A DNA stretch of 64,000 bases from a virus. A program made the position numbers and the translations under genes. Positions 1 through 64,000 of the stretch are shown here, piece by piece. Within the stretch, counting starts at the first letter, position 1. The number at the start of each line of letters is the position of its first letter. The stretch lies in IMG/VR virus record IMGVR_UViG_3300042907_001518, positions 36,502 through 100,501 of that record. One strand, written 5' to 3'. Under the pieces are notes generated by a model that saw only the letters and a program-made list of their open reading frames with translations, ran no database searches and was not told the origin of the DNA.

Positions 1-1011
1 CCCAGCGATGCCTTGTTGCCCTTGAGTACCTTGTGATCCAGTAACTCCCTGTTGTCCTTGAGTGCCTTGAGATCCAACACTTCCCTGACTTCCCACAGAT
101 CCCTGAGAACCAGTAGCACCTTGGATTCCCTGAGTACCCTGATTGCCTACACTACCTTGGGTTCCTTGACTTCCTTGACTTCCAATTGTTCCTTGAGTAC
201 CTTGACTACCAACCAATCCCTGTGATCCTATAGAACCCTGACTACCAGTGCTTCCTTGAGATCCTATTGTACCCTGTGAACCTTGAGAACCAACACTTCC
301 CTGACTACCAGCATTTCCTTGAGAACCAGTTAAGCCTTGACTTCCAACTATACCTTGTGTACCATTGCTTCCTTGACTTCCTGTGGCACCTTGTGTTCCT
401 TGACTTCCTTGGTTACCTACTGATCCCTGTGATCCGATAGTTCCTTGTGTTCCCTGATTTCCGCTAGTACCCTGTGAGCCAGTCGCTCCTTGACTACCAA
501 TAAAACCTTGTGTTCCTTGGTTTCCAATCATACCTTGTGTGCCGCTACTGCCTTGACTTCCTATGGCTCCTTGACTACCATTGTTTCCGGTATTGCCTTG
601 AGTTCCTTGTAATCCTATTAACCCTTGACTACCCGTATTACCTTGTGAGCCAGTCAATCCTTGACTTCCGATACCTCCTTGAATACCCTGATTGCCAAGA
701 TTACCTTGAACGCCCTGAATTCCATTTATTCCTTGAGATCCAATATTTCCTTGAATTCCTTGAATACCCTGCATACCAAGTGGACCTTGAATACCAGTAG
801 TTCCTTGAATACTATCAGTAATAGTAATATCAGTAGCACCTATTTGTTCAACAACTATAGCTATTGTGCTATCTGCGGTATTTGTTTGTATATCCAGAGA
901 TGTGGTTTGATCTGTAGATAAATTAGGAGTATTATCTGTTAAAATAAAACCATTAGTAGAAATTTCAATATTATTTTCTGGAATAATATCGACAGTAACA
1001 TTAAAGTCCAT
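1..1011 (-). CDS. Collagen-like repeat tail fibre or adhesin protein (C-terminus beyond left edge)
   Basis: The frame is open from an ATG at 1011 to the window edge, giving 337 residues with no stop. The first ~70 residues are non-repetitive and beta-prone. The rest is an unbroken run of Gly-X-Y triplets rich in Gln (GIQ, GSQ, GTQ), about 88 repeats here. Collagen-like repeats are known in phage tail fibres, where they form trimeric shafts; the N-terminal domain probably anchors to the virion. It follows a virion gene with 3 bp between them. Product class is clear; its exact place on the virion is inferred. Confidence 0.85.
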   Translation of the reverse strand, partial: MDFNVTVDIIPENNIEISTNGFILTDNTPNLSTDQTTSLDIQTNTADSTIAIVVEQIGATDITITDSIQGTTGIQGPLGMQGIQGIQGNIGSQGINGIQGVQGNLGNQGIQGGIGSQGLTGSQGNTGSQGLIGLQGTQGNTGNNGSQGAIGSQGSSGTQGMIGNQGTQGFIGSQGATGSQGTSGNQGTQGTIGSQGSVGNQGSQGTQGATGSQGSNGTQGIVGSQGLTGSQGNAGSQGSVGSQGSQGTIGSQGSTGSQGSIGSQGLVGSQGTQGTIGSQGSQGTQGSVGNQGTQGIQGATGSQGSVGSQGSVGSQGTQGQQGVTGSQGTQGQQGIAG

Positions 1012-1014
1012 ATA

Positions 1015-1413
1015 TTAGCATTCTAATAATGTGTTAGAATTACTGTATCTACTGTTTATACTAACAATACCATATAGAATTCTAATTGTTTCTTTACCTC
1101 CACCAACATATAAATCATCGTCCGATTGTAGTTCTAGATCATACCTAGCACTTTTAAATATAAAGTCATTAGTTATACTGGCTGGTAATAATAGGGTAAG
1201 TTTACCATTTGCTCCATCAATAGTAAAACTATATAAATCAGGGTCAATATTATCTGTGGTAAAAGTTTCTGTAGTTCCAGTATTAGTGACCCATGTTAAT
1301 CTAGCACACCAATTAGTAATATCAATAACATTATGATTTTGATCTTTATAAACTAAACTAAGCCTAAATGAAGTACCTTGTTCTATAGTAAAATCATATT
1401 TGCTAGCTGGCAT
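1015..1413 (-). CDS. Virion structural protein, beta-rich, 132 aa
   Basis: The protein opens YDFTIEQGTSF and is rich in alternating hydrophobic/polar strands (VYKDQ, CARLTW, YDLEL), the pattern of small baseplate or tail-associated phage proteins with an Ig-like beta fold. A GAGGG ribosome site lies upstream of the ATG. It sits between the capsid terminator and the collagen-like fibre gene, which supports a virion role. The specific family was not recognised. Confidence 0.65.
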   Translation of the reverse strand: MPASKYDFTIEQGTSFRLSLVYKDQNHNVIDITNWCARLTWVTNTGTTETFTTDNIDPDLYSFTIDGANGKLTLLLPASITNDFIFKSARYDLELQSDDDLYVGGGKETIRILYGIVSINSRYSNSNTLLEC

Positions 1414-1458
1414 AATATATCCCTCTTCAGATGTAATAAACTATATTATAATACACCT

Positions 1459-1489
1459 AAAAAAAAAGGCCAGCCTTGCGGCTGACCTT
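1459..1489 (-). terminator. Rho-independent terminator after the capsid gene
   Basis: Read leftward, a 10-bp stem (AAGGTCAGCC with GGCTGGCCTT, one mismatch) and a 4-nt loop are followed by a run of nine T. It lies 27 bp past the capsid stop and would isolate capsid transcripts from the fibre genes. Confidence 0.85.
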
Positions 1490-1515
1490 CTTTTATTGGC
1501 GTTAAAGTCCGAGGA

Positions 1516-2544
1516 TCAAAGAGCGCCAAGTAGTACTCTGCGGTTATCAAGAACAGCAAAGCCTTGCTCAGCCCAGCCATAGAAACCAGCTCTCTTTTGA
1601 CGATGAAGAGTATCATCTTCGAAGATTTGAACTTCTTGACGAACTGGCATTATGAAACTGTCTCTCTTGCGTAGATCAAGACCAACAACAATCTCAACCT
1701 TATCATTAGCGCTATCACCACCGGCGTTCTGTGGTAGTGTGCCACCAAGGACGTTGCTGTAGAATAGTTGATATTGTTGACCTTCACCTAGCTCATCACG
1801 ATCATGGAGATTGATACCGAAGACACGGTTTAGAGTGCCATCAGCAGCAGTGTAAATCTCACGACGAGTTACTTCGTCGATTTGATCAAGACCCCAATTG
1901 CGGATGTCTTCCATAGCCTCTGGACTAACATAGAGGTCGGTTAACATGCCACGGTTATTACTGGCGGAGTTACCACCACCGTTTCTGCGCATTACTGTCT
2001 TCATGAGACTGACTAATCTCTTGCTGAATAAGCCAGGATTAGCATCAGTATCATAAACTACGATGTTACGATCAACACCAGCAGCAAGAAGTGTATGCCA
2101 GCCGTCATCATTCATCTTCTTAACAAATTGGGCTTCGAGAACTTCCATAGCACGACCAACAACGTCCCAACGGGCGTCACGGGCATACTTTAGAAGATAA
2201 TCGATACTAGCGCCAATGTCATAGGTTGGAACCATGACATAATCGCCTTCAACATGCTTCTGTGGAATATAACCATGATTTGGGATGGTATAAGCCACAA
2301 AGTCTTTTTCAGTACCTGGAGCAAGAAAGTCTAATGGAAACTCTGGAGTGGCACTTTGGGCCAATGCGATTGGCTCGAAAATGTCATCTAGAATATTGCC
2401 ACTAAGGACGCCTTGACGAAGTGGAAGTTCAAGAGCCTTAGCAAATTCATGATTTGCGGCTAATGCTTCCTCTTTGTGTAACGAACCAGACTTAACGAGA
2501 AGGTCTGTTAGTTCTGGTGTGGGTTCAAATTTTCTATTGGACAT
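1516..2544 (-). CDS. Major capsid protein, HK97-fold type
   Basis: 342 residues with features of HK97-type capsid proteins: a helical N-terminal arm, a central DLYVSPEAMEDIR segment, a REIYTAADGT stretch and a C-terminal GWAEQGFAVLDNRRVL tail. It lies directly after protease/scaffold and decoration genes and before a strong terminator, the usual capsid position. The ATG at 2544 is chosen because GGGAG lies 6 nt upstream; an in-frame ATG 18 bp earlier would put that site inside the coding region. GC content and codon choice are higher than in neighbours, as expected for an abundant protein. Confidence 0.9.
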   Translation of the reverse strand: MSNRKFEPTPELTDLLVKSGSLHKEEALAANHEFAKALELPLRQGVLSGNILDDIFEPIALAQSATPEFPLDFLAPGTEKDFVAYTIPNHGYIPQKHVEGDYVMVPTYDIGASIDYLLKYARDARWDVVGRAMEVLEAQFVKKMNDDGWHTLLAAGVDRNIVVYDTDANPGLFSKRLVSLMKTVMRRNGGGNSASNNRGMLTDLYVSPEAMEDIRNWGLDQIDEVTRREIYTAADGTLNRVFGINLHDRDELGEGQQYQLFYSNVLGGTLPQNAGGDSANDKVEIVVGLDLRKRDSFIMPVRQEVQIFEDDTLHRQKRAGFYGWAEQGFAVLDNRRVLLGAL

Positions 2545-2558
2545 GTTTTTCTCCCTTA

Positions 2559-3017
2559 TCAAGTTATATTAATGTCTACTTTGATGTAACCATCAGCATC
2601 TTTAACGCTCAAGAAACGACCTACTTTAACACTATTTGTGCTAACGTTGGTTAGTTTACCGTTTGCACCGTAGTAAGTATCTTCACCGATGGCTGGACTG
2701 ACTCCAGAAACAACCATATTAGTTGTTACTTGACCCTGACGAAGAAGTGTTACCTTACTGCCAGTCTGAACTTCGTCTTTGTGCCAATTGATGTGCTGTC
2801 TTGTAAGATCAAGACTTACAACATCATTTAGCAATAAGCCAGCTGGTTTTGTACCAGACTGTGAGGCAGAAACTGTTACTAGGGCGAGTGAATCGTCCAT
2901 AGCAACGCCGCTACCGCCAGTACTGTGTACAACAACAACACCACGCTCTGCTGATGCGTCATTGCAGAAGAACGAAATATCTGTGTATGCTTCAACGCGA
3001 TCTGATTTTAAAGCCAT
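2559..3017 (-). CDS. Capsid decoration or head-stabilising protein
   Basis: 152 residues, mostly short beta strands with Gly/Thr/Val-rich turns (GGSGVAMDD, TGSKVTLLR, VGRFLSVKDADG). Small beta-rich proteins coded between scaffold and capsid are usually head decoration proteins. A GGGAG ribosome site precedes the start. Assignment rests on position and composition; no catalytic motif is seen. Confidence 0.65.
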   Translation of the reverse strand: MALKSDRVEAYTDISFFCNDASAERGVVVVHSTGGSGVAMDDSLALVTVSASQSGTKPAGLLLNDVVSLDLTRQHINWHKDEVQTGSKVTLLRQGQVTTNMVVSGVSPAIGEDTYYGANGKLTNVSTNSVKVGRFLSVKDADGYIKVDINIT

Positions 3018-3019
3018 TT

Positions 3020-3655
3020 TTACTCTCCCTTATTAAGTTTTTTACCTAGTCTAATACAAACAAAGTCAACTAAGGCAGCTCTTGTATTCTGCATTTCTGA
3101 TTCTGTTTCGCTACCAACGCTTAGATCAATCTCTTGATCGTTAGTCTCAACGTTTTCTAAAGCGAGCGAAACATCTTCGGTTTTTGCCTCAGTTTCTTCT
3201 GCTTTAGTATCTTCAACACTTGCTGCTGGTTGAACGGTCTTTACAGAAGCTAAAAGTGATGTCATACTTGCGAATGTGTCATCATCTAGTGTTTCGAATT
3301 TTTCAACTGTGGCACTAGCTATTTCTTCTGTTACGCCATTCTCAAGAAGAGTGGCCATTCTTTTCATCTTCTTTTCTTTCTTGGCCATTTCTTCTTCTTT
3401 CATCTTATAACCAGCTAAAGCTTCATTAGCAACTTGTAGTTCGTTAATTGCAGCACTAAGGGCAGCTTTCATTTTTTCCATTTCTTCTTCCTTCTTCTTC
3501 TTCATCATCATATCTTCTGCCATCTTCTTTGCTGCTTCTGTCTGCTCATCAGTTACTGGAGTCACTTCTTCTACCACTACTGTTTCGGCAACTTGAGCCT
3601 CAACAACCGTTGTGACTTCGTTTTCTGGCTGAGCGACTTCGGATTCAATACTCAT
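3020..3655 (-). CDS. Nested scaffold protein from an internal start
   Basis: An in-frame ATG at 3655 (codon 283 of the protease gene) is preceded, 6 nt away, by AAAGGAGA, the best ribosome site in the late block. Initiation there gives a 211-residue protein made only of the coiled-coil scaffold and acidic tail. The arrangement matches lambda C/Nu3 and similar protease/scaffold pairs. The start signal is seen directly; use in vivo is inferred. Confidence 0.75.
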   Translation of the reverse strand: MSIESEVAQPENEVTTVVEAQVAETVVVEEVTPVTDEQTEAAKKMAEDMMMKKKKEEEMEKMKAALSAAINELQVANEALAGYKMKEEEMAKKEKKMKRMATLLENGVTEEIASATVEKFETLDDDTFASMTSLLASVKTVQPAASVEDTKAEETEAKTEDVSLALENVETNDQEIDLSVGSETESEMQNTRAALVDFVCIRLGKKLNKGE

Positions 3656-4501
3656 ATTTGTCTCCTTTAAATTGGCTTGATTTGAAAATACACCTTCTTT
3701 TATAAAATCGTCATTTTTTTCTTCTATATTTTTAGTAAAAGCAATCTCTTTATCGAAATGCAAACTGTCTTTTGTAAAAATAATACTTTCTGGATTAGCG
3801 GGTCTATTAACAAAACCCTTACCAGAAAACGTAATTTGTCTTAGTACTCTACCAATCTTATAGTCTTGATGTTCACCTTGTCCACCATAGGCCCTTAAGT
3901 GTCTTGTTAAGAAAGCCGTTTCTTCATTTCTTGGTAAAACATGAAATTTACCAGTACTCTTATTAATTAATCCATAGTCAAATCCCTTAAAAAAGCACTC
4001 CATGCTAACATACTTATTACCTGATTCAATTTCTTCTATTAATGTTGAGGCTCTATCTTTGAGTTCTGGTTCTGTATAACCTGTATAAATTACTGATCCA
4101 GTAAGAATGTGAAATTTTTCTGGTAATTGATCTAGGTTAATATTTTCATTAATTAATTCACCATCATCATTGATTGGCCAATTAGATGTGATGTGGCCAA
4201 CTATCGCGGCTTCATCGTGTTCCAGATTGGTTGGTTTGTGTGTTGGTGTGGATCTGGCTAGCCAAACTTCTTTAGCGTCAAAAATATCATCATTTTTGTT
4301 CCAAGAAGTAGTTACTAAAATAGATTGAGTATAGTATAGGTCGGTATCCTCAATACCGGCCAAAGCTTTCACATTTTGTTTTAGTTGGGAATTATGTACT
4401 TCGTGATCAGATTTTTCTAATAGCGAAGCATAAACAATAGAGGATTTTGCAGAAAGAGCTTCTGATAATCCGGCATCAACTTCTGCTTTATATATTTGCA
4501 T
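3020..4501 (-). CDS. Prohead maturation protease fused to scaffold
   Basis: 493 residues. Residues ~55-270 match phage prohead proteases: the HKPTNLEHDEAAIVGH block (His95) and YVSMECFF (Ser166) are the likely catalytic dyad region. Residues ~283-470 are charged, Lys/Glu/Met-rich coiled coil typical of scaffolding protein. The gene lies between portal and decoration/capsid genes. It would build the prohead core and then digest it. A second start inside the frame yields the scaffold alone (see the nested entry). Confidence 0.85.
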   Translation of the reverse strand: MQIYKAEVDAGLSEALSAKSSIVYASLLEKSDHEVHNSQLKQNVKALAGIEDTDLYYTQSILVTTSWNKNDDIFDAKEVWLARSTPTHKPTNLEHDEAAIVGHITSNWPINDDGELINENINLDQLPEKFHILTGSVIYTGYTEPELKDRASTLIEEIESGNKYVSMECFFKGFDYGLINKSTGKFHVLPRNEETAFLTRHLRAYGGQGEHQDYKIGRVLRQITFSGKGFVNRPANPESIIFTKDSLHFDKEIAFTKNIEEKNDDFIKEGVFSNQANLKETNMSIESEVAQPENEVTTVVEAQVAETVVVEEVTPVTDEQTEAAKKMAEDMMMKKKKEEEMEKMKAALSAAINELQVANEALAGYKMKEEEMAKKEKKMKRMATLLENGVTEEIASATVEKFETLDDDTFASMTSLLASVKTVQPAASVEDTKAEETEAKTEDVSLALENVETNDQEIDLSVGSETESEMQNTRAALVDFVCIRLGKKLNKGE

Positions 4502-4523
4502 GTTTAACTCTCAAAAGTTAAGT

Positions 4524-6719
4524 TTACTTCGAAGAATACACCGTTTGATAAAAATAGGCTTTAGTATACTTTAATTCTTCTGTGTTAGGTGTTCGATCCA
4601 TTTCTCTGGCCACATTTTTAATTAGCTCATTATATTGGTGGCTTTTTAAGTTAATGTCAATACTATTGATAGTATTGAGTTTTGATAAAACTAGATCTTC
4701 GCTAATTGTGATTAGTGGTTCTAATGAAAAAAAGATTTTAGTTTTGGTAGCTTCTGCTTCGTCATATTCAGCGTTAGATAGACTACGCATATTTTTCTTG
4801 CCATAAAATTCTAGTAGATGTGGATTCAATACTTCTGAGATTTTATCTTGTGCTTCAATGGCCCAAAGTTGTAAAGATGCTCCGGTTTGAGGACTAAATG
4901 TTTTAGTTTTTCTCTTTTCTGTATCTTTGCTATTTTTTGGACGGCCCTGCTGGGGTTGTCCCGGAGTTTTAGTGGATATTGGTTGACCACCACCAAATGG
5001 AGAACCACCAGTTGGTGTTTTCATTTCTAGTGCGCTTTTTTCGTTTGGTTTTTTACGATCCAAGTCTAAACCAACTTGACTAGGAGCAACAATACCAGTT
5101 TGTAAAGCAATCTTTTTAAGATTATCTTCAAGTTGTGGACTAAAGTAAGGACCAGCTTTTGGAACCATTCTTTCACTATCTCTTTGCTTGTTTTCTCTGT
5201 TGAGTCTGGTTTTCTCCATATCTGGATCAAAACCAAATACTCTTTGTAGTAATTCATCACTAACAATATTTCTATCTGCTAGTTGGATGAGCAGTGCCTT
5301 CTCTGCGTCTTCATTACTAAGATCCATTCTATCAAATTCAATTTTAGCTGGAAATCTAAATCCCATAGCCTTTTGTACTATAGCAATTTCTTGTTTCCAA
5401 AATGCCGTTAGTACTTTGCGACCATATTGTAGTCTTTGTGTTAGTGTTTTTAGACTGATAAAATTATTGGTAGTACCAGCAGCGCCATATGTGCCAGTTA
5501 GTGTTGGTGGAATACCAAGACCAGCATAAATACTATTTAAGTGAGGAGTATATTTGCCTTCACCTAGGAATTGATGGACTGATGTTTTACTTTCTATTAA
5601 CTCAAGATCTGGACCCCAAACAAGATCCATTGTGCCACCACCAACGTTACCTTGTAGAATACTGCTAAGTTTACTAGCAGCAGCTTGTGTTGGAGCAATC
5701 TTGTGCTCAAGACTACCTAATTTAAAAATACGAATATTGCTAATAGCACCATCAAGAGCAGCCAAGTCTGCTAGTTTAAGTTTTTCAACAATAGCAATAT
5801 CATCCATGATACTATAGATCATTGGAAAGGCCCAGGTCTTCCAGTCATCTTTTTTATAATGGAATACCAATGTCTTTTCTGTATCAAGCAAATATGGTTT
5901 CTTGCTTTTGGCTGCTTCAATGATAGCGGATGGTAATTGATCTATGATTTTTTGCTCTGCTTCATTTTTTGGAGCATTAATAATTCTTCTAAGAGTTGCT
6001 GGTATTGTAATTGTATATGTTTTATCACCAACAAAAGAGGATAAAGAAGCACCAACCACATCCACAACCCTTGGATCAATAAAAGTATATTTCCAAGGAA
6101 TTTCTCTTTTTTCTACTCTGATTTCATCAGTGTTAATAACAAGATCTGGACTAGCAACACTCTTGTAAAGATTATCAGCAACCTTAACACTTATCTTAGC
6201 TGTTTGTCTATTCACAACAACATTACCAACCCTATATAGATTATTTAGAAAACGCTCGCTGCGTTCCTCACCCCTCACTTTTTCAAACCAATTTCTATAA
6301 AATCTTTCGATACGCTTATTTGGGTGAACTAGTCTAATGCCCTGAGAACCAAAGTCGCCCATAAGATCAACAACATTTTTTACCAAACCAACTCTGTTAT
6401 AGACTTGATCAGCCATAGCAAAAATGGCTTTTATTTCTGTGGGTATTGCTTCGTCTGGACGAAAATAGTCATAATCGCTTCTGGTGAGTCCTGGTCTACC
6501 AGAGGTCAGTCCATCAAGATTCATGAAATTACGGAAACGGCTAGTCGCAGCAGTGGCCTTATTGGTCACTATTCCAAATTCTTCTAATCCTTTACTAGCT
6601 TCATTTAATGCTTCTTTTTTACTCTCTAGAGTATCATCCCATGTAACATACGCATTTTCAGGAATAATATTAGAAGCTGTTGGTATAGAATCGCTTTTTG
6701 GATATTTTTTTCTTGGCAT
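4524..6719 (-). CDS. Portal protein
   Basis: About 731 residues, a normal size for a large-phage portal, placed directly after TerL. It has the portal-like order of an N-terminal alpha/beta wing (VYNRVGLVKNVVDLM), a conserved IYAGLGIPPTLTG segment mid-protein and a helical, polar C-terminus (barrel/crown). It forms the dodecameric DNA channel at one capsid vertex. The start is uncertain: the frame extends to a GTG at 6767 through three ATTACAATACCT-like repeats. The ATG at 6719 is preferred, although no good ribosome site is visible for either. Confidence 0.85.
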   Translation of the reverse strand: MPRKKYPKSDSIPTASNIIPENAYVTWDDTLESKKEALNEASKGLEEFGIVTNKATAATSRFRNFMNLDGLTSGRPGLTRSDYDYFRPDEAIPTEIKAIFAMADQVYNRVGLVKNVVDLMGDFGSQGIRLVHPNKRIERFYRNWFEKVRGEERSERFLNNLYRVGNVVVNRQTAKISVKVADNLYKSVASPDLVINTDEIRVEKREIPWKYTFIDPRVVDVVGASLSSFVGDKTYTITIPATLRRIINAPKNEAEQKIIDQLPSAIIEAAKSKKPYLLDTEKTLVFHYKKDDWKTWAFPMIYSIMDDIAIVEKLKLADLAALDGAISNIRIFKLGSLEHKIAPTQAAASKLSSILQGNVGGGTMDLVWGPDLELIESKTSVHQFLGEGKYTPHLNSIYAGLGIPPTLTGTYGAAGTTNNFISLKTLTQRLQYGRKVLTAFWKQEIAIVQKAMGFRFPAKIEFDRMDLSNEDAEKALLIQLADRNIVSDELLQRVFGFDPDMEKTRLNRENKQRDSERMVPKAGPYFSPQLEDNLKKIALQTGIVAPSQVGLDLDRKKPNEKSALEMKTPTGGSPFGGGQPISTKTPGQPQQGRPKNSKDTEKRKTKTFSPQTGASLQLWAIEAQDKISEVLNPHLLEFYGKKNMRSLSNAEYDEAEATKTKIFFSLEPLITISEDLVLSKLNTINSIDINLKSHQYNELIKNVAREMDRTPNTEELKYTKAYFYQTVYSSK

Positions 6720-6770
6720 AATAGGTATTGTAATAGGTATTGTAATGGGTTTACTAAGTAAGTACACTAT

Positions 6771-8795
6771 TTATCGATAAATCCCACCATATATATTAGT
6801 GTTTGCGGCTTCTGTAAACCAGTTTGGTCCTTTATACATTTGACCGTTTGTTTTTCCAACATCAGCCAAATTATTACCAATAACATCAAATGTTGTTGGT
6901 TGTAAATTTCTGCTCATTTGACGTGCTAACATATTTGCTATTATTAAAGCACTATATCGGTCTTTTCTTAGTTTACCCCTTTTACCATTAGGAAGTTTAA
7001 CCTCTGGAGTGTCCCATCTATCTCTAGCATTTGGACCAGTACTAGTTTGACTCATAATAATAGTGGTTAATTCGTTCTTAAGTTCTTCTATTTCTAATAT
7101 GCATTCGCTTTCACAATCATATAAATTAGTAAGTTCTGTTGTCATAATATCTTTATTTTCTTTGTCTAAAGCAAGAGCGAGCGTTATCTGATCGAATCTT
7201 GGAAATAATAATATTTTATCTTCTAGATCTTTTCTTAATCCATGATTAGCTTGTGCTGTCCAATCTGCTCTCGCAAACTGTACTAACTCTAGGATATGTA
7301 ATCCAGACTGATCATCAGTATCCTTGGACTTATTTATATCTATAATGGGCCAGATTAAAGATTCGCCTTCTTCTATTTTGCCTGGATCGTGAAGCGCTTC
7401 TTCTATAGCCACACCACCACCCTGAGCATCCATCCCTATTCTTGCACAAGGAAAGGTTCGCATTAGATTACGAATCTTGCGAGCACAAAATCCATAAAAG
7501 TCATGCTCGTTTACTAATCCGGTTTTTTGACGATCTTTAAAGTTTGATCTATTGGTTGTCCATCCGTATACAACCCTATTATGATCGGGATGAACCTCTA
7601 GTATAATTATACTAAAGTTATCTTTTTCACTCGCTGGATCAATTCCATAGACGTATTGAAGGTTAGCATTTCCCTTGGTACTAACATCAAACAACACAGG
7701 ATTACCAGACATAACAATTGGTTTATTCTCATTTACCACACAACTTTCTATTAATGATCGACGGAAGAATCCATCACTATCTTCTGTGAAACATGCCGCA
7801 TATTCCATATTATAGATACCAGTATGAATCGTGGCTTTTGCTCGACTAACTTGTTTATCATCCATAAAACCCTTGGGAATAAGTTCGTATGGAACGCGAA
7901 CGATACTATAATCTTGCCAATTAAAGCTATCTGGAACTTCACCTTTAAAAATTTCCTCTAATTTATGTTTGTCTCCACGACTATTAATAATAGATTTGTA
8001 TCTTTTCCAATACTGAGAAAAATGTTTAAAGCTATAATCTGCGGTGCCAGCAATAATAGCTTGATTACCCTTTTTAATTTGTACTGCTTCTAATTCATCT
8101 GTCCATAATCCGGCTTGTCTCATAGCTGCTTTTTTCGCTTCTTCTTTAACGTTTTGGATTGGACTAGCACTCACAGCAGCGAAGCCTGATACTACTGTTT
8201 CATAAATGTCGGGAGATATTGATGCGAACTCGTCTGCGATGATAATGTGTGCTCTTAAACCTCTGATCTTACTACCGTCGCCCATAGGAACCGCGATTGT
8301 CCAACTCTCGCCCAGTCTCATTGTGCATCTATCAACATCTCGACGCGGACCATCATCGTTTCCATTAAAGATGCTGCGCAATATGGGACTATTACGCCAC
8401 AAAGTTTCCATATATTCGAATATGATTTTACTCTGTCTGAAAGCGGCACCAACCACAACTATTTTGGTTCCGGGAACGAGCATGCAACGTAACGTAGAAT
8501 ATAGTGCCATTAAAAAGCTTTTACCAAAACCACGACTCGCCACGAACATGGGAAACGGACGAATCCAAAACTCTTGTAGTATAGCTATCTGAATAGGATG
8601 AAGTTCTATATCAAATAATAGTTTCGCTGTAGTACCAAAATATTTAGGATCTTTTAATAGTCGTAATAAATGAAGATCAGGATTTTCTATATCTTCTTTG
8701 GATCTACCAAGCATATGATTGATAGGTATTTGTATTTTGCTAAGATCTCCAAGCCCTAGCCAAGCATCATCAAATGTTAGTATTTTTTGATCCAT
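6771..8795 (-). CDS. Terminase large subunit (packaging ATPase-nuclease)
   Basis: 674 residues. The N-terminal ATPase shows Walker A ASRGFGKSF (86-94) and Walker B IIIADEFA (184-191). The C-terminal RNase H-like nuclease shows YGIDPASEKDNFS and ARIGMDAQGGG, placing the acidic metal ligands. It cuts concatemers and pumps DNA through the portal, which is coded immediately downstream. The start overlaps the 3' end of the ERCC4 nuclease gene by 26 bp. Confidence 0.95.
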   Translation of the reverse strand: MDQKILTFDDAWLGLGDLSKIQIPINHMLGRSKEDIENPDLHLLRLLKDPKYFGTTAKLLFDIELHPIQIAILQEFWIRPFPMFVASRGFGKSFLMALYSTLRCMLVPGTKIVVVGAAFRQSKIIFEYMETLWRNSPILRSIFNGNDDGPRRDVDRCTMRLGESWTIAVPMGDGSKIRGLRAHIIIADEFASISPDIYETVVSGFAAVSASPIQNVKEEAKKAAMRQAGLWTDELEAVQIKKGNQAIIAGTADYSFKHFSQYWKRYKSIINSRGDKHKLEEIFKGEVPDSFNWQDYSIVRVPYELIPKGFMDDKQVSRAKATIHTGIYNMEYAACFTEDSDGFFRRSLIESCVVNENKPIVMSGNPVLFDVSTKGNANLQYVYGIDPASEKDNFSIIILEVHPDHNRVVYGWTTNRSNFKDRQKTGLVNEHDFYGFCARKIRNLMRTFPCARIGMDAQGGGVAIEEALHDPGKIEEGESLIWPIIDINKSKDTDDQSGLHILELVQFARADWTAQANHGLRKDLEDKILLFPRFDQITLALALDKENKDIMTTELTNLYDCESECILEIEELKNELTTIIMSQTSTGPNARDRWDTPEVKLPNGKRGKLRKDRYSALIIANMLARQMSRNLQPTTFDVIGNNLADVGKTNGQMYKGPNWFTEAANTNIYGGIYR

Positions 8796-9246
8796 ATTTT
8801 TCGTATATTCTTTTCATGATACTTACTGCGGTACGTTCAGCATTTTCAGCATCGCCACAGAATAGTATGTGAATGTTATGATTTAATTGAGCTTCTACAA
8901 GATACTTCATTATATAATTGCCACTAATTCTTAATTTATCCCACATCTTTTTTGGAATATCGCTGCCCACGGGAAACTGATAAATTTCTTCTAATTCAAA
9001 TTCCATAAGCATAAAACTGTGTGGTATTTGGCCCATTCTTTGCAACACATCTTTGAATCGACTTTCGCTTATATTATTAGCAATTTCACTAACGCTTCGT
9101 TTTCGCTCTATTGTGAAAATATTTTCGAATCCCACCATACTATAATCGCCCGTGTCTAGCTTTTGTTCGCTAGTGGTGTGAAAACCAAATTCCCACGGTA
9201 TTTGTTCTCGTGTATCCACGATAATAGTAAAAGGATCTCGTGTCAT
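8770..9246 (-). CDS. ERCC4/XPF-type structure-specific nuclease
   Basis: 158 residues carrying the ERCC4 nuclease signature: IIVDTREQIPWEF near the N-terminus, LDTGDYSMVG, then IERKRSVSEI, which holds the ExxRK-type active site. No helicase or HhH domain is present, so it is a stand-alone nuclease. It starts with ATGA over the HNH stop codon and overlaps TerL, suggesting co-translation and a role in DNA processing before packaging. Confidence 0.85.
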   Translation of the reverse strand: MTRDPFTIIVDTREQIPWEFGFHTTSEQKLDTGDYSMVGFENIFTIERKRSVSEIANNISESRFKDVLQRMGQIPHSFMLMEFELEEIYQFPVGSDIPKKMWDKLRISGNYIMKYLVEAQLNHNIHILFCGDAENAERTAVSIMKRIYEKYGSKNTNI

Positions 9247-9515
9247 TGATTCTTAAGTTTCTGTAATACTAAAGATAAGAAAAATCCTTCATAGTTTTCT
9301 TCGTTATCTTTAATTAGGTCATGATGAATTTTGCAGAGAGAAATTCCGTTGTTTGTATTGTATCGTAAGCCGGGAAAATCGGCCCACTTTTTAATATGAT
9401 GGGCGTGTATTTTCTTTTTGCTATTACAGTGTGGCCACTGACAGGTGTTTTTATCTCTTGTGCGAATATCCTGTCTCCATTTTTTATATTGAGGATCATT
9501 ATAGTTCCTGGTCAT
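9243..9515 (-). CDS. Small HNH endonuclease
   Basis: 90 residues. CQWPHC and HAHHIKKW form the beta-beta-alpha metal site, followed by NNGISLCKIHHDL, the classic HNH ending. Small HNH proteins beside terminase genes are required for cohesive-end or headful cutting in several phages. Here it is embedded in the packaging operon with overlapping starts, so a packaging role is more likely than homing. Confidence 0.85.
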   Translation of the reverse strand: MTRNYNDPQYKKWRQDIRTRDKNTCQWPHCNSKKKIHAHHIKKWADFPGLRYNTNNGISLCKIHHDLIKDNEENYEGFFLSLVLQKLKNQ

Positions 9516-10317
9516 TAACTTCTAAAGCCTCTGGACTAAGTATGGGTGAGTCAACACTGTTATCAGCATATTGATGAAATTCGTGCAATGTTCGTTTAGC
9601 TTTTTCTGTGGCCAAGGCGATAATCTCCATTTCTCGTCCTTCTTTTTCTCTTATAGCTTCGTCTTCTAGCATTCGTATTAAACCAACCCAACTACTTTTA
9701 CCATCCTCTATTCTTTTAATGCGCTGTTCACGAGTGGCCTTTAAATCTTTGCTTATCTTTTGTTGTTCGTTTAAAAGTTTAGTATATTCATTAGTATAAC
9801 TAGCAATACTATTTCGTGCAAAATTTAATTGAGTTTCTAAGTTGGCTAATCGGGGAATATCTCTTTGATCCTCTGGCTTTTCATATTCTTTGTCTACTAA
9901 TTTTTGTAGTTTCTCGGTCTCGGCAATATGACGCTTTCGTTCTTTCATGCTACGATTAATTAATATATCAATAGTGATAAATTGTTTAATTTGAAGTTCT
10001 TCAGCGGGTAAAACGTCCTCTCGAAATTGTTTAATTAGGCCAACCCACGTATCCTCAAAATACTGTAACTCGCCCGTATCCTCATCAAACTGCCTCACCA
10101 CCTCGGTCCAGAAAGTTTTGCTGCGTAACTTGCGCTTGAGAATCTCGTTTTCGCTCTTGTCATCTAAGCTATAGAGTTGATTTTCATCAATATATCGTTT
10201 GATAGGATCCACATTGCGATTAAGAGTATCCGCAATATCTTCTATAGTTAATATGTTAATATTTTCAGTGATGAATTTTTCTTCATCTAAGCTGAGTTGT
10301 CCGCGTTTTTTAGCCAT
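9499..10317 (-). CDS. Candidate small terminase subunit
   Basis: 272 residues. The N-terminus (LTIEDIADTLNRNVDPIKRYI, about residues 22-43) reads as a helix-turn-helix; the middle (~125-220) is long charged helix/coiled coil; the tail is acidic. That order fits TerS proteins, which bind the packaging site and oligomerise. Position just upstream of the nuclease/TerL genes supports this. The ATG at 10317 is preferred over a GTG 6 bp earlier. Sequence alone does not prove the call. Confidence 0.6.
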   Translation of the reverse strand: MAKKRGQLSLDEEKFITENINILTIEDIADTLNRNVDPIKRYIDENQLYSLDDKSENEILKRKLRSKTFWTEVVRQFDEDTGELQYFEDTWVGLIKQFREDVLPAEELQIKQFITIDILINRSMKERKRHIAETEKLQKLVDKEYEKPEDQRDIPRLANLETQLNFARNSIASYTNEYTKLLNEQQKISKDLKATREQRIKRIEDGKSSWVGLIRMLEDEAIREKEGREMEIIALATEKAKRTLHEFHQYADNSVDSPILSPEALEVNDQEL

Positions 10318-10948
10318 GATCACTTATTATTTGTTTGAGTTTAATAGATAGTTTATCCATATCGCTTTTGCTAACTTTAGCGCCCCCTTTGACTCTTAAG
10401 TAAATTATACGATCTTCGCCAGTAAGATAGGTTTCACACAGTTTTAATATTTCGTTAGTCGCAATATTATTAAATAATGAACTTTCATCGCTACTAAAAG
10501 CGTTACCATAATCTTTAACTTCGTCTATTGTGGTAAGATGCATAAGATTCTTTTTGGTGTTGTTTCTATTAATCCAAGATGAATATAAGGAGCAATCATC
10601 TTTGTTAGAGTATTCTTCACAAGCGCTGGTGCTTTTTTTGCAGTGAGGATCGTAGAGTGGACAACTCAAACATGGTTTGTCGGGCCTTTGATAATTGTCT
10701 CGTTTATAGTTAAACAACCGATTGCGAACGTGGGTCCATAAAAAGTTTTCTAGGGGCCTTTTGCTGTCGTAATTTTTTAATCCTTCCAGAGCAAAAATGC
10801 TGATTTGCTGTTTCATATCATCAAAGTCGTGATATCCAAATTTAAATTTATATGCTAATTTTTTTGCTATTATATCAACGATATTAAGAAATTCAGTTTC
10901 ATCAACCTTCTTGTTCTGAGCTATTGTTTTCTTCGTTTTCTTTTTCAT
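10310..10948 (-). CDS. Phage late sigma factor, T4 gp55-like
   Basis: 212 residues. Residues ~25-85 read as sigma region 2: FGYHDFDDMKQQISIF, then FLWTHVRNRLFNYKRD, the core-binding and -10 recognition helices. No clear region 4 is present, as in T4 gp55. Unusually, residues 93-119 hold five cysteines (CLSC, C103, C110, C119), suggesting a metal-binding insert. It lies at the head of the leftward late operon, so it probably directs RNA polymerase to late promoters. Confidence 0.8.
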   Translation of the reverse strand: MKKKTKKTIAQNKKVDETEFLNIVDIIAKKLAYKFKFGYHDFDDMKQQISIFALEGLKNYDSKRPLENFLWTHVRNRLFNYKRDNYQRPDKPCLSCPLYDPHCKKSTSACEEYSNKDDCSLYSSWINRNNTKKNLMHLTTIDEVKDYGNAFSSDESSLFNNIATNEILKLCETYLTGEDRIIYLRVKGGAKVSKSDMDKLSIKLKQIISDHG

Positions 10949-11060
10949 CTAGTAATTCTGCTATTGTTTTAGTGGGTTGTGCTTTTAGATCGTCTTCTAT
11001 ATTTAGGTTTTCTTTAGCGGTAACGTGTAGTGTGCTGGGCGAAATGTTGTCAATATTCAT
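10902..11060 (-). CDS. Small acidic protein at head of late operon
   Basis: 52 residues, very acidic C-terminus (DEKENEENNSSEQEG). The ATG at 11060 has GAGG 5-8 nt upstream. It overlaps the sigma gene start by 47 bp, so the two are probably coupled. Function not recognised; a sigma-regulating role is only a guess from position. Confidence 0.65.
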   Translation of the reverse strand: MNIDNISPSTLHVTAKENLNIEDDLKAQPTKTIAELLDEKENEENNSSEQEG

Positions 11061-11097
11061 AAAAACCTCTTGCGTTAAAGTGACCAAAGTATACTAT

Positions 11098-11125
11098 ATA
11101 ATATGTTTCGTACACTTTTTGTCAA
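11098..11125 (-). promoter_or_regulatory. Leftward promoter of the late/sigma operon
   Basis: Read leftward: -35 TTGACA, 16-nt spacer, -10 TATTAT, about 38 bp before the small acidic gene. It lacks the CGATA motif seen in most rightward promoters, so the sigma operon may be under a different control class. Confidence 0.6.
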
Positions 11126-11139
11126 AAAAGGAAGATTTT

Positions 11140-11343
11140 ATGGCCACATACAAAAGATGGAATGATGCTGAACTTCAGTATATCAAAGATAACTTGGCTC
11201 TGTTTAGCGATGGTGAGTTAGCAACTAAGCTTAGTGAGATGACGGGCGAAACTGTTACTTATGGTATGATTCGTCGTCAACGTCGTAAGTTGGGTGTTAG
11301 CAAACCACGAGGCCGACGCAAGAAAAGTCAGGGATCACTATGA
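11140..11343 (+). CDS. Small basic DNA-binding protein
   Basis: 67 residues. WNDAELQYIKDNLALFSDGELATKL resembles a Myb/SANT-like helix-turn-helix, followed by a basic tail PRGRRKK like an AT-hook. Start chosen at the ATG after AAAAAGGAAG. First rightward gene, divergent from the late operon, so it may be a local transcription regulator. Confidence 0.65.
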   Translation: MATYKRWNDAELQYIKDNLALFSDGELATKLSEMTGETVTYGMIRRQRRKLGVSKPRGRRKKSQGSL

Positions 11344-11636
11344 TGAAACTATGCGGATCAGCCGTTTTATTAATGTGTAGTATGGGAGCAGACTGGAATG
11401 TTTATTATATGAGTCAACCAGTTCCGGTTGTGGCTCAACCACCAGTGGTTGTGGCTCATCCGTACTATACTCTAAATTATATGCCAGTGGTTAAGCAAGA
11501 GATTGTGATGGTGCCTGTGGTGCAGCAGGGTGTGGTTTATGGATACTACTATGATACTAGGTGGGTTCCTCAGCCAGCTCCGTGGGGACCGGATCCTTAT
11601 GCTCAATGGTTAAGATGCAGGTATTATAGATACTGA
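11340..11636 (+). CDS. Exported Pro/Val/Tyr-rich protein
   Basis: 98 residues with a short hydrophobic N-terminus (LCGSAVLLMCSMGA) that could be a signal peptide, then low-complexity PVPVVAQPPVVVAHPYY repeats and a YYDTRW/CRYYRY end. Similar Pro/Tyr-rich exported proteins are common in planctomycetes. The start overlaps the previous stop. A terminator follows. Function unknown. Confidence 0.6.
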   Translation: MMKLCGSAVLLMCSMGADWNVYYMSQPVPVVAQPPVVVAHPYYTLNYMPVVKQEIVMVPVVQQGVVYGYYYDTRWVPQPAPWGPDPYAQWLRCRYYRY

Positions 11637-11660
11637 AAAACTAGATAATAGTTTCACGAT

Positions 11661-11698
11661 GAAAAGAGGCAAGGGTCATGGTGGCTCTTGCCTTTTTT
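11661..11698 (+). terminator. Rho-independent terminator
   Basis: AGGCAAG pairs with CTTGCCT around a 13-nt loop, followed by TTTTTT. It closes the two-gene unit starting at 11,140. Confidence 0.85.
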
Positions 11699-11813
11699 AT
11701 TTGGGGAAAGTGGCTATTAAACTGGTCAATTATATATGGTTGGCTTGTTGAGTGTGGACCACCGGGCGTTTTTCAGAAAAATCTGGCATTATCTACAGAA
11801 AACAAAAAAACCC

Positions 11814-11897
11814 CCTAACTCCTTGTGGCATAAAGACTTACGACATATTCTCCCCCGCTTTTGCGTCGTAACTCCTTACTGGGCAATGGTTTACAAC
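11814..11897 (+). repeat. Double-dyad element, copy 1
   Basis: Leftmost and most divergent copy. Left dyad begins CCTAACTCCTTG and ends GACTTACGAC; the core CCCCCGC is only modestly GC-rich; right dyad CGTAACTCCTTA ends with the altered TTTACAAC. It lies between a terminator and the promoter at 11,971. The rest of 11,699-11,970 shows no gene. Confidence 0.75.
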
Positions 11898-11970
11898 AAA
11901 TGTTGAGATACTCAGATTTTTTGCCTGATTTGGCACGCGATTATTTTTTATTTTTTCAAAAGATTTCTCT

Positions 11971-11998
11971 TGCAATCTAAAGAATACTCTGTATAATG
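11971..11998 (+). promoter_or_regulatory. Promoter, TTGCAA type
   Basis: -35 TTGCAA, 16-nt spacer, -10 TATAAT, with GCCGATA directly after the -10. A purine-rich leader of about 35 nt leads to the 12,039 gene. Confidence 0.7.
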
Positions 11999-12038
11999 CC
12001 GATATAAGAAGAAGTAAGAAAGAAAGAAGGATAAGAAA

Positions 12039-12284
12039 ATGGTTTTCGAAACGCTGGACGATCTGAATCACTATATCTCGTATGCTGAACCGGATTCGAT
12101 CAACGGATTCCGAGTTGTTGGTGAATTGTTTGATGACTTGAGAGATACGGCTAACAGGGCTAGGGCTGATTGGTATCCTTTGTGCGATGCCTTCGGTTGC
12201 ATGGAAGAGTATATGATGGGAGAAGGTGAGTACCTTGAGATAGATGCGAATGGAGTGATTATTAATTCTAGCGTATACTTCTGA
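12039..12284 (+). CDS. Small acidic protein, 81 aa
   Basis: Acidic, with Trp/Cys-containing middle (RADWYPLCDAFGCMEEYMMG). It has its own promoter and a polypurine leader instead of a classic ribosome site. Single-gene unit; function not recognised. Confidence 0.7.
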   Translation: MVFETLDDLNHYISYAEPDSINGFRVVGELFDDLRDTANRARADWYPLCDAFGCMEEYMMGEGEYLEIDANGVIINSSVYF

Positions 12285-12290
12285 ACAGTA

Positions 12291-12318
12291 TTGACAATCT
12301 AAAAATATTCGGTATAAT
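12291..12318 (+). promoter_or_regulatory. Promoter
   Basis: -35 TTGACA, 16-nt spacer without CGATA, -10 TATAAT; starts 7 bp after the preceding stop and drives the 49-residue gene at 12,345. Confidence 0.7.
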
Positions 12319-12344
12319 TCAGACATAAGGAAGAGAGAAAGATA

Positions 12345-12494
12345 ATGACCATCCAAGTACAACACACCATTCGTCGCCTAGTTGCTCGCCACGGATATTC
12401 GGCCACGTTTGTTCAGCATATGGGCGAGGGTATTAGCCTGTACAGTATCGGTGGTATCATGTATCGTATTCGTGGTGATGGTACGATTCTCTAA
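12345..12494 (+). CDS. Small basic protein, 49 aa
   Basis: An ATG after GGAAGAGAGAAAGATA opens a 50-codon frame (TIRRLVARHGYS, then GISLYSIGGIMYRIRGDG). Its stop codon lies within the first bases of double-dyad copy 2. Function not recognised. Confidence 0.65.
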   Translation: MTIQVQHTIRRLVARHGYSATFVQHMGEGISLYSIGGIMYRIRGDGTIL

Positions 12495-12572
12495 GTTGTT
12501 ACAGCATAAGGGCTTAGGGTAAGGCGGGCGGGCCAAATTCGTCGTAAGTACTTACCACACAACGACTTATGA
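12491..12572 (+). repeat. Double-dyad element, copy 2
   Basis: Left dyad CTAAGTTGTTA/GGGCTTAGGG, core GGCGGGCGGGCC, right dyad CGTAAGTACTTA/CGACTTATGAC. The gene upstream ends inside it and the next promoter follows 60 bp later. Confidence 0.85.
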
Positions 12573-12632
12573 CTACTAAATAATTATTCTATTTGGCATG
12601 AAATTATATTTGAGAAAATCCAAAGATTTCCC

Positions 12633-12660
12633 TTGCAATGGTCGATAATATCTGTATAAT
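12633..12660 (+). promoter_or_regulatory. Promoter, TTGCAA type
   Basis: -35 TTGCAA, 16-nt spacer containing GTCGATA, -10 TATAAT. A 40-nt A/G-only leader follows. Confidence 0.75.
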
Positions 12661-12700
12661 AAGAGCACAAGAGAAAAGGAAAGAGAAAAAGGAAAAGAAA

Positions 12701-12898
12701 ATGACAATCGAAGTTTTTGACAATCAGAAGATGACCATCGGATTTGTGAAGAGCCAGAATCAAATTGAAGGAATGAATATGGTTCGCCAGTATTTCCCCA
12801 ACGTGGGAAGTGTGGACGGTCAGAGTTACCTTCCGACCAATGATAGCCGTTGCAAGATGATTGTCCCTAATGTTTACTCTTGGGAGATTGTTCGATGA
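12701..12898 (+). CDS. Small protein, paralogue of the gene at 14,117
   Basis: 65 residues. Shares with the 14,117 product the pattern I-E-V-F-D/K, TIGFV, V..FP.V, LP..D.RCK.I..NVY.W, so the two are a duplicated family. The ATG at 12701 follows a polypurine leader. No known domain recognised. Confidence 0.75.
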   Translation: MTIEVFDNQKMTIGFVKSQNQIEGMNMVRQYFPNVGSVDGQSYLPTNDSRCKMIVPNVYSWEIVR

Positions 12899-13083
12899 AT
12901 AATCTAGATAAGATTTTCTGTGCTATGCGAAGCGGTAAGTATGGTAGCGTATTAGATACTAAGGGAAATGTTCATGCTGGCATTATCAACTCTATCATGA
13001 AGGAAGATGGTAGCGGTAAGAATTGGATTGTGACGGTATATAATCGCACGGCCAAGAATACGGTTTTCATTCACGCTAAGTAA
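12895..13083 (+). CDS. Small protein, 62 aa
   Basis: ATGA overlap with the previous stop indicates coupled translation. Sequence has a compact beta pattern (GSVLDTKGNVHAG, NWIVTVYNRTAKNTVFIH). Function not recognised. Confidence 0.7.
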   Translation: MNNLDKIFCAMRSGKYGSVLDTKGNVHAGIINSIMKEDGSGKNWIVTVYNRTAKNTVFIHAK

Positions 13084-13093
13084 GGGAATATAA

Positions 13094-13201
13094 ATGTTTG
13101 ATATTAATATAGATTGGATGTGGATGGGTGTGGGATTTGTTGTTGGCATTGGTTGCTCTTGGCTTGTTTCTGACTTGGTTTTTTCTATAAGGAAGAAGTA
13201 A
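13094..13201 (+). CDS. Small membrane protein, 35 aa
   Basis: One predicted transmembrane helix (MGVGFVVGIGCSWLVSDLVF) and a basic end. It lies 10 bp after the preceding gene and its stop overlaps the next start. Confidence 0.55.
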   Translation: MFDINIDWMWMGVGFVVGIGCSWLVSDLVFSIRKK

Positions 13202-13269
13202 ATGAATAATAATATTCTGTTTGGCATATGCTTTGCTTGTGGTTGTGTGTTGACATATGTTATCTCTTG
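13201..13269 (+). CDS. Possible 22-aa membrane peptide
   Basis: A TAATG overlap opens a 22-codon hydrophobic frame (LFGICFACGCVLTYVI). Too short for certainty; position and coupling are the support. Confidence 0.35.
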
Positions 13270-13352
13270 ACGTAAGATGTTGAGGGATAACGACTTAGGG
13301 CTAATCGGGCGGCGATTTCTTTACCTAAGTACTTGCAGCATATAGAGTTACA
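13270..13352 (+). repeat. Double-dyad element, copy 3 (diverged)
   Basis: CGTAAGATGTTG/CGACTTAGGG, core CGGGCGGCG, then CTAAGTACTTG/AGAGTTACAG. The right dyad has lost base pairs. The following ~95 bp up to the next promoter contain no gene. Confidence 0.7.
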
Positions 13353-13448
13353 GCTAATCTAGACGGCTAGCAAACCCTATGCCATAACTGTACGAATATG
13401 GTAGGATTTGTGTCAAATTCTCTTGACATAAAAATCTCTAGATTTCTC

Positions 13449-13477
13449 TTGCAAATTAAAGATTCGTCTGGTATAAT
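13449..13477 (+). promoter_or_regulatory. Promoter, TTGCAA type
   Basis: -35 TTGCAA, 17-nt spacer, -10 TATAAT, followed at once by GTCGATA. Drives the 13,516-13,867 pair through an A/G-rich leader. Confidence 0.7.
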
Positions 13478-13515
13478 GTCGATATAAGAGTAAGAGAGAA
13501 AGAAAGAGAAAGAAG

Positions 13516-13662
13516 ATGATGAATAAGACTATGAAGAATGCAAGTAAGAGAATCAAGAATCTTGAGATTCGTGAAAAGGCATACGCTATGCCGATTGTTG
13601 TTAAGGATATGAAAGTGAATGATGAAATGGTTCGTAAGTTTTTTGAAAGCATGAAGGGTTAA
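13516..13662 (+). CDS. Small basic protein, 48 aa
   Basis: Lys/Met-rich helix (NKTMKNASKRIKNLEIREKA). Double ATG at 13516/13519 after an AGAAAGAAG leader. The next gene starts 4 bp after its stop. Function not recognised. Confidence 0.6.
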   Translation: MMNKTMKNASKRIKNLEIREKAYAMPIVVKDMKVNDEMVRKFFESMKG

Positions 13663-13666
13663 TAAA

Positions 13667-13867
13667 ATGAATAGCAAAAGACTCGAAACTAAGTTGAATA
13701 AGTTGGGATATAGCCTCTCCAAGAATGGGGATTTTTGGGTAATCAAGGCAGGATCAGACTACCCTGCATTTGCCCGCTATTGCGTTGATTTGACCGCTGT
13801 TCAGACGTTCATCACCGATGAGCAAGCGATGAAAATGTATCGGTCTGGTCGTTCGATTCCGGCTTGA
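13667..13867 (+). CDS. Small protein, 66 aa
   Basis: Second gene of a two-gene unit. An N-terminal basic helix is followed by FWVIKAGSDYPAFARYCVD and a C-terminal helix. Its stop codon borders double-dyad copy 4. Function not recognised. Confidence 0.7.
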   Translation: MNSKRLETKLNKLGYSLSKNGDFWVIKAGSDYPAFARYCVDLTAVQTFITDEQAMKMYRSGRSIPA

Positions 13868-13951
13868 TATAAGTCCTTGCTGCTACAGCACTTAGGACGA
13901 GCCGGCGCCGCCGAATTTGACGTAACTCCTTTAGTACCAATACTTTACGAC
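13868..13951 (+). repeat. Double-dyad element, copy 4
   Basis: ATAAGTCCTTG/GCACTTAGG, core GCCGGCGCCGCC (contains palindromic GGCGCC), right dyad CGTAACTCCTTT/ACTTTACGAC. Confidence 0.85.
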
Positions 13952-14004
13952 TATTTTTTCACGAAACCATGTGTCCATTGGAACGATGAAAAATATCTTT
14001 TCGA

Positions 14005-14033
14005 CCTAAAGCCTTACAACATAAAGACTTAGG
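14005..14033 (+). repeat. Solitary half of the double-dyad element
   Basis: CCTAAAGCCTTA and TAAAGACTTAGG form one complete left-type dyad, without core or partner, 53 bp past copy 4. Confidence 0.7.
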
Positions 14034-14063
14034 AAAAATCTAAAAATCTTTTAAAGATAGAAT

Positions 14064-14092
14064 TTGACTTTAGCCGATAACTAAGATATAAT
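14064..14092 (+). promoter_or_regulatory. Promoter
   Basis: -35 TTGACT, 17-nt spacer with GCCGATA, -10 TATAAT. Heads the four-gene unit 14,117-15,112. Confidence 0.75.
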
Positions 14093-14116
14093 TCAGCATA
14101 AGAAAGAGAGAATGAA

Positions 14117-14302
14117 ATGGTTATCGAAGTTTTCAAAGATGGTCGAACGATTGGTTTTGTGGTTGCAAAAGATAGGCTATCTTCGGTCGATCTGATCGTT
14201 AAGGCTTTCCCCCAAGTGGATCGTGTTGAGACAAATTCATCGCTCCCCAAGAGTGATCCACGATGCAAAAAAATCGCTGAAAATGTTTACGCTTGGGCTT
14301 GA
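14117..14302 (+). CDS. Small protein, paralogue of the gene at 12,701
   Basis: 61 residues with the same skeleton as the 12,701 product: VIEVF, TIGFV, V.KAFPQVD, SLPKSDPRCKKI, NVYAW. Both are first genes behind their own promoter. Unknown function. Confidence 0.75.
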   Translation: MVIEVFKDGRTIGFVVAKDRLSSVDLIVKAFPQVDRVETNSSLPKSDPRCKKIAENVYAWA

Positions 14303-14353
14303 CCCACTATGCCAGACCTGATAGAATCCAACCAACACAGAAAAGGAAAGAAT

Positions 14354-14689
14354 ATGAAACAGAAATTTGAGATTATCGAAAACGCTAAGAAACAGGCCCG
14401 TATGTGCTTCCTTGGGATTGCTATCCCAACAGAAGTAAAGAATATTGATGGAGAAATGATTCAGGTTGAAAAGGTGATAAAGTTCAACCGTAAGGCTTTG
14501 AAGAATATCGGTAAGCGTAAGGCTGAAAAAGCCGATCCTAGGCTGATTGGTGGTGAAGATACCATGATCGTTCGGGCTGGAAAGCCGGGTTCGCGTGAAC
14601 GTGTTGAGGCTCTGACCATGCAGTATGGTGCTATCCTTGCTTGTGGTGAGGAAGTTTCGCCCTTCGCGTTCAAGGCTGATGACGAATGA
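14354..14689 (+). CDS. Hypothetical protein, 111 aa
   Basis: The ATG at 14354 has AAAGGAAAG upstream. The protein is basic in the middle (FNRKALKNIGKRKAEKADP) and has no clear domain. It ends overlapping the next start by 11 bp. Confidence 0.7.
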   Translation: MKQKFEIIENAKKQARMCFLGIAIPTEVKNIDGEMIQVEKVIKFNRKALKNIGKRKAEKADPRLIGGEDTMIVRAGKPGSRERVEALTMQYGAILACGEEVSPFAFKADDE

Positions 14690-14801
14690 AAACGAAAAAA
14701 CTGTTCAGAAAATGAAGAAAGAAACCCAACGGGCTATTTCTCATGTTATGATGTTGGAAAAAATGTATTTGGAAATGATCAAACAAAAGGAAAAGAAATG
14801 A
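14679..14801 (+). CDS. Small helical protein, 40 aa
   Basis: Lys/Glu/Met-rich single helix (KMKKETQRAISHVMMLEKMY). The start overlaps the end of the previous gene and the stop overlaps the next ATG (ATGA), so three genes are translationally chained. Confidence 0.6.
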   Translation: MTNENEKTVQKMKKETQRAISHVMMLEKMYLEMIKQKEKK

Positions 14802-15112
14802 CACACTCTGAAGCATACATGATGGTTCGCGGCAAGCGTGGCGTTATGCGTCGTAAGGTTGGTAACAATACCTATGCTGAAATCTTGCAGGATGGGTCGA
14901 TTGGTATCATGCTTCATAGTACGTATGTGGTAAAGATTCACACTGGCGATACATATACTATGCAAACGGGTGGGTGGTATACTGTTACTACAAAAGATAG
15001 AATCAATCAGTATGTTCCGGGACGAGTGTATCAAGCGGATGGGCAGTGGTACTATAAGCATCCTAAGGGCAAGACGTATGAATTCATCGACGGAATGGTA
15101 GTGGGGAATTGA
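14798..15112 (+). CDS. Phage protein with W-x-TVTTKDRIN motif, 104 aa
   Basis: Contains VVKIHTGDTYTMQTGGWYTV followed by TTKDRIN, a pattern I have seen in small proteins of unknown function across tailed phages (an H/T-G-x-x-I strand, then GGW.T.TTKDR.N). ATGA-coupled to the upstream gene; the stop abuts double-dyad copy 5. Confidence 0.75.
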   Translation: MTHSEAYMMVRGKRGVMRRKVGNNTYAEILQDGSIGIMLHSTYVVKIHTGDTYTMQTGGWYTVTTKDRINQYVPGRVYQADGQWYYKHPKGKTYEFIDGMVVGN

Positions 15113-15195
15113 CGTAAAGCCTTGCCACTAAAGAACTTAGGGCGAGGCCGCGCCGCCCCGCGAAGCGTAAGTGCTTATGCTGCAACAACTTACGA
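15112..15195 (+). repeat. Double-dyad element, copy 5
   Basis: CGTAAAGCCTTG/GAACTTAGGG, core GGCCGCGCCGCCCCGCG, right dyad CGTAAGTGCTTA/CAACTTACGACG. It starts on the last base of the upstream gene. Confidence 0.85.
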
Positions 15196-15252
15196 CGAAT
15201 CTTAACGCAACTCTCGTGCCAAAAATATTTTTGTTTTTTCCAAAGATTTCGC

Positions 15253-15280
15253 TTGCATTGGTCGATTATATCTGTATAAT
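15253..15280 (+). promoter_or_regulatory. Promoter, TTGCAT type
   Basis: -35 TTGCAT, 16-nt spacer with GTCGATT, -10 TATAAT; heads the unit 15,318-16,031. Confidence 0.7.
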
Positions 15281-15317
15281 GACAGCATCACAAGGGAAAC
15301 CCATAAGGAAGTCGATA

Positions 15318-15515
15318 ATGTATTCTTTCGAAGAAATCAACAGTATCCTTGATCAGATGGCACAGCAAGGTACAATTGAGCCTATGGTCGAGCCGATTGA
15401 CGATCCCAGCGAGGAAGTAAATTTTTGGGATTGGGCCGATGTGGTTGGTGCAGTTGACGATTTCGCTCCTCAGTCTATGGTTGACGAGGACGGTGAAGTA
15501 TGGTATGTTTCTTGA
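15318..15515 (+). CDS. Small acidic protein, 65 aa
   Basis: Start at 15318 is the first ATG downstream of the promoter; AAGGA lies 11 nt upstream. Acidic, with NFWDWADVVGAVDD in the centre. Unknown function. Confidence 0.7.
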   Translation: MYSFEEINSILDQMAQQGTIEPMVEPIDDPSEEVNFWDWADVVGAVDDFAPQSMVDEDGEVWYVS

Positions 15516-15525
15516 ATAGGAGAAA

Positions 15526-15771
15526 ATGATGAGTCACCCTGACCCCCTTTATGATGCTGATAACTCTTATGAGGATGATATGAATTACGATGACCACAAT
15601 GATTTTTGGGGATTGCCCGAAAATGAGTTGGATGAACTGCAAGATGAGGAAGACGAGGAGAATGATTGGGATGATTCGTATGATGATAGTATGGATGGGG
15701 ATCATGAGAGTGGCCTATCTTCCGCTGGATGGGGAACCGATGAGGATTACGGCTACTATGGTGATGAGTGA
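15526..15771 (+). CDS. Highly acidic protein, 81 aa
   Basis: More than 40 percent Asp/Glu, with a long Asp/Glu run near the centre, plus Trp and Tyr. Such acidic proteins can act as DNA mimics; that is only a possibility here. Preceded by AGGAG. Confidence 0.7.
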   Translation: MMSHPDPLYDADNSYEDDMNYDDHNDFWGLPENELDELQDEEDEENDWDDSYDDSMDGDHESGLSSAGWGTDEDYGYYGDE

Positions 15772-15803
15772 ATATTAATAGTTTAACTTTAAGGAAAAAA
15801 GAA

Positions 15804-16031
15804 ATGAAGTGCATTGTAACTCACACGGATACTTTTGCTGGTGAGGCTAACTACGGTTGGGTAAAGCGTTGGGAGTTTGTACCCAAGTATGAATCTCAGC
15901 GTAGCGTTATTCGCAAGGCCAAGGCTTTGGCCGGCTTTACGGGTGTAAAGTCTGAAACCGAAGATTATGGTGACGGCTATACCATTAAGCCTCGCGGCTA
16001 TGCTCAAATCATCTTTGTTGATTTTGAGTAA
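15804..16031 (+). CDS. Hypothetical protein, 75 aa
   Basis: The ATG at 15804 has AAGGAAAAAAG upstream. Mixed alpha/beta sequence (KCIVTHTDTF, WVKRWEFVPKY, AQIIFVDFE) compatible with a small ferredoxin-like fold. Not recognised. Confidence 0.65.
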   Translation: MKCIVTHTDTFAGEANYGWVKRWEFVPKYESQRSVIRKAKALAGFTGVKSETEDYGDGYTIKPRGYAQIIFVDFE

Positions 16032-16043
16032 AGTTTTCCTCGT

Positions 16044-16125
16044 CGTAAACCCTTTGTACGTAAGCACTTAGGGCCGACGGGGCGCGCCGGCCTCGACGTA
16101 AGTCCTTTGATACCAAACACTTACG
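16044..16125 (+). repeat. Double-dyad element, copy 6
   Basis: CGTAAACCCTTT/GCACTTAGGG, core GGGGCGCGCCGGCC (palindromic GGCGCGCC), right dyad CGTAAGTCCTTT/ACACTTACGG. Confidence 0.85.
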
Positions 16126-16175
16126 GCTAAAAAGATTTTTCTCTTTGGCATGGCATTATTTTTCAAGAATCCCTC

Positions 16176-16203
16176 TTGCATTGGTCGATAAATATGATAT
16201 GCT
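16176..16203 (+). promoter_or_regulatory. Promoter, TTGCAT type
   Basis: -35 TTGCAT, 16-nt spacer with GTCGATA, weak -10 TATGCT; precedes the 16,235 gene. Confidence 0.6.
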
Positions 16204-16234
16204 TAGGGTATCACAAGAGAAGAAAGGGTTAATC

Positions 16235-16498
16235 ATGAGTGTTGACGGAACCTATAACGGATACGCTAACTACCAGACTTGGAACGTTTGTCTGTGGATT
16301 GCCAATGATCAATTTCTGTATGGTCTGGCAAGTCAATGTGAGTCTTATAATGATTTTAAGATTTTACTGCGTGATATTTTTGACTCGAACGATATGAAGC
16401 ATGAAACGCCGGACAGCGTTTCTTGGAACGATAGCGGCATCAACCTTGCGGAATTGCAAGAGTTTTGGGTCGAAAATTTTTCTAAAGTTTGTGCTTGA
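16235..16498 (+). CDS. Phage protein with NY-TWNV-LWI motif, 87 aa
   Basis: GYANYQTWNVCLWIANDQ is the hallmark of a widespread family of small phage/plasmid proteins of unknown function (often labelled DUF7249-like). The rest, FKILLRDIF and ELQEFWVENF, is helical. The ATG at 16235 follows GGGTTAATC. Confidence 0.75.
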   Translation: MSVDGTYNGYANYQTWNVCLWIANDQFLYGLASQCESYNDFKILLRDIFDSNDMKHETPDSVSWNDSGINLAELQEFWVENFSKVCA

Positions 16499-16522
16499 CA
16501 AGTGTCGATAATAGGGTAGAAT
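16495..16522 (+). promoter_or_regulatory. Promoter overlapping upstream stop codon
   Basis: -35 TTGACA includes the TGA of the upstream gene; 16-nt spacer with GTCGATA; -10 TAGAAT. Confidence 0.75.
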
Positions 16523-16558
16523 GGTGCTAAAGGGTTTTTCTAACTGAAGGAGTTTCTT

Positions 16559-16969
16559 ATGAACGACGTGATTTTGTTTGGTTTGATTTTTGCTGGTGTG
16601 GTTGCTTGTATGATTGCGTTCGGTGGCTTTCATATCTATCGTGGCGTTAACGGTAGCCTTGCTAATGCTCAGGTTGGAGAAGTTTATAACTTTGAATATC
16701 TCCAGCCGCATCATGGTGATCCGGTGCGAGTGCTTGCTAGGGTGATCGAACCTGCGTATACGCTTAGTGATGAGAGTATCCGTAGGCTGAATACTAAGAG
16801 CAACTATCGTATCAGTGATCCTGAGTTCAAGCGTACTCGCCACCTTGTAACGTGCGAGACTCCCAATGGTGAAGTGCGACAGTTCTATGCCGAGCGTGCT
16901 AAGAACGTGCGTCGTCCTCTTCTTGCGGGACTGCTCTTCCGTACAGGAACTGCACACCTGTTCGCGTGA
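16559..16969 (+). CDS. Membrane-anchored hypothetical protein, 136 aa
   Basis: One N-terminal transmembrane helix (ILFGLIFAGVVACMIAFGGF), then a soluble basic domain with beta pattern (VGEVYNFEYL, VRVLARVIEP, HLVTCETPNGEVRQFYAE). Ribosome site AAGGAG. Likely inserted in the inner membrane; role unknown. Confidence 0.7.
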   Translation: MNDVILFGLIFAGVVACMIAFGGFHIYRGVNGSLANAQVGEVYNFEYLQPHHGDPVRVLARVIEPAYTLSDESIRRLNTKSNYRISDPEFKRTRHLVTCETPNGEVRQFYAERAKNVRRPLLAGLLFRTGTAHLFA

Positions 16970-16996
16970 ACGATTGTTCAGTTCGGTTAACCCTGG

Positions 16997-17079
16997 CCCT
17001 AAGTTGTTGCCACGCAATGACTTAGGGTTCGGGGGCGCCGCCGAGTTGGTCGTAACTCCTTATCTCATAAGGGCTTACA
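16997..17079 (+). repeat. Double-dyad element, copy 7
   Basis: Left dyad CCTAAGTTGTTG/ATGACTTAGGG is well paired; core GGGGGCGCCGCC; right dyad CGTAACTCCTTA/TAAGGGCTTACAG shows both outer and inner arms. Confidence 0.85.
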
Positions 17080-17096
17080 GAATATTTAAATAATGC

Positions 17097-17124
17097 TTGA
17101 CAAAATGCCGATATAGTATATACT
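17097..17124 (+). promoter_or_regulatory. Promoter
   Basis: -35 TTGACA, 16-nt spacer with GCCGATA, -10 TATACT; drives the 44-codon gene at 17,144. Confidence 0.75.
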
Positions 17125-17143
17125 AGACACAACAGGAGACAGT

Positions 17144-17278
17144 ATGCAAAAATATGCTTGGATAATTTGGGTAGGATGCGAGATTAAGGGAACTATAGAA
17201 GCATATAGTGCCTGGGAAGCAGAGGCAAAAGCAGTAGAAAAATTCGGCAAATTGGTTAGGGTTGAACGAGATTGCTAG
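17144..17278 (+). CDS. Small protein, 44 aa
   Basis: ATG at 17144 after ACAGGAGACAGT. YAWIIWVGCEIKGTIEAYS then WEAEAKAVEKFGKLVRVER: a beta hairpin and a helix. A decayed, start-less relative seems to lie at 18,991-19,107 in the same promoter/gene/GTCAG-motif/promoter order. Confidence 0.6.
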   Translation: MQKYAWIIWVGCEIKGTIEAYSAWEAEAKAVEKFGKLVRVERDC

Positions 17279-17283
17279 TTTCA

Positions 17284-17324
17284 CCTAATCCTACGGATTT
17301 GGGCTGGGTGGGTATAGTCAGCGA
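17284..17324 (+). repeat. GTCAG motif, copy A
   Basis: CCTAATCCTACGGATTTGG, then GGGTATAGTCAGCGA. One of six related short sequences; lies between a small gene and the next promoter. Function unknown. Confidence 0.5.
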
Positions 17325-17331
17325 GAACCTC

Positions 17332-17360
17332 TTGACAAATGAATTTTAGCAGTGTAGGAT
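17332..17360 (+). promoter_or_regulatory. Promoter
   Basis: -35 TTGACA, 17-nt spacer lacking CGATA, -10 TAGGAT; the next ATG is only 6 nt past the -10, implying a leaderless or near-leaderless mRNA. Confidence 0.6.
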
Positions 17361-17366
17361 AGACTT

Positions 17367-17645
17367 ATGGAATATGGATACGGCGAAGGGTTGTGGATCA
17401 ATGGCTCTCACTGGTATGGTGATCCGTATCATTTGTATTCTGATTTTACTACCAATTTTGATTTGAGTCCTAACCCTTTATATATTTATAATGATGGTGG
17501 ACAGAATCTCTATATCTTTTATAATGCTGTTCTCAAGCCAGATATCCAGCCCGTACCAGTACCCGAACCATCTTGCCTATTCTTGGCAGTATGCTCAATC
17601 TTAATGATCTTTTTTTTAAAGAAAAGGGTCTTGACAAGTCGATAA
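17367..17645 (+). CDS. PEP-CTERM-like protein, 92 aa
   Basis: The last ~30 residues read VPVPEPSCLFLAVCSILM, a hydrophobic stretch, then LKKRVLTSR: the Pro-Glu-Pro, helix and basic end of PEP-CTERM/exosortase sorting signals. The first 60 residues are aromatic-rich (GYGEGLWINGSHWYGDPYH) and no N-terminal signal peptide is visible, which is odd for this class. It may be a mimic or fragment of a host surface protein. The next promoter overlaps its 3' end. Confidence 0.55.
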   Translation: MEYGYGEGLWINGSHWYGDPYHLYSDFTTNFDLSPNPLYIYNDGGQNLYIFYNAVLKPDIQPVPVPEPSCLFLAVCSILMIFFLKKRVLTSR

Positions 17646-17658
17646 TAGAGTGTAGAAT
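17631..17658 (+). promoter_or_regulatory. Promoter inside the end of the PEP-CTERM gene
   Basis: -35 TTGACA, 16-nt spacer with GTCGATA, -10 TAGAAT. The nearest ATG (17657) lies in the -10 itself, so the transcript begins without an immediate gene. Confidence 0.75.
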
Positions 17659-18090
17659 GATTGAAGAACAAGCAAACGCTTGTTGGCTGTGTCGGGCCGA
17701 GCAGCCGGTAAAAACGGTAGTTGATGTCCTAGGAAACGTCTTCTACAATCGGTCCTAACAATACAAACTTGCGTATGGTAGTTGCTACTACTAGAGAGAT
17801 AGCCCAGCAAACAGCGTCTGCATCTAATGGGTGTACGGGGTTGCCGACCTAGGCTATAGGAAGGCTTATGCTGCTCTCTATTGGGTTGGATTCCCGACAT
17901 ACGTTATAATACAACCAGTAACCGTCACCAAGAGCCAGACTAACCGGAACATGATGCTAGCAGTTCATCCGGTTACAGGGAGGTTTCCGTGGGCGGTTTC
18001 CACCAGTGTTTACCTTGCTCCAAGGGTTCAGAATATCGGAGTATTGGTGGATTATAGAATCGGATCGTAAAAGATTCGCTGGTTTTAATA
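17659..18090 (+). ncRNA. Structured transcribed region, possible non-coding RNA or leader
   Basis: About 430 nt follow a strong promoter before the next convincing gene. The stretch has many inverted repeats: ACAAGC/GCTTGT at 17,666, and TAACCGGA/TCCGGTTA enclosing ~22 nt near 17,940. Its composition is less AT-rich than nearby genes. A GTG-started frame at 17,831-18,070 (79 codons) is open but lacks a ribosome site and recognisable features. Non-coding RNA is the better guess. Confidence 0.4.
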
Positions 18091-18103
18091 CAAAGGAAAA
18101 AGA

Positions 18104-18265
18104 ATGACTAAAGATGAAGCAATAATTAAGGTTCTCAAGGTTCTAAAGAATCCTATGCTGGTTATGAGTCCTGCTAAACAAGAGGCATTGACTTTAGCAG
18201 AAGAATACGGTATAATGGCTAAAGATTTGATTGAGAGTTGGTCGAATATAGCAATGAGGACATAA
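18104..18265 (+). CDS. Small helical protein, 53 aa
   Basis: ATG after CAAAGGAAAAAGA. Two or three short helices (DEAIIKVLKVLKN, PAKQEALTLAEEYG). Its TAA overlaps the next ATG. Function not recognised. Confidence 0.7.
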   Translation: MTKDEAIIKVLKVLKNPMLVMSPAKQEALTLAEEYGIMAKDLIESWSNIAMRT

Positions 18266-18489
18266 TGACTGTTAACGAACTTATCGAGGCTCTTAACCAC
18301 TATCCCGGCAATATGAGGGTTCTTACTCTTGGATATGAGGGTGGATATGATGATGTGGGCATACGAACCGAAGAGATTGTGTTCAATGTTAATGATAAAG
18401 ACACTTGGTATTATGGGCCTCATGAATGTGTGAAGTATACCGATAGTGATGCTGGTACAAAATGTTTGATTGTTTGGAGGGGAAAATGA
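18265..18489 (+). CDS. Small phage protein, MTVNELIEAL type, 74 aa
   Basis: TVNELIEALNHYPGNMRVL and GYEGGYDDVGIRTEEI form a pattern common in tailed-phage hypothetical proteins (helix, P.d..V.v.gyEGGy.d). TAATG-coupled to the upstream gene. Role unknown. Confidence 0.75.
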   Translation: MTVNELIEALNHYPGNMRVLTLGYEGGYDDVGIRTEEIVFNVNDKDTWYYGPHECVKYTDSDAGTKCLIVWRGK

Positions 18490-18611
18490 TCTATCTTAAT
18501 CTTAATGAGATTGAGCGATTGGCCGAAATCGTATCCGAACTGGTTAAGTTGGGTATGAGTGTTACTGCTGAACTCAAATATGATAGGTGGCAGATAGAGG
18601 TATATAAGTAA
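18486..18611 (+). CDS. Small protein, 41 aa
   Basis: ATGA overlap upstream and TAATG overlap downstream. LNLNEIERLAEIVSELVKLG is one amphipathic helix, followed by a beta strand WQIEVYK. Confidence 0.6.
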   Translation: MIYLNLNEIERLAEIVSELVKLGMSVTAELKYDRWQIEVYK

Positions 18612-18865
18612 TGGAATGGATTAGTTTTCATGGACCACGACGCCCTATTAATGGCCAGAAGATTATCTATTATGGTGAGGCTATTGGTGTGTGGCGTGGA
18701 GTCTATAAAATAGATTACAATGATAAGTTCTGTATTCATATCATTCATTGCGGTGAATCGTGGGGTGCTGTAGACTATATGGATGCTCCATGGTGGATGC
18801 CAGATGAGGGACAAGATAAGCCAGCACCACCAGAGTTCGATTATCCACCAGATTATCCTAAGTGA
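18611..18865 (+). CDS. Hypothetical protein, 84 aa
   Basis: Trp/Pro/Asp-rich with WISFHGPRRPINGQKIIYYG and a PWWMPDEG segment; similar small proteins with an MDVTHWMPLPEPP-like core occur in phages, where the Trp-Met-Pro-pattern is typical. Last gene of a four-gene chain; its stop lies in double-dyad copy 8. Confidence 0.7.
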   Translation: MEWISFHGPRRPINGQKIIYYGEAIGVWRGVYKIDYNDKFCIHIIHCGESWGAVDYMDAPWWMPDEGQDKPAPPEFDYPPDYPK

Positions 18866-18939
18866 TTACTGTATAAGGACTTAGAGCGAATCGGGCGGGC
18901 CAAATTTGTCGTAAGTTCTTATCCTACAAGCACTTAGGA
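18857..18939 (+). repeat. Double-dyad element, copy 8
   Basis: CCTAAGTGATTA/GGACTTAGAG, core GGGCGGGCC, right dyad CGTAAGTTCTTA/GCACTTAGGA. The upstream gene's last codons are inside it. Confidence 0.8.
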
Positions 18940-18956
18940 TTTTTTAAAGAACCCTA

Positions 18957-18985
18957 TTGACAAAAGCCGATAATAGTAGTATACT
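18957..18985 (+). promoter_or_regulatory. Promoter
   Basis: -35 TTGACA, 17-nt spacer with GCCGATA, -10 TATACT. The sequence it drives appears to be a dead gene. Confidence 0.7.
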
Positions 18986-18987
18986 AG

Positions 18988-19107
18988 AACAAGACGATAG
19001 ATGAGGGCCGCTGGCAGAATGATATCAAAGAAGCCGCGGTTAAATGCAAAGCCGAGTATGGCATAACCCAATCTATTGTTTTTCCTAATCCTAGCGGATT
19101 GGCGTGA
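18988..19107 (+). pseudogene. Start-less remnant of a small gene
   Basis: An open frame of ~39 codons without ATG reads DEGRWQNDIKEAAVKCKAEY and ends in TGA at 19,107. It occupies the same place as the 17,144 gene (promoter, small gene, GTCAG motif, promoter), suggesting a duplicated cassette that decayed. Confidence 0.4.
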
Positions 19108-19124
19108 GTGGCTGTAGTCAGCGA
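19084..19124 (+). repeat. GTCAG motif, copy B
   Basis: CCTAATCCTAGCGGATTGG then GTGGCTGTAGTCAGCGA; nearly identical at both ends to copy A. Confidence 0.5.
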
Positions 19125-19137
19125 ATATCTAGTGGTC

Positions 19138-19166
19138 TTGACAACGATTGGTCGATAAGGTATACT
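19138..19166 (+). promoter_or_regulatory. Promoter
   Basis: -35 TTGACA, 17-nt spacer with GTCGATA, -10 TATACT; the ATG of the next gene is 7 nt past the -10. Confidence 0.75.
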
Positions 19167-19172
19167 ATAAGC

Positions 19173-19598
19173 ATGAAACAGAACAAACTACATGGCGAAG
19201 TTCGATTTCACCTGAGTAATGGCCAGCATTATATGCACTGGCAAGTGAAAGTTAAGCAGGGTGGCGAGACTGTTGATGTCTATTATTATAACCCCAAAGA
19301 ATATCAGTTGGAAATGATTGGTTGTAAATTAGTGAATAAGCCTAATAAAGCCAAGAAAGTTCATGCTGCTGGTGTGCATGATGTTAGTGGGTGGGTGCGA
19401 TGTGAAGAAGTTATGTTGAGGAAGGATTTTCATCCGGCTCTACCTATTGACAATCTTGAGAAGTTGTTTTATAACCCATTAAGAGATCCATACTGGCGAC
19501 GAGAAAGTGACAATAGTGAGTTTATTTGGGACAATACCGAATACTCCACATTGATTACACAGGGCAAACAAGTTTACGTTTTAGAGGAAAGAACCTAA
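19173..19598 (+). CDS. Hypothetical protein, 141 aa
   Basis: Beta-rich N-terminal half (EVRFHLSNGQHYMHWQVKVK, VDVYYYNPKEYQL) and a C-terminal DFHPALPIDN/NPLRDPYW segment. No known family recognised. The transcript appears almost leaderless. Stop overlaps double-dyad copy 9. Confidence 0.7.
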   Translation: MKQNKLHGEVRFHLSNGQHYMHWQVKVKQGGETVDVYYYNPKEYQLEMIGCKLVNKPNKAKKVHAAGVHDVSGWVRCEEVMLRKDFHPALPIDNLEKLFYNPLRDPYWRRESDNSEFIWDNTEYSTLITQGKQVYVLEERT

Positions 19599-19675
19599 AG
19601 CCTTGCTGCTAAAAGACTTAGCACAAGGCGGGCCGGCCCCGCTCGTCATAACTCCTTATCTACCAACCACTTAGA
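19593..19675 (+). repeat. Double-dyad element, copy 9
   Basis: CCTAAAGCCTTG/AGACTTAGC, core GGCGGGCCGGCCCCGC (palindromic GGGCCGGCCC-like), right dyad CATAACTCCTTA/CCACTTAGAAC. Confidence 0.85.
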
Positions 19676-19714
19676 ACAAATTTGAGAAATCTAGAAAAGG
19701 ATTCACGAACGGGG

Positions 19715-19742
19715 TTGACAGTGCCGATAAGTATAGTATACT
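19715..19742 (+). promoter_or_regulatory. Promoter (first of tandem pair)
   Basis: -35 TTGACA, 16-nt spacer with GCCGATA, -10 TATACT. Followed by ~60 nt with no gene before a second promoter. Confidence 0.7.
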
Positions 19743-19802
19743 GATAGCATCACACGACAAGACGACCGCAGATGCCAACAGCAGAAACCATCTGGCAGAC
19801 TC

Positions 19803-19831
19803 TTGACAAATGATGTTTGATAGGGTATAGT
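19803..19831 (+). promoter_or_regulatory. Promoter (second of tandem pair)
   Basis: -35 TTGACA, 17-nt spacer (TTGATA rather than CGATA), -10 TATAGT; serves the 19,877 gene. Confidence 0.65.
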
Positions 19832-19876
19832 TACTTTACTTGGTTCGATAACACTTTTGGAAAGGTTAGGTTGATT

Positions 19877-20134
19877 ATGCGTACTTATGATTTTGCTGTT
19901 GCGGTTGCTTCTGACTCGCTGGATACTGAGGTGGTTGAGGATACGATCAAGCAGGCTCTTGCTGATGGTCTGCCCGATGGTACTCTTGTGGTTGTAAAGG
20001 CCCAGGGGATCAAGGATTATTCGGAGCAGGGTTGGAAGGTTGCTCGTAATCGTAAGTTTGGCGTGAGCGTCAAGCAGGCCGGTGATGGTCACAAGGCTAA
20101 GACTACTAAGGTTGAAGTTGAGACTGTTGCCTGA
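19877..20134 (+). CDS. Hypothetical protein, 85 aa
   Basis: ATG at 19877 after AAAGGTTAGG. TYDFAVAVASDSLDTEVVEDT and GTLVVVKAQGIKD suggest a compact alpha/beta fold; the tail is Lys-rich. GC-rich third positions mark it as well expressed. Function not recognised. Confidence 0.7.
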   Translation: MRTYDFAVAVASDSLDTEVVEDTIKQALADGLPDGTLVVVKAQGIKDYSEQGWKVARNRKFGVSVKQAGDGHKAKTTKVEVETVA

Positions 20135-20156
20135 GTATAAAAATATGCTATAATAT

Positions 20157-20197
20157 CCGATAGACCGCTGGTGTTGAACTGGCGGCTATCGGTTTTT
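20157..20197 (+). terminator. Rho-independent terminator
   Basis: CCGATAG-CCGC pairs with GGCGG-CTATCGG (12-bp stem with one bulge), then TTTTT. It separates the 19,877 gene from the tRNA pair. Confidence 0.9.
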
Positions 20198-20199
20198 AT

Positions 20200-20271
20200 G
20201 GCCCCATAGTTAAATGGATATAACAAGTGCCTTCTAAGCACTGGTTAGAGGTTCGATTCCTCTTGGGGCTA
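20200..20271 (+). tRNA. tRNA-Arg (TCT)
   Basis: Seven-bp acceptor stem (first pair G-T), anticodon stem AGTGC/GCACT with loop CTTCTAA, T-arm AGAGG-TTCGATT-CCTCT. CCA not encoded. Reads AGA. Confidence 0.95.
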
Positions 20272-20277
20272 CTTTTG

Positions 20278-20351
20278 GGGGGTGTAGATCAATCGGTTAG
20301 ATCGCCAGCCTGTCACGCTGGAGGTTGCGGGTTCGAGTCCCGTCACCCTCG
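20278..20351 (+). tRNA. tRNA-Asp (GTC)
   Basis: Anticodon stem CCAGC/GCTGG with loop CTGTCAC; T-loop TTCGAGT; acceptor GGGGGTG/CACCCTC. Separated from tRNA-Arg by 6 nt. Confidence 0.95.
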
Positions 20352-20356
20352 CTTGC

Positions 20357-20439
20357 TCTAAGTATATACTGCATAAGGACTTAGGGTTCGTCCGCGGGGC
20401 CTCGTTCGTCGTAACTCGTGATGAGACAAGAACTTACGT
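20357..20439 (+). repeat. Double-dyad element, copy 10
   Basis: CTAAGTATATA/GGACTTAGGG, core TCCGCGGGGCC, right dyad CGTAACTCGTGA/GAACTTACGTC. Begins 6 nt after tRNA-Asp. Confidence 0.8.
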
Positions 20440-20467
20440 CAAAAATATTTTTACCAAAGTTTTTCTC

Positions 20468-20496
20468 TTGACTGTGCCGATACCATAGTGTAGAAT
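20468..20496 (+). promoter_or_regulatory. Promoter
   Basis: -35 TTGACT, 17-nt spacer with GCCGATA, -10 TAGAAT; leads into the unit 20,518-22,008. Confidence 0.75.
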
Positions 20497-20517
20497 CGCT
20501 ATACATAGGAGACAATC

Positions 20518-21228
20518 ATGAAAACCGCAAATGGTAATGATAAGTTGGGTAAGGAAAACTGCATCGTAGTGAGTCGTCCCGTTGGCGATACTTGTCCTAG
20601 CGATTGTGATTTTCTCGGAAACGGATGCTATGCTGAGGATTTGGAAAATATCTATCCCGGTGTTCGTCCCGCTGGTATGCAAAATCTTATCACGGAAAAA
20701 AATCGTATTCGTGCCATGCTGGTCGATGCCGCTAAGAAAAATAAGGATGTCCGGTGGCATGAGCGTGGCGACTTTTTCAAGTATGGTGAACTTGACACTG
20801 AATATGTCGATAATGTACTGTGGGCTTGTGAGAGTATCTTGTCCAGTGGCGGTAGTCTGCCGACTATGTGGGCCTATACCCATATTTATGATGCTCGGTT
20901 GTCTACCGAACTTGGCAAGTATATCAATATGTATGCTAGTATTCATAATGGTGAAGATATGAAACAAGCAAAAGAGGCTGGTTTCAAGCATTTCGCATGG
21001 TGTGATAGTGATACTAAGATTGCTCCGAAGCGTCCTCGCAGTAAGGCTAAAGCCGACGCATGGAGAGCGGCACTGCCGAAACTGATTGTGCTGGAAGGTG
21101 AGAAGTTTATCACTTGCCCGGAAATTCGTCGTGGTCGTGGTGTTGTGACTTGCACCGAAAGTAAAAATAGTGTACACTGCGATTTGTGTCCGCGTGGTCT
21201 GGCTAATGTTTTGTTTCCATCTCACTAA
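20518..21228 (+). CDS. Phage Cys-rich protein, TCPSDCDF-GNGCYAE type
   Basis: 236 residues. N-terminus: NDKLGKENCIVVSRP, then TCPSDCDFLGNGCYAE, typical of a phage family (DUF7227/gp37-like) with conserved cysteines that may bind metal. Further on WHERGDFFK, FAWCDSD, and a C-terminal CTESKNSVHCDLCPRG Cys cluster. Function is unknown for the family; a nuclease or metal-binding enzyme has been suggested only by its Cys/His pattern. Confidence 0.75.
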   Translation: MKTANGNDKLGKENCIVVSRPVGDTCPSDCDFLGNGCYAEDLENIYPGVRPAGMQNLITEKNRIRAMLVDAAKKNKDVRWHERGDFFKYGELDTEYVDNVLWACESILSSGGSLPTMWAYTHIYDARLSTELGKYINMYASIHNGEDMKQAKEAGFKHFAWCDSDTKIAPKRPRSKAKADAWRAALPKLIVLEGEKFITCPEIRRGRGVVTCTESKNSVHCDLCPRGLANVLFPSH

Positions 21229-21235
21229 GGAACGG

Positions 21236-21769
21236 ATGATGACATACGTTTTAGAAAAGTATCATTCTTGCGGTAGCCGGTCTGACTTTTATACTCTCAA
21301 GGATAGTATCTATGGTTTCAAAACTTTTAAAAACAAAGATGATGCTGAACGTGCTAGGTCAACTCAAATAGTATTAGCCGAGCATGATCTTGCTCCGAAA
21401 GTATACAGTGAAGTAGGCCGGATTAAGGTTGGAAAAAGCAAAAAACGTCAACAATTAAGTAATTGGGGATATATCACAGAGGTTGCGGAATTGCCCGGCT
21501 GTGGTGGAAACGCTTGTGAATGTGGAGACTGTGAGTATCTTGAAGATGAGTTATTTGATGAAATAGAAAATTTAAAATTTGAGATTAATGAAACCACTAA
21601 CTACTATTTTTCAGATGCTCACGTTGGGAATATAGGATATGTACGCAGAGGGATTCATAAACTTTTGGTTTGCATAGATACTGGATATGAAAGCGTAAGC
21701 ACTTATGATCCAGACGATGATGATTGTGATTGTTCGATATGTATGGCGGCAGCGAAAGGCAACAAATAA
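21236..21769 (+). CDS. Kinase-like fold protein (paralogue of 52,406)
   Basis: 177 residues. Reads as a shrunken protein-kinase C-lobe: IYGFKTFKN (possible ATP-lysine), LAEHDLAPKVYSE, WGYITEVAEL (hinge), SDAHVGNIGYV (catalytic loop D-x-H-x-x-N) and LVCIDTGYES (DFG-equivalent D-T-G). The 52,406 product has the same series. Glycine-rich loop is not evident, so activity is uncertain. A Cys cluster (CGGNACECGDCEY) is specific to this copy. Start: double ATG at 21236/21239 after AAGGA. Confidence 0.6.
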   Translation: MMTYVLEKYHSCGSRSDFYTLKDSIYGFKTFKNKDDAERARSTQIVLAEHDLAPKVYSEVGRIKVGKSKKRQQLSNWGYITEVAELPGCGGNACECGDCEYLEDELFDEIENLKFEINETTNYYFSDAHVGNIGYVRRGIHKLLVCIDTGYESVSTYDPDDDDCDCSICMAAAKGNK

Positions 21770-22008
21770 TGAAATATTATATTAAATGTGGAACACTACA
21801 ACTAAAATATAGTACAGATAAAAATCCTATTGACGCAGCAGTAACTACTCTGGGAGAAAGTAATAAATTCGATGTGTTGGGTGAGCATTTCTATATTGAT
21901 GAACGTGGTTTTAGGGATTATGCTAGTGCTGACAAACTCACGCAGGTAATTAAGTTAAGTAAGGTGTGTAGATTAGCCGGTTGGGAACTAAACAGAGAAG
22001 ACGAATAA
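21769..22008 (+). CDS. Phage protein with FYIDERGFRD motif, 79 aa
   Basis: KYYIKCGTLQLKYSTDKNPIDAA then HFYIDERGFRD is a common small tailed-phage family of unknown role. Start overlaps the upstream stop (TAATG). Confidence 0.75.
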   Translation: MKYYIKCGTLQLKYSTDKNPIDAAVTTLGESNKFDVLGEHFYIDERGFRDYASADKLTQVIKLSKVCRLAGWELNREDE

Positions 22009-22014
22009 ACAACC

Positions 22015-22097
22015 CGTAAACCCTTTGTGTGTAAGCACTTAGGGCTTGCGGGGCCGGCCCGGTTTGACGTAAGTCCTTATCTCATAACAACTTACGG
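22015..22097 (+). repeat. Double-dyad element, copy 11
   Basis: CGTAAACCCTTT/GCACTTAGGG, core GCGGGGCCGGCCCGG (palindromic GGGCCGGCCC-like), right dyad CGTAAGTCCTTA/CAACTTACGG. Right dyad closest to the consensus. Confidence 0.9.
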
Positions 22098-22119
22098 AAA
22101 ATCTTAAAAATCTCTCAAG

Positions 22120-22149
22120 TTCCACCCGTAGGCTGTCGATATATAGAAT
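22120..22149 (+). promoter_or_regulatory. Weak promoter
   Basis: -35 TTCCAC, 18-nt spacer with GTCGATA, -10 TAGAAT. The ATG at 22150 touches the -10 and is excluded from the transcript, favouring the start at 22198. Confidence 0.45.
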
Positions 22150-22179
22150 ATGATCACAAGAATCAAGGTTAGATGGGTA

Positions 22180-22207
22180 TTGACAAGAAGTGAACGTATG
22201 ATACAAT
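22180..22207 (+). promoter_or_regulatory. Promoter overlapping gene start
   Basis: -35 TTGACA, 16-nt spacer without CGATA, -10 TACAAT. Another TTGACA/TACAAT pair lies at 22,303-22,330 inside the gene and could serve the 22,424 gene. Confidence 0.45.
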
Positions 22208-22440
22208 GGGTGGGTGTTTTGATTGCTTTATTCGGTTTGGCCTATACTGGTGTAAAGGATTATCAGAAGGGGGAAATCAAACTTCCGACGATTCAAAAAC
22301 CCTTGACAAAAACAGTTTATCCTATACAATATTGCTTAATGGCTTACGATCCTAACTTAGAAAAGGTTTTTTACTTACACGAAAATGGTCAATGGTATGA
22401 TTACGCTCCACAACAACGACGATATGCGTCCTCGCCGTAA
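22198..22440 (+). CDS. Membrane-anchored small protein, 80 aa
   Basis: Starting at 22198: IQWVGVLIALFGLAYTGV is one transmembrane helix, then a soluble tail with VYPIQYCLMAYDPN and FYLHENGQWYDYA. The frame is open further upstream, so the start is a judgement based on the promoter position. Confidence 0.55.
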   Translation: MIQWVGVLIALFGLAYTGVKDYQKGEIKLPTIQKPLTKTVYPIQYCLMAYDPNLEKVFYLHENGQWYDYAPQQRRYASSP

Positions 22441-22591
22441 ATACAGCAATATTAAGATTCAGACTAAAAAATCATGGGAAGTACCTACGGGTCACAGGGA
22501 ACACCGTGATACGCTCATGGACAATCGCCCGAAGCGTCAGCGTACCAGAAAAGATATTGACAGGAGTTGGCGTAAAGAGTATGATATGTAG
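22424..22591 (+). CDS. Small Arg-rich phage protein, 55 aa
   Basis: RPRRKYSNIKIQTKKSWEV, GHREHRDTLMDNRPKRQRTR and a C-terminal W: a recurring small basic phage protein of unknown role. Overlaps the end of the upstream gene by 17 bp. Confidence 0.65.
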   Translation: MRPRRKYSNIKIQTKKSWEVPTGHREHRDTLMDNRPKRQRTRKDIDRSWRKEYDM

Positions 22592-22594
22592 ATT

Positions 22595-22667
22595 GCCGAT
22601 GTAACTCAGTTGGTAGAGTAGCAGTTTTGTAAACTGCCTGTCGTCGGTTCGACTCCGACCATCGGCT
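22595..22667 (+). tRNA. tRNA-Thr (TGT)
   Basis: Acceptor GCCGATG/CATCGGC, anticodon stem GCAGT/ACTGC with loop TTTGTAA, T-arm GTCGG-TTCGACT-CCGAC. Confidence 0.95.
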
Positions 22668-22673
22668 CTTGTT

Positions 22674-22743
22674 GCCCGATAGCACAATGGTACTGCAACG
22701 GATTTTGGTTCCGTCGTTTCTAGGTTCGAATCCTAGTCGGGCA
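22674..22743 (+). tRNA. tRNA-Gln (TTG)
   Basis: Acceptor GCCCGAT/GTCGGGC, anticodon stem ACGGA/TCCGT with loop TTTTGGT, T-loop TTCGAAT. Confidence 0.95.
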
Positions 22744-22810
22744 TTAAATTATGGTTCGAATCTTGACTCTCAGATGGTGTATAATTATTATATACTAGGA
22801 GTCAAGAACT

Positions 22811-23245
22811 ATGAAATTAAAAGATCAAATTTTACAACTAAAAGCTGAGGGTTATTCTTATAGACAAATACAAGATAAGCTTGGGTGTTCAAAAGGCACA
22901 ATAGCATATCATGTAGGAATAGGCCAAAAAGATAAGACTAAAAACAGAACTAAAGAATACAGAACAAAAGTAAGAAAATATATACAAGAATATAAAGCTG
23001 GAAAAAAATGCTCAGACTGTAAAGAAGATTATCCCTATTGGCTGTTAGAATTTGATCATATCGGAGACGATAAGAATTTCAATATCTCAGAATTTTCAGA
23101 ACACAGTACGTCAATAGAAATAATAAAAGAAGAAATTAGTAAGTGTGAGCTGGTTTGTTGTAATTGTCATAGAAATAGAACATTTATGAGACAAACTAGT
23201 GATGCTAGATATGTTGGTTTAGAGTTTTGTAAATACGAAGAATGA
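22811..23245 (+). CDS. HNH homing-type endonuclease with HTH
   Basis: 144 residues. N-terminal helix-turn-helix (GYSYRQIQDKLGCSKGTIAYH), then CSDCKEDYPYWLLEFDHI and CELVCCNCHRNRT, the zinc/HNH nuclease. AGGAGTCAAGAACT precedes the ATG. It interrupts the tRNA array between tRNA-Gln and tRNA-Asn, whose 5' halves are nearly identical, a likely sign of insertion with local duplication. Confidence 0.85.
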   Translation: MKLKDQILQLKAEGYSYRQIQDKLGCSKGTIAYHVGIGQKDKTKNRTKEYRTKVRKYIQEYKAGKKCSDCKEDYPYWLLEFDHIGDDKNFNISEFSEHSTSIEIIKEEISKCELVCCNCHRNRTFMRQTSDARYVGLEFCKYEE

Positions 23246-23250
23246 TTGAT

Positions 23251-23320
23251 GCCCGATAGCACAATGGTAGTGCGGCAAACTGTTAATTTGTAGGTTCTAG
23301 GTTCGAGTCCTAGTCGGGCA
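23251..23320 (+). tRNA. tRNA-Asn (GTT)
   Basis: Anticodon stem GCAAA/TTTGT with loop CTGTTAA. Acceptor stem and D-arm are the same as tRNA-Gln at 22,674 (GCCCGATAGCACAATGGTA), pointing to duplication and anticodon-arm change. Confidence 0.9.
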
Positions 23321-23349
23321 GTTCGGAGGCTGGCGATGAGTTTCGGTGT

Positions 23350-23422
23350 GGCCCTATCGTCTAGTGGACTAGGACAACGGATTTTCGTTCCGTTTACCAG
23401 GGTTCGAATCCCTGTAGGGTCA
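23350..23422 (+). tRNA. tRNA-Glu (TTC)
   Basis: Anticodon stem ACGGA/TCCGT with loop TTTTCGT; T-arm CAGGG-TTCGAAT-CCCTG; acceptor GGCCCTA/TAGGGTC. Confidence 0.95.
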
Positions 23423-23436
23423 CTAAAGTTTTAGGA

Positions 23437-23465
23437 TTGACAAGCCGATAAAGATATGGTATACT
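23437..23465 (+). promoter_or_regulatory. Promoter for tRNA-Lys
   Basis: -35 TTGACA, 17-nt spacer with GCCGATA, -10 TATACT, 10 bp upstream of tRNA-Lys. Confidence 0.8.
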
Positions 23466-23475
23466 AGCACACGAT

Positions 23476-23548
23476 GGGCCTTTAGCTCAACTGGCAGAGC
23501 AAGGAGCTTTTAACTCTTAGGTTGTGGGTTCGAGTCCCACAGGGCCCA
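23476..23548 (+). tRNA. tRNA-Lys (TTT)
   Basis: Anticodon stem AGGAG/CTCTT with loop CTTTTAA; T-arm GTGGG-TTCGAGT-CCCAC; acceptor GGGCCTT/AGGGCCC. Confidence 0.95.
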
Positions 23549-23577
23549 TTGACAGTTTGACCGGTTTGGTGTATAAT
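23549..23577 (+). promoter_or_regulatory. Promoter
   Basis: -35 TTGACA directly abuts tRNA-Lys; 17-nt spacer, -10 TATAAT; drives the 23,598 gene. Confidence 0.75.
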
Positions 23578-23597
23578 AGTTTCAAAGGAGAAAGGCA

Positions 23598-23780
23598 ATG
23601 GCACGATATGATGACATCGATTCTTATTATGACCACGGTTATGATTATGACAATATCGCTAGAGACTGCGATGACCTGTATACATGCGACGAGGAATCTT
23701 TTGACGATGACGCTGGCAACGATGAAAACAAGTGGGAAAACTACTACCATAACATAGCAGACGAGTTGATTGAAGAATAA
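23598..23780 (+). CDS. Highly acidic protein, 60 aa
   Basis: Asp/Tyr-rich throughout (YDDIDSYYDHGYDYD; DEESFDDDAGNDEN). Ribosome site AAAGGAGAAAGG. Possible DNA mimic by composition only; unknown. Confidence 0.7.
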   Translation: MARYDDIDSYYDHGYDYDNIARDCDDLYTCDEESFDDDAGNDENKWENYYHNIADELIEE

Positions 23781-23792
23781 GCCTTCTCTTCG

Positions 23793-23879
23793 GAATGAAT
23801 GCCACTTGGTGGGACAAGTATTTTATAATAAGAATTATCCTTTCTTTCTTTTCTAGTGGTTCGAATCCACCATTCGTTC
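23793..23879 (+). tRNA. Degenerate tRNA-like structure
   Basis: GAATGAA pairs with TTCGTTC, and GTGG-TTCGAAT-CCAC is a clear T-arm. Between them ACTTG/CAAGT could be a D-arm and ATTTT/AGAAT an anticodon stem, but that loop (ATAATA) has six bases and lacks T33. A long pyrimidine tract fills the variable region. It is either a decayed tRNA or an unusual one; no anticodon is assigned. Confidence 0.35.
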
Positions 23880-23885
23880 TTTTTT

Positions 23886-24398
23886 ATGAGTAATATTTTT
23901 AATCAGTCTATTGAGGATGTTCGTAAGACAGTTGATGGAAGATATATCCAAGGTGCTAGCCACACCTGTCATGTACTGAATCATAAGGCTAGAAATAAGA
24001 TTATTATCAAGGCTGTTTGTGATCTAAGAAAAATAGCAGATACTTTTGATAGCATTGCCTGCTGCGGTGTAAGTGGATTGATGGTAGTTCCACAAATCGC
24101 AGAGTTACTCAACAAGAATATTGTTGTGGTAAGAAAGGGGGAACAATGCTATTCAGAGTTTCGTACCGAGGGAGTGGCTCCTTTTCAATATATTATATTA
24201 GACGATTTAATCTGTTCTGGCTCGACCGTTAAACATATTAAAAGAGTTATCAAGGATGAATACTCGCGTTCTCATTGTGTTGGGGTCTATTGCTATCTGC
24301 CTAGTGAATGTGCTTATCGTGACAATAAGGATGGTTCTAAACTGTGCCAGCGAGATCTTGGGATTACGCTCTTAAACCTAGGCCACACAAAGACTTAG
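23886..24398 (+). CDS. Phosphoribosyltransferase-fold protein
   Basis: 170 residues. FQYIILDDLICSGST is the PRPP-binding signature (acidic pair then GST-like loop), with a preceding IACCGVSGLMVVPQIAELL and VVVRKGEQ strand order of type I PRTases such as orotate phosphoribosyltransferase. It may salvage a base or modify a nucleotide. It starts 7 bp after the tRNA-like structure without a good ribosome site; the C-terminus runs into double-dyad copy 12. Confidence 0.75.
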   Translation: MSNIFNQSIEDVRKTVDGRYIQGASHTCHVLNHKARNKIIIKAVCDLRKIADTFDSIACCGVSGLMVVPQIAELLNKNIVVVRKGEQCYSEFRTEGVAPFQYIILDDLICSGSTVKHIKRVIKDEYSRSHCVGVYCYLPSECAYRDNKDGSKLCQRDLGITLLNLGHTKT

Positions 24399-24452
24399 GA
24401 CTAGGGCGGCCGGCCCGTCAAAACGTAACTCCTTACGCCACAACGACTTACG
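24371..24452 (+). repeat. Double-dyad element, copy 12
   Basis: CTTAAACCTAGG/AGACTTAGG, core GGGCGGCCGGCCCG (palindromic GGCCGGCC), right dyad CGTAACTCCTTA/CGACTTACG. Its left dyad lies inside the 3' end of the PRTase gene, so the element constrains that protein's last residues. Confidence 0.85.
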
Positions 24453-24480
24453 CCAAAAAATTTTCCCACAAGTTTTCCGC

Positions 24481-24508
24481 TTGACAAGTCGATAACATAC
24501 TGTAGAAT
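24481..24508 (+). promoter_or_regulatory. Promoter
   Basis: -35 TTGACA, 16-nt spacer with GTCGATA, -10 TAGAAT; for the DUF932 gene. Confidence 0.8.
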
Positions 24509-24551
24509 GATAGCATACGAGTGAGAAGTTAACCCACGAAGGAGTTTGATT

Positions 24552-25496
24552 ATGCCTGCTGCTGTTGAAAAGATGATGTTTGTTGGTGAGACGCCTTGGC
24601 ATGGCCTTGGAAATAGCGTTGACGAGGGTATCACGGTCAATGATGCTATCGTTGCTGCTGGTTTGGATTGGGAAGTTGGTCTGAAGGACTTGCAGACCGT
24701 TGACGGTACGCCCGTTAACCATCGTGCAACCTATCGCAAGAGTGATGGTAGCATCCTTGGCGTTGTCGGGCCTCGCTATACACCTCTCCAGAATAAGGAT
24801 GCGTTCGATTGGTTCCAGCCTTTCCTTGATGCTAACGAGTGTTCGATCCATACTGCTGGTTCGCTGCATCTGGGTCAAAAGGTTTGGGTGCTTGCTCAAC
24901 TCAACCGCGACAATAGCGAGATTGTTCCGGGTGACGAGGTAAGCAAGTTTATCCTGCTGAGTAATAGCCACGATGGTACAACGGCTATTCGTGTCGGATA
25001 CACTCCGATTCGTGTTGTGTGCGTGAACACGCTGTCATATGCTCACAAGCATGCGAACAGCCAACTGATTCGTATTCGTCATACTCGCTCCAGCCAGAAG
25101 AATCTGGAACAAGTCCGCGATATTATGGATAATATTAACGCTGGTTTTGAGGCTACTGCGGAACAGTATCGGTTCCTCGCTAGTAAGAGTTTTAACCAGA
25201 ATGATATTGAGAAGTATGTTAAGGTTGTGTTGAATATTAAGGGTGCTGATGAGGATATCAAGACTCGTACCCGTAATATTATGGACGATATTCTCGCCCG
25301 TATCGAAGGCCCGAAGCAGACTGCGGCTAATGTTCGCGGTACTTGGTGGGCAGCGTATAATGGGTTCAATGAATATCTGAACTATGGTAAGGGTCGCACG
25401 ACCGACAACCGACTCGATAGCCTCTGGTTCGGCCAGAACGCTAATGAGAATAATAAGGCGTTGGAATCTGCTCTGGAGTTTGCCAACGCTATCTAA
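24552..25496 (+). CDS. DUF932 family phage/plasmid protein
   Basis: 314 residues. Opens with METPWHG-like VGETPWHGLGNSV and continues LGVVGPRYTPLQNKDAF, HTAGSLHLGQKVWVLAQL, VRVVCVNTLSYA, the ordered blocks of DUF932 (phage/plasmid-related TIGR03299). The family's function is unknown. ATG at 24552 has AAGGAG upstream. GC-rich codons and a solo unit with a strong promoter and terminator suggest high expression. Confidence 0.85.
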   Translation: MPAAVEKMMFVGETPWHGLGNSVDEGITVNDAIVAAGLDWEVGLKDLQTVDGTPVNHRATYRKSDGSILGVVGPRYTPLQNKDAFDWFQPFLDANECSIHTAGSLHLGQKVWVLAQLNRDNSEIVPGDEVSKFILLSNSHDGTTAIRVGYTPIRVVCVNTLSYAHKHANSQLIRIRHTRSSQKNLEQVRDIMDNINAGFEATAEQYRFLASKSFNQNDIEKYVKVVLNIKGADEDIKTRTRNIMDDILARIEGPKQTAANVRGTWWAAYNGFNEYLNYGKGRTTDNRLDSLWFGQNANENNKALESALEFANAI

Positions 25497-25520
25497 TACT
25501 CCTTTCGTGGGGATTGTGGG

Positions 25521-25565
25521 AGAGGGCCGTGGCTGGGAAACCGGCTGCGGCCTTCTCTTTTATTT
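25521..25565 (+). terminator. Rho-independent terminator
   Basis: AGAGGGCCG pairs with CGGCCTTCTCT around an 18-nt loop, followed by TTTATTTTTTTT. Confidence 0.85.
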
Positions 25566-25579
25566 TTTTTTAAGATTTG

Positions 25580-25663
25580 ACATAAGTACTTACCACATAA
25601 GGACTTACGACACGGCCGGCCCGCAAATTTCGTCCTAAGTTGAGTAGCCACAAGGACTTACGT
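25580..25663 (+). repeat. Double-dyad element, copy 13 (last)
   Basis: CATAAGTACTTA/GGACTTACGA, core CGGCCGGCCCGC, then CTAAGTTGAGTA/GGACTTACGTC. The order of CTTACG and CCTAAG arms is swapped relative to other copies, so this copy may be inverted. Confidence 0.85.
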
Positions 25664-25766
25664 CTAAATCTAGCCAGTTATCCAAAGTTGCGTCATGGAC
25701 ATTTGGCCTAAGTGCCGATACAATGGAGTGTAAGTCCAGTGGTGACAAGGGTTTAGATCAGATTTA

Positions 25767-25826
25767 GATTTGACTTATGACTCGTCTACTAATCCTAAGT
25801 AGATTATAAGTCTTAGATTTTTCTTG
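25767..25826 (+). repeat. Large imperfect dyad
   Basis: GACTTAT/ATAAGTC and TCTACT/AGTAGA nest around AATCC, with outer AGATTT/TTAGATTT; it reuses the ACTTA/TAAGT theme. The stretch 25,664-25,830 otherwise holds no gene; a lone GCCGATACAATGG sequence lies at ~25,717. Confidence 0.5.
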
Positions 25827-25835
25827 TTCCAGCCC

Positions 25836-25874
25836 AACCACCGGGTTTGCGGTCGTGGCGATAGTCAGCCAAAA
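25836..25874 (+). repeat. GTCAG motif, copy C
   Basis: CCACCGGGTTTGCGG, then GTGGCGATAGTCAGCCAAAA. Located 37 bp before the 25,911 gene. Confidence 0.5.
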
Positions 25875-25910
25875 CTTAGTGTCCTTTGAATGATGCAGAA
25901 AGGGAAAAAG

Positions 25911-26093
25911 ATGGATGATATTGTTCGATCACTTAATTATACCTTAGATTGTTCTAGTCAAAGACTCAAGTGGTATATGGATACTGGTAATGAGAAGTAT
26001 CTTACTGATTGTGAGATGTATTTGAGGGTTGCTAATATTTATATGACTGAAATTAATAAGGGGAAAAAGCATGAAGATTGTTGTAATATTTGA
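25911..26093 (+). CDS. Small protein, 60 aa
   Basis: ATG at 25911 after AAAGGGAAAAAG. Helical (DDIVRSLNYTLDCSSQRLKW, MYLRVANIYMTEINKG). Overlaps the next gene by 23 bp. First of the dense small-gene array. Confidence 0.65.
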   Translation: MDDIVRSLNYTLDCSSQRLKWYMDTGNEKYLTDCEMYLRVANIYMTEINKGKKHEDCCNI

Positions 26094-26238
26094 CGAACCT
26101 TCTATTAAAGACCCTGATAGTCAAGAGGCTACTAATGCTATTGAGATTCTTAGTGAGGAATTGAGGGTGATGGATGATAGGGGTTATGATTGGTATATTG
26201 ATGAAGTAATTGGAGATATACCTGATGAAAATAATTAA
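26071..26238 (+). CDS. Small acidic protein, 55 aa
   Basis: GGGGAAAAAGC precedes the ATG. KIVVIFDEPS then a helix AIEILSEELRVM and an acidic end. Function not recognised. Confidence 0.6.
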   Translation: MKIVVIFDEPSIKDPDSQEATNAIEILSEELRVMDDRGYDWYIDEVIGDIPDENN

Positions 26239-26386
26239 AATTAGTATGGAACTTATTGTAGACAACGATCTTGACTATGATAAGGATAGGATTGCTAATT
26301 ATCTGAATAATAAATTATATAGTGATCCTGAATTCTTTGGGGATTTTGGCCCTGAGAATATTATTAGTGTTGGAGAATTTGAATAG
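26225..26386 (+). CDS. Small acidic protein, 53 aa
   Basis: Overlaps the previous gene by 14 bp. KIIKISMELIVDNDLDYDKD, then GDFGPENIISVGEFE. Function not recognised. Confidence 0.6.
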   Translation: MKIIKISMELIVDNDLDYDKDRIANYLNNKLYSDPEFFGDFGPENIISVGEFE

Positions 26387-26531
26387 CACAATAGTAACAA
26401 GACTCATGGATCAATAGTCACATCTGATCCTAAGTCGAGCAATACCAAGGGTTTGCGTGTTGCTACTTATATGGTATAATGGACGAGTGGTGCAGACAAC
26501 AGCCTTCTTACTCTCTGGAGATTTTATTTAT

Positions 26532-26600
26532 ATGACGTATATTATTATTCTTAGCGCTTGTGTTGGTATTGTGAGTTCTTATATGGATATGGTTAAGTAA
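26532..26600 (+). CDS. Possible 22-aa membrane peptide
   Basis: TYIIILSACVGIVSSYMDM is one hydrophobic helix. A -10-like TATAAT and TTGCGT lie ~55-80 bp upstream. Very short, so low certainty. Confidence 0.3.
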   Translation: MTYIIILSACVGIVSSYMDMVK

Positions 26601-26620
26601 CACTCACTGAGTACTAAGAG

Positions 26621-26672
26621 TAGTATATTGCCCCCTCTGCATAATATATAACCTGTAACTACCAATTGTCAA
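26621..26672 (-). repeat. 52-bp repeat with minus-strand promoter, copy 1
   Basis: Shares TAGTATATT, CTGCATAATA and TTGTCAA at matching spacing with 62,262-62,313. Read leftward it is TTGACA, 16 nt, TATATA. A third CATAATATTTATA box is at 26,701. No leftward gene lies beyond, so it could make antisense RNA. Confidence 0.5.
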
Positions 26673-26856
26673 CAAGAAAAATTTTCTCCCGCCGCCTTTG
26701 CATAATATTTATAAAAGGGGATTAAGAATTTTCTTGTGATTATTAGTGGTTTGATAGAGAATAGTCCACGGTCTACTATAAGGTAGTCTGGAATCTACAG
26801 AGGCCCGTTGAGAAGGCTCATGGTTGCTCTGGATCGGTCAATATTTAATTGTTTCA

Positions 26857-26941
26857 GGAGAGATGGCAGAGTGGTTTAATGCACCGGTTTACTAAACCGA
26901 CGAACTGAAAAGTTCCGGGGGTTCGAATCCCTCTCTCTCCG
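26857..26941 (+). tRNA. tRNA-Ser with ACT anticodon
   Basis: Acceptor GGAGAGA/TCTCTCC, T-arm with loop TTCGAAT, long variable arm GAACT-GAAA-AGTTC typical of tRNA-Ser. Anticodon stem CGGT/ACCG with loop TTACTAA gives ACT; bacterial AGY-reading tRNA-Ser normally has GCT. The outer anticodon-stem pair is a C-A mismatch. Confidence 0.85.
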
Positions 26942-26975
26942 TTAGTATTATTTGGGGTAATTTTGTCTTACCCAA

Positions 26976-27013
26976 TATAACGGGTTCGGATTTATGGGTA
27001 CAGTCAGCCAAAA
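26976..27013 (+). repeat. GTCAG motif, copy D
   Basis: AACGGGTTCGGATTTAT, then GGGTACAGTCAGCCAAAA; preceded by a TTGGGGTAA/TTACCCAA hairpin at 26,951-26,974. Confidence 0.5.
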
Positions 27014-27035
27014 TAGTCAGAGAATTGTCTCAGCC

Positions 27036-27074
27036 CTTGTAACCGGATCGTTTTTGTGGTTGTAGTCAGTCAGA
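27036..27074 (+). repeat. GTCAG motif, copy E
   Basis: AACCGGATCGTTTTTGTGG, then TTGTAGTCAGTCAGA; 22 bp after copy D. Confidence 0.5.
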
Positions 27075-27163
27075 TTAGATGGTCTTTAAGAATACTTTTT
27101 TGACTTTAAGAAATCGGCCACTATCATATAGTAATGAGGGATGGAACTGTCACACTCCATCTT

Positions 27164-27196
27164 GTCTATTCGGTTTTATGGGAACAGTCAGTCAAA
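27164..27196 (+). repeat. GTCAG motif, copy F
   Basis: TATTCGGTTTTATGGG, then AACAGTCAGTCAAA, ending exactly at the ATG of the 27,197 gene. Confidence 0.5.
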
Positions 27197-27355
27197 ATGA
27201 TACTATTGGCACAAACGGTAACTATTGTTAAGAAACCACTTTGTCCAACTTTTATTCATGATGATATATCAAGACTATTCATTTGTGCAGTAGGAATATT
27301 ACTGTGTGTGGGTGTCTTATATTTTATTATGAGATATTTTAATGGAACACAATGA
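27197..27355 (+). CDS. Small membrane protein, 52 aa
   Basis: C-terminal transmembrane helix LFICAVGILLCVGVLYFIM. First of a run of six membrane-type mini-genes (27,197-28,603). The GTCAG motif F takes the place of a ribosome site. Confidence 0.6.
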   Translation: MILLAQTVTIVKKPLCPTFIHDDISRLFICAVGILLCVGVLYFIMRYFNGTQ

Positions 27356-27470
27356 TCTAGGATACATGAAAGATTATGGTCAGTGGATACTATCAGGGGT
27401 ATTAATATTATATGGCCTACTATTCTCTTTTCTGCATAAAGATCTGGAGATAGATAGTGATGATATTTGA
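27342..27470 (+). CDS. Small membrane protein, 42 aa
   Basis: WILSGVLILYGLLFSFL is a single transmembrane helix; acidic C-terminus. Overlaps both neighbours. Confidence 0.55.
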   Translation: MEHNDLGYMKDYGQWILSGVLILYGLLFSFLHKDLEIDSDDI

Positions 27471-27546
27471 AACCCTAGCATCTTGTTGCATGATTCTATT
27501 CTCCATTTTTTTCATATACTCACTATTAACCCTATCAAGGTTCTAA
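27460..27546 (+). CDS. Possible 28-aa membrane peptide
   Basis: CCMILFSIFFIYSLLTL is hydrophobic. It overlaps the preceding gene by 11 bp and the next ATG is 1 bp after its stop. Confidence 0.45.
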   Translation: MIFETLASCCMILFSIFFIYSLLTLSRF

Positions 27547-27547
27547 A

Positions 27548-27724
27548 ATGAAAACTTCAGAATTTCACATTCCTTTCATAAAAAGTCTACTATTAGTATC
27601 CATAGTCACCATACTATCCATGCTTTCTGCTCCATATTTTGTTGATAAACTATATACCATGAGCGGTAAAACACAGGTTTTTACTACTATACAATCTGGT
27701 AATATCTCAGAATCTAGGGATTAA
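27548..27724 (+). CDS. Small membrane protein, 58 aa
   Basis: N-terminal transmembrane helix (LLLVSIVTILSMLSAPYF) then a short polar tail (TTIQSGNISESRD). Could be a small inner-membrane or spanin-like peptide; no lipobox is seen. Confidence 0.55.
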   Translation: MKTSEFHIPFIKSLLLVSIVTILSMLSAPYFVDKLYTMSGKTQVFTTIQSGNISESRD

Positions 27725-27810
27725 ACTCCTTTCTGCATCAAGTTTGCGACAAAATTTCGGGAAATTTACTTATTAAATTGGCCCGTGGTAAAAAGGATTA
27801 AAGGCCACTA

Positions 27811-27915
27811 ATGGAAAAGGCCGATAAACCACTATTGACAACCTTGGTTCTATCGAGTATACTGGTCATGGTAGTAGATGTATTTTTCTTAATAGGTATA
27901 GTGAATTATGTATAG
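27811..27915 (+). CDS. Possible 34-aa membrane peptide
   Basis: LLTTLVLSSILVMVVDVFFL is hydrophobic. A promoter lies within this frame, so the gene is read only by transcription from upstream. Its end overlaps the next gene. Confidence 0.4.
   Translation: MEKADKPLLTTLVLSSILVMVVDVFFLIGIVNYV
27835..27863 (+). promoter_or_regulatory. Promoter inside a mini-gene
   Basis: -35 TTGACA, 17-nt spacer ending ATCGAG, -10 TATACT; serves the 27,908 gene. Confidence 0.65.
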
Positions 27916-28084
27916 GAATGTATTATTGACCGATAAAGAAATCGCTCTCCTCAAGACCATTATTGGTCAAACTTTAGCCGAAAAGATTGTGCCTCAAGCA
28001 AAGAATTTGACCATTATTCACAACAGACTAAGAGGAATCAAGCCCCTTGTTTCTAATAATCAATTCTTCAGTTATGGTAAATGA
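27908..28084 (+). CDS. Small protein, 58 aa
   Basis: Helical: LTDKEIALLKTIIGQTLAEK and LTIIHNRLRGIKP. Overlaps the upstream frame by 8 bp. Function not recognised. Confidence 0.55.
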   Translation: MYRNVLLTDKEIALLKTIIGQTLAEKIVPQAKNLTIIHNRLRGIKPLVSNNQFFSYGK

Positions 28085-28102
28085 GGATCGAATCCCACAG
28101 AA

Positions 28103-28147
28103 ATGAAAACAATCAATATAAGCATGGGCAGGAAACCCACAAAATGA
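28103..28147 (+). CDS. Possible 14-aa leader peptide
   Basis: A short frame (KTINISMGRKPTK) whose TGA overlaps the next ATG. May only serve to couple translation. Confidence 0.2.
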   Translation: MKTINISMGRKPTK

Positions 28148-28227
28148 TCGAACCTACCATTTATACTCTTGATGATCTATCAAATCTTTATTTAGTTTTT
28201 AGTTCACCAGCAATCAAAAGATTCTAA
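28144..28227 (+). CDS. Possible 27-aa peptide
   Basis: IEPTIYTLDDLSNLYLVFSS; ATGA overlap upstream and the next start 2 bp after its stop. Low certainty. Confidence 0.35.
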   Translation: MIEPTIYTLDDLSNLYLVFSSPAIKRF

Positions 28228-28229
28228 AA

Positions 28230-28367
28230 ATGATAAATAATATTTTACACTTTCTAGGATTTTGTCCTTGTTCTCATTCTCATTTTGACTTGCAAGATAT
28301 TTTATTGCTGTTTCCTTTTTTATATGCTACATTGTATTCTTTACTAAATAACTTTTACAAAAAATGA
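28230..28367 (+). CDS. Small membrane protein with Cys/His cluster, 45 aa
   Basis: FCPCSHSHFD near the N-terminus, then LLLFPFLYATLYSLL, one transmembrane helix. The Cys/His cluster could bind a metal. Overlaps the next start. Confidence 0.5.
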   Translation: MINNILHFLGFCPCSHSHFDLQDILLLFPFLYATLYSLLNNFYKK

Positions 28368-28453
28368 ATATTAATCTTGACAAGCATGATATTAGCCTAA
28401 TTCTTGATGCTCTGGAAAGTTACCAATTGGATATTGAGCATGGTATTGTCTAG
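28364..28453 (+). CDS. Possible 29-aa peptide
   Basis: NINLDKHDISLILDALESYQ is one helix. ATGA overlap upstream. Low certainty. Confidence 0.35.
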   Translation: MNINLDKHDISLILDALESYQLDIEHGIV

Positions 28454-28511
28454 GGAAGATTTAAAGGGGTTGGCCGATTTTATTTATGAAACTATTGGTG
28501 AAAAGAAATGA
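28440..28511 (+). pseudogene. Fragment of the 29,469 gene
   Basis: The 23 codons read SREDLKGLADFIYETIGEK and match the end of the 29,469 product (SRDNIKGLADFIYKVI). A C-terminal remnant of a duplicated gene, possibly still translated. Confidence 0.5.
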
Positions 28512-28603
28512 TAACTATTCCACGCTGGGAATATTATCTACTTTATTTTATTGCATTTATGCAATGTCTAAAATTTATAGATAGAATATTGAATCTACAA
28601 TGA
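28508..28603 (+). CDS. Possible 31-aa membrane peptide
   Basis: YYLLYFIAFMQCLKFI is hydrophobic; overlaps both neighbours by 4 bp. Confidence 0.45.
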   Translation: MITIPRWEYYLLYFIAFMQCLKFIDRILNLQ

Positions 28604-28836
28604 ATGTTTATATTGTTATTGGTACAAAAGAGAATGTTTATCAAGATGTTATTGGTGGGGAATTTTTGCCTCATCCAGACAAAGAAATTGTAAGAGTGTT
28701 TTCTAATAATGATGATGCTAGAAAATTTGTGGCCGATAATAAACTGGCTAAAGGCAAAAGAGAGCGTTATGGTGATACTTGTTATTACCGTAATGGATAT
28801 TATGATATGGAAATTGAAAGTTGGGAAGTAGAATGA
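28600..28836 (+). CDS. Hypothetical protein, 78 aa
   Basis: Alpha/beta pattern NVYIVIGTKENVYQDVI, VRVFSNNDDARKFVADN, ESWEVE. The helix DDARKFVADNK after a strand is like a small ferredoxin-type fold. Not recognised. Confidence 0.7.
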   Translation: MNVYIVIGTKENVYQDVIGGEFLPHPDKEIVRVFSNNDDARKFVADNKLAKGKRERYGDTCYYRNGYYDMEIESWEVE

Positions 28837-29099
28837 ATAAACTAATGGAAAATGGAACAGTTGTAGTATTTGAACCCAAAAATTTTAATCCAGAGTTTTG
28901 GAATAACCTTCCAGAAAAAGATAGGATTAAGTATTACGGGCCTTTGGGTTATGGATCGGACAAGAAGAAGTTTTTTGTATTTTTGACCGAAATTAAAAAC
29001 GCTCCCGGCCATTGTGTTCTTGTTGATCTTGACGATGGACATATAGAGGTTATGCGTCATGTTTCTGATTTTAGAGAAGTTAATGAAGAAGAATTTTAG
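28833..29099 (+). CDS. Hypothetical protein, 88 aa
   Basis: GTVVVFEPKNFNPEFWNNLP then HCVLVDLDDGHIEVMRH, DFREVNEEEF: a small beta-barrel-like pattern (short SH3/PGY-type) seen in phage hypotheticals. ATGA-coupled. Confidence 0.7.
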   Translation: MNKLMENGTVVVFEPKNFNPEFWNNLPEKDRIKYYGPLGYGSDKKKFFVFLTEIKNAPGHCVLVDLDDGHIEVMRHVSDFREVNEEEF

Positions 29100-29110
29100 G
29101 AGAATAACTA

Positions 29111-29272
29111 ATGAAATTCATTTTAATTGTTGTAGACTCAAACGAAAAAACAAAATATTTTGGGCCATTTGACGATGGAGAAAAGGCACTGGATTGGGGA
29201 GAAGAACATTTTAATGAAGAATATTTCTTAATGTCAACCACTCTGTATGAGCCTTCATTGGAGAATAAATAA
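29111..29272 (+). CDS. Small acidic protein, 53 aa
   Basis: AGGAGAATAACTA precedes the ATG. KFILIVVDSNEKTKYFGPF then GEKALDWGEEHF. Stop overlaps the next ATG. Confidence 0.65.
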   Translation: MKFILIVVDSNEKTKYFGPFDDGEKALDWGEEHFNEEYFLMSTTLYEPSLENK

Positions 29273-29472
29273 TGACTAAATCTTGGACAGAATTATTGGG
29301 GGTTCCTCATCATACTGATTGTGTTGTTGGAAATGAGATAGTAAGAACAACTAATTATTTTACTCTAGGGGACTTTGGGGTAAGAAGGCCAATATTTGAA
29401 ATCTTGTGGAAATTTGACAGTAACGAAAAGGCTAGTGGAAGTTTTAATGAATGGACGGAAGAAAACAAATGA
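29272..29472 (+). CDS. Small protein, 66 aa
   Basis: TAATG overlap upstream. Contains TNYFTLGDFGVRRPIFEILWKF. No domain recognised. Confidence 0.6.
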   Translation: MTKSWTELLGVPHHTDCVVGNEIVRTTNYFTLGDFGVRRPIFEILWKFDSNEKASGSFNEWTEENK

Positions 29473-29690
29473 GCATTAAAGATGATTATATGATTAGTAT
29501 TGATAATCCTCATTATAATATTGATAAAAATATTAGTATGGAAGTATTTATGCGGGATAGTTCAAACTGTTATGTATCTATTTATAATGATCGCAACGAT
29601 AGTTGTGTGGCTTTTCAAACGTCCAGAGATAATATAAAGGGTTTGGCCGATTTTATCTACAAAGTTATCAACAAGAATGATACCAACTAA
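29469..29690 (+). CDS. Small protein, 73 aa
   Basis: YVSIYNDRNDSCVAFQTSRDN then IKGLADFIYKVI, a beta sheet with a C-terminal helix. A fragment of a relative is at 28,440. Start at 29469 overlaps the previous stop. Confidence 0.65.
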   Translation: MSIKDDYMISIDNPHYNIDKNISMEVFMRDSSNCYVSIYNDRNDSCVAFQTSRDNIKGLADFIYKVINKNDTN

Positions 29691-29880
29691 ACTAGGTGAA
29701 GTAAATTATGACGGCTACATTGTTGAAGTTCATTATAATACTAATTTAAAAATTAAACCATATTTGATTAGAATTTATAGTTGCCATAATTTTCCCTATG
29801 AATGTAGAATAGATAAATTAGAGGTTGATCAATTATTAGACTTAATAGAAAAGGTAATAAAAGATAATGAATCTTATTGA
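29677..29880 (+). CDS. Small protein, 67 aa
   Basis: VNYDGYIVEVHYNTNLKI, PYLIRIYSCHNFPYEC and helix LEVDQLLDLIEKVI: the same strand-strand-helix plan as the 29,469 product, perhaps a distant paralogue. Confidence 0.65.
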   Translation: MIPTKLGEVNYDGYIVEVHYNTNLKIKPYLIRIYSCHNFPYECRIDKLEVDQLLDLIEKVIKDNESY

Positions 29881-30088
29881 ATGTTTCAGTTTTGTTCATG
29901 GTCACAAAGAGGCTCAAGATGTTGTGATTGATCTTAATGCTATGAAAAGCGTTAAGTGTGATCCTTTTTATATTGAATATAATAAGACTCAAGATTATAG
30001 CAAGAATGGTTCTTATTTAATTAAGGGAAATGTTACAGAAGAAGATTGGGACGAATTAGATTTATCATCAGATTTTATGCAGATATAG
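29867..30088 (+). CDS. Small acidic protein, 73 aa
   Basis: Overlaps the upstream gene by 14 bp. GHKEAQDVVIDLNAMKSV, GSYLIKGNVTEEDWDEL. Not recognised. Confidence 0.65.
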   Translation: MNLIECFSFVHGHKEAQDVVIDLNAMKSVKCDPFYIEYNKTQDYSKNGSYLIKGNVTEEDWDELDLSSDFMQI

Positions 30089-30111
30089 GGCGATAAAGTG
30101 GAGAATAATTA

Positions 30112-30315
30112 ATGACTGAAAACCCACTACAACTAGCAACTAAAAATTGGATAGAAGCAGTCCAGAAGTATTATGAGAATACTCGTAGTAATGAATTGAC
30201 CCAAATACATATGAGAGGGCATTTTAGTGGTTGGAGCGAAAGAGAGATAGTGAATTTAGCGAACATATTGGCTAAAAACGAACAGGATTATCCTTTGTGG
30301 AGAGATAAAGAGTAA
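30112..30315 (+). CDS. Small helical protein, 67 aa
   Basis: TKNWIEAVQKYYEN and SEREIVNLANILAKNEQDY. GGAGAATAATT ribosome site. Last gene before a new promoter. Not recognised. Confidence 0.65.
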   Translation: MTENPLQLATKNWIEAVQKYYENTRSNELTQIHMRGHFSGWSEREIVNLANILAKNEQDYPLWRDKE

Positions 30316-30329
30316 TTTAAGGGTCAGGG

Positions 30330-30357
30330 TTGACAACCGCCGATAACACCGTATACT
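30330..30357 (+). promoter_or_regulatory. Promoter
   Basis: -35 TTGACA, 16-nt spacer with GCCGATA, -10 TATACT, followed by CTTTGGAGAAAAACTA, a leader repeated almost exactly at 31,313. Confidence 0.8.
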
Positions 30358-30382
30358 TAGAGCATCCTTTGGAGAAAAACTA

Positions 30383-30541
30383 ATGAGCCAATACGAAATT
30401 GTAGCCAGAGCAGAATATAGGTATCTCGTTGATGCCAATAATGAGCATGAAGCAATTAATATTTATATAAACGATAATGATAGTTGTATCCCCACAGATG
30501 GAGGATTGCTTAATATTAGTGCAGAGAAAGTTTCAACATGA
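30383..30541 (+). CDS. Small acidic protein, 52 aa
   Basis: QYEIVARAEYRYLVDANNEHE, then helix and DDNDSCIPTDGG: resembles small phage proteins built on one beta-alpha-beta unit. GGAG ribosome site. Confidence 0.65.
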   Translation: MSQYEIVARAEYRYLVDANNEHEAINIYINDNDSCIPTDGGLLNISAEKVST

Positions 30542-30696
30542 CGCAAGAAGAAAAGTTTGCAATATTCTGGTGTTTTAATAAAGCCATGAAATATATGGAA
30601 GTTGATGAATTTGACAGAGATAAAGAGATAGTAGTGAACGGTATCAATATCAACGAAACCATTAGGAAACTTTTGAGCGATAGACTATTCGTATGA
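30538..30696 (+). CDS. Small protein, 52 aa
   Basis: ATGA-coupled. IVVNGININETIRKLLSDRLFV at the C-terminus recurs as a gene fragment at 36,985. Confidence 0.65.
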   Translation: MTQEEKFAIFWCFNKAMKYMEVDEFDRDKEIVVNGININETIRKLLSDRLFV

Positions 30697-30890
30697 AACT
30701 ATATAGGCCAATTCTTATCTTGGCAAGAGCGATAGATCACAGGGTTGGTCAAGATGACTATGATGCTCCAAATATTCCTATACTTACTCAAGTAGAAGCA
30801 TGGACTGCTTTTTGGGTTAAACTCTGTATTATTCTGATTAATTTTATTACTTGTGGTTTTATTATAGCCAATACGATTCATCATTGGTAG
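30693..30890 (+). CDS. Small membrane protein, 65 aa
   Basis: ATGA-coupled. A C-terminal transmembrane helix (LCIILINFITCGFIIANTI) after a soluble segment with DDYDAPNIPIL. Confidence 0.6.
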   Translation: MKLYRPILILARAIDHRVGQDDYDAPNIPILTQVEAWTAFWVKLCIILINFITCGFIIANTIHHW

Positions 30891-30898
30891 TTTCATTT

Positions 30899-31291
30899 AT
30901 GACAGGTTTTAACATACAGAATCCTTGGTCTAACCTTTTAATTAATGGTTTGAAAACCGTCGAAACCAGAACGTATACCATACCTAAAAAATACGAGGGT
31001 GTTGAGTTGGCTATTGTAGAAACACCGGGGAAATCGGCTAAGTTTAAGAGTAGAATTATTGGGACCATCACCTTTAGCCACTCCTTTCAATACCCAGATA
31101 AAGAATCATGGAAGGAAGACTACCAAAGACATAAGGTTGAAGAAGACGATAGAGATTGTGGGTGGAATGAAAATAAAAACAAATACGGATGGGTAGTTAG
31201 CGATATCAAAAAATTTGAAAAATTTATACCAGCACCAATGAAAAAGGGAATAGTATTTACAAAAAACTGTCAAGTGCTGTTTGACAAATGA
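30899..31291 (+). CDS. ASCH-domain-like protein
   Basis: 130 residues. IQNPWSNLLINGLKTVETR plus YEGVELAIVETPG, GTITFSH and GWVVSDIKKF match the ASCH/PUA-like beta-barrel plan (N-P-W...I..G.K..E.R...P). ASCH proteins bind RNA or act on modified nucleosides; here possibly translation control. Start ATG at 30899 chosen because the upstream extension lies in the previous gene. Confidence 0.75.
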   Translation: MTGFNIQNPWSNLLINGLKTVETRTYTIPKKYEGVELAIVETPGKSAKFKSRIIGTITFSHSFQYPDKESWKEDYQRHKVEEDDRDCGWNENKNKYGWVVSDIKKFEKFIPAPMKKGIVFTKNCQVLFDK

Positions 31292-31308
31292 CGATACTAG
31301 GATATACT
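31281..31308 (+). promoter_or_regulatory. Promoter inside the end of the ASCH gene
   Basis: -35 TTGACA, 16-nt spacer with GACGATA, -10 TATACT; then the TTTGGAGAAAACCT leader. Confidence 0.8.
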
Positions 31309-31332
31309 TGGAGTAACCTTTGGAGAAAACCT

Positions 31333-31503
31333 ATGAGTCCCGCAGTAAAAGAAAAAACCACCCTGTTAATTGAAAAGTATTTTATTGGTCAGCAGAACAA
31401 TGAGTTGGTCATCAATGCTGATAGTATGGGTAAGTTTTTACACGAATATAGTGAACTTGTTATTTCTCGTACTCTTGACGTAGCCTTTGGAATGAAAGGG
31501 TAG
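31333..31503 (+). CDS. Small protein, 56 aa
   Basis: ATG at 31333, 25 bp past the -10 and after TTTGGAGAAAACCT. Helical: SPAVKEKTTLLIEKYFIG, FLHEYSELVISRTLDVA. Confidence 0.65.
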   Translation: MSPAVKEKTTLLIEKYFIGQQNNELVINADSMGKFLHEYSELVISRTLDVAFGMKG

Positions 31504-31505
31504 AT

Positions 31506-31724
31506 ATGATCTCAGAAAATTATTCGGAATTTACAAACGCCGCTATGGAATGTGCTAGATATATTTTTGATAGTGATTGTGAACAACTTAGTTATCAAGA
31601 GTTTATTCAGGATGGCAATGACCCAAGAGATCATATTCTGTATCATGCTGCTATGGTTTTGGGACAAACACAAGAATTTGAAGTAGATGTTAGAGAATAT
31701 GAAAAGGAGACTGCTAATGGATAG
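31506..31724 (+). CDS. Small acidic helical protein, 72 aa
   Basis: NYSEFTNAAMECARYIFDSD then DHILYHAAMVLGQ. 2 bp after the previous stop. Not recognised. Confidence 0.65.
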   Translation: MISENYSEFTNAAMECARYIFDSDCEQLSYQEFIQDGNDPRDHILYHAAMVLGQTQEFEVDVREYEKETANG

Positions 31725-31950
31725 GTTTGAACTAGAAAATAAGATTAATCAGACTACAAACTTTGCGGATCAACTCCGTTCCATTGCTGGAGCGGTTTTG
31801 GAAAATAATATGAGCGAGGATCGTTTGGCTAATGTTCTTGAAGGTTTGGCTATTTTGATCGAACTTCATACTGATGAAACTTTTGAAGTTTTTAAGCAGG
31901 CTTTTAGACTGGATAATTATAGTGAGAACTTACAAAGACAAGACGATTAA
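31717..31950 (+). CDS. Small helical protein, paralogue of 37,274
   Basis: 77 residues. DRFELENKIN, RSIAGAVLEN, LANVLEGLAILIELH, FRLDNYSE line up with the 37,274 product along its whole length. Such helical pairs suggest an adaptor family; role unknown. Confidence 0.7.
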   Translation: MDRFELENKINQTTNFADQLRSIAGAVLENNMSEDRLANVLEGLAILIELHTDETFEVFKQAFRLDNYSENLQRQDD

Positions 31951-32206
31951 GGCTCTGGATACTGTATATTGTGATATTTGTGGAGGATCTACAACTATAC
32001 TAGAACAAATTGGGCCAGATTATGCAACTCTTGAAAGTTGTTGGGGATATGGCAGCCTTAATGATGGGATAAAATATGATTTACAGTTTTGCGAACACTG
32101 CTTTAATGAGATGTTAGGAACAATAAAACAAAAGCGTCAAAAAATTCTTGGCTCACTGAAATACCCATATCCTATTGATCCTTTGAATGGTATTACTTAT
32201 TCCTAG
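31922..32206 (+). CDS. Small zinc-ribbon phage protein
   Basis: About 94 residues from a GTG at 31922. YCDICGGSTTI, YATLESCWGYGSLNDG, FCEHCFNEML: two CxxC knuckles around a W-GYGS-DG core, a widespread phage/bacterial small protein of unknown role. The start is uncertain; an ATG at 31874 would overlap more. Confidence 0.7.
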   Translation: MRTYKDKTIKALDTVYCDICGGSTTILEQIGPDYATLESCWGYGSLNDGIKYDLQFCEHCFNEMLGTIKQKRQKILGSLKYPYPIDPLNGITYS

Positions 32207-32816
32207 ACCAATTTACTTTATTATTTTTTCTTAAATTATCTTTTGCCCATAGAGGTTGTAAATTAGTATAATGAAAACATTGTTTCTGTTGCTGTGGATT
32301 ACTTAAATTAAAACTTGTACAAGGTCTAATGTGGTCTATGTGCCACCCATGATAACCATAGTTCTTCCAACTCATACCTTTTGTAAATTGTTTTTCTAAA
32401 TAGCCCCTCAACTGCTCAATAGAACAACCAACTAAATTTAATGTGTTTTCAGTTTTTATGTTACCCAGTATTGCAGAACGAACACGTCCCCTCAAATTTC
32501 TAGCCAGTTTAAAATGAATATCTGTTTTTAGTCTTTCTTTTTGCTGAAAATTTCTTTTTTCTTTATTTGCCTTTTGCCATTTTTTATTTAAAATACTTCC
32601 TCTTTTTTTATATAATTCTCTATGTGCTATAATTTTATCTTGATTATTTATTCGATATTCTTTTTTTTTGTTTAATATTTGTGTTTTATTTTGTAATTGA
32701 TATTCTTTAATACATAGTTTACAACGACAACATAATCCGTCTTTTAGTTTAATATTTTTATGAAATTCCGATAAAGTTTTTTTTAATTTACACTTACTAC
32801 AAACTTTCTTTTTCAT
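32193..32816 (-). CDS. HNH homing endonuclease (antisense insertion)
   Basis: 207 residues. N-terminal zinc knuckles CSKCKLKKTLSEF / CCRCKLC, a Lys/Arg-rich linker helix, then WHIDHIRPCTSFNLS and NLQPLWAKDN, the HNH site. Close paralogue of 43,018. It lies opposite to all neighbours with its own promoter at 32,825-32,852 and overlaps the 3' end of the 31,922 gene by 14 bp. Confidence 0.9.
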   Translation of the reverse strand: MKKKVCSKCKLKKTLSEFHKNIKLKDGLCCRCKLCIKEYQLQNKTQILNKKKEYRINNQDKIIAHRELYKKRGSILNKKWQKANKEKRNFQQKERLKTDIHFKLARNLRGRVRSAILGNIKTENTLNLVGCSIEQLRGYLEKQFTKGMSWKNYGYHGWHIDHIRPCTSFNLSNPQQQKQCFHYTNLQPLWAKDNLRKNNKVNWSRNK

Positions 32817-32824
32817 ACATAGCC

Positions 32825-32852
32825 ATAAAACAGAAAGCCCAAACTCTGTCAA
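32825..32852 (-). promoter_or_regulatory. Leftward promoter of the HNH gene
   Basis: Read leftward: -35 TTGACA, 16-nt spacer, -10 TTTTAT, back-to-back with the rightward promoter at 32,860. Confidence 0.6.
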
Positions 32853-32859
32853 ATTGCGG

Positions 32860-32887
32860 TTGACAAAATTCAGGCTTCTGGTATAAT
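32860..32887 (+). promoter_or_regulatory. Rightward promoter
   Basis: -35 TTGACA, 16-nt spacer without CGATA, -10 TATAAT; restarts the operon after the HNH insertion. Confidence 0.7.
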
Positions 32888-32973
32888 AAATTGTATGGTT
32901 TTTTAGAAATGTCCGCAATACATCTCTAGTGTAGAGATACACCAAAAAGATATATATCTATAGATGATTTACT

Positions 32974-33213
32974 ATGAGCAAAAAAGTAATCAAAGAAAAA
33001 TCAGCAAAAGGAGTCAAGGGCTTTTTGCTTTATAGCCCACTAACAAAAGATTATTTCTTTAGGGTTTATAATAAAAAAAATCCCGGCAAGTTTAAAGACT
33101 ATAAATTAACAGCAGAAGATATACAGATAGAATTACTCTCTGATTGTAATGCCTTGATAGAAAAACAGGGGAAGCGTTATCTAGATTATAGTAAAAGAGT
33201 TCTAGGGAAATGA
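32974..33213 (+). CDS. Hypothetical protein, 79 aa
   Basis: KGVKGFLLYSPLTKDYFFRVYN and FKDYKLTAEDIQIELL, basic alpha/beta. Overlaps the phosphoesterase start by 4 bp, suggesting coupled expression. Confidence 0.7.
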   Translation: MSKKVIKEKSAKGVKGFLLYSPLTKDYFFRVYNKKNPGKFKDYKLTAEDIQIELLSDCNALIEKQGKRYLDYSKRVLGK

Positions 33214-33833
33214 AAAATCAAATAACACTTATTGGCGACGTTCATGGCAAATATGATCGTTACCATAAAATTCTAATGAGATCGAAGGAGAATCCTTATA
33301 CGGTTCAACTTGGTGATCTAGGGTTTAAATACGATGTGTTAAAACCATTTGATTCAAAATGTCATATTTTTATCGGAGGCAATCACGATAACTACGACAA
33401 AATTAATGATGTCCCCAATTATCTTGGCGATTATGGATATATGGTTAACTTTAATGGTATAGATTTTTTCTATTATCGTGGAGCATGGAGTATTGATCGT
33501 CAATATAGAACTATTGGTATAGATTGGTGGGAAGAAGAACAGGTTGCTATAGATCAATTTATGAAGGCTAGAGAACTTTATAGAGATATCAAGCCAGATA
33601 TTATGATAACTCATGATTGCCCACAAGATATTGTTTTACAAATGCTCAAGCCGGGAGATAGAGTATTTGAGAATAATACCTCTTGGGCTTTGCAGGAGTT
33701 GTTTAATATTCATCAACCAAAGATATGGTTTTTTGGTCACTGGCACAAGTCACGACAAATCCAGCATGGAAACACAAAGTTTATTTGTTTGGATGAGTTA
33801 GAGACTTATAATTTAGTTAAAGATTCCTATTGA
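33210..33833 (+). CDS. Calcineurin-like metallophosphoesterase
   Basis: 207 residues with the full motif set: GDVHG (9-13), GDLG (35-38), GGNHD (56-60), ITHDCP and GHWH. Two-metal phosphoesterase fold; related phage enzymes act on RNA 3' ends, protein phosphates or 2',3'-cyclic phosphates. Substrate cannot be read here. ATGA-coupled. Confidence 0.9.
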   Translation: MKNQITLIGDVHGKYDRYHKILMRSKENPYTVQLGDLGFKYDVLKPFDSKCHIFIGGNHDNYDKINDVPNYLGDYGYMVNFNGIDFFYYRGAWSIDRQYRTIGIDWWEEEQVAIDQFMKARELYRDIKPDIMITHDCPQDIVLQMLKPGDRVFENNTSWALQELFNIHQPKIWFFGHWHKSRQIQHGNTKFICLDELETYNLVKDSY

Positions 33834-33857
33834 CAAACGCCGATAGTGTGGTATAAT
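33830..33857 (+). promoter_or_regulatory. Promoter
   Basis: -35 TTGACA uses the phosphoesterase stop codon; 16-nt spacer with GCCGATA; -10 TATAAT. A near-consensus example of the class. Confidence 0.85.
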
Positions 33858-33897
33858 ACTAGTGTTGTTTCTTTTAGTTTTTACATAGAGGATACCT

Positions 33898-34080
33898 ATG
33901 AGTCTTGGTGTTGCAGAAAAGAGTGGTAAGTTTGTTGTTACTCAGAATGGTCAGCCTATTAATCTTCCTAAGACTGATGGACAGGCTATTATTACTGAAT
34001 TTAATAGCAAGAGCGATGCCGAAAGGTATATGGGTATTCTTTCCACACTTCAAAAGCAGAAGAAATATAAGATGAATTAA
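33898..34080 (+). CDS. Small protein, 60 aa
   Basis: SGKFVVTQNGQPINLPKTDGQ then helix SDAERYMGILSTLQ. Short beta-hairpin plus helix. GAGGATACCT ribosome site. Confidence 0.7.
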   Translation: MSLGVAEKSGKFVVTQNGQPINLPKTDGQAIITEFNSKSDAERYMGILSTLQKQKKYKMN

Positions 34081-34081
34081 A

Positions 34082-34534
34082 ATGGATCAAGAACTACAAG
34101 ATAAACTTTACGCAAAGTATCCAGAACTTTTTTCTAATAAAGATAAAAGTGCTATGGAAAGTTGCATGGCATGGGGATGCGACGTAGGAAATGGTTGGTA
34201 TGAAATTATCAGTAGCGTATGCTGGATGATAAAACAGCATGAACGTAATAAAGAAGATAATAAGAAGTATTTGGAAAAGAACGATCCAGCAAGATTGGCA
34301 TCATTACCAGAGTATTTTCCCTTCAAGTTCGATCAAGTTAAAGAAAAGTACGGTGGACTTCGATTATATTTTAGTGGTGGAGATGAATATGCGGAAGGTC
34401 TTGTGAGCATGGCAGAGGCTATGAGTTATAAGATTTGTGAAGTTTGTGGAAATGCTGGCAAACCAAATAAGGGAGGGTGGATAAGTACACTATGTGATAG
34501 TTGTAGGAATAAAAGTTATGGAAGCAATACTTAA
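34082..34534 (+). CDS. Phage zinc-finger protein, KEKYGGLR type, 150 aa
   Basis: DVGNGWYEIISSVCWMI, FDQVKEKYGGLRLYFSGGD, then CEVCGNAGKPNKGGW and TLCDSC: a common tailed-phage family with a C-terminal two-knuckle zinc finger. Function unknown. Confidence 0.8.
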   Translation: MDQELQDKLYAKYPELFSNKDKSAMESCMAWGCDVGNGWYEIISSVCWMIKQHERNKEDNKKYLEKNDPARLASLPEYFPFKFDQVKEKYGGLRLYFSGGDEYAEGLVSMAEAMSYKICEVCGNAGKPNKGGWISTLCDSCRNKSYGSNT

Positions 34535-34736
34535 ATTCAATTTACCTGACGAGCAACATGAATACAATGTTGTTACACAAGCCTCAAGGGTTCGGTCTTT
34601 TGTATGGGATTTTGCCCAACAGTTAAGGTCTTGGGATAAATATCATCACGACTTTAAAGATGCCGATGACGCACTAGACAAAATTAGGGAAGAGTTTTAT
34701 AGACTACTCAACGAGCATAGGGTGGAGATAGACTAA
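34518..34736 (+). CDS. Small phage protein, ILKFNLPDEQHEY type, 72 aa
   Basis: EAILKFNLPDEQHEYNVV and a helix ALDKIREEFYRLLNEH, a frequent small phage family of unknown role. Overlaps the previous gene by 17 bp. Confidence 0.75.
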   Translation: MEAILKFNLPDEQHEYNVVTQASRVRSFVWDFAQQLRSWDKYHHDFKDADDALDKIREEFYRLLNEHRVEID

Positions 34737-35476
34737 TGTTTAGACTAAAGAAAAGAAGCAGAATGGACTATTGGAGTTGCTCTAAACTTGCCGATTGGAT
34801 TAGAGGTACTCCTAAACCATTTGCTCTTGAATGGAAAGCATGGGATACTTGGCGTAATGACGCAAAGAAAAAGAACTCTTTGAGATATTGGGTGGCAGAA
34901 AAGTTGCTTGATTCTCTACAGGATTTTGTAAACTTGCCAATGGATATTTATCACACTATTGAAGTGTACATTCGTAATAGGTTTATTGATAAAACTCATT
35001 GCCTAAAAACCGGCCTAAAAGCCGGAGAGTATTACGATCTTGACTATAGAATACTACATGGTTTATTTAATGAGTTGGTGGAGTTGGTAGAACTAGATTT
35101 TGCTAATAGAGCAATATGGGACGATGAAAAGAAAAAGAAATACAAATTTGTCAAGGGTCGCTGTGTTGAGGCTGGGCTGGATTATTTAAACTGGGCGTCC
35201 AGTTTGAGATACAATAAAGATTATGGCATCACAAAGCAAGACAAGCACTATAATGAGCCAACAGATCAAGCAGTCGCCGCCCAAAAAACCTTAGAACTTT
35301 ACAACTGGTGGAAGAATGTGCGATCTAATAGACCAGAAGCACACGATCTTTTCTCAGAAGAAAAAGACGGCAAATATTATTTTAGGAAGATTGGTAAGAT
35401 GGAAGACTCTTACGATAAAGAAGATACTAAAATGCTAATCGAACTCATTAAGATCAGAGGTTCTTTATGGACGTAA
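34736..35476 (+). CDS. Conserved large-phage protein, YWSCSKLADWIRG type
   Basis: 246 residues, N-terminal YWSCSKLADWIRGTPKP then helical, Trp/Tyr-rich with DLDYRILHGLFNELVELVE. I recall this N-terminal motif in large-phage hypotheticals; no catalytic motif is visible. Start at 34736 shares the last base of the previous stop; a second ATG at 34763 is possible. Confidence 0.7.
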   Translation: MFRLKKRSRMDYWSCSKLADWIRGTPKPFALEWKAWDTWRNDAKKKNSLRYWVAEKLLDSLQDFVNLPMDIYHTIEVYIRNRFIDKTHCLKTGLKAGEYYDLDYRILHGLFNELVELVELDFANRAIWDDEKKKKYKFVKGRCVEAGLDYLNWASSLRYNKDYGITKQDKHYNEPTDQAVAAQKTLELYNWWKNVRSNRPEAHDLFSEEKDGKYYFRKIGKMEDSYDKEDTKMLIELIKIRGSLWT

Positions 35477-35808
35477 ATTTAGAAAATGATTTATTAAATT
35501 CAGAACATATGAAAAATAAGTGCAAAACAAGCGATGTTTATTCACAAAATTTATACGCTGCTTTATGTAATAACCGATTCTTTTATGGAGATAAAGAGTG
35601 GACTTGTTCTTGGCGATATTCTGGTGGTATAATTGCTGATATTAGACAAGAGGGCGAGTACATTAGTTGGTATTGTAGCGGTATAGTATCAGATATTGAT
35701 GGTTATGTTGGGGAGGGTGAAGTTACTGATGAAATTAAATTAGACTTAATTAAAATTGGATGGATAGTTAAGCCATATGAGTCTAAACTGGAGAATAAAA
35801 ATGTCTGA
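35467..35808 (+). CDS. Hypothetical protein, 113 aa
   Basis: SQNLYAALCNNRFFYGDKEW, then WSWRYSGG-like SWRYSGGIIADIRQEGE and GYVGEGEVTDEIKLDLIKIG: a small phage family with a W-S-WR-aG-IvA-lR motif. Unknown role. Confidence 0.7.
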   Translation: MDVNLENDLLNSEHMKNKCKTSDVYSQNLYAALCNNRFFYGDKEWTCSWRYSGGIIADIRQEGEYISWYCSGIVSDIDGYVGEGEVTDEIKLDLIKIGWIVKPYESKLENKNV

Positions 35809-35923
35809 GGAAAACCTACCAGATACCAAGATTCCTTGGTGGGATAATCACTATGAAGATGTTTATAGTGAAGACCCTGAAGATGGATACCCTTATGACA
35901 TGGGAAGTAAGGTGCAAGAATGA
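35801..35923 (+). CDS. Small acidic protein, 40 aa
   Basis: SEENLPDTKIPWWDNHYEDV, strongly acidic. Overlaps both neighbours (8 and 4 bp). Confidence 0.55.
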   Translation: MSEENLPDTKIPWWDNHYEDVYSEDPEDGYPYDMGSKVQE

Positions 35924-36156
35924 CTACTGGTTGGACATATCGCATCCTTAAAAAAGAAGACCAATATGGACTATATCCAGTATTTATTGACGATAACCAA
36001 GATGTTGTAAACATTCATAATATGCCGGTTTACTTAAATGATAGTTTACCAGACTTACTGGCCGTACAAAATAAAGCAGGTATACCACTGCCTTCTTTGA
36101 TGAAAGAGGCTTGGGATTATCCTGTTCTTGATTATAGTTCTGGAGAAGAAATATAA
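35920..36156 (+). CDS. Hypothetical protein, 78 aa
   Basis: WTYRILKKEDQYGLYPVFIDD, a recurrent opening in phage small proteins (YR+-...D.-..y.-vyyd), then PSLMKEAWDYPVLD. ATGA-coupled. Confidence 0.65.
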   Translation: MTTGWTYRILKKEDQYGLYPVFIDDNQDVVNIHNMPVYLNDSLPDLLAVQNKAGIPLPSLMKEAWDYPVLDYSSGEEI

Positions 36157-36157
36157 C

Positions 36158-36373
36158 ATGACGTTTGAAGAATTTATACTTAAAGTAGAAGAGACTTTTG
36201 TTAACAATCAAGCCTCTGCTAATCACTGGAGATATGGTCAAACAGTAATGAATGTTCTTTGGGATATTTGGCCCGAGAAACATAATGAAATTAAAGATAG
36301 TGATTTTAACTGTTTTTATACTAATCGTAATGTTGCTATGGTTCTAAATAAATTAGAGAAAGAATGGCGATGA
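36158..36373 (+). CDS. Small protein, paralogue of 37,071
   Basis: 71 residues. TFEEFILKVEETF, RYGQTVMNVLWDIWPEKHN, DFNCFY, LEKEW are shared with the 37,071 product. Small helical family also seen in other phages (RyGQ..fN.L...rP). Unknown role. Confidence 0.75.
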   Translation: MTFEEFILKVEETFVNNQASANHWRYGQTVMNVLWDIWPEKHNEIKDSDFNCFYTNRNVAMVLNKLEKEWR

Positions 36374-36636
36374 ACAGAGATATAAATTCTGATAAAGATT
36401 TTAGTATGAGTGTGGATGAATACTTATCAACCTACAAACCCGGCCCTTTCATCCCCTATGCCGTCTACAACGCTCACAGAGACTCTATAACGGTCTATTT
36501 TAAAAAAGATAGGGACTACACACAGCCATTAAACGACGCCTTAGAACTGCATTTATCGCAAGAGACAAATGAGATAGTAGGAGCGACTATTTTCAATATC
36601 AAGAAACTTTGTGAGAAACAAGATGAAACTAACTAA
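36370..36636 (+). CDS. Hypothetical protein, 88 aa
   Basis: AHRDSITVYFKKDRDYTQPL, DALELHLSQETNEIVGATIF: strand pattern like DUF2283-type proteins. Start ATGA-coupled to the previous gene. Confidence 0.6.
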   Translation: MNRDINSDKDFSMSVDEYLSTYKPGPFIPYAVYNAHRDSITVYFKKDRDYTQPLNDALELHLSQETNEIVGATIFNIKKLCEKQDETN

Positions 36637-36673
36637 TCAAGACTTACTAGATTTTTACAAAGAGGAAGCATGA
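36623..36673 (+). CDS. Possible 16-aa peptide
   Basis: KLTNQDLLDFYKEEA between two coupled genes; probably a coupling frame rather than a functional protein. Confidence 0.2.
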   Translation: MKLTNQDLLDFYKEEA

Positions 36674-36966
36674 AAGGCCCACTAATTTACTACGATATTA
36701 AAGAAATGTATGGTTCTGATTTGAACAGTAAACAATCTGCTGTTGAATTGAAACAATCTATTCTAGAAGATACTGATCTTGGTTTTAATGTTGAGATTGA
36801 TTTTAAAGATGTTCATTCATTAAGTCGTGGATGGACACGAAATGTCTTTGGGGTTATTATAAAAACAAAGGGCGAAACTTTTTTTAAGAATCATATACTA
36901 TTAAGTAATATGAGCAAAAGCGTTAGAAAAATCGTGTTAGAAGGAGTAGACGAAACACTTGTATGA
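36670..36966 (+). CDS. Hypothetical protein, 98 aa
   Basis: GPLIYYDIKEMYGSD, QSAVELKQSILEDTDLGFNV, NVFGVIIKTKGE, SVRKIVLEGVDE. Alpha/beta; not recognised. Confidence 0.65.
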   Translation: MKGPLIYYDIKEMYGSDLNSKQSAVELKQSILEDTDLGFNVEIDFKDVHSLSRGWTRNVFGVIIKTKGETFFKNHILLSNMSKSVRKIVLEGVDETLV

Positions 36967-36984
36967 GAACTCTTTACTTTATAG

Positions 36985-37074
36985 TCCGAGGGTGGAGATA
37001 ATGATATTTTTGTTGATGGAATTAATATAACAGAAATAGTCAAGGAATTACTACAGGACAGACTATTCGTATGA
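36985..37074 (+). pseudogene. Fragment of the 30,538 gene
   Basis: Start-less frame reading NDIFVDGINITEIVKELLQD then RLFV, matching the C-terminus of the 30,538 product (VVNGININETIRKLLSDRLFV). It ends in TGA overlapping the next ATG just as at 30,693, so a block of the array was duplicated and lost its 5' part. Confidence 0.6.
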
Positions 37075-37277
37075 CTTTCCAACAATTTTTAAACAAAGTA
37101 GATGCTACATATAATGCTCATCCATTTGAGTTAAGATATGGTCAAACAGTTATGAATGTATTGTATGATGCTTGGCCCGATAAATATAAACAAATATCTG
37201 GTGGAGACTACGATTGTTTTTATGATGATGGTACAGTTATATTGACTCTAGAATTCTTAGAAAAGGAATGGATATGA
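37071..37277 (+). CDS. Small protein, paralogue of 36,158
   Basis: 68 residues: TFQQFLNKVDATY, RYGQTVMNVLYDAWPDKY, DYDCFYDDG, LEKEW. Starts at the same overlap that 30,693 uses. Confidence 0.75.
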   Translation: MTFQQFLNKVDATYNAHPFELRYGQTVMNVLYDAWPDKYKQISGGDYDCFYDDGTVILTLEFLEKEWI

Positions 37278-37492
37278 AAGACCGATTTAATCTAGAAGAT
37301 GAAATTAATCATTTGTATAGTTTTTGTGATAATATCAATAATCTTTGTGAAGGAATTTTAGAGCAAGACTTAGACCAAGATGATATTGTAAATGCTCTTA
37401 GCGGATTAAAAGTATTGTTATCAATACAAACGTGCAAATTAAATGATACTATGTCTCAATGTTTCAAACTGGATAAGTATAACTATGAATAA
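37274..37492 (+). CDS. Small helical protein, paralogue of 31,717
   Basis: 72 residues: DRFNLEDEIN, NNLCEGILEQ, IVNALSGLKVLLSI, FKLDKYNYE. ATGA-coupled to its neighbour. Confidence 0.7.
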   Translation: MKDRFNLEDEINHLYSFCDNINNLCEGILEQDLDQDDIVNALSGLKVLLSIQTCKLNDTMSQCFKLDKYNYE

Positions 37493-37700
37493 TAAATTAT
37501 CTAAGAATGTCGCCTCATTTATAGATGTTGTGGGATATTATATCTATATGGAATATAAACCAAAGTATTATAAAGAGTATACTAGAGATAAAAATCTCGC
37601 TAAATTATTTGATTTTGTTGGTAGTTATTATATGGGAGGCAATAATGTACCAGACACAGCAAGATATGTTGTGGAATTAATTAACAATGGAAACCTCTAA
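37485..37700 (+). CDS. Hypothetical protein, 71 aa
   Basis: NNKLSKNVASFIDVVGYYIY and DFVGSYYMGGNNVPDTARYV. Overlaps both neighbours. Not recognised. Confidence 0.65.
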   Translation: MNNKLSKNVASFIDVVGYYIYMEYKPKYYKEYTRDKNLAKLFDFVGSYYMGGNNVPDTARYVVELINNGNL

Positions 37701-37809
37701 ATCAATAGAGGAACTACCTATTTATGGTTTAGAACTTAATGACGGAGTTAACTCTCCGTTCGCTGATTTGTATCTTGATCTTTTTCCAGAACTCTATGAT
37801 GTAGAATAA
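37687..37809 (+). CDS. Small acidic protein, 40 aa
   Basis: ETSKSIEELPIYGLELND, FADLYLDLFPELYD. 14-bp overlap with the upstream gene. Not recognised. Confidence 0.5.
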   Translation: METSKSIEELPIYGLELNDGVNSPFADLYLDLFPELYDVE

Positions 37810-37810
37810 C

Positions 37811-38350
37811 ATGGAATATACTATTATAATAAATGATATTAAGCCAATTGTAATTGATAATCATATGATTGAAGGATATAGTATATCCAAGGATGGAATA
37901 GTTTATTCTCACCATAAACGTATAAAGGCAGATGAAAATGGTCACCGTAATAAATCTATAATAGATTATAATCATCGAAAACAACTAAAAACAAGAATTA
38001 TTAATGGATATTTATCGGTTGAAATAGGTTTCCTTCCGGGTAAATTAGATTATAAATATAGAATGAGAAGTAATAGCGGTAAACAACATAAAACGTGCAG
38101 GATTCATCAACTGGTAATGGATGCTTGGAAACCATTTGCTCAATACTTACCCAAAGGTATTTCAAGATCAGACTATAATAAAACACCAAAGCCTATTCAG
38201 AAACTATTACCAAGATTATTTTTTATTAACCATAAAGATCATGATAAACTTAATAATCATGTTGATAATCTGGAGAGAGTAACACCAAGAGAAAATACTA
38301 GAAAAGCCAAAAAATATTACAATGGTAATTTTGCTAATATCAAAAAATAA
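37811..38350 (+). CDS. HNH homing endonuclease with NUMOD4-like N-terminus
   Basis: 179 residues. GYSISKDGIVYSHHKR (NUMOD4-like start), RIHQLVMDAW, then FINHKDHDKLNNHVDNLERV and TPRENTRKA, the HNH/His-Asn site. Same strand as neighbours and without own promoter, so it relies on the host operon. Confidence 0.9.
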   Translation: MEYTIIINDIKPIVIDNHMIEGYSISKDGIVYSHHKRIKADENGHRNKSIIDYNHRKQLKTRIINGYLSVEIGFLPGKLDYKYRMRSNSGKQHKTCRIHQLVMDAWKPFAQYLPKGISRSDYNKTPKPIQKLLPRLFFINHKDHDKLNNHVDNLERVTPRENTRKAKKYYNGNFANIKK

Positions 38351-38353
38351 ATA

Positions 38354-38977
38354 ATGCTAAAACTAAAAAAAGAACCCTATAATAGTGTTTGGATTAGTGC
38401 AGACTCTCAAAAAGAGTTGGGAGAAACTTTTATTCGCTTTCAAGAATACTACGAAAGTCCTAGTAAAAAATACCGTAATAAGATATTTACTCTTGGAGAC
38501 ATTAAAAATTATTACAGTTTACAATATGGGGCTGATTTATATACCGATCTATGGATAGGATTTAACTTTCCTAGTTCTGTTTTAATTCCTTTTAAACAAG
38601 GATTGTTTGATCCATTGACCTCTACAGAAAAAGAATTACTTGGATCTCTTAAATATAGACACGATAATTTCTATATTATAGGAGCACAAAATAATAGTAC
38701 CCTAAGACATGAACTATCTCATGCTCTGTATGGTTTTAATGCAAAATATAAAGACGAGATAGATAGTCTAATTAAAAAATACCATAAAGATTTTGCTAAA
38801 GTTTCAAAATATATTCTTAAAAAAGGCTATGATAAGAGTGTGTTAAACGATGAACTTCAAGCATATATTACAGACAACGATGATGAGTTTATACGAAATA
38901 ATTTAAATCCTAATAGAATCAACGATATATTTTCTATCTATAAGAGGCACAGAAAACATGATAAAAAACTTGGATGA
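38354..38977 (+). CDS. Zincin-like metallopeptidase
   Basis: 207 residues. STLRHELSHALYGF contains HExxH-type HELSH (zinc ligands and general base); downstream NDELQAYIT offers the third ligand Glu, as in minimal zincins. No export signal, so it acts in the cytoplasm or virion. Substrate unknown. Confidence 0.75.
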   Translation: MLKLKKEPYNSVWISADSQKELGETFIRFQEYYESPSKKYRNKIFTLGDIKNYYSLQYGADLYTDLWIGFNFPSSVLIPFKQGLFDPLTSTEKELLGSLKYRHDNFYIIGAQNNSTLRHELSHALYGFNAKYKDEIDSLIKKYHKDFAKVSKYILKKGYDKSVLNDELQAYITDNDDEFIRNNLNPNRINDIFSIYKRHRKHDKKLG

Positions 38978-39137
38978 ATTGTGTGATGAAGAAAAATCTT
39001 TTTTTGAATGGATGAATAATCAAGACGATATTAATAATCAATTATTTGATCTATTAAAAATAGTATATGTACAAGGATATGCTGCTGGCTTTCAATATAA
39101 ACAAGAACAAAACGCTATGGAACAACTACAAAAATGA
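38958..39137 (+). CDS. Small acidic helical protein, 59 aa
   Basis: NLDELCDEEKSFFEWMNNQDD and QLFDLLKIVYVQGYAAGFQ. Overlaps the peptidase gene by 20 bp and the next gene by 4 bp. Confidence 0.65.
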   Translation: MIKNLDELCDEEKSFFEWMNNQDDINNQLFDLLKIVYVQGYAAGFQYKQEQNAMEQLQK

Positions 39138-39406
39138 AAGAAAAAATACCCTTGAAATATGAGTGTCTAGATGGCTTTTCTGATAAGATAAAGTCTTGTA
39201 CAGATGCTAATCTAGCCAAACTATTAATAGAAATGTATGATCTTATAGTTTATCAGATGAATGAGATTAAAGAACAAAGAATGGAGATTATAGCGTATAA
39301 ACATAAATCAGCATGGAAACATTATGATAAACCTATAGAAAATTATGATCCTAATATAAGACAGTATGTTGACAAGCCGCCAAAATCTGGTAATATGAGT
39401 TGTTAA
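39134..39406 (+). CDS. Hypothetical protein, 90 aa
   Basis: Helical middle (LAKLLIEMYDLIVYQMNEI). ATGA-coupled. The 3' end overlaps the antisense HNH relic by 56 bp. Confidence 0.65.
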   Translation: MKEKIPLKYECLDGFSDKIKSCTDANLAKLLIEMYDLIVYQMNEIKEQRMEIIAYKHKSAWKHYDKPIENYDPNIRQYVDKPPKSGNMSC

Positions 39407-39779
39407 TAAATAATTTTAGAGTGTTTTTTCTTTTCCATTCTCTTTCTTTTTGTCTTATTTTACTTTTATTTTCTTGTCGATATTTTTTCATATATTCGTC
39501 ATGTTCTTTTTTTCTACTTTTTCTATAAGCCTTATATTTTATTAAATTATTTTGATAATATTGTTTTTGTTTTTTTTTAATACTTAATTTATTTTTTTGT
39601 CTGTATATTTTTTGTTTTTTAGAAATAGTTTTTTTATTTTTTTGTCCATATGTTTTTTGATATAAATCTTGACAATTTTTACATTCTGGTCTTTTACCAT
39701 CAGATGTTGCTTTTTTATTTCTAAAATCACATAACAATTTTTTGATTCCACATTTTGAACATATTTTATGCTGAAGCAT
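39351..39779 (-). pseudogene. Truncated HNH-family gene
   Basis: 142 codons. KICSKCGIKKLLCDFRNKK and CKNCQDLY are the zinc knuckles found at the N-terminus of the 32,193 and 43,018 enzymes, followed by the same Lys-rich linker, but the frame ends before any DHI/HNH core. The start has AGGAGG 6 nt upstream. A disabled homing endonuclease, antisense to the operon. Confidence 0.75.
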
Positions 39780-39806
39780 TGACAACCTCCTGCGAGAAAG
39801 TATAAT
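39779..39806 (+). promoter_or_regulatory. Promoter
   Basis: -35 TTGACA overlaps the start and ribosome site of the antisense HNH relic; 16-nt spacer; -10 TATAAT; drives 39,831 onward. Confidence 0.75.
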
Positions 39807-39830
39807 ACTGTAACAGGAGTATGCACCAAA

Positions 39831-40070
39831 ATGTTTGTTTGGAAAGAAATTCGTTCTTGGGCCAAATCTAATGGGTATGAAACTCTAAAAGATAAAGAAG
39901 ATAATCAATATTATTGGGCAAAATTAGACGATCCAGATGCTAGTGGTGTTGCTAAAAGTGTTAGCAAACTTGCTTTTGCTATTTATAATCATATGACAGA
40001 TAATAAATGGTTGGATCATCAACAAAAGTATAAAGAAAATTTAGAAATTAAAAAAGACGAACGTAAGTGA
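39831..40070 (+). CDS. Hypothetical protein, 79 aa
   Basis: VWKEIRSWAKSNGYETLKDK, YYWAKLDDPDASGVAKSVSK, FAIYNHMTDNKW: a recognisable small phage family of unknown role. Overlaps the next GTG start. Confidence 0.7.
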   Translation: MFVWKEIRSWAKSNGYETLKDKEDNQYYWAKLDDPDASGVAKSVSKLAFAIYNHMTDNKWLDHQQKYKENLEIKKDERK

Positions 40071-40225
40071 CTACTAAAAAGAAAAACATAGTTTATACTT
40101 GTGTTGTTGTACCAGTAGCGGTTGCTAATGGTATAGTTGGTGGTATTTCTAGTGTTATTACAGTTTATTTTTTCCAGCCCCTATGGAATCGTACCGTTAA
40201 ATGGTGGAACGATCAATACAAATGA
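40067..40225 (+). CDS. Small membrane protein, 52 aa (GTG start)
   Basis: GTGA overlap upstream. [19 protein letters not shown] then [13 protein letters not shown]: one long transmembrane helix with basic N-terminus. Overlaps ThyX start. Confidence 0.55.
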
Positions 40226-40869
40226 ATGTTAAACTAATAAGTGTTACTCCAGATGCCGAAAAAACTATGGCATATTGTGCTAGAGTGAGTAATCCATCCA
40301 ATCAAGAAAATGACAACTATGCTAAACTATTAAAATACTGCATAGACCATCAGCATTGGAGTATTTTTGAAATGGCTTTTATGACTCTGGAAATCAATAC
40401 AACCAGAGGTCTTGCTGCTCAAATTTTAAGGCATCGTAGTTTTACATTTCAAGAATTTAGTCAGCGTTATGCTGATACTACATTATTGGCTGATGATATT
40501 CCTTTATTTGAATTGCGTCGTCAAGATAATAAAAATAGACAAAACAGCATTGATGATATGTCAGATGAGATACGCACCAAATGGAGAGTAAAAATAAGAG
40601 AACACTTCGCAAAAGCAAAAGCAATATATGATGGAATGATAACTGATGGTATTGCAAAAGAGTGTGCTAGATTTGTTTTGCCACTAGCAACTCCAACTCG
40701 ACTCTATATGAGCGGCAGCGTCAGATCATGGACTCATTACATTAATCTACGTTCTGCTCATGGAACACAAAAAGAGCATATGTTAATTGCTAATGAATGT
40801 AAACAAATTTTTACGCAACAATTTCCTACTATTGGAGAGGCTCTTGGTTGGAAAAATGAAAATATTTAA
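40222..40869 (+). CDS. thyX: Flavin-dependent thymidylate synthase
   Basis: 215 residues. [13 protein letters not shown] (70-82) is the ThyX signature that binds FAD and d[21 protein letters not shown] and HGTQKEH complete the family pattern. Makes dTMP from dUMP using methylene-tetrahydrofolate and NAD(P)H. The ATG at 40222 overlaps the upstream stop. Typical of large-phage nucleotide metabolism. Confidence 0.95.
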
Positions 40870-41047
40870 TATTACTGGATTAATTTATCACAAAGAAGAT
40901 ACTACAAAACAAACTATTTTTATGAACGAAATAGTTTCAGCACTTTGCGAGTCTGAGGCTAAATTAGTATTTCATAAACAACTTGAAAAGCAATATCAAG
41001 TAGTTAAAGTTTACTCTATTGAAGAAATTCTTAAAGAAGTGGCTTGA
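40856..41047 (+). CDS. Small protein, 63 aa
   Basis: [14 protein letters not shown], helix [18 protein letters not shown], then strand [15 protein letters not shown]. Overlaps ThyX by 14 bp. Not recognised. Confidence 0.65.
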
Positions 41048-41071
41048 CAATGGCCGATAATCTGATATACT
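41044..41071 (+). promoter_or_regulatory. Promoter
   Basis: -35 TTGACA overlaps the preceding stop; 16-nt spacer with GCCGATA; -10 TATACT. Confidence 0.85.
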
Positions 41072-41088
41072 GTGATCAAGGAGATTCT

Positions 41089-42006
41089 ATGAACAGATAC
41101 GGTCTTTGCTGCATTAGTCTTAAACTTAAAGAGCAGGGTTTTAGTCATCAGACTATGACCTATAAGCGTTTTAGTTCACTACCAAGAGAACAAGCACTAG
41201 AGATTCTTGGTAGTAGAATTCAAAACAATCTCATGGTTACAGATAAGACTATCGAATTCTGTGCTGAAAATAATTATGTTTATCGTGTTAGTAGCGATAT
41301 TTTTCCATTAATTACTTATGATGAAGCGAATGTCAAACTGGAGGACTTGCCTAATTATGACGCTATACAAAATGAGTTTACGAATATTTCACAAACTATT
41401 TCCCGCACTGGCGTCAGGGTTTCTAGTCATCCTAGCGAATTTAATGTATTGGCTTCGATGAATGATAAGGCTGTTGACAAAACTATTATTGAACTAAATT
41501 TCTATAGTTGGTTTTTTGATCGTATTGGATTACCAGCAAATTATGACGCACCAATGAACCTTCATGTACATAATAAAAATGGAACACACTCTGAAATCAT
41601 TGATAGATTTATTCAAAATTTTAATCGTCTTGATCCTAATTGTAGGAGCAGATTGGTTATTGAAAATGATGACAAAGTTAATTGCTGGAGCGTAAGAGAA
41701 CTCATCACTCATTTTCATCCCAAAACAAATATCCCCATCACCTTCGACTATTTGCATCATAAGTGTAATCAGGATATTCTAGAAGAAGAAACTGCTATCA
41801 AGGCTTGTCACGATACTTGGCATGGATATAAACCGCTTTTTCACTACAGCGAAAGTAAACCGGGCAATAATCCGCGTGCTCATGCTGACTACGCAGAAAA
41901 TCCTTTTAATAACTATGGATTAGAATTTGATATTGACTTTGAACTGAAAGCCAAAGACTATGCTATAGAACATCATGTTGAAATTTGTAAAGGAGTAATT
42001 GTATGA
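41089..42006 (+). CDS. UV DNA damage endonuclease (UVDE family)
   Basis: 305 residues. RYGLCCISL start, VRVSSHPSEFNVLAS, MNLHVHNKNG, RLVIENDDKVNCWSV, TFDYLHHKCN: the ordered TIM-barrel metal-site blocks of UVDE. Nicks 5' of UV photoproducts. The ATG at 41089 follows AAGGAGATTCT and the promoter; the frame is open upstream through the promoter, which is not coding. Confidence 0.9.
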   Translation: MNRYGLCCISLKLKEQGFSHQTMTYKRFSSLPREQALEILGSRIQNNLMVTDKTIEFCAENNYVYRVSSDIFPLITYDEANVKLEDLPNYDAIQNEFTNISQTISRTGVRVSSHPSEFNVLASMNDKAVDKTIIELNFYSWFFDRIGLPANYDAPMNLHVHNKNGTHSEIIDRFIQNFNRLDPNCRSRLVIENDDKVNCWSVRELITHFHPKTNIPITFDYLHHKCNQDILEEETAIKACHDTWHGYKPLFHYSESKPGNNPRAHADYAENPFNNYGLEFDIDFELKAKDYAIEHHVEICKGVIV

Positions 42007-42149
42007 GTGCATGGCTAATTGCTTTTACTGGTTGCTGCTACCTATATGTTGCTGCGGAACAAGGATATAAAGGTAATATTGGTATGCTTATTACTTATAT
42101 TGGATATGCTTTTGCTAATGTAGGCTTATATTTACTAGCATCAAAGTGA
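42003..42149 (+). CDS. Small membrane protein, 48 aa
   Basis: Two hydrophobic helices: WLIAFTGCCYLYVAA and MLITYIGYAFANVGLYLLA. ATGA-coupled to the UV endonuclease gene. Confidence 0.6.
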   Translation: MSAWLIAFTGCCYLYVAAEQGYKGNIGMLITYIGYAFANVGLYLLASK

Positions 42150-42156
42150 GGAAAAT

Positions 42157-42354
42157 ATGAAAAAACCTAAGTTAATACCACTATCAGATAATCCAAGATG
42201 CAAAGACGTATCTAAAATTCCACTAACACAATCTAATCAGTTTGATATTCAGATGCAAGATGATACTTATCTAAATCCGAATGACTATAAAACTTTTTGG
42301 CGAACACAGACTTTAGAAAAAAATGATGAAGATAATCAACAAAACAATTCGTAA
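42157..42354 (+). CDS. Small polar protein, 65 aa
   Basis: GAGGAAAAT precedes the ATG. PKLIPLSDNPRCKDV then Asn/Gln/Asp-rich end. Overlaps the next gene by 32 bp. Confidence 0.55.
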   Translation: MKKPKLIPLSDNPRCKDVSKIPLTQSNQFDIQMQDDTYLNPNDYKTFWRTQTLEKNDEDNQQNNS

Positions 42355-42784
42355 AGCATATGCCAACTGGAATCCTAATCCATTAATTCGCTGCTACCAT
42401 TACTGTTCAGCCTTTAATGGAAACAAGATGATTTGTTTCAGCAAAAACAACCCGATTAAAACAAACGCTAAAGCCCATCGTATCGGTGAACAGTTTAATC
42501 TTCCTAAATATATAGAGTACCCATATGCACACGCTGAATCTCATCTTATTTCTAAACTATTGGATAGATATAACGCCATTGATTCTAATTGGAGTATATG
42601 TGTACTCAGAATTAATAGACGAGGATTGATTTTAGGAAGTAAGCCATGTATTAATTGTGAAAAACTCTTAAAAGCAGTGGGTCTAAAGTCTATTTATTAT
42701 AGCACAGATGACGGCAATTTTAGTGACAACTTTGGAAATATTACTCATGCCAGCGAGTTGACAATGCCGATGATGATGGTATAA
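42323..42784 (+). CDS. Cytidine deaminase-fold protein
   Basis: 153 residues. YAHAESHLISKLL gives HAE (His70, Glu72); GSKPCINCEKLL gives PCxxC (Cys109, Cys112): the zinc site of deaminases. LRINRRGLILG is the strand between. Could be a dCMP, nucleoside or nucleic-acid deaminase; the short size and lack of a nucleotide-binding dCMP-deaminase pattern leave the substrate open. Its last codons contain the next promoter. Confidence 0.8.
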   Translation: MMKIINKTIRKAYANWNPNPLIRCYHYCSAFNGNKMICFSKNNPIKTNAKAHRIGEQFNLPKYIEYPYAHAESHLISKLLDRYNAIDSNWSICVLRINRRGLILGSKPCINCEKLLKAVGLKSIYYSTDDGNFSDNFGNITHASELTMPMMMV

Positions 42785-42785
42785 T
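42758..42785 (+). promoter_or_regulatory. Promoter inside deaminase 3' end
   Basis: -35 TTGACA, 16-nt spacer with GCCGATG, -10 TATAAT containing the deaminase stop codon. Confidence 0.8.
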
Positions 42786-42806
42786 CCCAAGACGGGAGAC
42801 ATACTA

Positions 42807-43025
42807 ATGAACTGTATTTACTGTAAAAATTGCGTTGGGATGGATCGTTATCAATTTCTGATAGAGACCAATCGTAAAATTATTTGTAGAGAATGTTCTA
42901 CAGAGAATAAAGCGGTAGGGTTTATGAATTATTCCCATAAAACCGCACCAGACTTGGTTGTTTGTCCCGCCAACGCTAAAGAAAGCCTGCGTATTTTACA
43001 CAGAGCAAATCGTCGTGCTAGATAA
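42807..43025 (+). CDS. Small zinc-ribbon protein, 72 aa
   Basis: CIYCKNC and CRECS knuckles, then a basic end (HRANRRAR). GGGAGACATACTA ribosome site. Ends convergently with the antisense HNH gene (8-bp overlap). Confidence 0.7.
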   Translation: MNCIYCKNCVGMDRYQFLIETNRKIICRECSTENKAVGFMNYSHKTAPDLVVCPANAKESLRILHRANRRAR

Positions 43026-43650
43026 TTTTATCTGATTTTCTTATGTTGTCTTTAGCCCATAGTGGTTGTAGATTTGTAAAGTGAAAACAAAGTTTTTGTT
43101 CAGACTCTAAACTTAAATCAAAACTAGCACATGGTTTAATATGATCTATATGCCACTTGCCATAATTTTTCCAACTCATACCTTTTGTAAACTGTTTTTC
43201 TAAATAAATTTTTAATTCTTCTATAGAACATCCAAGCAAATCTAATGATGTAGAATATTTTGAACTACGTTTAATGGCTTTAGTTATACGTCCCCTAAGT
43301 AATCTGACTAATCTGTAGTTTAAATCCTCATAATATTTTTTATTAGCATACAATCTATTTTTAATTCTTAAACTATCTTTATGTTTTTGTTTATACTTCT
43401 TAGCACGTTCTTTTGATTTTTCATGATTATTATAGTATGATTTTAAACGACTTTTACGAACACTTTCTATATTGTTATTTTTCCATTTATCATGAATTTT
43501 TTTGTCTTGTTTGGGGTTGTTTTGTCTCCATTCTCTATTTATAATAGTATAACAACTACGACAATAAACACACTTGCCGTCTTTTTTAGCCTTATTATTA
43601 CTGAAATCGCTCAGATCTTTTTCGATCTTACATTTAACGCACGTTTTCAT
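43018..43650 (-). CDS. HNH homing endonuclease (antisense insertion)
   Basis: 210 residues, paralogue of 32,193: CVKCKIEKDLSDFSNNKAKKD, CVYCRSC, Lys-rich linker, then KWHIDHIKPCASFDLS and NLQPLWAKDNIRK. ATG at 43650 follows AAGGATTGGT. Opposite to the operon, with back-to-back promoter region at ~43,655-43,690. Confidence 0.9.
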   Translation of the reverse strand: MKTCVKCKIEKDLSDFSNNKAKKDGKCVYCRSCYTIINREWRQNNPKQDKKIHDKWKNNNIESVRKSRLKSYYNNHEKSKERAKKYKQKHKDSLRIKNRLYANKKYYEDLNYRLVRLLRGRITKAIKRSSKYSTSLDLLGCSIEELKIYLEKQFTKGMSWKNYGKWHIDHIKPCASFDLSLESEQKLCFHFTNLQPLWAKDNIRKSDKII

Positions 43651-43658
43651 ACCAATCC

Positions 43659-43686
43659 TTGACTTTACGAGACTATCAGATATAAT
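43659..43686 (+). promoter_or_regulatory. Promoter
   Basis: -35 TTGACT, 16-nt spacer, -10 TATAAT; restarts rightward transcription past the HNH gene. Confidence 0.7.
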
Positions 43687-43734
43687 CAACATACACCGAT
43701 TGGATACAGAAAACCAATATTTTAGGACGCAAAT

Positions 43735-43944
43735 ATGATTAAAACCAAACTATTCGATATTGGTCGCAAAAACTCCGATCAGATTAATGAATGGTTAGAA
43801 CAAAATCCAGATATAGCAATACTATCAACTAATTCATTTTCTAATAAGGCTGGCTGGGGCTATATTATTCTTTATAAGGATATGAAACCACAAAATTCGA
43901 TACTTCCCATGAAAGAAGGAGAAATCCAAAATGAACTGGCTTGA
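43735..43944 (+). CDS. Small protein, 69 aa
   Basis: KTKLFDIGRKNSDQINEWLE, IAILSTNSFSNKAGWGYIIL: resembles the beta-alpha-beta pattern of sporadic phage DUF1737-like proteins. GGACGCAAAT precedes the ATG. Confidence 0.6.
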   Translation: MIKTKLFDIGRKNSDQINEWLEQNPDIAILSTNSFSNKAGWGYIILYKDMKPQNSILPMKEGEIQNELA

Positions 43945-44137
43945 TTTATATACTTTTCTACATGAACGAGCAAATGATATTCAAAATCCGGGGAGTTTTC
44001 CTTGGCAAGAAAAGGTACAAGCCTTTGATTTTGGTACATTAGAATATTATCCAATTGATTTTATTCAAACATTACCCGATCAAAAAATTTCTTTTAATAT
44101 TGATACTTCTGAAATCGGAGAAGATAATGGATCTTGA
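43931..44137 (+). CDS. Small acidic protein, 68 aa
   Basis: NWLDLYTFLHERANDIQN, KVQAFDFGTLEYYPIDFIQ. Overlaps both neighbours. AAGGAGAAATCCAAA ribosome site. Confidence 0.65.
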   Translation: MNWLDLYTFLHERANDIQNPGSFPWQEKVQAFDFGTLEYYPIDFIQTLPDQKISFNIDTSEIGEDNGS

Positions 44138-44357
44138 AATCGAAAGTCTGCTTTTTAAACAAGTAGAAAAATCTAAAAATTTTTTAATGACCAAAATTAT
44201 TAATGTGTTTAATAATAGATATCGTGTTAATGTATACATAGAAATTTATGAGGATAATCTCGTAAAGAAACGTATTCAAAGTAGTTATTTTTGTCACTAT
44301 AATCCCGGTAAATTAGTCATTATTCCAGAGAACGACAAAAAACTGAAACTCCACTAA
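44127..44357 (+). CDS. Hypothetical protein, 76 aa
   Basis: DLEIESLLFKQVEKSKNFLM, NVFNNRYRVNVYIEIYEDN, SSYFCHYNPGKLVII: helix then beta sheet. 11-bp overlap with the previous gene. Not recognised. Confidence 0.65.
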   Translation: MDLEIESLLFKQVEKSKNFLMTKIINVFNNRYRVNVYIEIYEDNLVKKRIQSSYFCHYNPGKLVIIPENDKKLKLH

Positions 44358-44367
44358 AGAATCGGTC

Positions 44368-44395
44368 TTGACAGTGCCGATTAGTGTGATATACT
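44368..44395 (+). promoter_or_regulatory. Promoter
   Basis: -35 TTGACA, 16-nt spacer with GCCGATT, -10 TATACT; ACAGGAGACTAACA leader. Confidence 0.85.
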
Positions 44396-44429
44396 TAGAG
44401 CATCACAACAACAACACAGGAGACTAACA

Positions 44430-44837
44430 ATGCCTAAAGGTAAAAAGACTTGCGATAAGTGTGGCACGATGACAGGCCCAAGGGCTTTTATGTGTTCAAA
44501 ATGCAACACTCCTTTTATTTTCAAATGCCAGAGTAAAGAGAAAAAGAACACGAAAATTATTCGTGACTTTAATTGGTGTGAACTTGTTAAGGGAGATAGA
44601 ATTAGGGTTGCTGGTGGCCCATACTACTTCTCTAAAGGAGAGTTTATCCCTATGGGATATAGGGGACGATTTGTTGTTGAGGGTATTGACCAAAATGGCA
44701 TTAAGGCATGGGGCATAGATAAGCACACGGGATTCTGTCATATCTATATGGGTGGAGACATTCAAAACAAAGAAACCAGCGTATGGAAAATCAAACACAA
44801 GTTGATGAAACTCAAGCAGAAAGAAGTTGTTCAATGA
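44430..44837 (+). CDS. Zinc-ribbon protein with beta domain, 135 aa
   Basis: CDKCGTMTGPRAFMCSKCN is a four-Cys ribbon opening the protein; a later DRIRVAGGPYYFSKGE, GYRGRFVVEGID, GIKAWGI segment is a small beta barrel. Similar proteins occur in large phages. RNA or protein binding is a guess. Confidence 0.7.
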   Translation: MPKGKKTCDKCGTMTGPRAFMCSKCNTPFIFKCQSKEKKNTKIIRDFNWCELVKGDRIRVAGGPYYFSKGEFIPMGYRGRFVVEGIDQNGIKAWGIDKHTGFCHIYMGGDIQNKETSVWKIKHKLMKLKQKEVVQ

Positions 44838-45115
44838 GTTTAAATCAAGAGCAAAGAGATCAATTTAATAGATTGATTGACTATAAAGACGACATATCTC
44901 ATGCTCTATTTCATATTGAAAGAATTTTAAAAACATATTTTCCAGAAGAATTTGAAGTCGCCTATCAGCACTGGATTCCACAAATTACCACAGCACTATA
45001 TGAAGATAGTAGGTGGCTACCTAGAGGCGAAAGAAATATGCAACAGACTATTAGCCATTTAATGGATAAATTTGCTGCTGATTCTGATAGGGGTGTATCT
45101 AAATATATCAAATGA
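44834..45115 (+). CDS. Helical protein, 93 aa
   Basis: DQFNRLIDYKDDISHALFHI, YQHWIPQITTALYED, WLPRGERNMQQTISHL. ATGA-coupled. Small phage helical family; role unknown. Confidence 0.65.
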   Translation: MSLNQEQRDQFNRLIDYKDDISHALFHIERILKTYFPEEFEVAYQHWIPQITTALYEDSRWLPRGERNMQQTISHLMDKFAADSDRGVSKYIK

Positions 45116-45130
45116 TCTTGGAGTATAAAA

Positions 45131-45514
45131 ATGTCAAAAGTTTATGCTATTACTAATTTGGATGGATATTCAGCAGAAATGAGGAAAGCCGCTGCTGATG
45201 CTTTGTGTGACAATAACACAGAGAATCTGGATGACTATATTAGTCTGTATCAAATGAAGGGATTGGTGGAAGAACACTGTATTGGATATGATAATCAAGA
45301 CCACCCTTTGCTTAATGAAGAAACTAGTGAAATGATTTTTGAAGAAGCAACAGTGTGGATTAATAATGTGGGTCTTGCAAAGTTGGCTGGAAAAGATTTA
45401 ATTGAGTGTTCTTTTGATGATGAGGTTAATGATTTTATTTTCTGGTCAAAAAAGAAAGAGACAGAATCAAATGATCAATCAAATAGACATGAAGATATGG
45501 GAAATCAAAAATAA
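45131..45514 (+). CDS. Hypothetical protein, 127 aa, C-terminus like 58,049
   Basis: AADALCDNNTENLDDYISL, ATVWINNVGLAKLAGKD, VNDFIFWSKKKE. The last block corresponds to NDFIFWIKDE in the 58,049 product, and both carry a helix-rich front, so they are distant paralogues. Confidence 0.65.
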   Translation: MSKVYAITNLDGYSAEMRKAAADALCDNNTENLDDYISLYQMKGLVEEHCIGYDNQDHPLLNEETSEMIFEEATVWINNVGLAKLAGKDLIECSFDDEVNDFIFWSKKKETESNDQSNRHEDMGNQK

Positions 45515-45638
45515 AATAGCAGATATTAGAGAATACATTAGTTCTGATTTTTGTACTAATTGTGTACAGATGTATAAACAAAGAGAAGTCTTAGAAAAAG
45601 AACTCAAGGAATTAGAATCACAAAAAAATCAATCGTAA
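45471..45638 (+). CDS. Small coiled-coil protein with CxxC, 55 aa
   Basis: KIWEIKNKIADIREYIS, CTNC, then REVLEKELKELESQK. 44-bp overlap with the previous gene. A small dimeric or metal-binding adaptor is possible. Confidence 0.55.
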   Translation: MINQIDMKIWEIKNKIADIREYISSDFCTNCVQMYKQREVLEKELKELESQKNQS

Positions 45639-45654
45639 CACTTTGATTCAAGTA

Positions 45655-45683
45655 TTGACACTGTTGTGTCGATCATGTATAAT
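45655..45683 (+). promoter_or_regulatory. Promoter for tRNA-Ile
   Basis: -35 TTGACA, 17-nt spacer with GTCGATC, -10 TATAAT, 8 bp before the tRNA. Confidence 0.8.
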
Positions 45684-45691
45684 ACAATCAT

Positions 45692-45765
45692 GGGGCGTTG
45701 CCGCCGGTAGTGGCACATACTCTTATAAGGTATTCAAAAGGTTGGTTCGACTCCAACACGCCCTA
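45692..45765 (+). tRNA. tRNA-Ile (TAT)
   Basis: Acceptor GGGGCGT/ACGCCCT, anticodon stem ATACT/GGTAT with loop CTTATAA, T-arm GTTGG-TTCGACT-CCAAC. Reads ATA; a T34 anticodon avoids the need for lysidine on a CAT anticodon. Confidence 0.9.
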
Positions 45766-45780
45766 TTAAGGAGACTATAA

Positions 45781-45990
45781 ATGTTAAACAGATCAGTTCA
45801 TATGCCATATTACTGTATTCTAATTGGTTTGCTTTCAATGTCGGTAGGATATAATATTCTATTTTGGAATCGTATTCAGATACTTACAGTTAAGCAATCT
45901 TCCTCTTGGGTTACTCCACAAGAAATGCAACTTATTCAGCAGGAAATTGAGCGTTTAGAAAGAGGCTCGGTCAATTTAAATAATAATTAG
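45781..45990 (+). CDS. Membrane-anchored coiled-coil protein, 69 aa
   Basis: One transmembrane helix (YYCILIGLLSMSVGYNILF) then a helix TPQEMQLIQQEIERLERG. AAGGAGACTATAA ribosome site. Between tRNA-Ile and tmRNA. Confidence 0.65.
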   Translation: MLNRSVHMPYYCILIGLLSMSVGYNILFWNRIQILTVKQSSSWVTPQEMQLIQQEIERLERGSVNLNNN

Positions 45991-46154
45991 TGTACTAACT
46001 TAGAAGGGTGCGTAAAGGTTTCGACTACATAGATAGAATTATATTAGCAAGTAGTGGTTGATCTAAGGGCCACTAGTTGTTTGGTGTTTCTTTAAAAATT
46101 TTACCCGATCAAAACCCGATTTGGTGTATTTCACTTTACAATCAAACTCTGGTG

Positions 46155-46163
46155 AGATCAAAT
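46155..46163 (+). repeat. 9-bp direct repeat, left copy
   Basis: AGATCAAAT just before the endonuclease ATG; identical copy at 46,709-46,717. Together they bracket the insertion in the tmRNA gene. Confidence 0.7.
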
Positions 46164-46164
46164 T

Positions 46165-46704
46165 ATGGAGGATTTAGTTCAAAAAATATCAGAAGAATAT
46201 CTTAGCGGCTTAAGTATACATAATATAGCCAAAAATCATAATTTAAACTACAGTTTTGTAAGATATCATTTGGTAAAAAATAATGTTTATAAGCCAAATT
46301 CTAAATTCAAAAAGAATGGCAAAATTACTTGTAAACTTTGTAATAAAAAATATCCTGAAAAAGATATGCCAAAAGATTATCAAAGGTCTGGTAGAAGATT
46401 ATGTAAAAGTTGTCTTGGTAGACATCAGTTAAAATACAATATGAAGAAACTGGGAACAACAACAGAAGTTTATGATGAACTATATTTAAAACAAAATGGC
46501 ATGTGCGATATTTGTGGTAATAATATTGGCCATAAAACAGCAAAGGGTTTGGATGCAAAATTAGCACTAGATCATTGTCATAAAACAAATAAAGTTCGTG
46601 GCTTATTATGTAATAAATGCAATAGATGTCTAGGATATGTAAATGATGATTTGAACTATCTCCAAAATATGTTAGAGTATTTAAAGAAACACCAAACAGA
46701 TTAA
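46165..46704 (+). CDS. Endonuclease VII-like homing endonuclease inside tmRNA
   Basis: 179 residues. N-terminal helix-turn-helix (SGLSIHNIAKNHNLNYSFVR), a zinc knuckle CKLCNKKY/CKSCLG, then YLKQNGMCDICGNN, LALDHCHKTNKVRGLLC and CNRCLGYVNDD, the recombination endonuclease VII pattern. Such enzymes cut branched or site-specific DNA and spread genes by homing. Confidence 0.9.
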   Translation: MEDLVQKISEEYLSGLSIHNIAKNHNLNYSFVRYHLVKNNVYKPNSKFKKNGKITCKLCNKKYPEKDMPKDYQRSGRRLCKSCLGRHQLKYNMKKLGTTTEVYDELYLKQNGMCDICGNNIGHKTAKGLDAKLALDHCHKTNKVRGLLCNKCNRCLGYVNDDLNYLQNMLEYLKKHQTD

Positions 46705-46708
46705 AAAT

Positions 46709-46717
46709 AGATCAAAT
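46709..46717 (+). repeat. 9-bp direct repeat, right copy
   Basis: AGATCAAAT directly before the tag's first codon; matches 46,155-46,163. Confidence 0.7.
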
Positions 46718-46756
46718 GCTTTAACTGGCAATACTCAGTTAGCACTTGCTGCTTAA
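46718..46756 (+). CDS. tmRNA proteolysis tag reading frame
   Basis: GCT starts a 12-codon frame ALTGNTQLALAA followed by TAA. The ALAA end matches the ClpXP degradation signal of bacterial tmRNA tags. The resume codon is inferred; a later GGC or GCA is possible. There is no ATG, as expected for tmRNA. Confidence 0.7.
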   Translation, partial: ALTGNTQLALAA

Positions 46757-47003
46757 TTAAATAACAGCAACAATCTTAGAAAGCGATGAAGGTAGCGTTC
46801 AAAAGATTGATGTAAAATCCTTCGGCTGCTAGGATAGCCAACGGGTTCTAGCCTGAGACTAGTTGGTACGGGAAGATGAATGTTGTTTGTTCTTTAATCT
46901 TTCTCAAAATTTATGAACATAATAAACTTGTAGAATGTATAGTTTGATATATGCTAGGACGCGGGTTCGATTCCCGCCGCATCCACTTAATGAAAGGTAT
47001 AAT

Positions 47004-47147
47004 ATGAGTTTCTGGAAAAAAGTATTAAAGAAATTTAAGAAGCAACAAGACCATGACCCAAAAGGATTGATAGAAGATAAATATTTTCATAAACTACAAA
47101 AAAAACTAGATAAATTAGAAGATCAACCAAAAAAGAAAAAGAAATGA
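47004..47147 (+). CDS. Small basic protein, 47 aa
   Basis: FWKKVLKKFKKQQDHDPKG, then KLDKLEDQPKKKKK; strongly basic amphipathic helix. GAAAGGTATAAT before the ATG, 18 bp past the tmRNA. Nucleic-acid or membrane binding is possible. Confidence 0.6.
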   Translation: MSFWKKVLKKFKKQQDHDPKGLIEDKYFHKLQKKLDKLEDQPKKKKK

Positions 47148-47162
47148 AAGAACTATTTTAAC

Positions 47163-47819
47163 ATGGGTAATTATCTTAATGTAGATATACCAATATTTAT
47201 TGCATATTTAGATACAAGTTTTTTTTATAATAAATCTCCAGACATAAATGCTGAAAGAATACCTGTAGAAGTTTTTAGTTTTACAAGTATACCACAAAGA
47301 TGTGGCTTGTTTTCGATAATGACAGAATATGGTAGTCAACACGCTAGAGTGCCTATTCATTATCTTAGAGCCAATAATCAGAGTGGTGGTTCTGACTATC
47401 CTTTGGATTGGCTACAATTATGGGACAGCATGAGTTATTATGCAAGCGTTAATATAAATCAATATACTAAAAATAGAGCAGCAAATATTCTGATTAAAAA
47501 TAAGACGCTACATAAAGTTAAATATCTATTTACAATAGATTGGTGTTTAGGCCCACAATATGAAAATGGATACGGTGAAATGGCCGCTGGGCATAAGTGT
47601 GGTCATTTTTTTGAAGGTAGCGATGGGCAATATTTTATACAGCCAAATAATAGAGTTTTATGGATGGATGGCGGTGCTTTTATCAGTAAAAAATTTGATA
47701 ATAAACCAGACTGGAAAGTATTTAGTCAAGAATTTAGTTGTGAAAATACTGGTAGTAGATGGGTAAGCGAGAGTGACGAAGAAATGTATTTCTATGAATT
47801 TAAAGAAAAAATGGATTAA
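47163..47819 (+). CDS. Hypothetical protein, 218 aa
   Basis: DIPIFIAYLDTSFFYN, VEVFSFTSIPQRCGLFSIM, HARVPIHYLRAN, DWLQLWDSMSYYA, then GHKCGHFFEGSDGQYFIQPN and NRVLWMDGGAFI. Mixed alpha/beta with many aromatic residues; the YFIQPNNRVLW block suggests a beta domain. Not recognised. Confidence 0.65.
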   Translation: MGNYLNVDIPIFIAYLDTSFFYNKSPDINAERIPVEVFSFTSIPQRCGLFSIMTEYGSQHARVPIHYLRANNQSGGSDYPLDWLQLWDSMSYYASVNINQYTKNRAANILIKNKTLHKVKYLFTIDWCLGPQYENGYGEMAAGHKCGHFFEGSDGQYFIQPNNRVLWMDGGAFISKKFDNKPDWKVFSQEFSCENTGSRWVSESDEEMYFYEFKEKMD

Positions 47820-47838
47820 TCATTTACAAGAAAATAAT

Positions 47839-48000
47839 ATGACATATTTGGAGCATATGATATTTGCTCTATTTTATGGAATTTTTTGTTTATTGGCTGG
47901 ATTATATCTAATCATACATTCAATTCTGCCATGCTTTTTTCCAACAGCAGGAAGTGATTTAATCACAAAGTTGGGTAAACGATTCAAGAAACGACAGTAG
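47839..48000 (+). CDS. DUF6356-like small membrane protein
   Basis: 53 residues. YLEHMIFALFYGIFCLLAG, LYLIIHSILPCFFPTAG: H-x(2)-F/A...G...aG...iiHai.P..f, the pattern of a small membrane family found in bacteria and phages. Frame extends to an ATG at 47794; the shorter form fits the family and is preferred. Confidence 0.65.
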   Translation: MTYLEHMIFALFYGIFCLLAGLYLIIHSILPCFFPTAGSDLITKLGKRFKKRQ

Positions 48001-48011
48001 ATTGTCGATAC

Positions 48012-48040
48012 TTGACAGAGGGATTGGCGTATGGTAGAAT
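48012..48040 (+). promoter_or_regulatory. Promoter
   Basis: -35 TTGACA, 17-nt spacer, -10 TAGAAT. Here TGTCGATAC lies just before the -35 instead of inside the spacer. Confidence 0.75.
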
Positions 48041-48064
48041 ACGCTAAACACAGGAGACTATTTG

Positions 48065-49378
48065 ATGGTTCACGATTTTAATTATGTTTCGGGAATGGTT
48101 CGTGATCTTCGTGCCACTAGCAGCACTATTGATAAACAGGGAATTATTGAAGATTATTGCAATCATAGTAGTGCCGCTGCTAGTTTTACAAAAAATATTC
48201 TATTGTATACCTATCATCCATTGTGGCAATACAATGTCACTAGTGATAATCTCAAGAAGAAGAATCATCTTGTAGCCAGAAAGAATGAATACAAAAACTT
48301 CTTCGACCTCCTTGATGCTCTAAAAAGCAGAAAGATTACAGGACATGATGCTATTGCTGCTGTGAATAGTTTTATTGAACACCATTCTGAATATGAAGAA
48401 CTTATACATTGTATTATCGACAAAGACTTGAAAACCCGTGCTGGTGATAAGATTATTAATAAGGCTATTGCTGACCATATTCCAGAGTTTAGTGTTGCTC
48501 TGGCAGATAAGTACGAGCCTAAACTTGTAGACTGGAAGGATGGATGGTATGTTAGTCGTAAGATCGACGGGGCTAGATGTATTGCTATTGTTGATTCTGA
48601 CGGTAACACTACTTTCTATTCCCGCACGGGAAAAGAATTTGATACTCTTGGTGTTGTTAGGGATGGGATTAAAAATCTTGGCATTACTGATGTAGTATTT
48701 GATGGTGAACTTTGTCTTGTGGATGATGATGGCAATGAGGATTTTCAAGGAGTAATGAAACAACTAAAGAAGAAGGATCATACTATTCCCAATCCTTCGT
48801 ATAAGATTTTTGATATGATTACGCACGATGAATTCTATAGCAAGAAGGGTGCGAAGAATCGTCCGTATTCTATTCGCTATAATAATCTACGAGAAGTTAT
48901 GAGAGATAATACTTGTACTTGTCTTAGTGTGCTTGGTCAAGAACTTATCGAAGATGATGACCATTTTAGTGAGTGGATAGGCAAAGCCAAGGAATATGGT
49001 TGGGAGGGTCTAATGCTTCGTGCTGATGAACCATATAAAGGTAAGCGATCCAAAGACCTTCTAAAATTTAAAAGTTTCTTTGATGATGAATATGAAGTAG
49101 TCGATGTTGAAATGGGGCCATTTAGATATGTTCTTAATGGTAAAGAGCATGAGGAAACCATGCTTTCTTGTGTGATGATTAGTCATAAGGGATATATTGT
49201 GAGAGTTGGAAGCGGATTTACTATAGAACAACGCAAAGAATTGTATCAAAATCCTGAGAAAATTCTGGATAAAGTGATTTTAGTACAGTATTTTGAGGAA
49301 ACTAAGAACCAAGACGGTGGTATCTCTTTAAGATTTCCTACATTTAAATATCTTTATGGAGAAAAGAGGGATACTTAA
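48065..49378 (+). CDS. ATP-dependent DNA ligase
   Basis: 437 residues. Helical N-terminal domain (1-150), then the nucleotidyl motif SRKIDGAR with Lys166, FYSRTGKEF, VFDGELCL, FDMITHDEF, WEGLMLR, DLLKFK, and a C-terminal OB fold. Joins nicks via an adenylated lysine intermediate. ATG at 48065 after ACAGGAGACTATTTG. Confidence 0.95.
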   Translation: MVHDFNYVSGMVRDLRATSSTIDKQGIIEDYCNHSSAAASFTKNILLYTYHPLWQYNVTSDNLKKKNHLVARKNEYKNFFDLLDALKSRKITGHDAIAAVNSFIEHHSEYEELIHCIIDKDLKTRAGDKIINKAIADHIPEFSVALADKYEPKLVDWKDGWYVSRKIDGARCIAIVDSDGNTTFYSRTGKEFDTLGVVRDGIKNLGITDVVFDGELCLVDDDGNEDFQGVMKQLKKKDHTIPNPSYKIFDMITHDEFYSKKGAKNRPYSIRYNNLREVMRDNTCTCLSVLGQELIEDDDHFSEWIGKAKEYGWEGLMLRADEPYKGKRSKDLLKFKSFFDDEYEVVDVEMGPFRYVLNGKEHEETMLSCVMISHKGYIVRVGSGFTIEQRKELYQNPEKILDKVILVQYFEETKNQDGGISLRFPTFKYLYGEKRDT

Positions 49379-49404
49379 TTCTTCAATAGAGAGGTATAAA
49401 AATA

Positions 49405-50103
49405 ATGCTTCAACTACTCCGTACACATACTTGCTATATTGAAAAGTTTGTTATTTACGGAGAGAGACATTCTGGTACTAATTTTTTAGAAAAGTGCATT
49501 AAACATCAGTTTGGTATAGATAGAACTGAATTTTACGACAATAAACATTTTTTTGGATGGAGTAAACCAGAAGTTATAACGTATAAAGGTAGACACACTC
49601 TCTTTATAGGCATAGTGCGTAATCCTTATGATTGGATTTCTGGTATGATAAGTTTTCCTCATCATGTTGAACATACAAGAATTCTAAATATTGATAAGTT
49701 TTTATTAGACGAATGGTATTCTATAGATTATCATGGTAAAGAAATTTTAGAGGATAGAAACTATACTAATAGAAAGAGATACAAAAATATATTTGAAATG
49801 AGAAAATATAAATATCTTTTTCTTTCCCAAATAATGCCTCTTATTGCTAGAAACTATGTTCTATTATCTTATGATAGTTTTCTAAAAAATCATAATAATT
49901 ATCTCAATATAATTGGTAATAGATTTGATTTAAAAACTAAAGGTATTCCACCAGAAGTAGATAAAGATAAAAAATCATACATAGTTAATAATCATATATT
50001 AGATATTATCAATAATAATACCGATTGGGATGTTGAGGCTAGTTTGGGTTTTTTTAGAAAGCCTCAAGAACGATGGCTTGACAAGCCGATAACGCTAGTG
50101 TAG
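49405..50103 (+). CDS. Sulfotransferase-fold protein
   Basis: 232 residues. YGERHSGTNFLEK (18-30) is a PAPS 5'-phosphosulfate loop of the G-x-R-x-S-G-T-N type; IVRNPYDWISGM is the 3'-phosphate strand-loop with R and later a Ser-rich helix. Such enzymes move sulfate from PAPS to sugars or peptides; a phage might decorate host or virion glycans. Substrate unknown. Confidence 0.75.
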   Translation: MLQLLRTHTCYIEKFVIYGERHSGTNFLEKCIKHQFGIDRTEFYDNKHFFGWSKPEVITYKGRHTLFIGIVRNPYDWISGMISFPHHVEHTRILNIDKFLLDEWYSIDYHGKEILEDRNYTNRKRYKNIFEMRKYKYLFLSQIMPLIARNYVLLSYDSFLKNHNNYLNIIGNRFDLKTKGIPPEVDKDKKSYIVNNHILDIINNNTDWDVEASLGFFRKPQERWLDKPITLV

Positions 50104-50106
50104 AAT
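50078..50106 (+). promoter_or_regulatory. Promoter inside sulfotransferase 3' end
   Basis: -35 TTGACA, 17-nt spacer with GCCGATA, -10 TAGAAT overlapping the stop codon. Confidence 0.85.
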
Positions 50107-50143
50107 CGGAGCATACACTTTGGAACTAAACTTTGGAGAAGAT

Positions 50144-50854
50144 ATGGGCGAAGTAGTTGTTGAGAAAAAGCCTGTTGTTATGAGTACCACCAAGGCTGAT
50201 GAGTTTTTTAATAACTTTCCCAAGGACAAGGTTCTTGCCTATAAAGACTATTGGGAAACTGTTCGACCAAAGAATAATGATGATATTTTTCGCCGCTATC
50301 TATTCAGTTTTATGAGCGTCCATACAACATGGAAATCAAATGTCAACGGATACAATGCTATCAAAAATTTTAGCGATTGGATGGATGATAAAGAGACTCT
50401 GAGAGAGAAGATTAAGAATAGTGGTTGCGGACTCTATAACAATAGAACAAAGTTTATCTGGGACTTCAAGGATCAGTTTTGGGCTAATCCTAAAGACTTC
50501 TATTTCACCACCAAAAAGTATCACGTTAAGAAACGAGATAGCATCGTTAATAAAATCACCGGATTGGGTTCTGCTAAGATTTCCTTCAGTCTGGAACAAA
50601 TTCATCCTAATGAATGTAGAGTATTCTGTGGAGATACCCATATGCTTGAGTTGTATGGGATGAAAACTCTTACATATCAGAGTAAAGCCGGATTGTCTCT
50701 GTATAAGAAGATGGAAAGACATTGGAGTATTAATTGCGGAAAACTTAATGTTCCTTTGTATATTGCTAGATGTATTTTTTGGGATGCAAAACAAAATAAG
50801 ACTGATTCTCGTTATTGGTCTTATGTCTTTGAGGAAGAGTCTGTGGCTCTATAA
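50144..50854 (+). CDS. HhH-GPD-like DNA glycosylase family protein
   Basis: 236 residues. IVNKITGLGSAKISFSLEQI is a helix-hairpin-helix, followed by CRVFCGDTHMLELYG, where the Asp sits like the catalytic Asp of endonuclease III/OGG enzymes. The lysine typical of bifunctional glycosylases is not evident (Ser-Ala-Lys is). Likely base-excision repair or altered-base recognition. GGAG ribosome site for ATG 50144. Confidence 0.7.
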   Translation: MGEVVVEKKPVVMSTTKADEFFNNFPKDKVLAYKDYWETVRPKNNDDIFRRYLFSFMSVHTTWKSNVNGYNAIKNFSDWMDDKETLREKIKNSGCGLYNNRTKFIWDFKDQFWANPKDFYFTTKKYHVKKRDSIVNKITGLGSAKISFSLEQIHPNECRVFCGDTHMLELYGMKTLTYQSKAGLSLYKKMERHWSINCGKLNVPLYIARCIFWDAKQNKTDSRYWSYVFEEESVAL

Positions 50855-50875
50855 TAAGAGTCAGGAGAGTTAGAA

Positions 50876-50986
50876 ATGAGCCAAAACGGAAAAGGATCAA
50901 AAAGACGGCCAAAAAATATTGATCAAAAAATTTTCGATAAAAATTGGGATAGAATATTTAAGAAGAAAAAGAAAAAGTGTAATTAA
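50876..50986 (+). CDS. Small basic phage protein, NGKGSKRRP type
   Basis: 36 residues: SQNGKGSKRRPKNIDQKIFD, W, then a Lys-rich end. This short family (GGKGS-RP...W..IF) is common in phages and some bacteria; role unknown. AGGAG upstream. Confidence 0.7.
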   Translation: MSQNGKGSKRRPKNIDQKIFDKNWDRIFKKKKKKCN

Positions 50987-51020
50987 TATAATATCTATCC
51001 ATAAATTAATGGAGCCTAAA

Positions 51021-51206
51021 ATGATAATGAAAAATTATGTTGCTGATGAATTAGCCAATAAGGTCTTTCACTTACATAAGGCTCTAAATCAAGCAGAAAA
51101 TATTATTTCTGTCTTGGAAGAAGAAAATCAAAAATTAAAGAATCTGTTGTTTCCTAACGATAACACAGAGAATAAGGACACAGTAAAAATACAGTGCGTT
51201 GCTTGA
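51021..51206 (+). CDS. Small coiled-coil protein, 61 aa
   Basis: ADELANKVFHLHKALNQAEN and SVLEEENQKLKNLL: heptad-like helix. ATG at 51021 has GGAG 8 nt upstream; in-frame ATGs also at 51009 and 51027. Confidence 0.6.
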   Translation: MIMKNYVADELANKVFHLHKALNQAENIISVLEEENQKLKNLLFPNDNTENKDTVKIQCVA

Positions 51207-51226
51207 AAAAAATCAAGTTCGCTGAG

Positions 51227-51254
51227 TTGACAAGACGATACAGGATGGTAGAAT
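51227..51254 (+). promoter_or_regulatory. Promoter
   Basis: -35 TTGACA, 16-nt spacer with GACGATA, -10 TAGAAT; a 77-nt leader follows. Confidence 0.8.
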
Positions 51255-51331
51255 GAGGAAGTCGATGCAAGGGTTTCAGTCGAGCGACTGACTTGCTGAG
51301 ACACAATTTGGAAATGATTTGGAGGTTGATT

Positions 51332-51613
51332 ATGGCAGAGGTTACTACGGTTACGAAGCAGACCCGTGTTCGTTGCTCTGATGAGCAGTTTATTGAGGCT
51401 GTTTTTTCGTCTAGGACTTACGCAGAGATTGCTGCTAAGACTGGTCAGAAGGTTCCTACTACAATGGCTCGTTATGCCCGTGTAAAGGCCGCTCTTTCTA
51501 AGAGAGGTGAGGAACTTCCGGCGATGGAACGTGCGAAGCCAACAAAGACTGTTGATAATGTAGAGGCTATGGCAGAGGTTGTTCGTCGCCTCAAGGCCCA
51601 TGCCAATGGCTGA
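51332..51613 (+). CDS. Helix-turn-helix-like protein, 93 aa
   Basis: SDEQFIEAVFSSRTYAEIAA then KTGQKVPTTMARYARVKAAL read as an HTH with recognition helix; basic C-terminus. GGAGG ribosome site and GC-rich codons. Candidate regulator. Confidence 0.65.
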   Translation: MAEVTTVTKQTRVRCSDEQFIEAVFSSRTYAEIAAKTGQKVPTTMARYARVKAALSKRGEELPAMERAKPTKTVDNVEAMAEVVRRLKAHANG

Positions 51614-51710
51614 TTTTTAAACCAAGGGTAGTCGGCTACAACAGTTATAATGGATGAGGCACACAAGCATAATCAACCTCAAACTTTGATTGTTGTAGTC
51701 GATTACTTAT

Positions 51711-51783
51711 GGCGGCTTAGACCAATGGCAGAGTCACAAAACTTAAAATTTTGCAAGTGTGGGTTCGAGTCCCACAGCCGCTA
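51711..51783 (+). tRNA. tRNA-Leu (TAA), short variable loop
   Basis: Acceptor GGCGGCT/AGCCGCT, anticodon stem CAAAA/TTTTG with loop CTTAAAA, T-arm GTGGG-TTCGAGT-CCCAC. The variable region is only ~5 nt, whereas bacterial tRNA-Leu has a long arm, so charging by host LeuRS may be unusual. Confidence 0.85.
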
Positions 51784-51809
51784 TTTATTTTTTCCTCAAA
51801 GAGTTTGAA

Positions 51810-52079
51810 ATGAACAAACAGTCTAATCCGATTGAATTTTTAATTGAATTTGCTTGGGCAAATGGGGCTGATCGCTTTGTAATAAATAACGCTAAAGATG
51901 AATTATTGAAATTACGTCAAGAAGTAGACAACTATAAGATAGTGGGTTGGACAAGAATAAATAGCAGGGGCGATTTGTACGATCCAAGGTTCTGCTACAA
52001 TCCCTTTACTCAAGAAGAATCAATTCCCCTGTATAAAAACCAAAAAGAATTTGAGGCACGGTGTGGTAGGAATACCTAA
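51810..52079 (+). CDS. Hypothetical protein, 89 aa
   Basis: FLIEFAWANGADRFVINNAKD, KIVGWTRINSRGDLYDPR: the GW-RINS-GDLYD block recurs in small phage proteins. Start ATG 51810. Overlaps the next gene. Confidence 0.65.
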   Translation: MNKQSNPIEFLIEFAWANGADRFVINNAKDELLKLRQEVDNYKIVGWTRINSRGDLYDPRFCYNPFTQEESIPLYKNQKEFEARCGRNT

Positions 52080-52413
52080 TAGATTTTATCGTGGAGTTGT
52101 TCATAGTCCCAAAGATAAAAAACATCCTAATTTTCGTTATATTTTAGTAGATACTGTCTATGAAAAACAGGATGAAAATGGTGATTGGTATTCGGAGTCT
52201 TTTGAATTCCACGAGGACTATCTACTACATAATCGTGATAACAGCGAAATATTCTATGGAGTATATGGTTCCTACTGGATTGATATTCCAAAGAGTGGAA
52301 TAAAAATTACAGAAACAAATAGTTTGCAACAAGCCATAACTATTGCAGAGGAAATAATGGGTACTAAAATTATAGACACTGAACTTCCTATTTCTTTTAA
52401 AAAAAATGCTTAA
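52063..52413 (+). CDS. Hypothetical protein, 116 aa
   Basis: Start uncertain: GTG 52063 is preferred (TTG 52051 also possible). RFYRGVVHSPKDKKHPNFRY, SFEFHEDYLLHNRDN, SLQQAITIAEEIMGT. Not recognised. Overlaps both neighbours. Confidence 0.6.
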   Translation: MVGIPNRFYRGVVHSPKDKKHPNFRYILVDTVYEKQDENGDWYSESFEFHEDYLLHNRDNSEIFYGVYGSYWIDIPKSGIKITETNSLQQAITIAEEIMGTKIIDTELPISFKKNA

Positions 52414-52939
52414 TACCGATTATGAAATTGATTATAGTGATTGGTTTGATGAAGGTGGATATTGTCAAGTATATCCTATAAAGGGAAAATCAAACTGGAT
52501 ATTCAAAGAATTTTATACTAAGAAGAAAGCCACAGACTCATATAAATATCATAAACAATTAGCCAAATTCGATTTAGCCCCTAAAATCTACAGCAGTATT
52601 TGTCGATTAAAATTTGCTGACGATGGAGATATTTGTTTTGACGATCCTAGTGATTGGGGCTATATTACAGAATATGCTAAAACTCACGAAGCCAATACTA
52701 TTATAACGATGAAAGATATACAAAATCTGGTTGATGAAATTTATCAAAAAACTGGACTAAAATTTTGGGATTGTCATTGGTATAATGTGGGTGTTGTAAA
52801 AAGAAAAAATAAAAAGAAAGTTGTTTGTATTGATACCGGCAAAGAAAGTTTTGACGGTGATTCTAATGCTTGGGGATTTGCTGATCCCGGCCCAAAATGT
52901 AGTTATTGTTTAAGATACAACTGTAAGTGTGAGGATTAA
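52406..52939 (+). CDS. Kinase-like fold protein (paralogue of 21,236)
   Basis: 177 residues. GGYCQVYPIKGKSNWIFKEF offers a glycine loop and ATP-lysine (Lys34); LAKFDLAPKIYSS, DWGYITEYA (hinge), WDCHWYNVGVV (D-x-H-x-x-N catalytic loop) and VVCIDTGKES (DTG in place of DFG). A C-terminal CSYCLRYNCKCE cluster mirrors the Cys cluster of the 21,236 copy. Looks like a minimal, possibly active, protein kinase. Confidence 0.65.
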   Translation: MLNTDYEIDYSDWFDEGGYCQVYPIKGKSNWIFKEFYTKKKATDSYKYHKQLAKFDLAPKIYSSICRLKFADDGDICFDDPSDWGYITEYAKTHEANTIITMKDIQNLVDEIYQKTGLKFWDCHWYNVGVVKRKNKKKVVCIDTGKESFDGDSNAWGFADPGPKCSYCLRYNCKCED

Positions 52940-53251
52940 ATGCCATACATTAAAGAAGAAGATAGAGAAGAACTAGACGCTGCTATAGACCAAATGATCA
53001 AATCTATTAGAGATATTCATCATTCATTGAATAATCCCCACGATTTTAGTATTTATTTGGGTAGAATAAATTATTCTTTTTCTCGCATATTAGGCGGTCT
53101 AATAAACGAGCCATCCTATAATAAGATTGCTATGGTTACTGGTGTATTAGAAAATATAAAGCAAGAATTTTATCGTCGCATAGCATCACAATATGAAGAT
53201 AAGAAAATTCTTGAAAATGGAGATATCATAGAATATAAAACAATCAAGTAG
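52940..53251 (+). CDS. DUF6899-like phage protein, 103 aa
   Basis: PYIKEEDREELDAAIDQM and GVLENIKQEFYRRIASQYED, ENGDI: matches a common phage/bacterial small family (PYI...R..ld..i...GvLe..K.EFYRR...pYEd.K..eNGDv). Role unknown. Abuts the kinase-like gene. Confidence 0.8.
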   Translation: MPYIKEEDREELDAAIDQMIKSIRDIHHSLNNPHDFSIYLGRINYSFSRILGGLINEPSYNKIAMVTGVLENIKQEFYRRIASQYEDKKILENGDIIEYKTIK

Positions 53252-53260
53252 GAGATTGAT

Positions 53261-53578
53261 ATGTCACGCGATTTTGATGATATTGCAAAAAATATAGTGA
53301 AACAAAACAAAGAAATTCATAATATAGAAAATAATATCTCAAAAGACATAGATAATCTTCACAAAAGCATTAAAAAAATTGAAACGAAAATTAATGCTAT
53401 GGACGAAACTTTGATAAAGTTATTTGAGATTATGAATAATATTACTATCTTTTTAGAGGACGCTGAAGAATCAGAGCCAGAATTGGATGATGAGGAAGAT
53501 TGGACTCCATATGATGAGCGTAATTTTTCTTATGAGGATGATAGCGATGAGGATTACGAAGATTATGAGAATAACTAA
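53261..53578 (+). CDS. Coiled-coil protein with acidic tail, 105 aa
   Basis: NIVKQNKEIHNIENNISKDI and KSIKKIETKINAMDE are heptad-rich; the last 35 residues are mostly Asp/Glu/Tyr. Stop overlaps the next ATG. Confidence 0.65.
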   Translation: MSRDFDDIAKNIVKQNKEIHNIENNISKDIDNLHKSIKKIETKINAMDETLIKLFEIMNNITIFLEDAEESEPELDDEEDWTPYDERNFSYEDDSDEDYEDYENN

Positions 53579-53820
53579 TGGCTAGTCTAGCACTAATTGT
53601 TGGAATAATATTTTTAATTGTTGTTTTGAGCGGGCCTATACTCTATATTATAGCCAAAATAAATATTCTACCATATTTTATTATTGATATATTAGCAGTA
53701 ATTGTAATAGGCTTGGGTTTATGGTGGGCATTTATTATTCCCACATTTATTAGATTTTTGGGTTTGCTTACAGCATTGTTAGGATGGAAAGCGATGATGC
53801 TCTCAAGAAAGGATGCTTGA
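53578..53820 (+). CDS. Membrane protein, 80 aa
   Basis: Three hydrophobic segments (LALIVGIIFLIVVLSG; FIIDILAVIVIGLGLWW; FLGLLTALLGW). TAATG-coupled. Lying just upstream of rIIA/rIIB, a holin-like or membrane role is possible but unproven. Confidence 0.65.
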   Translation: MASLALIVGIIFLIVVLSGPILYIIAKINILPYFIIDILAVIVIGLGLWWAFIIPTFIRFLGLLTALLGWKAMMLSRKDA

Positions 53821-53844
53821 CAAGCCGATACAGTATGGTATGAT
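53817..53844 (+). promoter_or_regulatory. Promoter of rIIA
   Basis: -35 TTGACA overlaps the upstream stop; 16-nt spacer with GCCGATA; -10 TATGAT; 48 bp before rIIA. Confidence 0.8.
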
Positions 53845-53891
53845 GCTGAGACAGGAACGACGGTAACACACAGGAAACATTGGAGTTAATT

Positions 53892-56567
53892 ATGAAGTTG
53901 GCAGATCGCACAGTCGAAGTTCATAGTGCTGGTATTAGTAGTGCTAATCAGTTCACTATTGCTCAGACTAGTAAAATGTTTAAGATTTTGTCGGACTCTC
54001 TTTATTCCGACAAGGTAATGGCAGCGATTCGTGAACTGTCTACCAATGCGTATGATAGTCACATCTCTGCTGGCAATAAGAATCCTTTTAAGGTGACTTT
54101 GCCTACTGCTGCCAATCCCACCTTTATGGTTAGGGATTATGGCACTGGTCTTAGTCAGCATAATATGGAGGACTTGTACACAACCTATGGAGCATCCAAC
54201 AAGAATGATAGCAACGATTTTGTTGGTTGTCTTGGTCTAGGTTCAAAGAGTCCGTTCGCCTATACTAAGAGTTTTACCACAGCATCTTATTATAATGGTA
54301 AGAAACACACCTACATTGCAGCAATTGATGAGAGCGGTGTTCCTACTCTGAATCTTTTTAATACTTCAGATACGTCTGAGCCTAATGGTCTTGAGATTAG
54401 TTTTGCTGTTAAGCAGCACGACTTCCAAGAGTTTAGCGATAAGGCTAAGAGAATCTTCCATTACTTTCGTATGAAGCCCATCATCGAAGGTGGCATCGGG
54501 AGCGGCCTAAAGGATCATAAATATAGTAATACCAACATTATTATTAGTGGTCAGGGCTGGAGGGTATGCAGACTCAATACAGATAACCAGTATTATCCTA
54601 ATAATTATCACAGAATCGATAGTGGTATTGTGGCTATCATGGGTAATATCGCATACCCTGTTCAAGCCGCCCAGATTGTTGGTCAAGAAAAAGAAGAGAC
54701 TCCCGACCATATTCAGAAATGGAATAGGGCTTTCCAAAAAGCCGATATTGATTCTTGGAAGAGTTTCGTTAGCGAAATCATTAACTCCGGTCTTTATCTG
54801 GAGCTTGATTTTGGTATCGGTGAACTTGAAATGGATGTTTCCAGAGAAGGTTTGCAGTATACCAAGGACGTTATTAAGTCTCTGCGTAAAAAGACCCAAG
54901 AAATTTATATGGAGATGAAGGAAGAATTCTCCAAGAAAATTCAAGCATCTAAGAATAAAGTAGAAGCAATTACTTCATATTATACTATGAACGAACTTGC
55001 TGGTGGCTGGGGAGTTGGTGCGTCTTGGACTGATGCAAAAGGCAAGGATCATCCTATTAACTCTGGCAATGACTTGGAATATAAAATTCCGGCTGGCAAG
55101 AGTCTGTACGTTTTTAATTATAAAACCGCAGGGTATCGTTCTCGTCGCATGGTTGCTCTGACAGATAAGATTCATCATGAGACTCTTACTGGTAAAGGTT
55201 CCTATTATTGGAATAATGCCAAAAAGAGAGGACAGATGACATTCTTTGTGTGCGATGTAAAGGGAGAAGAAAGTGCCAAGAAAATTGTCACAAAGTATTG
55301 CAATACCAACGATTGCTTTGCTTATCTCTTGATTGATACTAAGGATTATACTCAAAGTGGTGAAGGTTTTGATAAACTAATCGAAGATATTGGGGCTGAA
55401 AATCTACTGAAGGTTTCAGACTACAAACATCTAACCCAAAGTTCTGGCCCAAGAAAGACTTCTGCTAGAAACTCTAATGGTAGTGTCAGCGACCAAGATG
55501 TGTTTTATATTCATGGATCGACTAAGGATAGTGGTAGTATTAGTAATCCATATAATGATGCTGTTCATCTCAAAACTTTGACACAAGATCAACTGGATGG
55601 TTTTCTTAACGAAGACGAAATAGTCTATGTGCCAATGCTAAGGTATGCTTCTGTTATTGATGATAATGAATATCCATCTATCGAGAATATCTCCTCGTTG
55701 ATCAAGGACGAGCATCTGAAACTAATAGTCAAAGATCTTTTGGGATCCAGTAAGATCTATGCTATTAAAACAGCGTTCGTATCTAAACTTCAAAAGGACG
55801 GATATCCTCTTGTAGACTTTAATACTTTCTTGAAGCGTCAATTAAAGAATGTTGCTAAGAATAAGTTTGAGAATGTCTCTTCTTATAATGCTCTAGTTGA
55901 GTATTCTAAGAAAGACTTCAATAAAGAGGAAGATAATAGAAACGAATACCGTTACTATAATCATGCTACCACAGATAGGCAGTTTTTGTACCACATGCTT
56001 AATATCTTTGGATTAAAGTATGCGGATTTTATCAAGAACGATATTCTGGTGCAAGCACTCGATGATATTATGGTTCTTGAATTTTTTAGCGACACTGTGC
56101 ATAGGGCGGGTTTTGATATCTCTAAGTTTAATCAGTCTGATTATTTTGATCATGTAACTAAACTTCTTGCTAAGATAGGAATTAAGAATATCGACAGCAA
56201 GGATATTCGTAACACGAACGTAGCCTATAACCAATTAGTTTATATGCTAGAAAAGAAGTTGTATATCCAAGGGAATTCCCATGAGTATACAAATTTGATT
56301 AAAACCAAGGTATCAGAAAAGTACCAACTTCCCAAAATTGATACTATTAGAGAAAATATTAAAGCAGAGACAGATAAGAATCCGATGCTAAAATATATTC
56401 TTGGAGTCAGTCAAAATAATGGTAATCTTCGTGAACTAAAAGCACAGAATCCCATTAGCCAGATTGACAACAATAATCACTATAATAGAAGCAAGTCTTG
56501 GTATAATCAAATGAGTGCAGATAATGTCGATCTGTTTAAGATTCAGTTGAGTAGTCTGATAAAGTAG
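53892..56567 (+). CDS. rIIA: RIIA-like GHKL ATPase
   Basis: 891 residues. N-terminal GHKL ATP-binding motifs: MAAIRELSTNAYDSH (N box), VRDYGTGLS (G1), GLGSKSPFAY (G2 lid), GLEISFAVKQHDF. This is the RIIA lineage of T4-type phages, a membrane-associated protein affecting lysis inhibition and exclusion by lambda Rex. Ribosome site GGAG for ATG 53892. Followed by rIIB under its own promoter. Confidence 0.85.
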   Translation: MKLADRTVEVHSAGISSANQFTIAQTSKMFKILSDSLYSDKVMAAIRELSTNAYDSHISAGNKNPFKVTLPTAANPTFMVRDYGTGLSQHNMEDLYTTYGASNKNDSNDFVGCLGLGSKSPFAYTKSFTTASYYNGKKHTYIAAIDESGVPTLNLFNTSDTSEPNGLEISFAVKQHDFQEFSDKAKRIFHYFRMKPIIEGGIGSGLKDHKYSNTNIIISGQGWRVCRLNTDNQYYPNNYHRIDSGIVAIMGNIAYPVQAAQIVGQEKEETPDHIQKWNRAFQKADIDSWKSFVSEIINSGLYLELDFGIGELEMDVSREGLQYTKDVIKSLRKKTQEIYMEMKEEFSKKIQASKNKVEAITSYYTMNELAGGWGVGASWTDAKGKDHPINSGNDLEYKIPAGKSLYVFNYKTAGYRSRRMVALTDKIHHETLTGKGSYYWNNAKKRGQMTFFVCDVKGEESAKKIVTKYCNTNDCFAYLLIDTKDYTQSGEGFDKLIEDIGAENLLKVSDYKHLTQSSGPRKTSARNSNGSVSDQDVFYIHGSTKDSGSISNPYNDAVHLKTLTQDQLDGFLNEDEIVYVPMLRYASVIDDNEYPSIENISSLIKDEHLKLIVKDLLGSSKIYAIKTAFVSKLQKDGYPLVDFNTFLKRQLKNVAKNKFENVSSYNALVEYSKKDFNKEEDNRNEYRYYNHATTDRQFLYHMLNIFGLKYADFIKNDILVQALDDIMVLEFFSDTVHRAGFDISKFNQSDYFDHVTKLLAKIGIKNIDSKDIRNTNVAYNQLVYMLEKKLYIQGNSHEYTNLIKTKVSEKYQLPKIDTIRENIKAETDKNPMLKYILGVSQNNGNLRELKAQNPISQIDNNNHYNRSKSWYNQMSADNVDLFKIQLSSLIK

Positions 56568-56588
56568 TCAGGAATCTCTCAAGACCCC

Positions 56589-56616
56589 TTGACAACTTTG
56601 CCGATTAGTGTAAAAT
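56589..56616 (+). promoter_or_regulatory. Promoter of rIIB
   Basis: -35 TTGACA, 16-nt spacer with GCCGATT, -10 TAAAAT; AGGAG before the rIIB start. Confidence 0.8.
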
Positions 56617-56663
56617 GATGGTATCACAGGTTTCGTAACTATAAAGTATTAGGAGTTTGGATT

Positions 56664-57527
56664 ATGGCTGTTCCATTTATGTTTGTGGATGGTAATTTGA
56701 CGCTGGTTCTTAATAATCAGAGTTATCAGGTGTTGCCAGATCATATTAACTATAAGTTAATTCTGGCAAATCTTCCTACTGCTACGGCAGAGGAACTGTT
56801 GGAAATCGTTGATGTTCAAAAGGCTGTTGCTTCTTTTAGCGATGGTCTTGTTGAGATCAAGAACGGACAGGTTCTTTATGAGGGAGAGGAGGTTCATGGT
56901 AGTATCAGTAAGCGTATTCTGGAGTTTATGAGCAAGGGTCTACCTTTTCAGCCCCTAGTTAATTTCCTGAATAATCTTATGGATAATCCTAGTATGCAAA
57001 GTCAAAAGGAACTCTATGATTTCCTTGAGCATGAGCATCTGCCTATTACTGAGGATGGTCATTTCCTTGCTTATAAGGCAGTCAGGAGCGATTTTAAGGA
57101 TAAGTATCGTGGAGTATTTGATAACGGCGTTGGTCAGATTGTTAAGATGCAACGTGCCAAGGTTGATGATGATCGTGCCAGAGGTTGCTCTGACGGACTT
57201 CATGCTGGTGCATTGAATTATGTTGCTGGTTATGGTTCTTTAGAATCTGGTGATCGTATCGTGATTGTCAAGATTAATCCTCGTGATGTTGTTAGTGTTC
57301 CAAGCGATTGTAATTGTGAGAAACTTCGCACTTGCCAATATGAAGTTGTTGGAGAGTATCAAGGCGAACTTCTCAAGCCTCTTTATGCGGCAACCTTTAG
57401 CGAGGATGACTATGCTGATGAAGAAGATGAGCATAAAAATGATTATAATTGGGCTTGGAATGACGACGAAGAAGATCTAGATGAAGGTTATTATGCTGAT
57501 GAGGAAGATTACGACGATCAGTATTGA
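56664..57527 (+). CDS. rIIB: RIIB-like protein
   Basis: 287 residues. FMFVDGNLTLVLNNQSYQVL start, then a central FLEHEHLPITEDGHFLAYKA and GDRIVIVKINPRDVVSVPSD with CNCEKLRTCQYEVVG; matches RIIB proteins that always accompany rIIA. The C-terminal ~40 residues are an Asp/Glu/Tyr tail. Works with RIIA at the membrane. Confidence 0.8.
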   Translation: MAVPFMFVDGNLTLVLNNQSYQVLPDHINYKLILANLPTATAEELLEIVDVQKAVASFSDGLVEIKNGQVLYEGEEVHGSISKRILEFMSKGLPFQPLVNFLNNLMDNPSMQSQKELYDFLEHEHLPITEDGHFLAYKAVRSDFKDKYRGVFDNGVGQIVKMQRAKVDDDRARGCSDGLHAGALNYVAGYGSLESGDRIVIVKINPRDVVSVPSDCNCEKLRTCQYEVVGEYQGELLKPLYAATFSEDDYADEEDEHKNDYNWAWNDDEEDLDEGYYADEEDYDDQY

Positions 57528-57536
57528 TAGTAAAAA

Positions 57537-57622
57537 GAAAGTGGAGTCTGGCGACTAAAATAATAGCCTCTGGTTGGGAAACTCGACAAACGCTATGTGA
57601 GAAGGTTCGATTCCTTCCCACC
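57537..57622 (+). tRNA. Degenerate tRNA-like sequence
   Basis: GAAGG-TTCGATT-CCTTC is a good T-arm and AAAGTGG could pair with CCACCTT with one mismatch. GTTG/CGAC encloses GGAAACT, but no normal anticodon loop (T33) exists. Probably a decayed tRNA between rIIB and the next gene. Confidence 0.3.
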
Positions 57623-57639
57623 TTTTTAAAGGATAAATA

Positions 57640-58038
57640 ATGCACGAAGATTATGAAGATGAAGGCTATGACGATGATGAGTATGATTATGATCATCCAT
57701 CACTAAGTCCTTATTATTTTAAATTTGATGTGTCTGCTGATAGTCCGTTATCAAAATGGTTAACTGATATGTTTATAGACTGGACACCATCTATTCCGTT
57801 AAATATAAGTGGCTTTCCTGTGTTTAGTGTTCCTGTGAATAGTTGGAATCCCAATGCTGGTAAGGGTAAAACCTTCCAGTATTTGGGATCCAATTATAGT
57901 GGTGAACCAATATGGAAAAGTAAATATTTTATCCATGATAAACTACAATCAGAGTATATTCATCATTTAAGTAGTCATGCTATATATTTTATAAAACAAC
58001 CATCGTATTATAAATCTTTATATGAAATTCTGAACTAG
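57640..58038 (+). CDS. Hypothetical protein, 132 aa
   Basis: Acidic N-terminus (EDYEDEGYDDDEYDYDH) then SPLSKWLTDMFIDWTPSIPL and KTFQYLGSNYSGEPIWKS. Aromatic-rich soluble domain; not recognised. AAAGGATAAATA upstream. Confidence 0.65.
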   Translation: MHEDYEDEGYDDDEYDYDHPSLSPYYFKFDVSADSPLSKWLTDMFIDWTPSIPLNISGFPVFSVPVNSWNPNAGKGKTFQYLGSNYSGEPIWKSKYFIHDKLQSEYIHHLSSHAIYFIKQPSYYKSLYEILN

Positions 58039-58048
58039 AAAAACATTA

Positions 58049-58477
58049 ATGAATAATCCATGGTATGAAATAAATAATATTGAAGAATTTGTTAATGCCT
58101 CTAGAGCATTAATCTTTAATAGTTTTGGTAAAAATCTAGATGGTTCTGATCAAGATTCTCTTGATAGTCTAATAGACTTCTCTCAACCAGCAGACAAAGA
58201 AGAATTAGATAAATCACTGTCATACGATGAATCTGCCACTATAGCAAAAGCAGTTTTTACTCTTGATCAAGATAAATACTTTGGAAGTGATAAAGATTTT
58301 ATGAAATTTTTAGAACTTCTAAACGACAGACTAGTTAGTAATATTCTAAATAACTTGGCAAACATGGGTCTAGTAGAATCAGCATATGACAGTGATTCAA
58401 ATGACTTTATTTTTTGGATAAAAGATGAACACAAAGAAGATATCAAAAAATTTATTGAAAATCCAGAAACCGATTGA
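58049..58477 (+). CDS. Helical acidic protein, 142 aa
   Basis: WYEINNIEEFVNASRALIFN, SLIDFSQPADKEELDKSLS, SNILNNLANMGLVESAYD, NDFIFWIKDE. C-terminal part related to 45,131. Overlaps the next gene by 53 bp. Confidence 0.65.
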   Translation: MNNPWYEINNIEEFVNASRALIFNSFGKNLDGSDQDSLDSLIDFSQPADKEELDKSLSYDESATIAKAVFTLDQDKYFGSDKDFMKFLELLNDRLVSNILNNLANMGLVESAYDSDSNDFIFWIKDEHKEDIKKFIENPETD

Positions 58478-58820
58478 GTACGATATTCATCTTAAATATA
58501 GATGTAAAAAATGTGCTCAAGATCATTGGTTATCCTTAAATGAGGCGTCTACTAAGAATTTTAAAGTAGTCTGCTACTGTGGTAAAGTATTTGGTGTTAG
58601 GCTAGTAAAAGGCTTTAAACTAAAATACGAGCCACACATAAATAAAAAGATCACTAAGATTCCAGTTGATCTACTAGACAAGTCTGTTAAATTACTGGTT
58701 GGTTACGGATTTACCAACACAGAAGCAAATGATTTAATACAGACTTCTTATATGAAAAATCCTAATGATGATTTTGCGTCTTTGGTTAAACAAACTTTGG
58801 CATCAATGAGGAATGAATAA
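58425..58820 (+). CDS. Zinc-ribbon protein with RuvA-C-like end
   Basis: 131 residues. YRCKKCAQDHWLSL and CYCGKVFGV form a zinc ribbon; the last ~50 residues (LLDKSVKLLVGYGFTNTEAN, then LIQTSY and ASLVKQTLASM) read like RuvA domain III, the UBA-like part that binds RuvB. Stop overlaps RuvB start. This suggests a phage-specific RuvB adaptor; inference from sequence pattern and neighbour. Confidence 0.6.
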   Translation: MNTKKISKNLLKIQKPIEYDIHLKYRCKKCAQDHWLSLNEASTKNFKVVCYCGKVFGVRLVKGFKLKYEPHINKKITKIPVDLLDKSVKLLVGYGFTNTEANDLIQTSYMKNPNDDFASLVKQTLASMRNE

Positions 58821-59719
58821 TGGCAACTAATATTATGCGACCGACAACTTTTGAGGATGTTATAGGCCAACAAGATGTTATATCACGACTCCGTATTGTG
58901 GTGAGAGGCTGTTTAAACTCACAGGGGGTGATGCCTCATGTTTTAATAGATGGGCCACCGGGGCTTGGTAAAACAACCATAGCGGGTGCTATAGCCAGTG
59001 AGTTGAACACCAACCTATACACTGTGAACGCGGCAAACATTAGAAGTATCAAGAATATTCTACCATACCTTATGGGTATAGAAGCAAAATCTGTATTATT
59101 TATAGATGAAATCCATAGACTTCCTAAGATAGTAGAAGAATTCTTATATCCAGTAATGGAAGATTTTACTCTAAATATTACTTTAGATACTAAACCAGAA
59201 ACTATTGATCTACCAATGTTCACTATTATTGGTGCTACAACTAGTGGTGGTAGCCTAAGTCAGCCATTTTATGATCGTTTCACAATAAAAGAACATCTTT
59301 CTTTTTATACCCCGGATGAGTTAGCCAAACTAGCCGGATCGAACGCAAATAAACTCGGACTAATTATTGAGAAGTCTGACCTACTAGAAATAGCCAAAAG
59401 AAGCAAAGGCACACCAAGAATTTTAAACGCTAGATTACAGTGGTATAAAAATTATACAGCATTTTATGAGAATAAGAAGATAGATATTGATGAAATATTT
59501 AACAGTCAGGGTATTGATAGTAGAGGACTGGATACTTATGATAGATTATATTTGGATGTATTACAAAAATCTAGAGGTAATGCTTTGGGACTAAAAAGTA
59601 TATCTTCTATGACTGGTATCGCAATCGAAACCATAGAAAATAGTATAGAACCATATCTAATCAGAGAAAAATTTGTCATTAGAACACCAAAAGGTCGAGT
59701 AATAGGAAACAAAAAATGA
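58820..59719 (+). CDS. ruvB: RuvB-like Holliday junction branch-migration ATPase
   Basis: 299 residues. RPTTFEDVIGQ start, Walker A GPPGLGKTT (45-53), Walker B FIDEIHRL (94-101), sensor 1 GATTSGGSLSQPFYDRF with arginine finger, GTPRILNARL (sensor 2) and a C-terminal winged helix (LGLKSISSMTGIAIETIEN). Drives branch migration. No full RuvA or RuvC seen here, but the upstream gene has a RuvA-C-like end. Confidence 0.9.
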   Translation: MATNIMRPTTFEDVIGQQDVISRLRIVVRGCLNSQGVMPHVLIDGPPGLGKTTIAGAIASELNTNLYTVNAANIRSIKNILPYLMGIEAKSVLFIDEIHRLPKIVEEFLYPVMEDFTLNITLDTKPETIDLPMFTIIGATTSGGSLSQPFYDRFTIKEHLSFYTPDELAKLAGSNANKLGLIIEKSDLLEIAKRSKGTPRILNARLQWYKNYTAFYENKKIDIDEIFNSQGIDSRGLDTYDRLYLDVLQKSRGNALGLKSISSMTGIAIETIENSIEPYLIREKFVIRTPKGRVIGNKK

Positions 59720-60096
59720 AATTCATATTATCCTCTATATTTGCGTTACTACTATCATCAACTATTTTTGCTGCTGAACCACCCATTTTTGTAAATGATA
59801 TGGTCGATGCTTTAGCGTTGTCAGAAAATACTAATAAACAAATATTAGTAGTATTTACCGCGGATTGGTGCAAACAATGTCAAATTATGAAAAAAGATAT
59901 CGCAGATAATCCAGATACGGTTTCTGATACTATTGTTTGCTATTTAAATATTGATTTCAATCAGGGTCTGGCAAAAGAATATGATATAAAATTTATTCCA
60001 GACTATTGTATTCTAAGAAAGAAAATTCAAATTAGAAGACAGGGTGGATATACTACACGAGCAAAATTCATTAAATGGTTTCAAGATGACAAATAG
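59716..60096 (+). CDS. Exported thioredoxin-like protein
   Basis: 126 residues. Signal peptide FILSSIFALLLSSTIFAAEP, then LVVFTADWCKQCQIMK with CxxC (Cys52, Cys55) and a FIPDYC cis-proline site. Periplasmic or exported disulfide reductase/isomerase. ATGA-coupled to RuvB. Confidence 0.85.
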   Translation: MKFILSSIFALLLSSTIFAAEPPIFVNDMVDALALSENTNKQILVVFTADWCKQCQIMKKDIADNPDTVSDTIVCYLNIDFNQGLAKEYDIKFIPDYCILRKKIQIRRQGGYTTRAKFIKWFQDDK

Positions 60097-60382
60097 TATA
60101 ATTATTATCCTGATACTTTTAATTCTAAATTTTTTCTCTTTTATTCTAGGTTTGCTTTGTGGTAGAATTTTTATGTCTTCAAAAGCCACTCATGATACAG
60201 AATCTTTTTTTAAGCAACAAAACAAGAAAGAAAAACATACTATATCTATTGATGATACAAAATATGTTGTGGATATTAATACAGATAATTTAGAGAAAAA
60301 ATACGATAAGTTGGGAGATACCAAACAATCCACAGAACAAATATCCTCATCAATAAACAAACTCAAGAATCTCAAAAAATAG
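60086..60382 (+). CDS. Membrane-anchored protein, 98 aa
   Basis: N-terminal transmembrane helix (IIIILILLILNFFSFILGLL) with CG-R after it, then a polar, Lys/Ser-rich region that faces cytoplasm or periplasm. Overlaps the thioredoxin gene by 11 bp. Not recognised. Confidence 0.65.
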   Translation: MTNSIIIILILLILNFFSFILGLLCGRIFMSSKATHDTESFFKQQNKKEKHTISIDDTKYVVDINTDNLEKKYDKLGDTKQSTEQISSSINKLKNLKK

Positions 60383-60433
60383 GCTATTTATGGTGTAATT
60401 ATAGTTATACCAATATTTAGAAAGGCCGAAATT

Positions 60434-61438
60434 ATGTCAAAAGGTTTAGATGTCGGAACAAGTTTTATAGTATTGTCAACAGATAAATCCGATGGCACTG
60501 TTGAATATAAAGATTTTAGAGATGCTTTTTATATCATTAAACCAACAACTCCTGTCGCTACAAAAATGATAGAGAAAGGATTATCTGGTAAAACTTTTAT
60601 TAAAGATATGGATGGTTCTTTTATTCTATTAGGTAAAGACGCTATTGAAAAAGCCATAGAAAGAAACGATACGGCTAAACGTCCCATGTACAGAGGCGTA
60701 GTATCTGCTAAAGAAAAAGACGCTAAAAGAATTCTAGCCTTTATTCTTAAAGAAGTTGCTGGTCAAGCGTCAGAGGCAAATGAAAAATTAGTATTTTGCG
60801 TTCCAGCACAACCAGTAGATCAAGATGATGATGATTTCGATGTTGGATATCATGAAGATATCGTAAAAACAGTATTAGCAGAATGTGGTTATGATGCCAG
60901 AGCAATTAATGAAGCAGAAGCGCTATGTTATGCTGAACTTGATAATGATGATTATACCGGCATAGCAATTAGTTGTGGTGCTGGTATGACAAATGTTTGT
61001 GTGATGTTAAATGGAGAACCAACAGTAGTCTTTAGCACCACCAAGTCAGGCGATTGGGTTGATCGTATGAGTGCTGTGGCGACCGGAGAAACCGATAGTG
61101 TTGTTCAAGCAGAGAAGGAGGCCGGTGGTTTTAAAGTTGGCGAACCGAACGAAAACCCAGTGCTGTCTGCCGTGTCAGCCTATTATGACCGTCTTATAGA
61201 CTATACTGCTAAACAACTATCTAATGCACTATCTCATCATAAATCGCTTCCAAAATTTAAAAATCCATTAACAATTGTGGTCGCTGGTGGTACTTCTCAA
61301 GCAGACGGATACATAGACCTATTTACTAAAAAATTAACAGAAAATAATTTTCCATTACAAATAAAAGAGGTTAGACACGCAACCGATCCTCTACACGCAG
61401 TTTCTAAAGGATGTCTAATAGCCTCAAAAGTTTTGTAA
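60434..61438 (+). CDS. Actin-like ATPase (ParM/MreB/Hsp70 fold)
   Basis: 334 residues. GLDVGTSFIVLS (phosphate 1), FCVPAQPVD, AISCGAGMTNVCVML (phosphate 2), and TIVVAGGTSQADGYIDLF (adenosine) are in the actin-fold order. Phage actin-like filaments segregate prophage-like DNA or position DNA in cells. No adjacent ParR-like adaptor or iteron array is visible; the double-dyad repeats at 12-26 kb are a speculative partner site. Confidence 0.8.
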   Translation: MSKGLDVGTSFIVLSTDKSDGTVEYKDFRDAFYIIKPTTPVATKMIEKGLSGKTFIKDMDGSFILLGKDAIEKAIERNDTAKRPMYRGVVSAKEKDAKRILAFILKEVAGQASEANEKLVFCVPAQPVDQDDDDFDVGYHEDIVKTVLAECGYDARAINEAEALCYAELDNDDYTGIAISCGAGMTNVCVMLNGEPTVVFSTTKSGDWVDRMSAVATGETDSVVQAEKEAGGFKVGEPNENPVLSAVSAYYDRLIDYTAKQLSNALSHHKSLPKFKNPLTIVVAGGTSQADGYIDLFTKKLTENNFPLQIKEVRHATDPLHAVSKGCLIASKVL

Positions 61439-61520
61439 TACTAAATTAATAGACTGATAAAATTGTTGGACTAATCAATTAGTGTATAAGTAATATACAA
61501 CTATTCGTATTGGAGAGGCT

Positions 61521-62261
61521 ATGAAAAAAGTATTTTTTAGTTTTTTATTAGCCATATTATATTCTAATCTTTTATTTAGTGGTACTATTGATCCATCAGT
61601 ACCAGATGAAAAATATATTGAATATGGCAAATCTTTTGAATATATAGTTAGTCTATGTGGACAAACACAAGATGAAAAAACATACTGTGCTTCCGCTGTT
61701 ATCATTAAGCCTAAGTTCATACTAACAGCCGCACACGTTGTAAAGGACGCTTCCACAGGATTTATTACTTTTAATGGTAAGAAATATAAAATTGAATATT
61801 TCTTTTATCCTAAAGAATACGACCACAATCAGTTTGGAAAATGTGATATAGCAATAGGAAAATTGGAAAAGGAGGTGGAGTTAAAGTTTTATCCACCATT
61901 ATATAAAGATAATGATGAAGTAGGTAAAATCTGTTGTATATCTGGATTTGGTCTTACAGGTAATTTTAATACTGGTGCAAATATGTCCGATAACAGAAGA
62001 CGCGCTGGTTCTAATGTTATTGATTATATAGATAAAGATTTATTGATTTGTTCACCATCAAAAAACGATAGACAAAAAACAAGTTTAGAATTTTTAATTG
62101 CTAGTGGAGATAGTGGTGGTGGTTTATTTATTGATGGTAAGTTAGCTGGAATAAATTCTTGTGTTATAGCAGATAAGGTTCCACGCTCAGACTATAAAAC
62201 AGAAGCCGGTCATACAAGAATAAGTAATTTCATAGAATGGATAGAAGAAAACACAGAGTAA
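61521..62261 (+). CDS. Exported trypsin-like serine protease
   Basis: 246 residues. Signal peptide KKVFFSFLLAILYSNLLFSG; catalytic triad in LTAAHVV (His72), CDIAIGKL (Asp109) and SGDSGGGLF (Ser198). IEYGKSFEYIVSLC precedes a possible disulfide pair. An S1 protease secreted from an infected cell is uncommon for a phage; it may act in the periplasm or at the surface. TTGGAGAGGCT ribosome site. Confidence 0.9.
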   Translation: MKKVFFSFLLAILYSNLLFSGTIDPSVPDEKYIEYGKSFEYIVSLCGQTQDEKTYCASAVIIKPKFILTAAHVVKDASTGFITFNGKKYKIEYFFYPKEYDHNQFGKCDIAIGKLEKEVELKFYPPLYKDNDEVGKICCISGFGLTGNFNTGANMSDNRRRAGSNVIDYIDKDLLICSPSKNDRQKTSLEFLIASGDSGGGLFIDGKLAGINSCVIADKVPRSDYKTEAGHTRISNFIEWIEENTE

Positions 62262-62313
62262 TAGTATATTCACCCGCTGCATAATAAATATATCCAATAT
62301 GGTCATTTGTCAA
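62262..62313 (-). repeat. 52-bp repeat with minus-strand promoter, copy 2
   Basis: Same order as copy 1 at 26,621: TAGTATATT, CTGCATAATA, TATATCC, TTGTCAA. Leftward it reads TTGACA, 17 nt, TATTTA, which could give antisense RNA into the protease gene. 62,314-62,399 shows a TTGACT at 62,338 and no gene. Confidence 0.5.
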
Positions 62314-62399
62314 GCAATAAAAAATCTTATTGGTCGCTTGACTTCAAAAATTCACAACCTACTAATAAGTATTAGATTCGTATACAAACTCAAACCAAT

Positions 62400-62579
62400 A
62401 TGTCAGATTTAGATAAAAAAGACGTTCGACGCCAAAAACTTTTAGATAAAAACTTTAAAAAAGACAAAGTTTCAGAAGAGCAGAAGTTTGTTGCTAAAAA
62501 TAAAAAACAACTTAAGCGACGTATGGAAGATATGAAAGCAGAAGAATTGTGGGAAGATTGGGAAAATGAAATACATTGA
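62400..62579 (+). CDS. Small basic helical protein, 59 aa
   Basis: SDLDKKDVRRQKLLDKNFKK and KNKKQLKRRMEDMKAEELWE, a highly charged single helix. Overlaps the next gene by 14 bp. Not recognised. Confidence 0.65.
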   Translation: MSDLDKKDVRRQKLLDKNFKKDKVSEEQKFVAKNKKQLKRRMEDMKAEELWEDWENEIH

Positions 62580-62814
62580 AGAACTTTGTCCTGGAGATAT
62601 TTTTCAGAGCAACGATAAATTTTTCCTATTAACCTCTGACTTTAAAAAAAGCGGAGCAAAACTAGCATTTTCTCTACAAGACGGTTCTGCCAAATGGTTC
62701 GATAGTCAGACTATTATTGAGACCCTATCAATATATAGATTAGATAACGATAATAATACTATTCCTATTAAAATATCCTATAATGTTCCTAATCAGATTA
62801 CAAACATTTCTTAA
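62566..62814 (+). CDS. Hypothetical protein, 82 aa
   Basis: IEELCPGDIFQSNDKFFLLT, KKSGAKLAFSLQDGSAKWF: a small beta-barrel-like phage protein (pGd.F...g..Flltsd...g...c..L.dG...wf). Found near virion genes. Unknown role. Confidence 0.65.
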   Translation: MKYIEELCPGDIFQSNDKFFLLTSDFKKSGAKLAFSLQDGSAKWFDSQTIIETLSIYRLDNDNNTIPIKISYNVPNQITNIS

Positions 62815-63019
62815 ATCTTTATTTTGGCATATTAGCAGAGGATTGCCCAAAAGCGATAAAAAAACTATTTCATATAGATTCTCTATTTGCACAGATTGTG
62901 ATCAATACGATAAAATCAATAAAATATGCTGTGTTTGTGGATGTAACATATCCGATAAAAGCATATTTCTAAATAAATTAGCTTGGGCCGATCAAAAGTG
63001 TCCACTACAGAAATGGTAA
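62783..63019 (+). CDS. Small zinc-ribbon protein, 78 aa
   Basis: FSICTDCDQYD, then ICCVCGCNISDKSIF and WADQKCPLQKW: a Cys-rich ribbon known in phages beside tail genes. The first 30 residues are a basic/hydrophobic helix. 32-bp overlap with the previous gene. Confidence 0.7.
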   Translation: MFLIRLQTFLKSLFWHISRGLPKSDKKTISYRFSICTDCDQYDKINKICCVCGCNISDKSIFLNKLAWADQKCPLQKW

Positions 63020-63072
63020 AATAGTGGTGTATAATACAATAATAGCCAACCACACTAATTAAAGAGGACAAG

Positions 63073-63933
63073 ATGGCCGTCAAAATTCAACTACGAAGAG
63101 ATACTTCTACCAACTGGTCAACTATCAATCCCGTATTAGCCCAAGGCGAACCCGGCTATGAAACAAATACTGGTAAAGTAAAGTTTGGTGATGGGTCTTT
63201 AAACTGGAATAGTTTATCATATTTTGCTGATGGTGCGTCCTTAACTATTGAACAAGTTGAGGATACTTTAGGAACATCATTTTTAGTTGCTGGTAGCGGT
63301 ATTGTTCTTAACTATAGTGATAGTGGCAATACTCTAACTATAAGTTCTAGTGGTAGTGGAGGCGTTACATTAGAACAAGTACAAGACAATTTAGGCACAT
63401 CGTTTCTTGTTGCTGGTACAGGAATATCGCTATCTTATAATGATGGTAGTGATACCTTAACTATTAACGCAACATCTGTAGCAAATAGTGGCGATAACAG
63501 AATATTAACTAGCACAGGTACTAACACGGGTATTAATGCTGAAGCTAATATGACATTTAATGGTACTAGTCTCATTGTTAGCGGTAATGCTAAGTTTACT
63601 CAAGTACATCCAACAGTATCAGACGTAGCCACAACCTCTGGGTCAATAACATCGAACATATCTACTGGTCAAATTTTTGATATTACTATTAATGGATCAA
63701 CTACATTAAGTAATCCTACTAATAGTATTGATGGTGTTACGGTGAGATGGAGAATAACTCAAGGTGGTTCTGGCTCCAATTCCATAAGTCTAGGTGGAAA
63801 GTTTAACATTCCTTCATCAGCAACTAGCCCATTACCTTGGAGTACTGGTGTTGGAGCAACAGATATATTAGCAGCAACATATGATTCCGGTCGAGATGAA
63901 TGGGATGTTATCGCTTTCGTGCCCGGTTATTAA
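63073..63933 (+). CDS. Tail fibre or virion appendage protein
   Basis: 286 residues. VKIQLRRDTSTNWSTINPVL, then AQGEPGYETNTGKVKFGDGS and LNWNSLSYF is the N-terminal domain of many phage tail-fibre/spike proteins. Two ~45-residue repeats follow (EQVEDTLGTSFLVAGSGI and EQVQDNLGTSFLVAGTGI), then a Ser/Thr/Gly-rich beta region. AGAGGACAAG upstream. Starts the right-hand virion block. Confidence 0.85.
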   Translation: MAVKIQLRRDTSTNWSTINPVLAQGEPGYETNTGKVKFGDGSLNWNSLSYFADGASLTIEQVEDTLGTSFLVAGSGIVLNYSDSGNTLTISSSGSGGVTLEQVQDNLGTSFLVAGTGISLSYNDGSDTLTINATSVANSGDNRILTSTGTNTGINAEANMTFNGTSLIVSGNAKFTQVHPTVSDVATTSGSITSNISTGQIFDITINGSTTLSNPTNSIDGVTVRWRITQGGSGSNSISLGGKFNIPSSATSPLPWSTGVGATDILAATYDSGRDEWDVIAFVPGY

Positions 63934-63950
63934 TTTAATAGGAGATTATT

Positions 63951-64000
63951 ATGAATTTACCCAATCCAGTTACTATACAGCCACCAACAATCACCAGAGC
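63951..64000 (+). CDS. Start of a further virion gene (runs off right edge)
   Basis: AGGAGATTATT precedes ATG 63951; the visible codons give NLPNPVTIQPPTITR. Pro/Thr-rich opening; cannot be classified. Confidence 0.5.
   Translation, partial: MNLPNPVTIQPPTITR

What the first reader, a model, noticed from the sequence alone, without database searches (positions are those of the whole stretch)
46006..46985. Phage tmRNA gene split by an endonuclease VII-like gene immediately before the tag codons
Both tmRNA ends, the T-arm and a tag ALTGNTQLALAA are intact, but 554 bp including a 179-residue homing-type nuclease lie between the 5' domain and the resume codon. The insert is bracketed by a 9-bp direct repeat AGATCAAAT, and cutting one repeat plus the insert leaves a normal 426-nt tmRNA. 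Group I introns in tmRNA T-loops are known; an insertion at the resume site is, as far as I know, not. Either it is spliced, or processed to a two-piece tmRNA, or the tmRNA is disabled.
Basis: partly seen in the sequence, partly recalled or inferred. Interest (0 to 1): 0.9.

Follow-up and report, generated by a model that had tools for sequence, protein, structure and literature searches.

The report
Nuclease gene hidden inside phage tmRNA
A phage's ribosome-rescue RNA (tmRNA) carries a homing-type nuclease gene inside one of its folded loops, closed off by the insert's own long hairpin, so the rescue RNA probably still works, either cut into two pieces or with the hairpin left in; no other tmRNA of this kind was found.

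Summary
About 100 relatives with an empty ~355-nt tmRNA show that ~625 nt (about 46,075-46,700) sit inside loop L3 of pseudoknot PK1, not next to the resume codon. The downstream AGATCAAAT belongs to native PK1 stem S2; the upstream copy lies inside the insert. The tag is GNTQLALAA.

The insert is an endonuclease VII-type ORF plus a ~90-nt leader. A perfect 19-bp helix joins its ends; 2,000 leader shuffles never exceeded 14 bp. It is predicted to fold almost independently of the tmRNA: 2.4 insert-flank pairs, against 16-79 for shuffled inserts and 20-89 for related nuclease genes. The flanks keep 73 of 73 consensus pairs of the relatives. No group I or II match was found.

Best explanation (inferred, no RNA data): it behaves like the intervening sequences of 23S rRNA. 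RNase III would cut the terminal helix and leave a working two-piece tmRNA; retention uncut is the main rival. A cut would also strip the nuclease ORF of its stop codon, making it a tmRNA substrate. A curated set of 97,179 tmRNAs reports introns only in the T-loop. This is one metagenomic contig.

The parts
45655..45683 (+). Perfect sigma-70-type promoter match (TTGACA-17-TATAAT) ahead of tRNA-Ile, a small ORF and the tmRNA
   Evidence: 12 of 12 matches; a consensus match, not proof of use
46006..46074 (+). 5' segment of the tmRNA: acceptor 5' strand 46006-46012, H2 5' strand, PK1 S1 (46053-46057 with 46070-46074) and S2 5' strand TTGATCTA (46058-46065)
   Evidence: alignment to ~80 distinct empty relatives; PK1 covariation
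46075..46700 (+). Insert in loop L3 of PK1, about 625 nt, borders +/-2 nt
   Evidence: absent from all relatives
46078..46103 (+). 5' arm of the terminal helix (19 perfect bp 46078-46096, one mismatch, 6 more bp)
   Evidence: pair probabilities 0.76-1.0 apart from the mismatch
46673..46698 (+). 3' arm of the terminal helix; also codes the C-terminus of the nuclease
46151..46155 (+). GGTGA, Shine-Dalgarno-like, 9 nt before the ATG
   Evidence: read from the sequence
46155..46163 (+). Upstream AGATCAAAT copy inside the insert; could pair with S2 5' strand over 7 bp, but such pairing would cross the terminal helix
46165..46704 (+). ORF, 179 aa, endonuclease VII-type (HNH-like) homing-type nuclease; domain at residues 93-175; stop codon 46702-46704 lies in the native L3
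46701..46707 (+). Rest of native PK1 loop L3, TTAAAAA
   Evidence: conserved in relatives
46708..46715 (+). PK1 S2 3' strand TAGATCAA, pairs 8 bp with 46058-46065 across the insert
46727..46756 (+). Tag reading frame GNTQLALAA with stop TAA; resume codon GGC at 46727
   Evidence: ARAGORN; same place in relatives
46716..46985 (+). 3' segment of the tmRNA: tag, H5, further pseudoknots, H2 3' strand, T-arm 46961-46977, acceptor 3' strand 46978-46984, discriminator A

Best explanation
A phage tmRNA has been invaded by an endonuclease VII-type homing gene at loop L3 of pseudoknot PK1, and the insertion is tolerated at the RNA level. Shown by sequence and prediction: the insert lies between the S1 and S2 3' strands of PK1; a 19-bp perfect terminal helix joins its ends; it is predicted to fold almost without pairing to the tmRNA; the flanks keep every consensus pair of the relatives. 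Inferred: host RNase III cuts the terminal helix as in the intervening sequences (IVS) of 23S rRNA, without ligation, leaving a 5' and a 3' piece held together by the acceptor stem, H2 and PK1 S2, i.e. a working two-piece tmRNA from a gene in standard order. Also inferred: any cut on the 3' arm separates the nuclease ORF from its stop codon (46702-46704), so the excised nuclease message is non-stop and becomes a substrate of tmRNA itself.
For: Empty relatives in the same place. PK1 covariation fixes the insertion point. Terminal 19-bp helix: no leader shuffle of 2000 exceeds 14 bp, and 38 related nuclease loci reach at most 11 bp. Insulated fold: 2.4 insert-flank pairs vs 16-79 in 16 shuffles and 20-89 for 12 other nuclease genes. 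Flanks keep 73/73 consensus pairs. Same anatomy as the Coxiella 23S IVS: 28-bp terminal stem, ORF in the hairpin, excision by RNase III (PMC4990558). 23S IVS are harmless cut or uncut (PMC8708148). E. coli PK1 can be reduced to a hairpin or made single-stranded with tagging kept (PMC4236655). Two-piece tmRNAs are functional in nature (PMC3985003).
Against: No RNA data; cleavage, ligation and tagging are all untested. One contig only. The phage record has no RNase III or SmpB gene by Pfam search, so host enzymes are assumed. The insert is longer than typical 23S IVS. A recent insertion could also leave the flanks intact without function.
Confidence: 0.5

Rival explanations
1. The insert is not removed: the mature tmRNA is the ~980-nt RNA, with the insert as a long hairpin sticking out of PK1.
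For: The terminal helix keeps S1, S2 and the tag in place without any cutting, and the insert hardly pairs with the tmRNA. Unprocessed 23S IVS are tolerated (PMC8708148).
Against: A 19-bp perfect duplex is an expected RNase III substrate, and ribosomes translating the ORF would open the helix and cover the S2 3' strand (inference).
Confidence: 0.22
2. The nuclease gene has simply disabled the tmRNA; the phage lives without it and the host tmRNA is enough.
For: The host presumably has its own tmRNA; many homing nucleases disrupt genes; one contig only.
Against: All 73 consensus pairs are intact, the insert is in a tolerant loop, its ends are complementary over 19 bp and it avoids pairing with the flanks; a disabled gene needs none of this.
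Confidence: 0.13
3. The insert is a self-splicing intron of a very divergent or unknown type, giving a ligated ~355-nt tmRNA.
For: Strong folding of the whole insert (z -9.5; codon-preserving z -6.2). With borders 46075-46699 the last base before the insert is U and its last base is G, as group I introns require; this is weak, since the borders are uncertain by about 2 nt.
Against: No group I or II match even at permissive E-values; the ORF fills ~86% of the insert and its stop codon lies outside, leaving ~90 nt of non-coding sequence; the ORF body alone is only moderately structured against other window ORFs.
Confidence: 0.1
4. Assembly chimera: an unrelated nuclease fragment was joined into the tmRNA by the metagenome assembler.
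For: A single contig; no second copy of the junctions in the collections scanned.
Against: Both junctions fall in the same loop with no loss of flank, the ORF is intact, and the two ends of the insert are complementary over 19 bp; a chimera predicts none of this.
Confidence: 0.04

Closest known systems
Intervening sequences (IVS) of bacterial 23S rRNA, e.g. Coxiella burnetii
   Same: Insert in a structural RNA, complementary ends forming a long stem (28 bp in Coxiella), ORF inside the hairpin; 23S rRNA works in pieces (PMC4990558, PMC8708148)
   Different: Here tmRNA and a phage; the ORF is an endonuclease VII-type nuclease, not S23p; the stop codon lies outside the helix; excision is untested
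Group I intron tmRNA genes
   Same: Interrupted tmRNA gene; some introns carry homing endonuclease genes (36 of 883, LAGLIDADG type in the founding set; PMC11915505)
   Different: All known introns are in the T-loop and have a group I core; here PK1 L3 and no core found
Permuted two-piece tmRNA (alpha- and beta-proteobacteria, cyanobacteria)
   Same: Would also be a tmRNA in two base-paired pieces (PMC3985003)
   Different: Gene order here is standard; the break would lie in PK1, before the tag
Phage genes split by homing nucleases (Aeh1 nrdA with mobE, T4 gene 60 with mobA)
   Same: Nuclease insertion splits a phage gene whose product can still work in pieces (PMC2988022)
   Different: There two polypeptides; here a structural RNA with a closing hairpin
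Insertion sequences with GIY-YIG ORFs in rRNA genes of CPR bacteria
   Same: Homing-type ORF in an insert of a structural RNA gene that matches no intron model (PMC11270868)
   Different: rRNA, GIY-YIG family, bacterial chromosomes; removal not worked out

Membership tests
tmRNA | tRNA-like domain: 7-bp acceptor with G.U third pair, T-arm with TTCGANT loop | tested here: met
tmRNA | Resume codon, tag ending in hydrophobic LAA, stop codon | tested here: met
   GNTQLALAA
tmRNA | PK1 upstream of the tag | tested here: met
   S1 5 bp, S2 8 bp across the insert; covariation in relatives
tmRNA | Works with SmpB in trans-translation | not testable with these tools
   no SmpB in the phage record; host unknown
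IVS of 23S rRNA (as a kind) | Complementary ends forming a long terminal stem | tested here: met
   19 perfect bp plus 6
IVS of 23S rRNA (as a kind) | Excised by RNase III without ligation | not testable with these tools
   needs RNA
IVS of 23S rRNA (as a kind) | Located in 23S rRNA, often with an S23p ORF | tested here: not met
   tmRNA; Pfam finds Endonuclease_7 and a weak HTH only. So it is not filed as a 23S IVS, only as working like one
Group I intron | Conserved catalytic core (P3-P9) | tested here: not met
   no match in the insert
Group II intron | Conserved domain V / Rfam match | tested here: not met
   no match at E up to 5
Permuted tmRNA | 3' part of the tRNA domain precedes the 5' part in the gene | tested here: not met
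   standard order
Homing endonuclease gene | Endonuclease domain intact | tested here: met
   PF02945, E 2.2e-19; PDB matches to Hpy99I and T4 endonuclease VII. Activity untested
Homing endonuclease gene | Cuts the empty allele at the insertion site and is copied into it | not testable with these tools
   empty alleles exist in relatives; cleavage unknown

The most novel reading that the evidence does not exclude
A nuclease-encoding IVS-like element that turns a standard-order tmRNA into a two-piece tmRNA through RNase III, with a feedback loop: cutting removes the nuclease stop codon, so the nuclease message becomes non-stop and its product is tagged by the very tmRNA that the cut creates.
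Probability: 0.3. Interest if true: 0.9.

Novelty: new variant of a known kind. Interest (0 to 1): 0.74.

Why it matters
tmRNA genes are known in three forms: standard, group I intron in the T-loop, and permuted. This would be a fourth: a standard-order gene interrupted in PK1 by a nuclease-coding, hairpin-closed insert. It would extend the IVS way of tolerating inserted DNA from rRNA to tmRNA, show a non-splicing way for homing-type nucleases to live inside RNA genes, and be a natural test of whether tmRNA tolerates a break in PK1. Loss of the stop codon on excision would tie the expression of the inserted gene to the rescue system it sits in.

Tried and rejected
Direct repeat AGATCAAAT as insert boundary: rejected; the downstream copy is native PK1 S2 and relatives fix the insert elsewhere. 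Group I/II intron: no match. Permuted tmRNA: gene order is standard. A family of hairpin-flanked nuclease cassettes: 38 nuclease relatives show no comparable inverted repeat, and the five exact hits of the 19-mer have no inverted partner in their loci. Other insert-bearing tmRNAs: two scans of viral contigs for a non-empty PK1 L3, from the 5' and from the 3' side, gave only empty genes; a scan of bacterial genomes gave one locus (L306), not examined further. Cultivated relatives of the tmRNA: only T-arm matches. Structure of the ORF body as evidence of a ribozyme: weak when synonymous shuffles of other window ORFs are the yardstick. One relative (L270) entered alignment A1 with wrong coordinates; A1 was not used for any count.

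Full report
What is there. The window is part of a 100,501-bp IMG/VR virus record. A perfect sigma-70-type promoter match (45655-45683) precedes a tRNA-Ile(UAU), a small ORF and a tmRNA gene that runs 46006-46985. ARAGORN recognises the 3' part and the tag GNTQLALAA. Rfam's tmRNA model gives 33 bits, below its cut-off of 47 (E 3.5e-11), presumably because the gene is interrupted.

Where the insert really is. The 218-aa protein just downstream (47163-47819) led to close relatives in viral contigs. Many have a tmRNA in the same syntenic place with a similar tag, only ~355 nt long. In about 100 loci (82 distinct full-length sequences) the PK1 region is uninterrupted. The alignment puts the extra ~625 nt of the window between CCACT (46070-46074, 3' strand of PK1 stem S1) and TTAAAAA (46701-46707, rest of loop L3), just before TAGATCAA (46708-46715, 3' strand of stem S2). 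S2 pairs 8 bp with TTGATCTA at 46058-46065, across the insert. PK1 in this group is well supported: on 26 distinct sequences 97.3% of cells pair, with 62 double-change cells against 19 in shuffles and a covariation score of 0.537 against 0.188, reached by 0 of 500 shuffles; sliding the partner strand destroys it.

What the insert is. It is ~90 nt of leader with a Shine-Dalgarno-like GGTGA, plus an ORF of 179 codons whose stop codon (46702-46704) already lies in the native loop. The protein has an endonuclease VII domain (PF02945, E 2.2e-19) and matches Hpy99I (E 2.9e-7) and, weakly, T4 endonuclease VII among solved structures. It is the only such domain in the record.

The terminal helix. Positions 46078-46096 and 46680-46698 are perfectly complementary over 19 bp, with six more pairs after one mismatch. 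In 2,000 shuffles of the leader the longest perfect match to the insert's end was 14. In 38 related nuclease loci the longest match between the upstream region and the ORF end was 11. So the helix is not a habit of this nuclease family.

Insulation. In the full 981-nt RNA the acceptor stem, T-arm, PK1 S1 and the terminal helix are predicted with probabilities mostly above 0.9, and only 2.4 of 308 expected pairs join insert and flanks. With 16 dinucleotide-shuffled inserts this number is 16-79, and with 12 other endonuclease VII-type genes put in the same place 20-89. The insert folds better than dinucleotide shuffles (z -9.5; -7.0 with different borders) and than codon-preserving shuffles with the leader kept (z -6.2). 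The ORF alone is only moderately special: z -4.8 with 60 shuffles and -3.2 with 25, second of 38 window ORFs. The strong signals are therefore the closing helix and the separation from the tmRNA. The folding program does not model pseudoknots, so PK1 S2 itself rests on comparison, not on these probabilities.

Is the tmRNA alive? A consensus structure computed from the relatives alone has 73 pairs; the window's flanks form all 73, against 98.5% on average for the relatives. This fits continued selection, or a recent insertion.

How it probably works. IVS elements of 23S rRNA have the same anatomy: a terminal stem (28 bp in Coxiella), an ORF in the hairpin, and excision by RNase III without ligation (PMC4990558); ribosomes work whether the IVS is cut or not (PMC8708148). 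In E. coli tmRNA, PK1 can be reduced to a hairpin or replaced by single-stranded RNA and tagging persists (PMC4236655), so L3 is a tolerant place. Two-piece tmRNA works in Caulobacter (PMC3985003). I infer RNase III cleavage and a two-piece tmRNA held by the acceptor stem, H2 and PK1 S2. A further inference from coordinates: any cut in the 3' arm parts the nuclease ORF from its stop codon and makes the excised message non-stop; and a ribosome ending translation at 46702 would cover the S2 3' strand, so translation and tmRNA folding exclude each other on one transcript. None of these steps has RNA evidence.

Unexplained. The leader holds two GATCAAA copies (46107, 46156) that echo the native S2 strand; 0 of 500 shuffles of the insert had two in the first 90 nt, and a stretch of the leader resembles native L3-S2 (21 of 1000 shuffles score as well). 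They may be remnants of target duplication, alternative partners for S2 during transcription, or parts of the nuclease's recognition site.

What is known. A curated set of 97,179 tmRNA sequences lists three main gene forms, with all 883 intron forms interrupted in the T-loop, and its authors warn that introns at other sites may have been missed (PMC11915505). I found no report of an IVS-like or PK1 insertion in tmRNA in the papers searched; subscription journals are mostly not held. I call it a new variant of a known kind: IVS-like in anatomy, but in a tmRNA and with a homing-type nuclease.

Limits. One contig, no reads, no RNA. The tools warn that records very near the window may be left out of the collections, so 'unique' means unique in what could be searched.

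Noticed in passing
L128, L187, L194, L199, L287, L288, L189, L226 (empty tmRNAs of relatives): These tmRNAs have a T-loop GGCAGNA instead of TTCGANT with acceptor 7/7 intact and the T-stem 5/5 in six of them (4/5 in the fixed frame used for L189 and L226), and the same ones carry AATAGNNTCGA or AATTAGAATCGA instead of AAAGGTTTCGA near the 5' end, which looks like covariation between the T-loop and the D-like region.
   Followed up: partly
46107-46113 and 46156-46162: Two GATCAAA copies in the insert leader echo the native PK1 S2 strand; also TTAAAAAT at 46092-46099 and 46701-46708. Meaning unknown.
   Followed up: partly
L082, L085, L086, L087, L090, L103 between tmRNA and the 218-aa gene: Other nuclease-like (HNH or endonuclease VII-like, read by eye) ORFs sit directly behind the tmRNA in relatives, so the tmRNA neighbourhood looks like a landing zone for such genes.
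   Followed up: no
45691-45766 (+): tRNA-Ile with anticodon UAU behind a perfect promoter; Rfam's tRNA model does not list it at the gathering score, while tRNA-Sec matches below threshold (25.7 vs 47 bits).
   Followed up: no
43018-43692 (-): ORF with CxxC pairs and an HIDHIKP stretch, HNH-like by eye, but no Pfam match at E 0.1.
   Followed up: no
41044-42006 (+): UV-damage endonuclease (UvdE family, E 6.1e-42) gene in the phage.
   Followed up: no
37001-37164 (+), G000:C1:73502-73665: Very weak group I intron match (11.7 bits, E 0.11), the only one in the record and outside the insert; probably chance.
   Followed up: no
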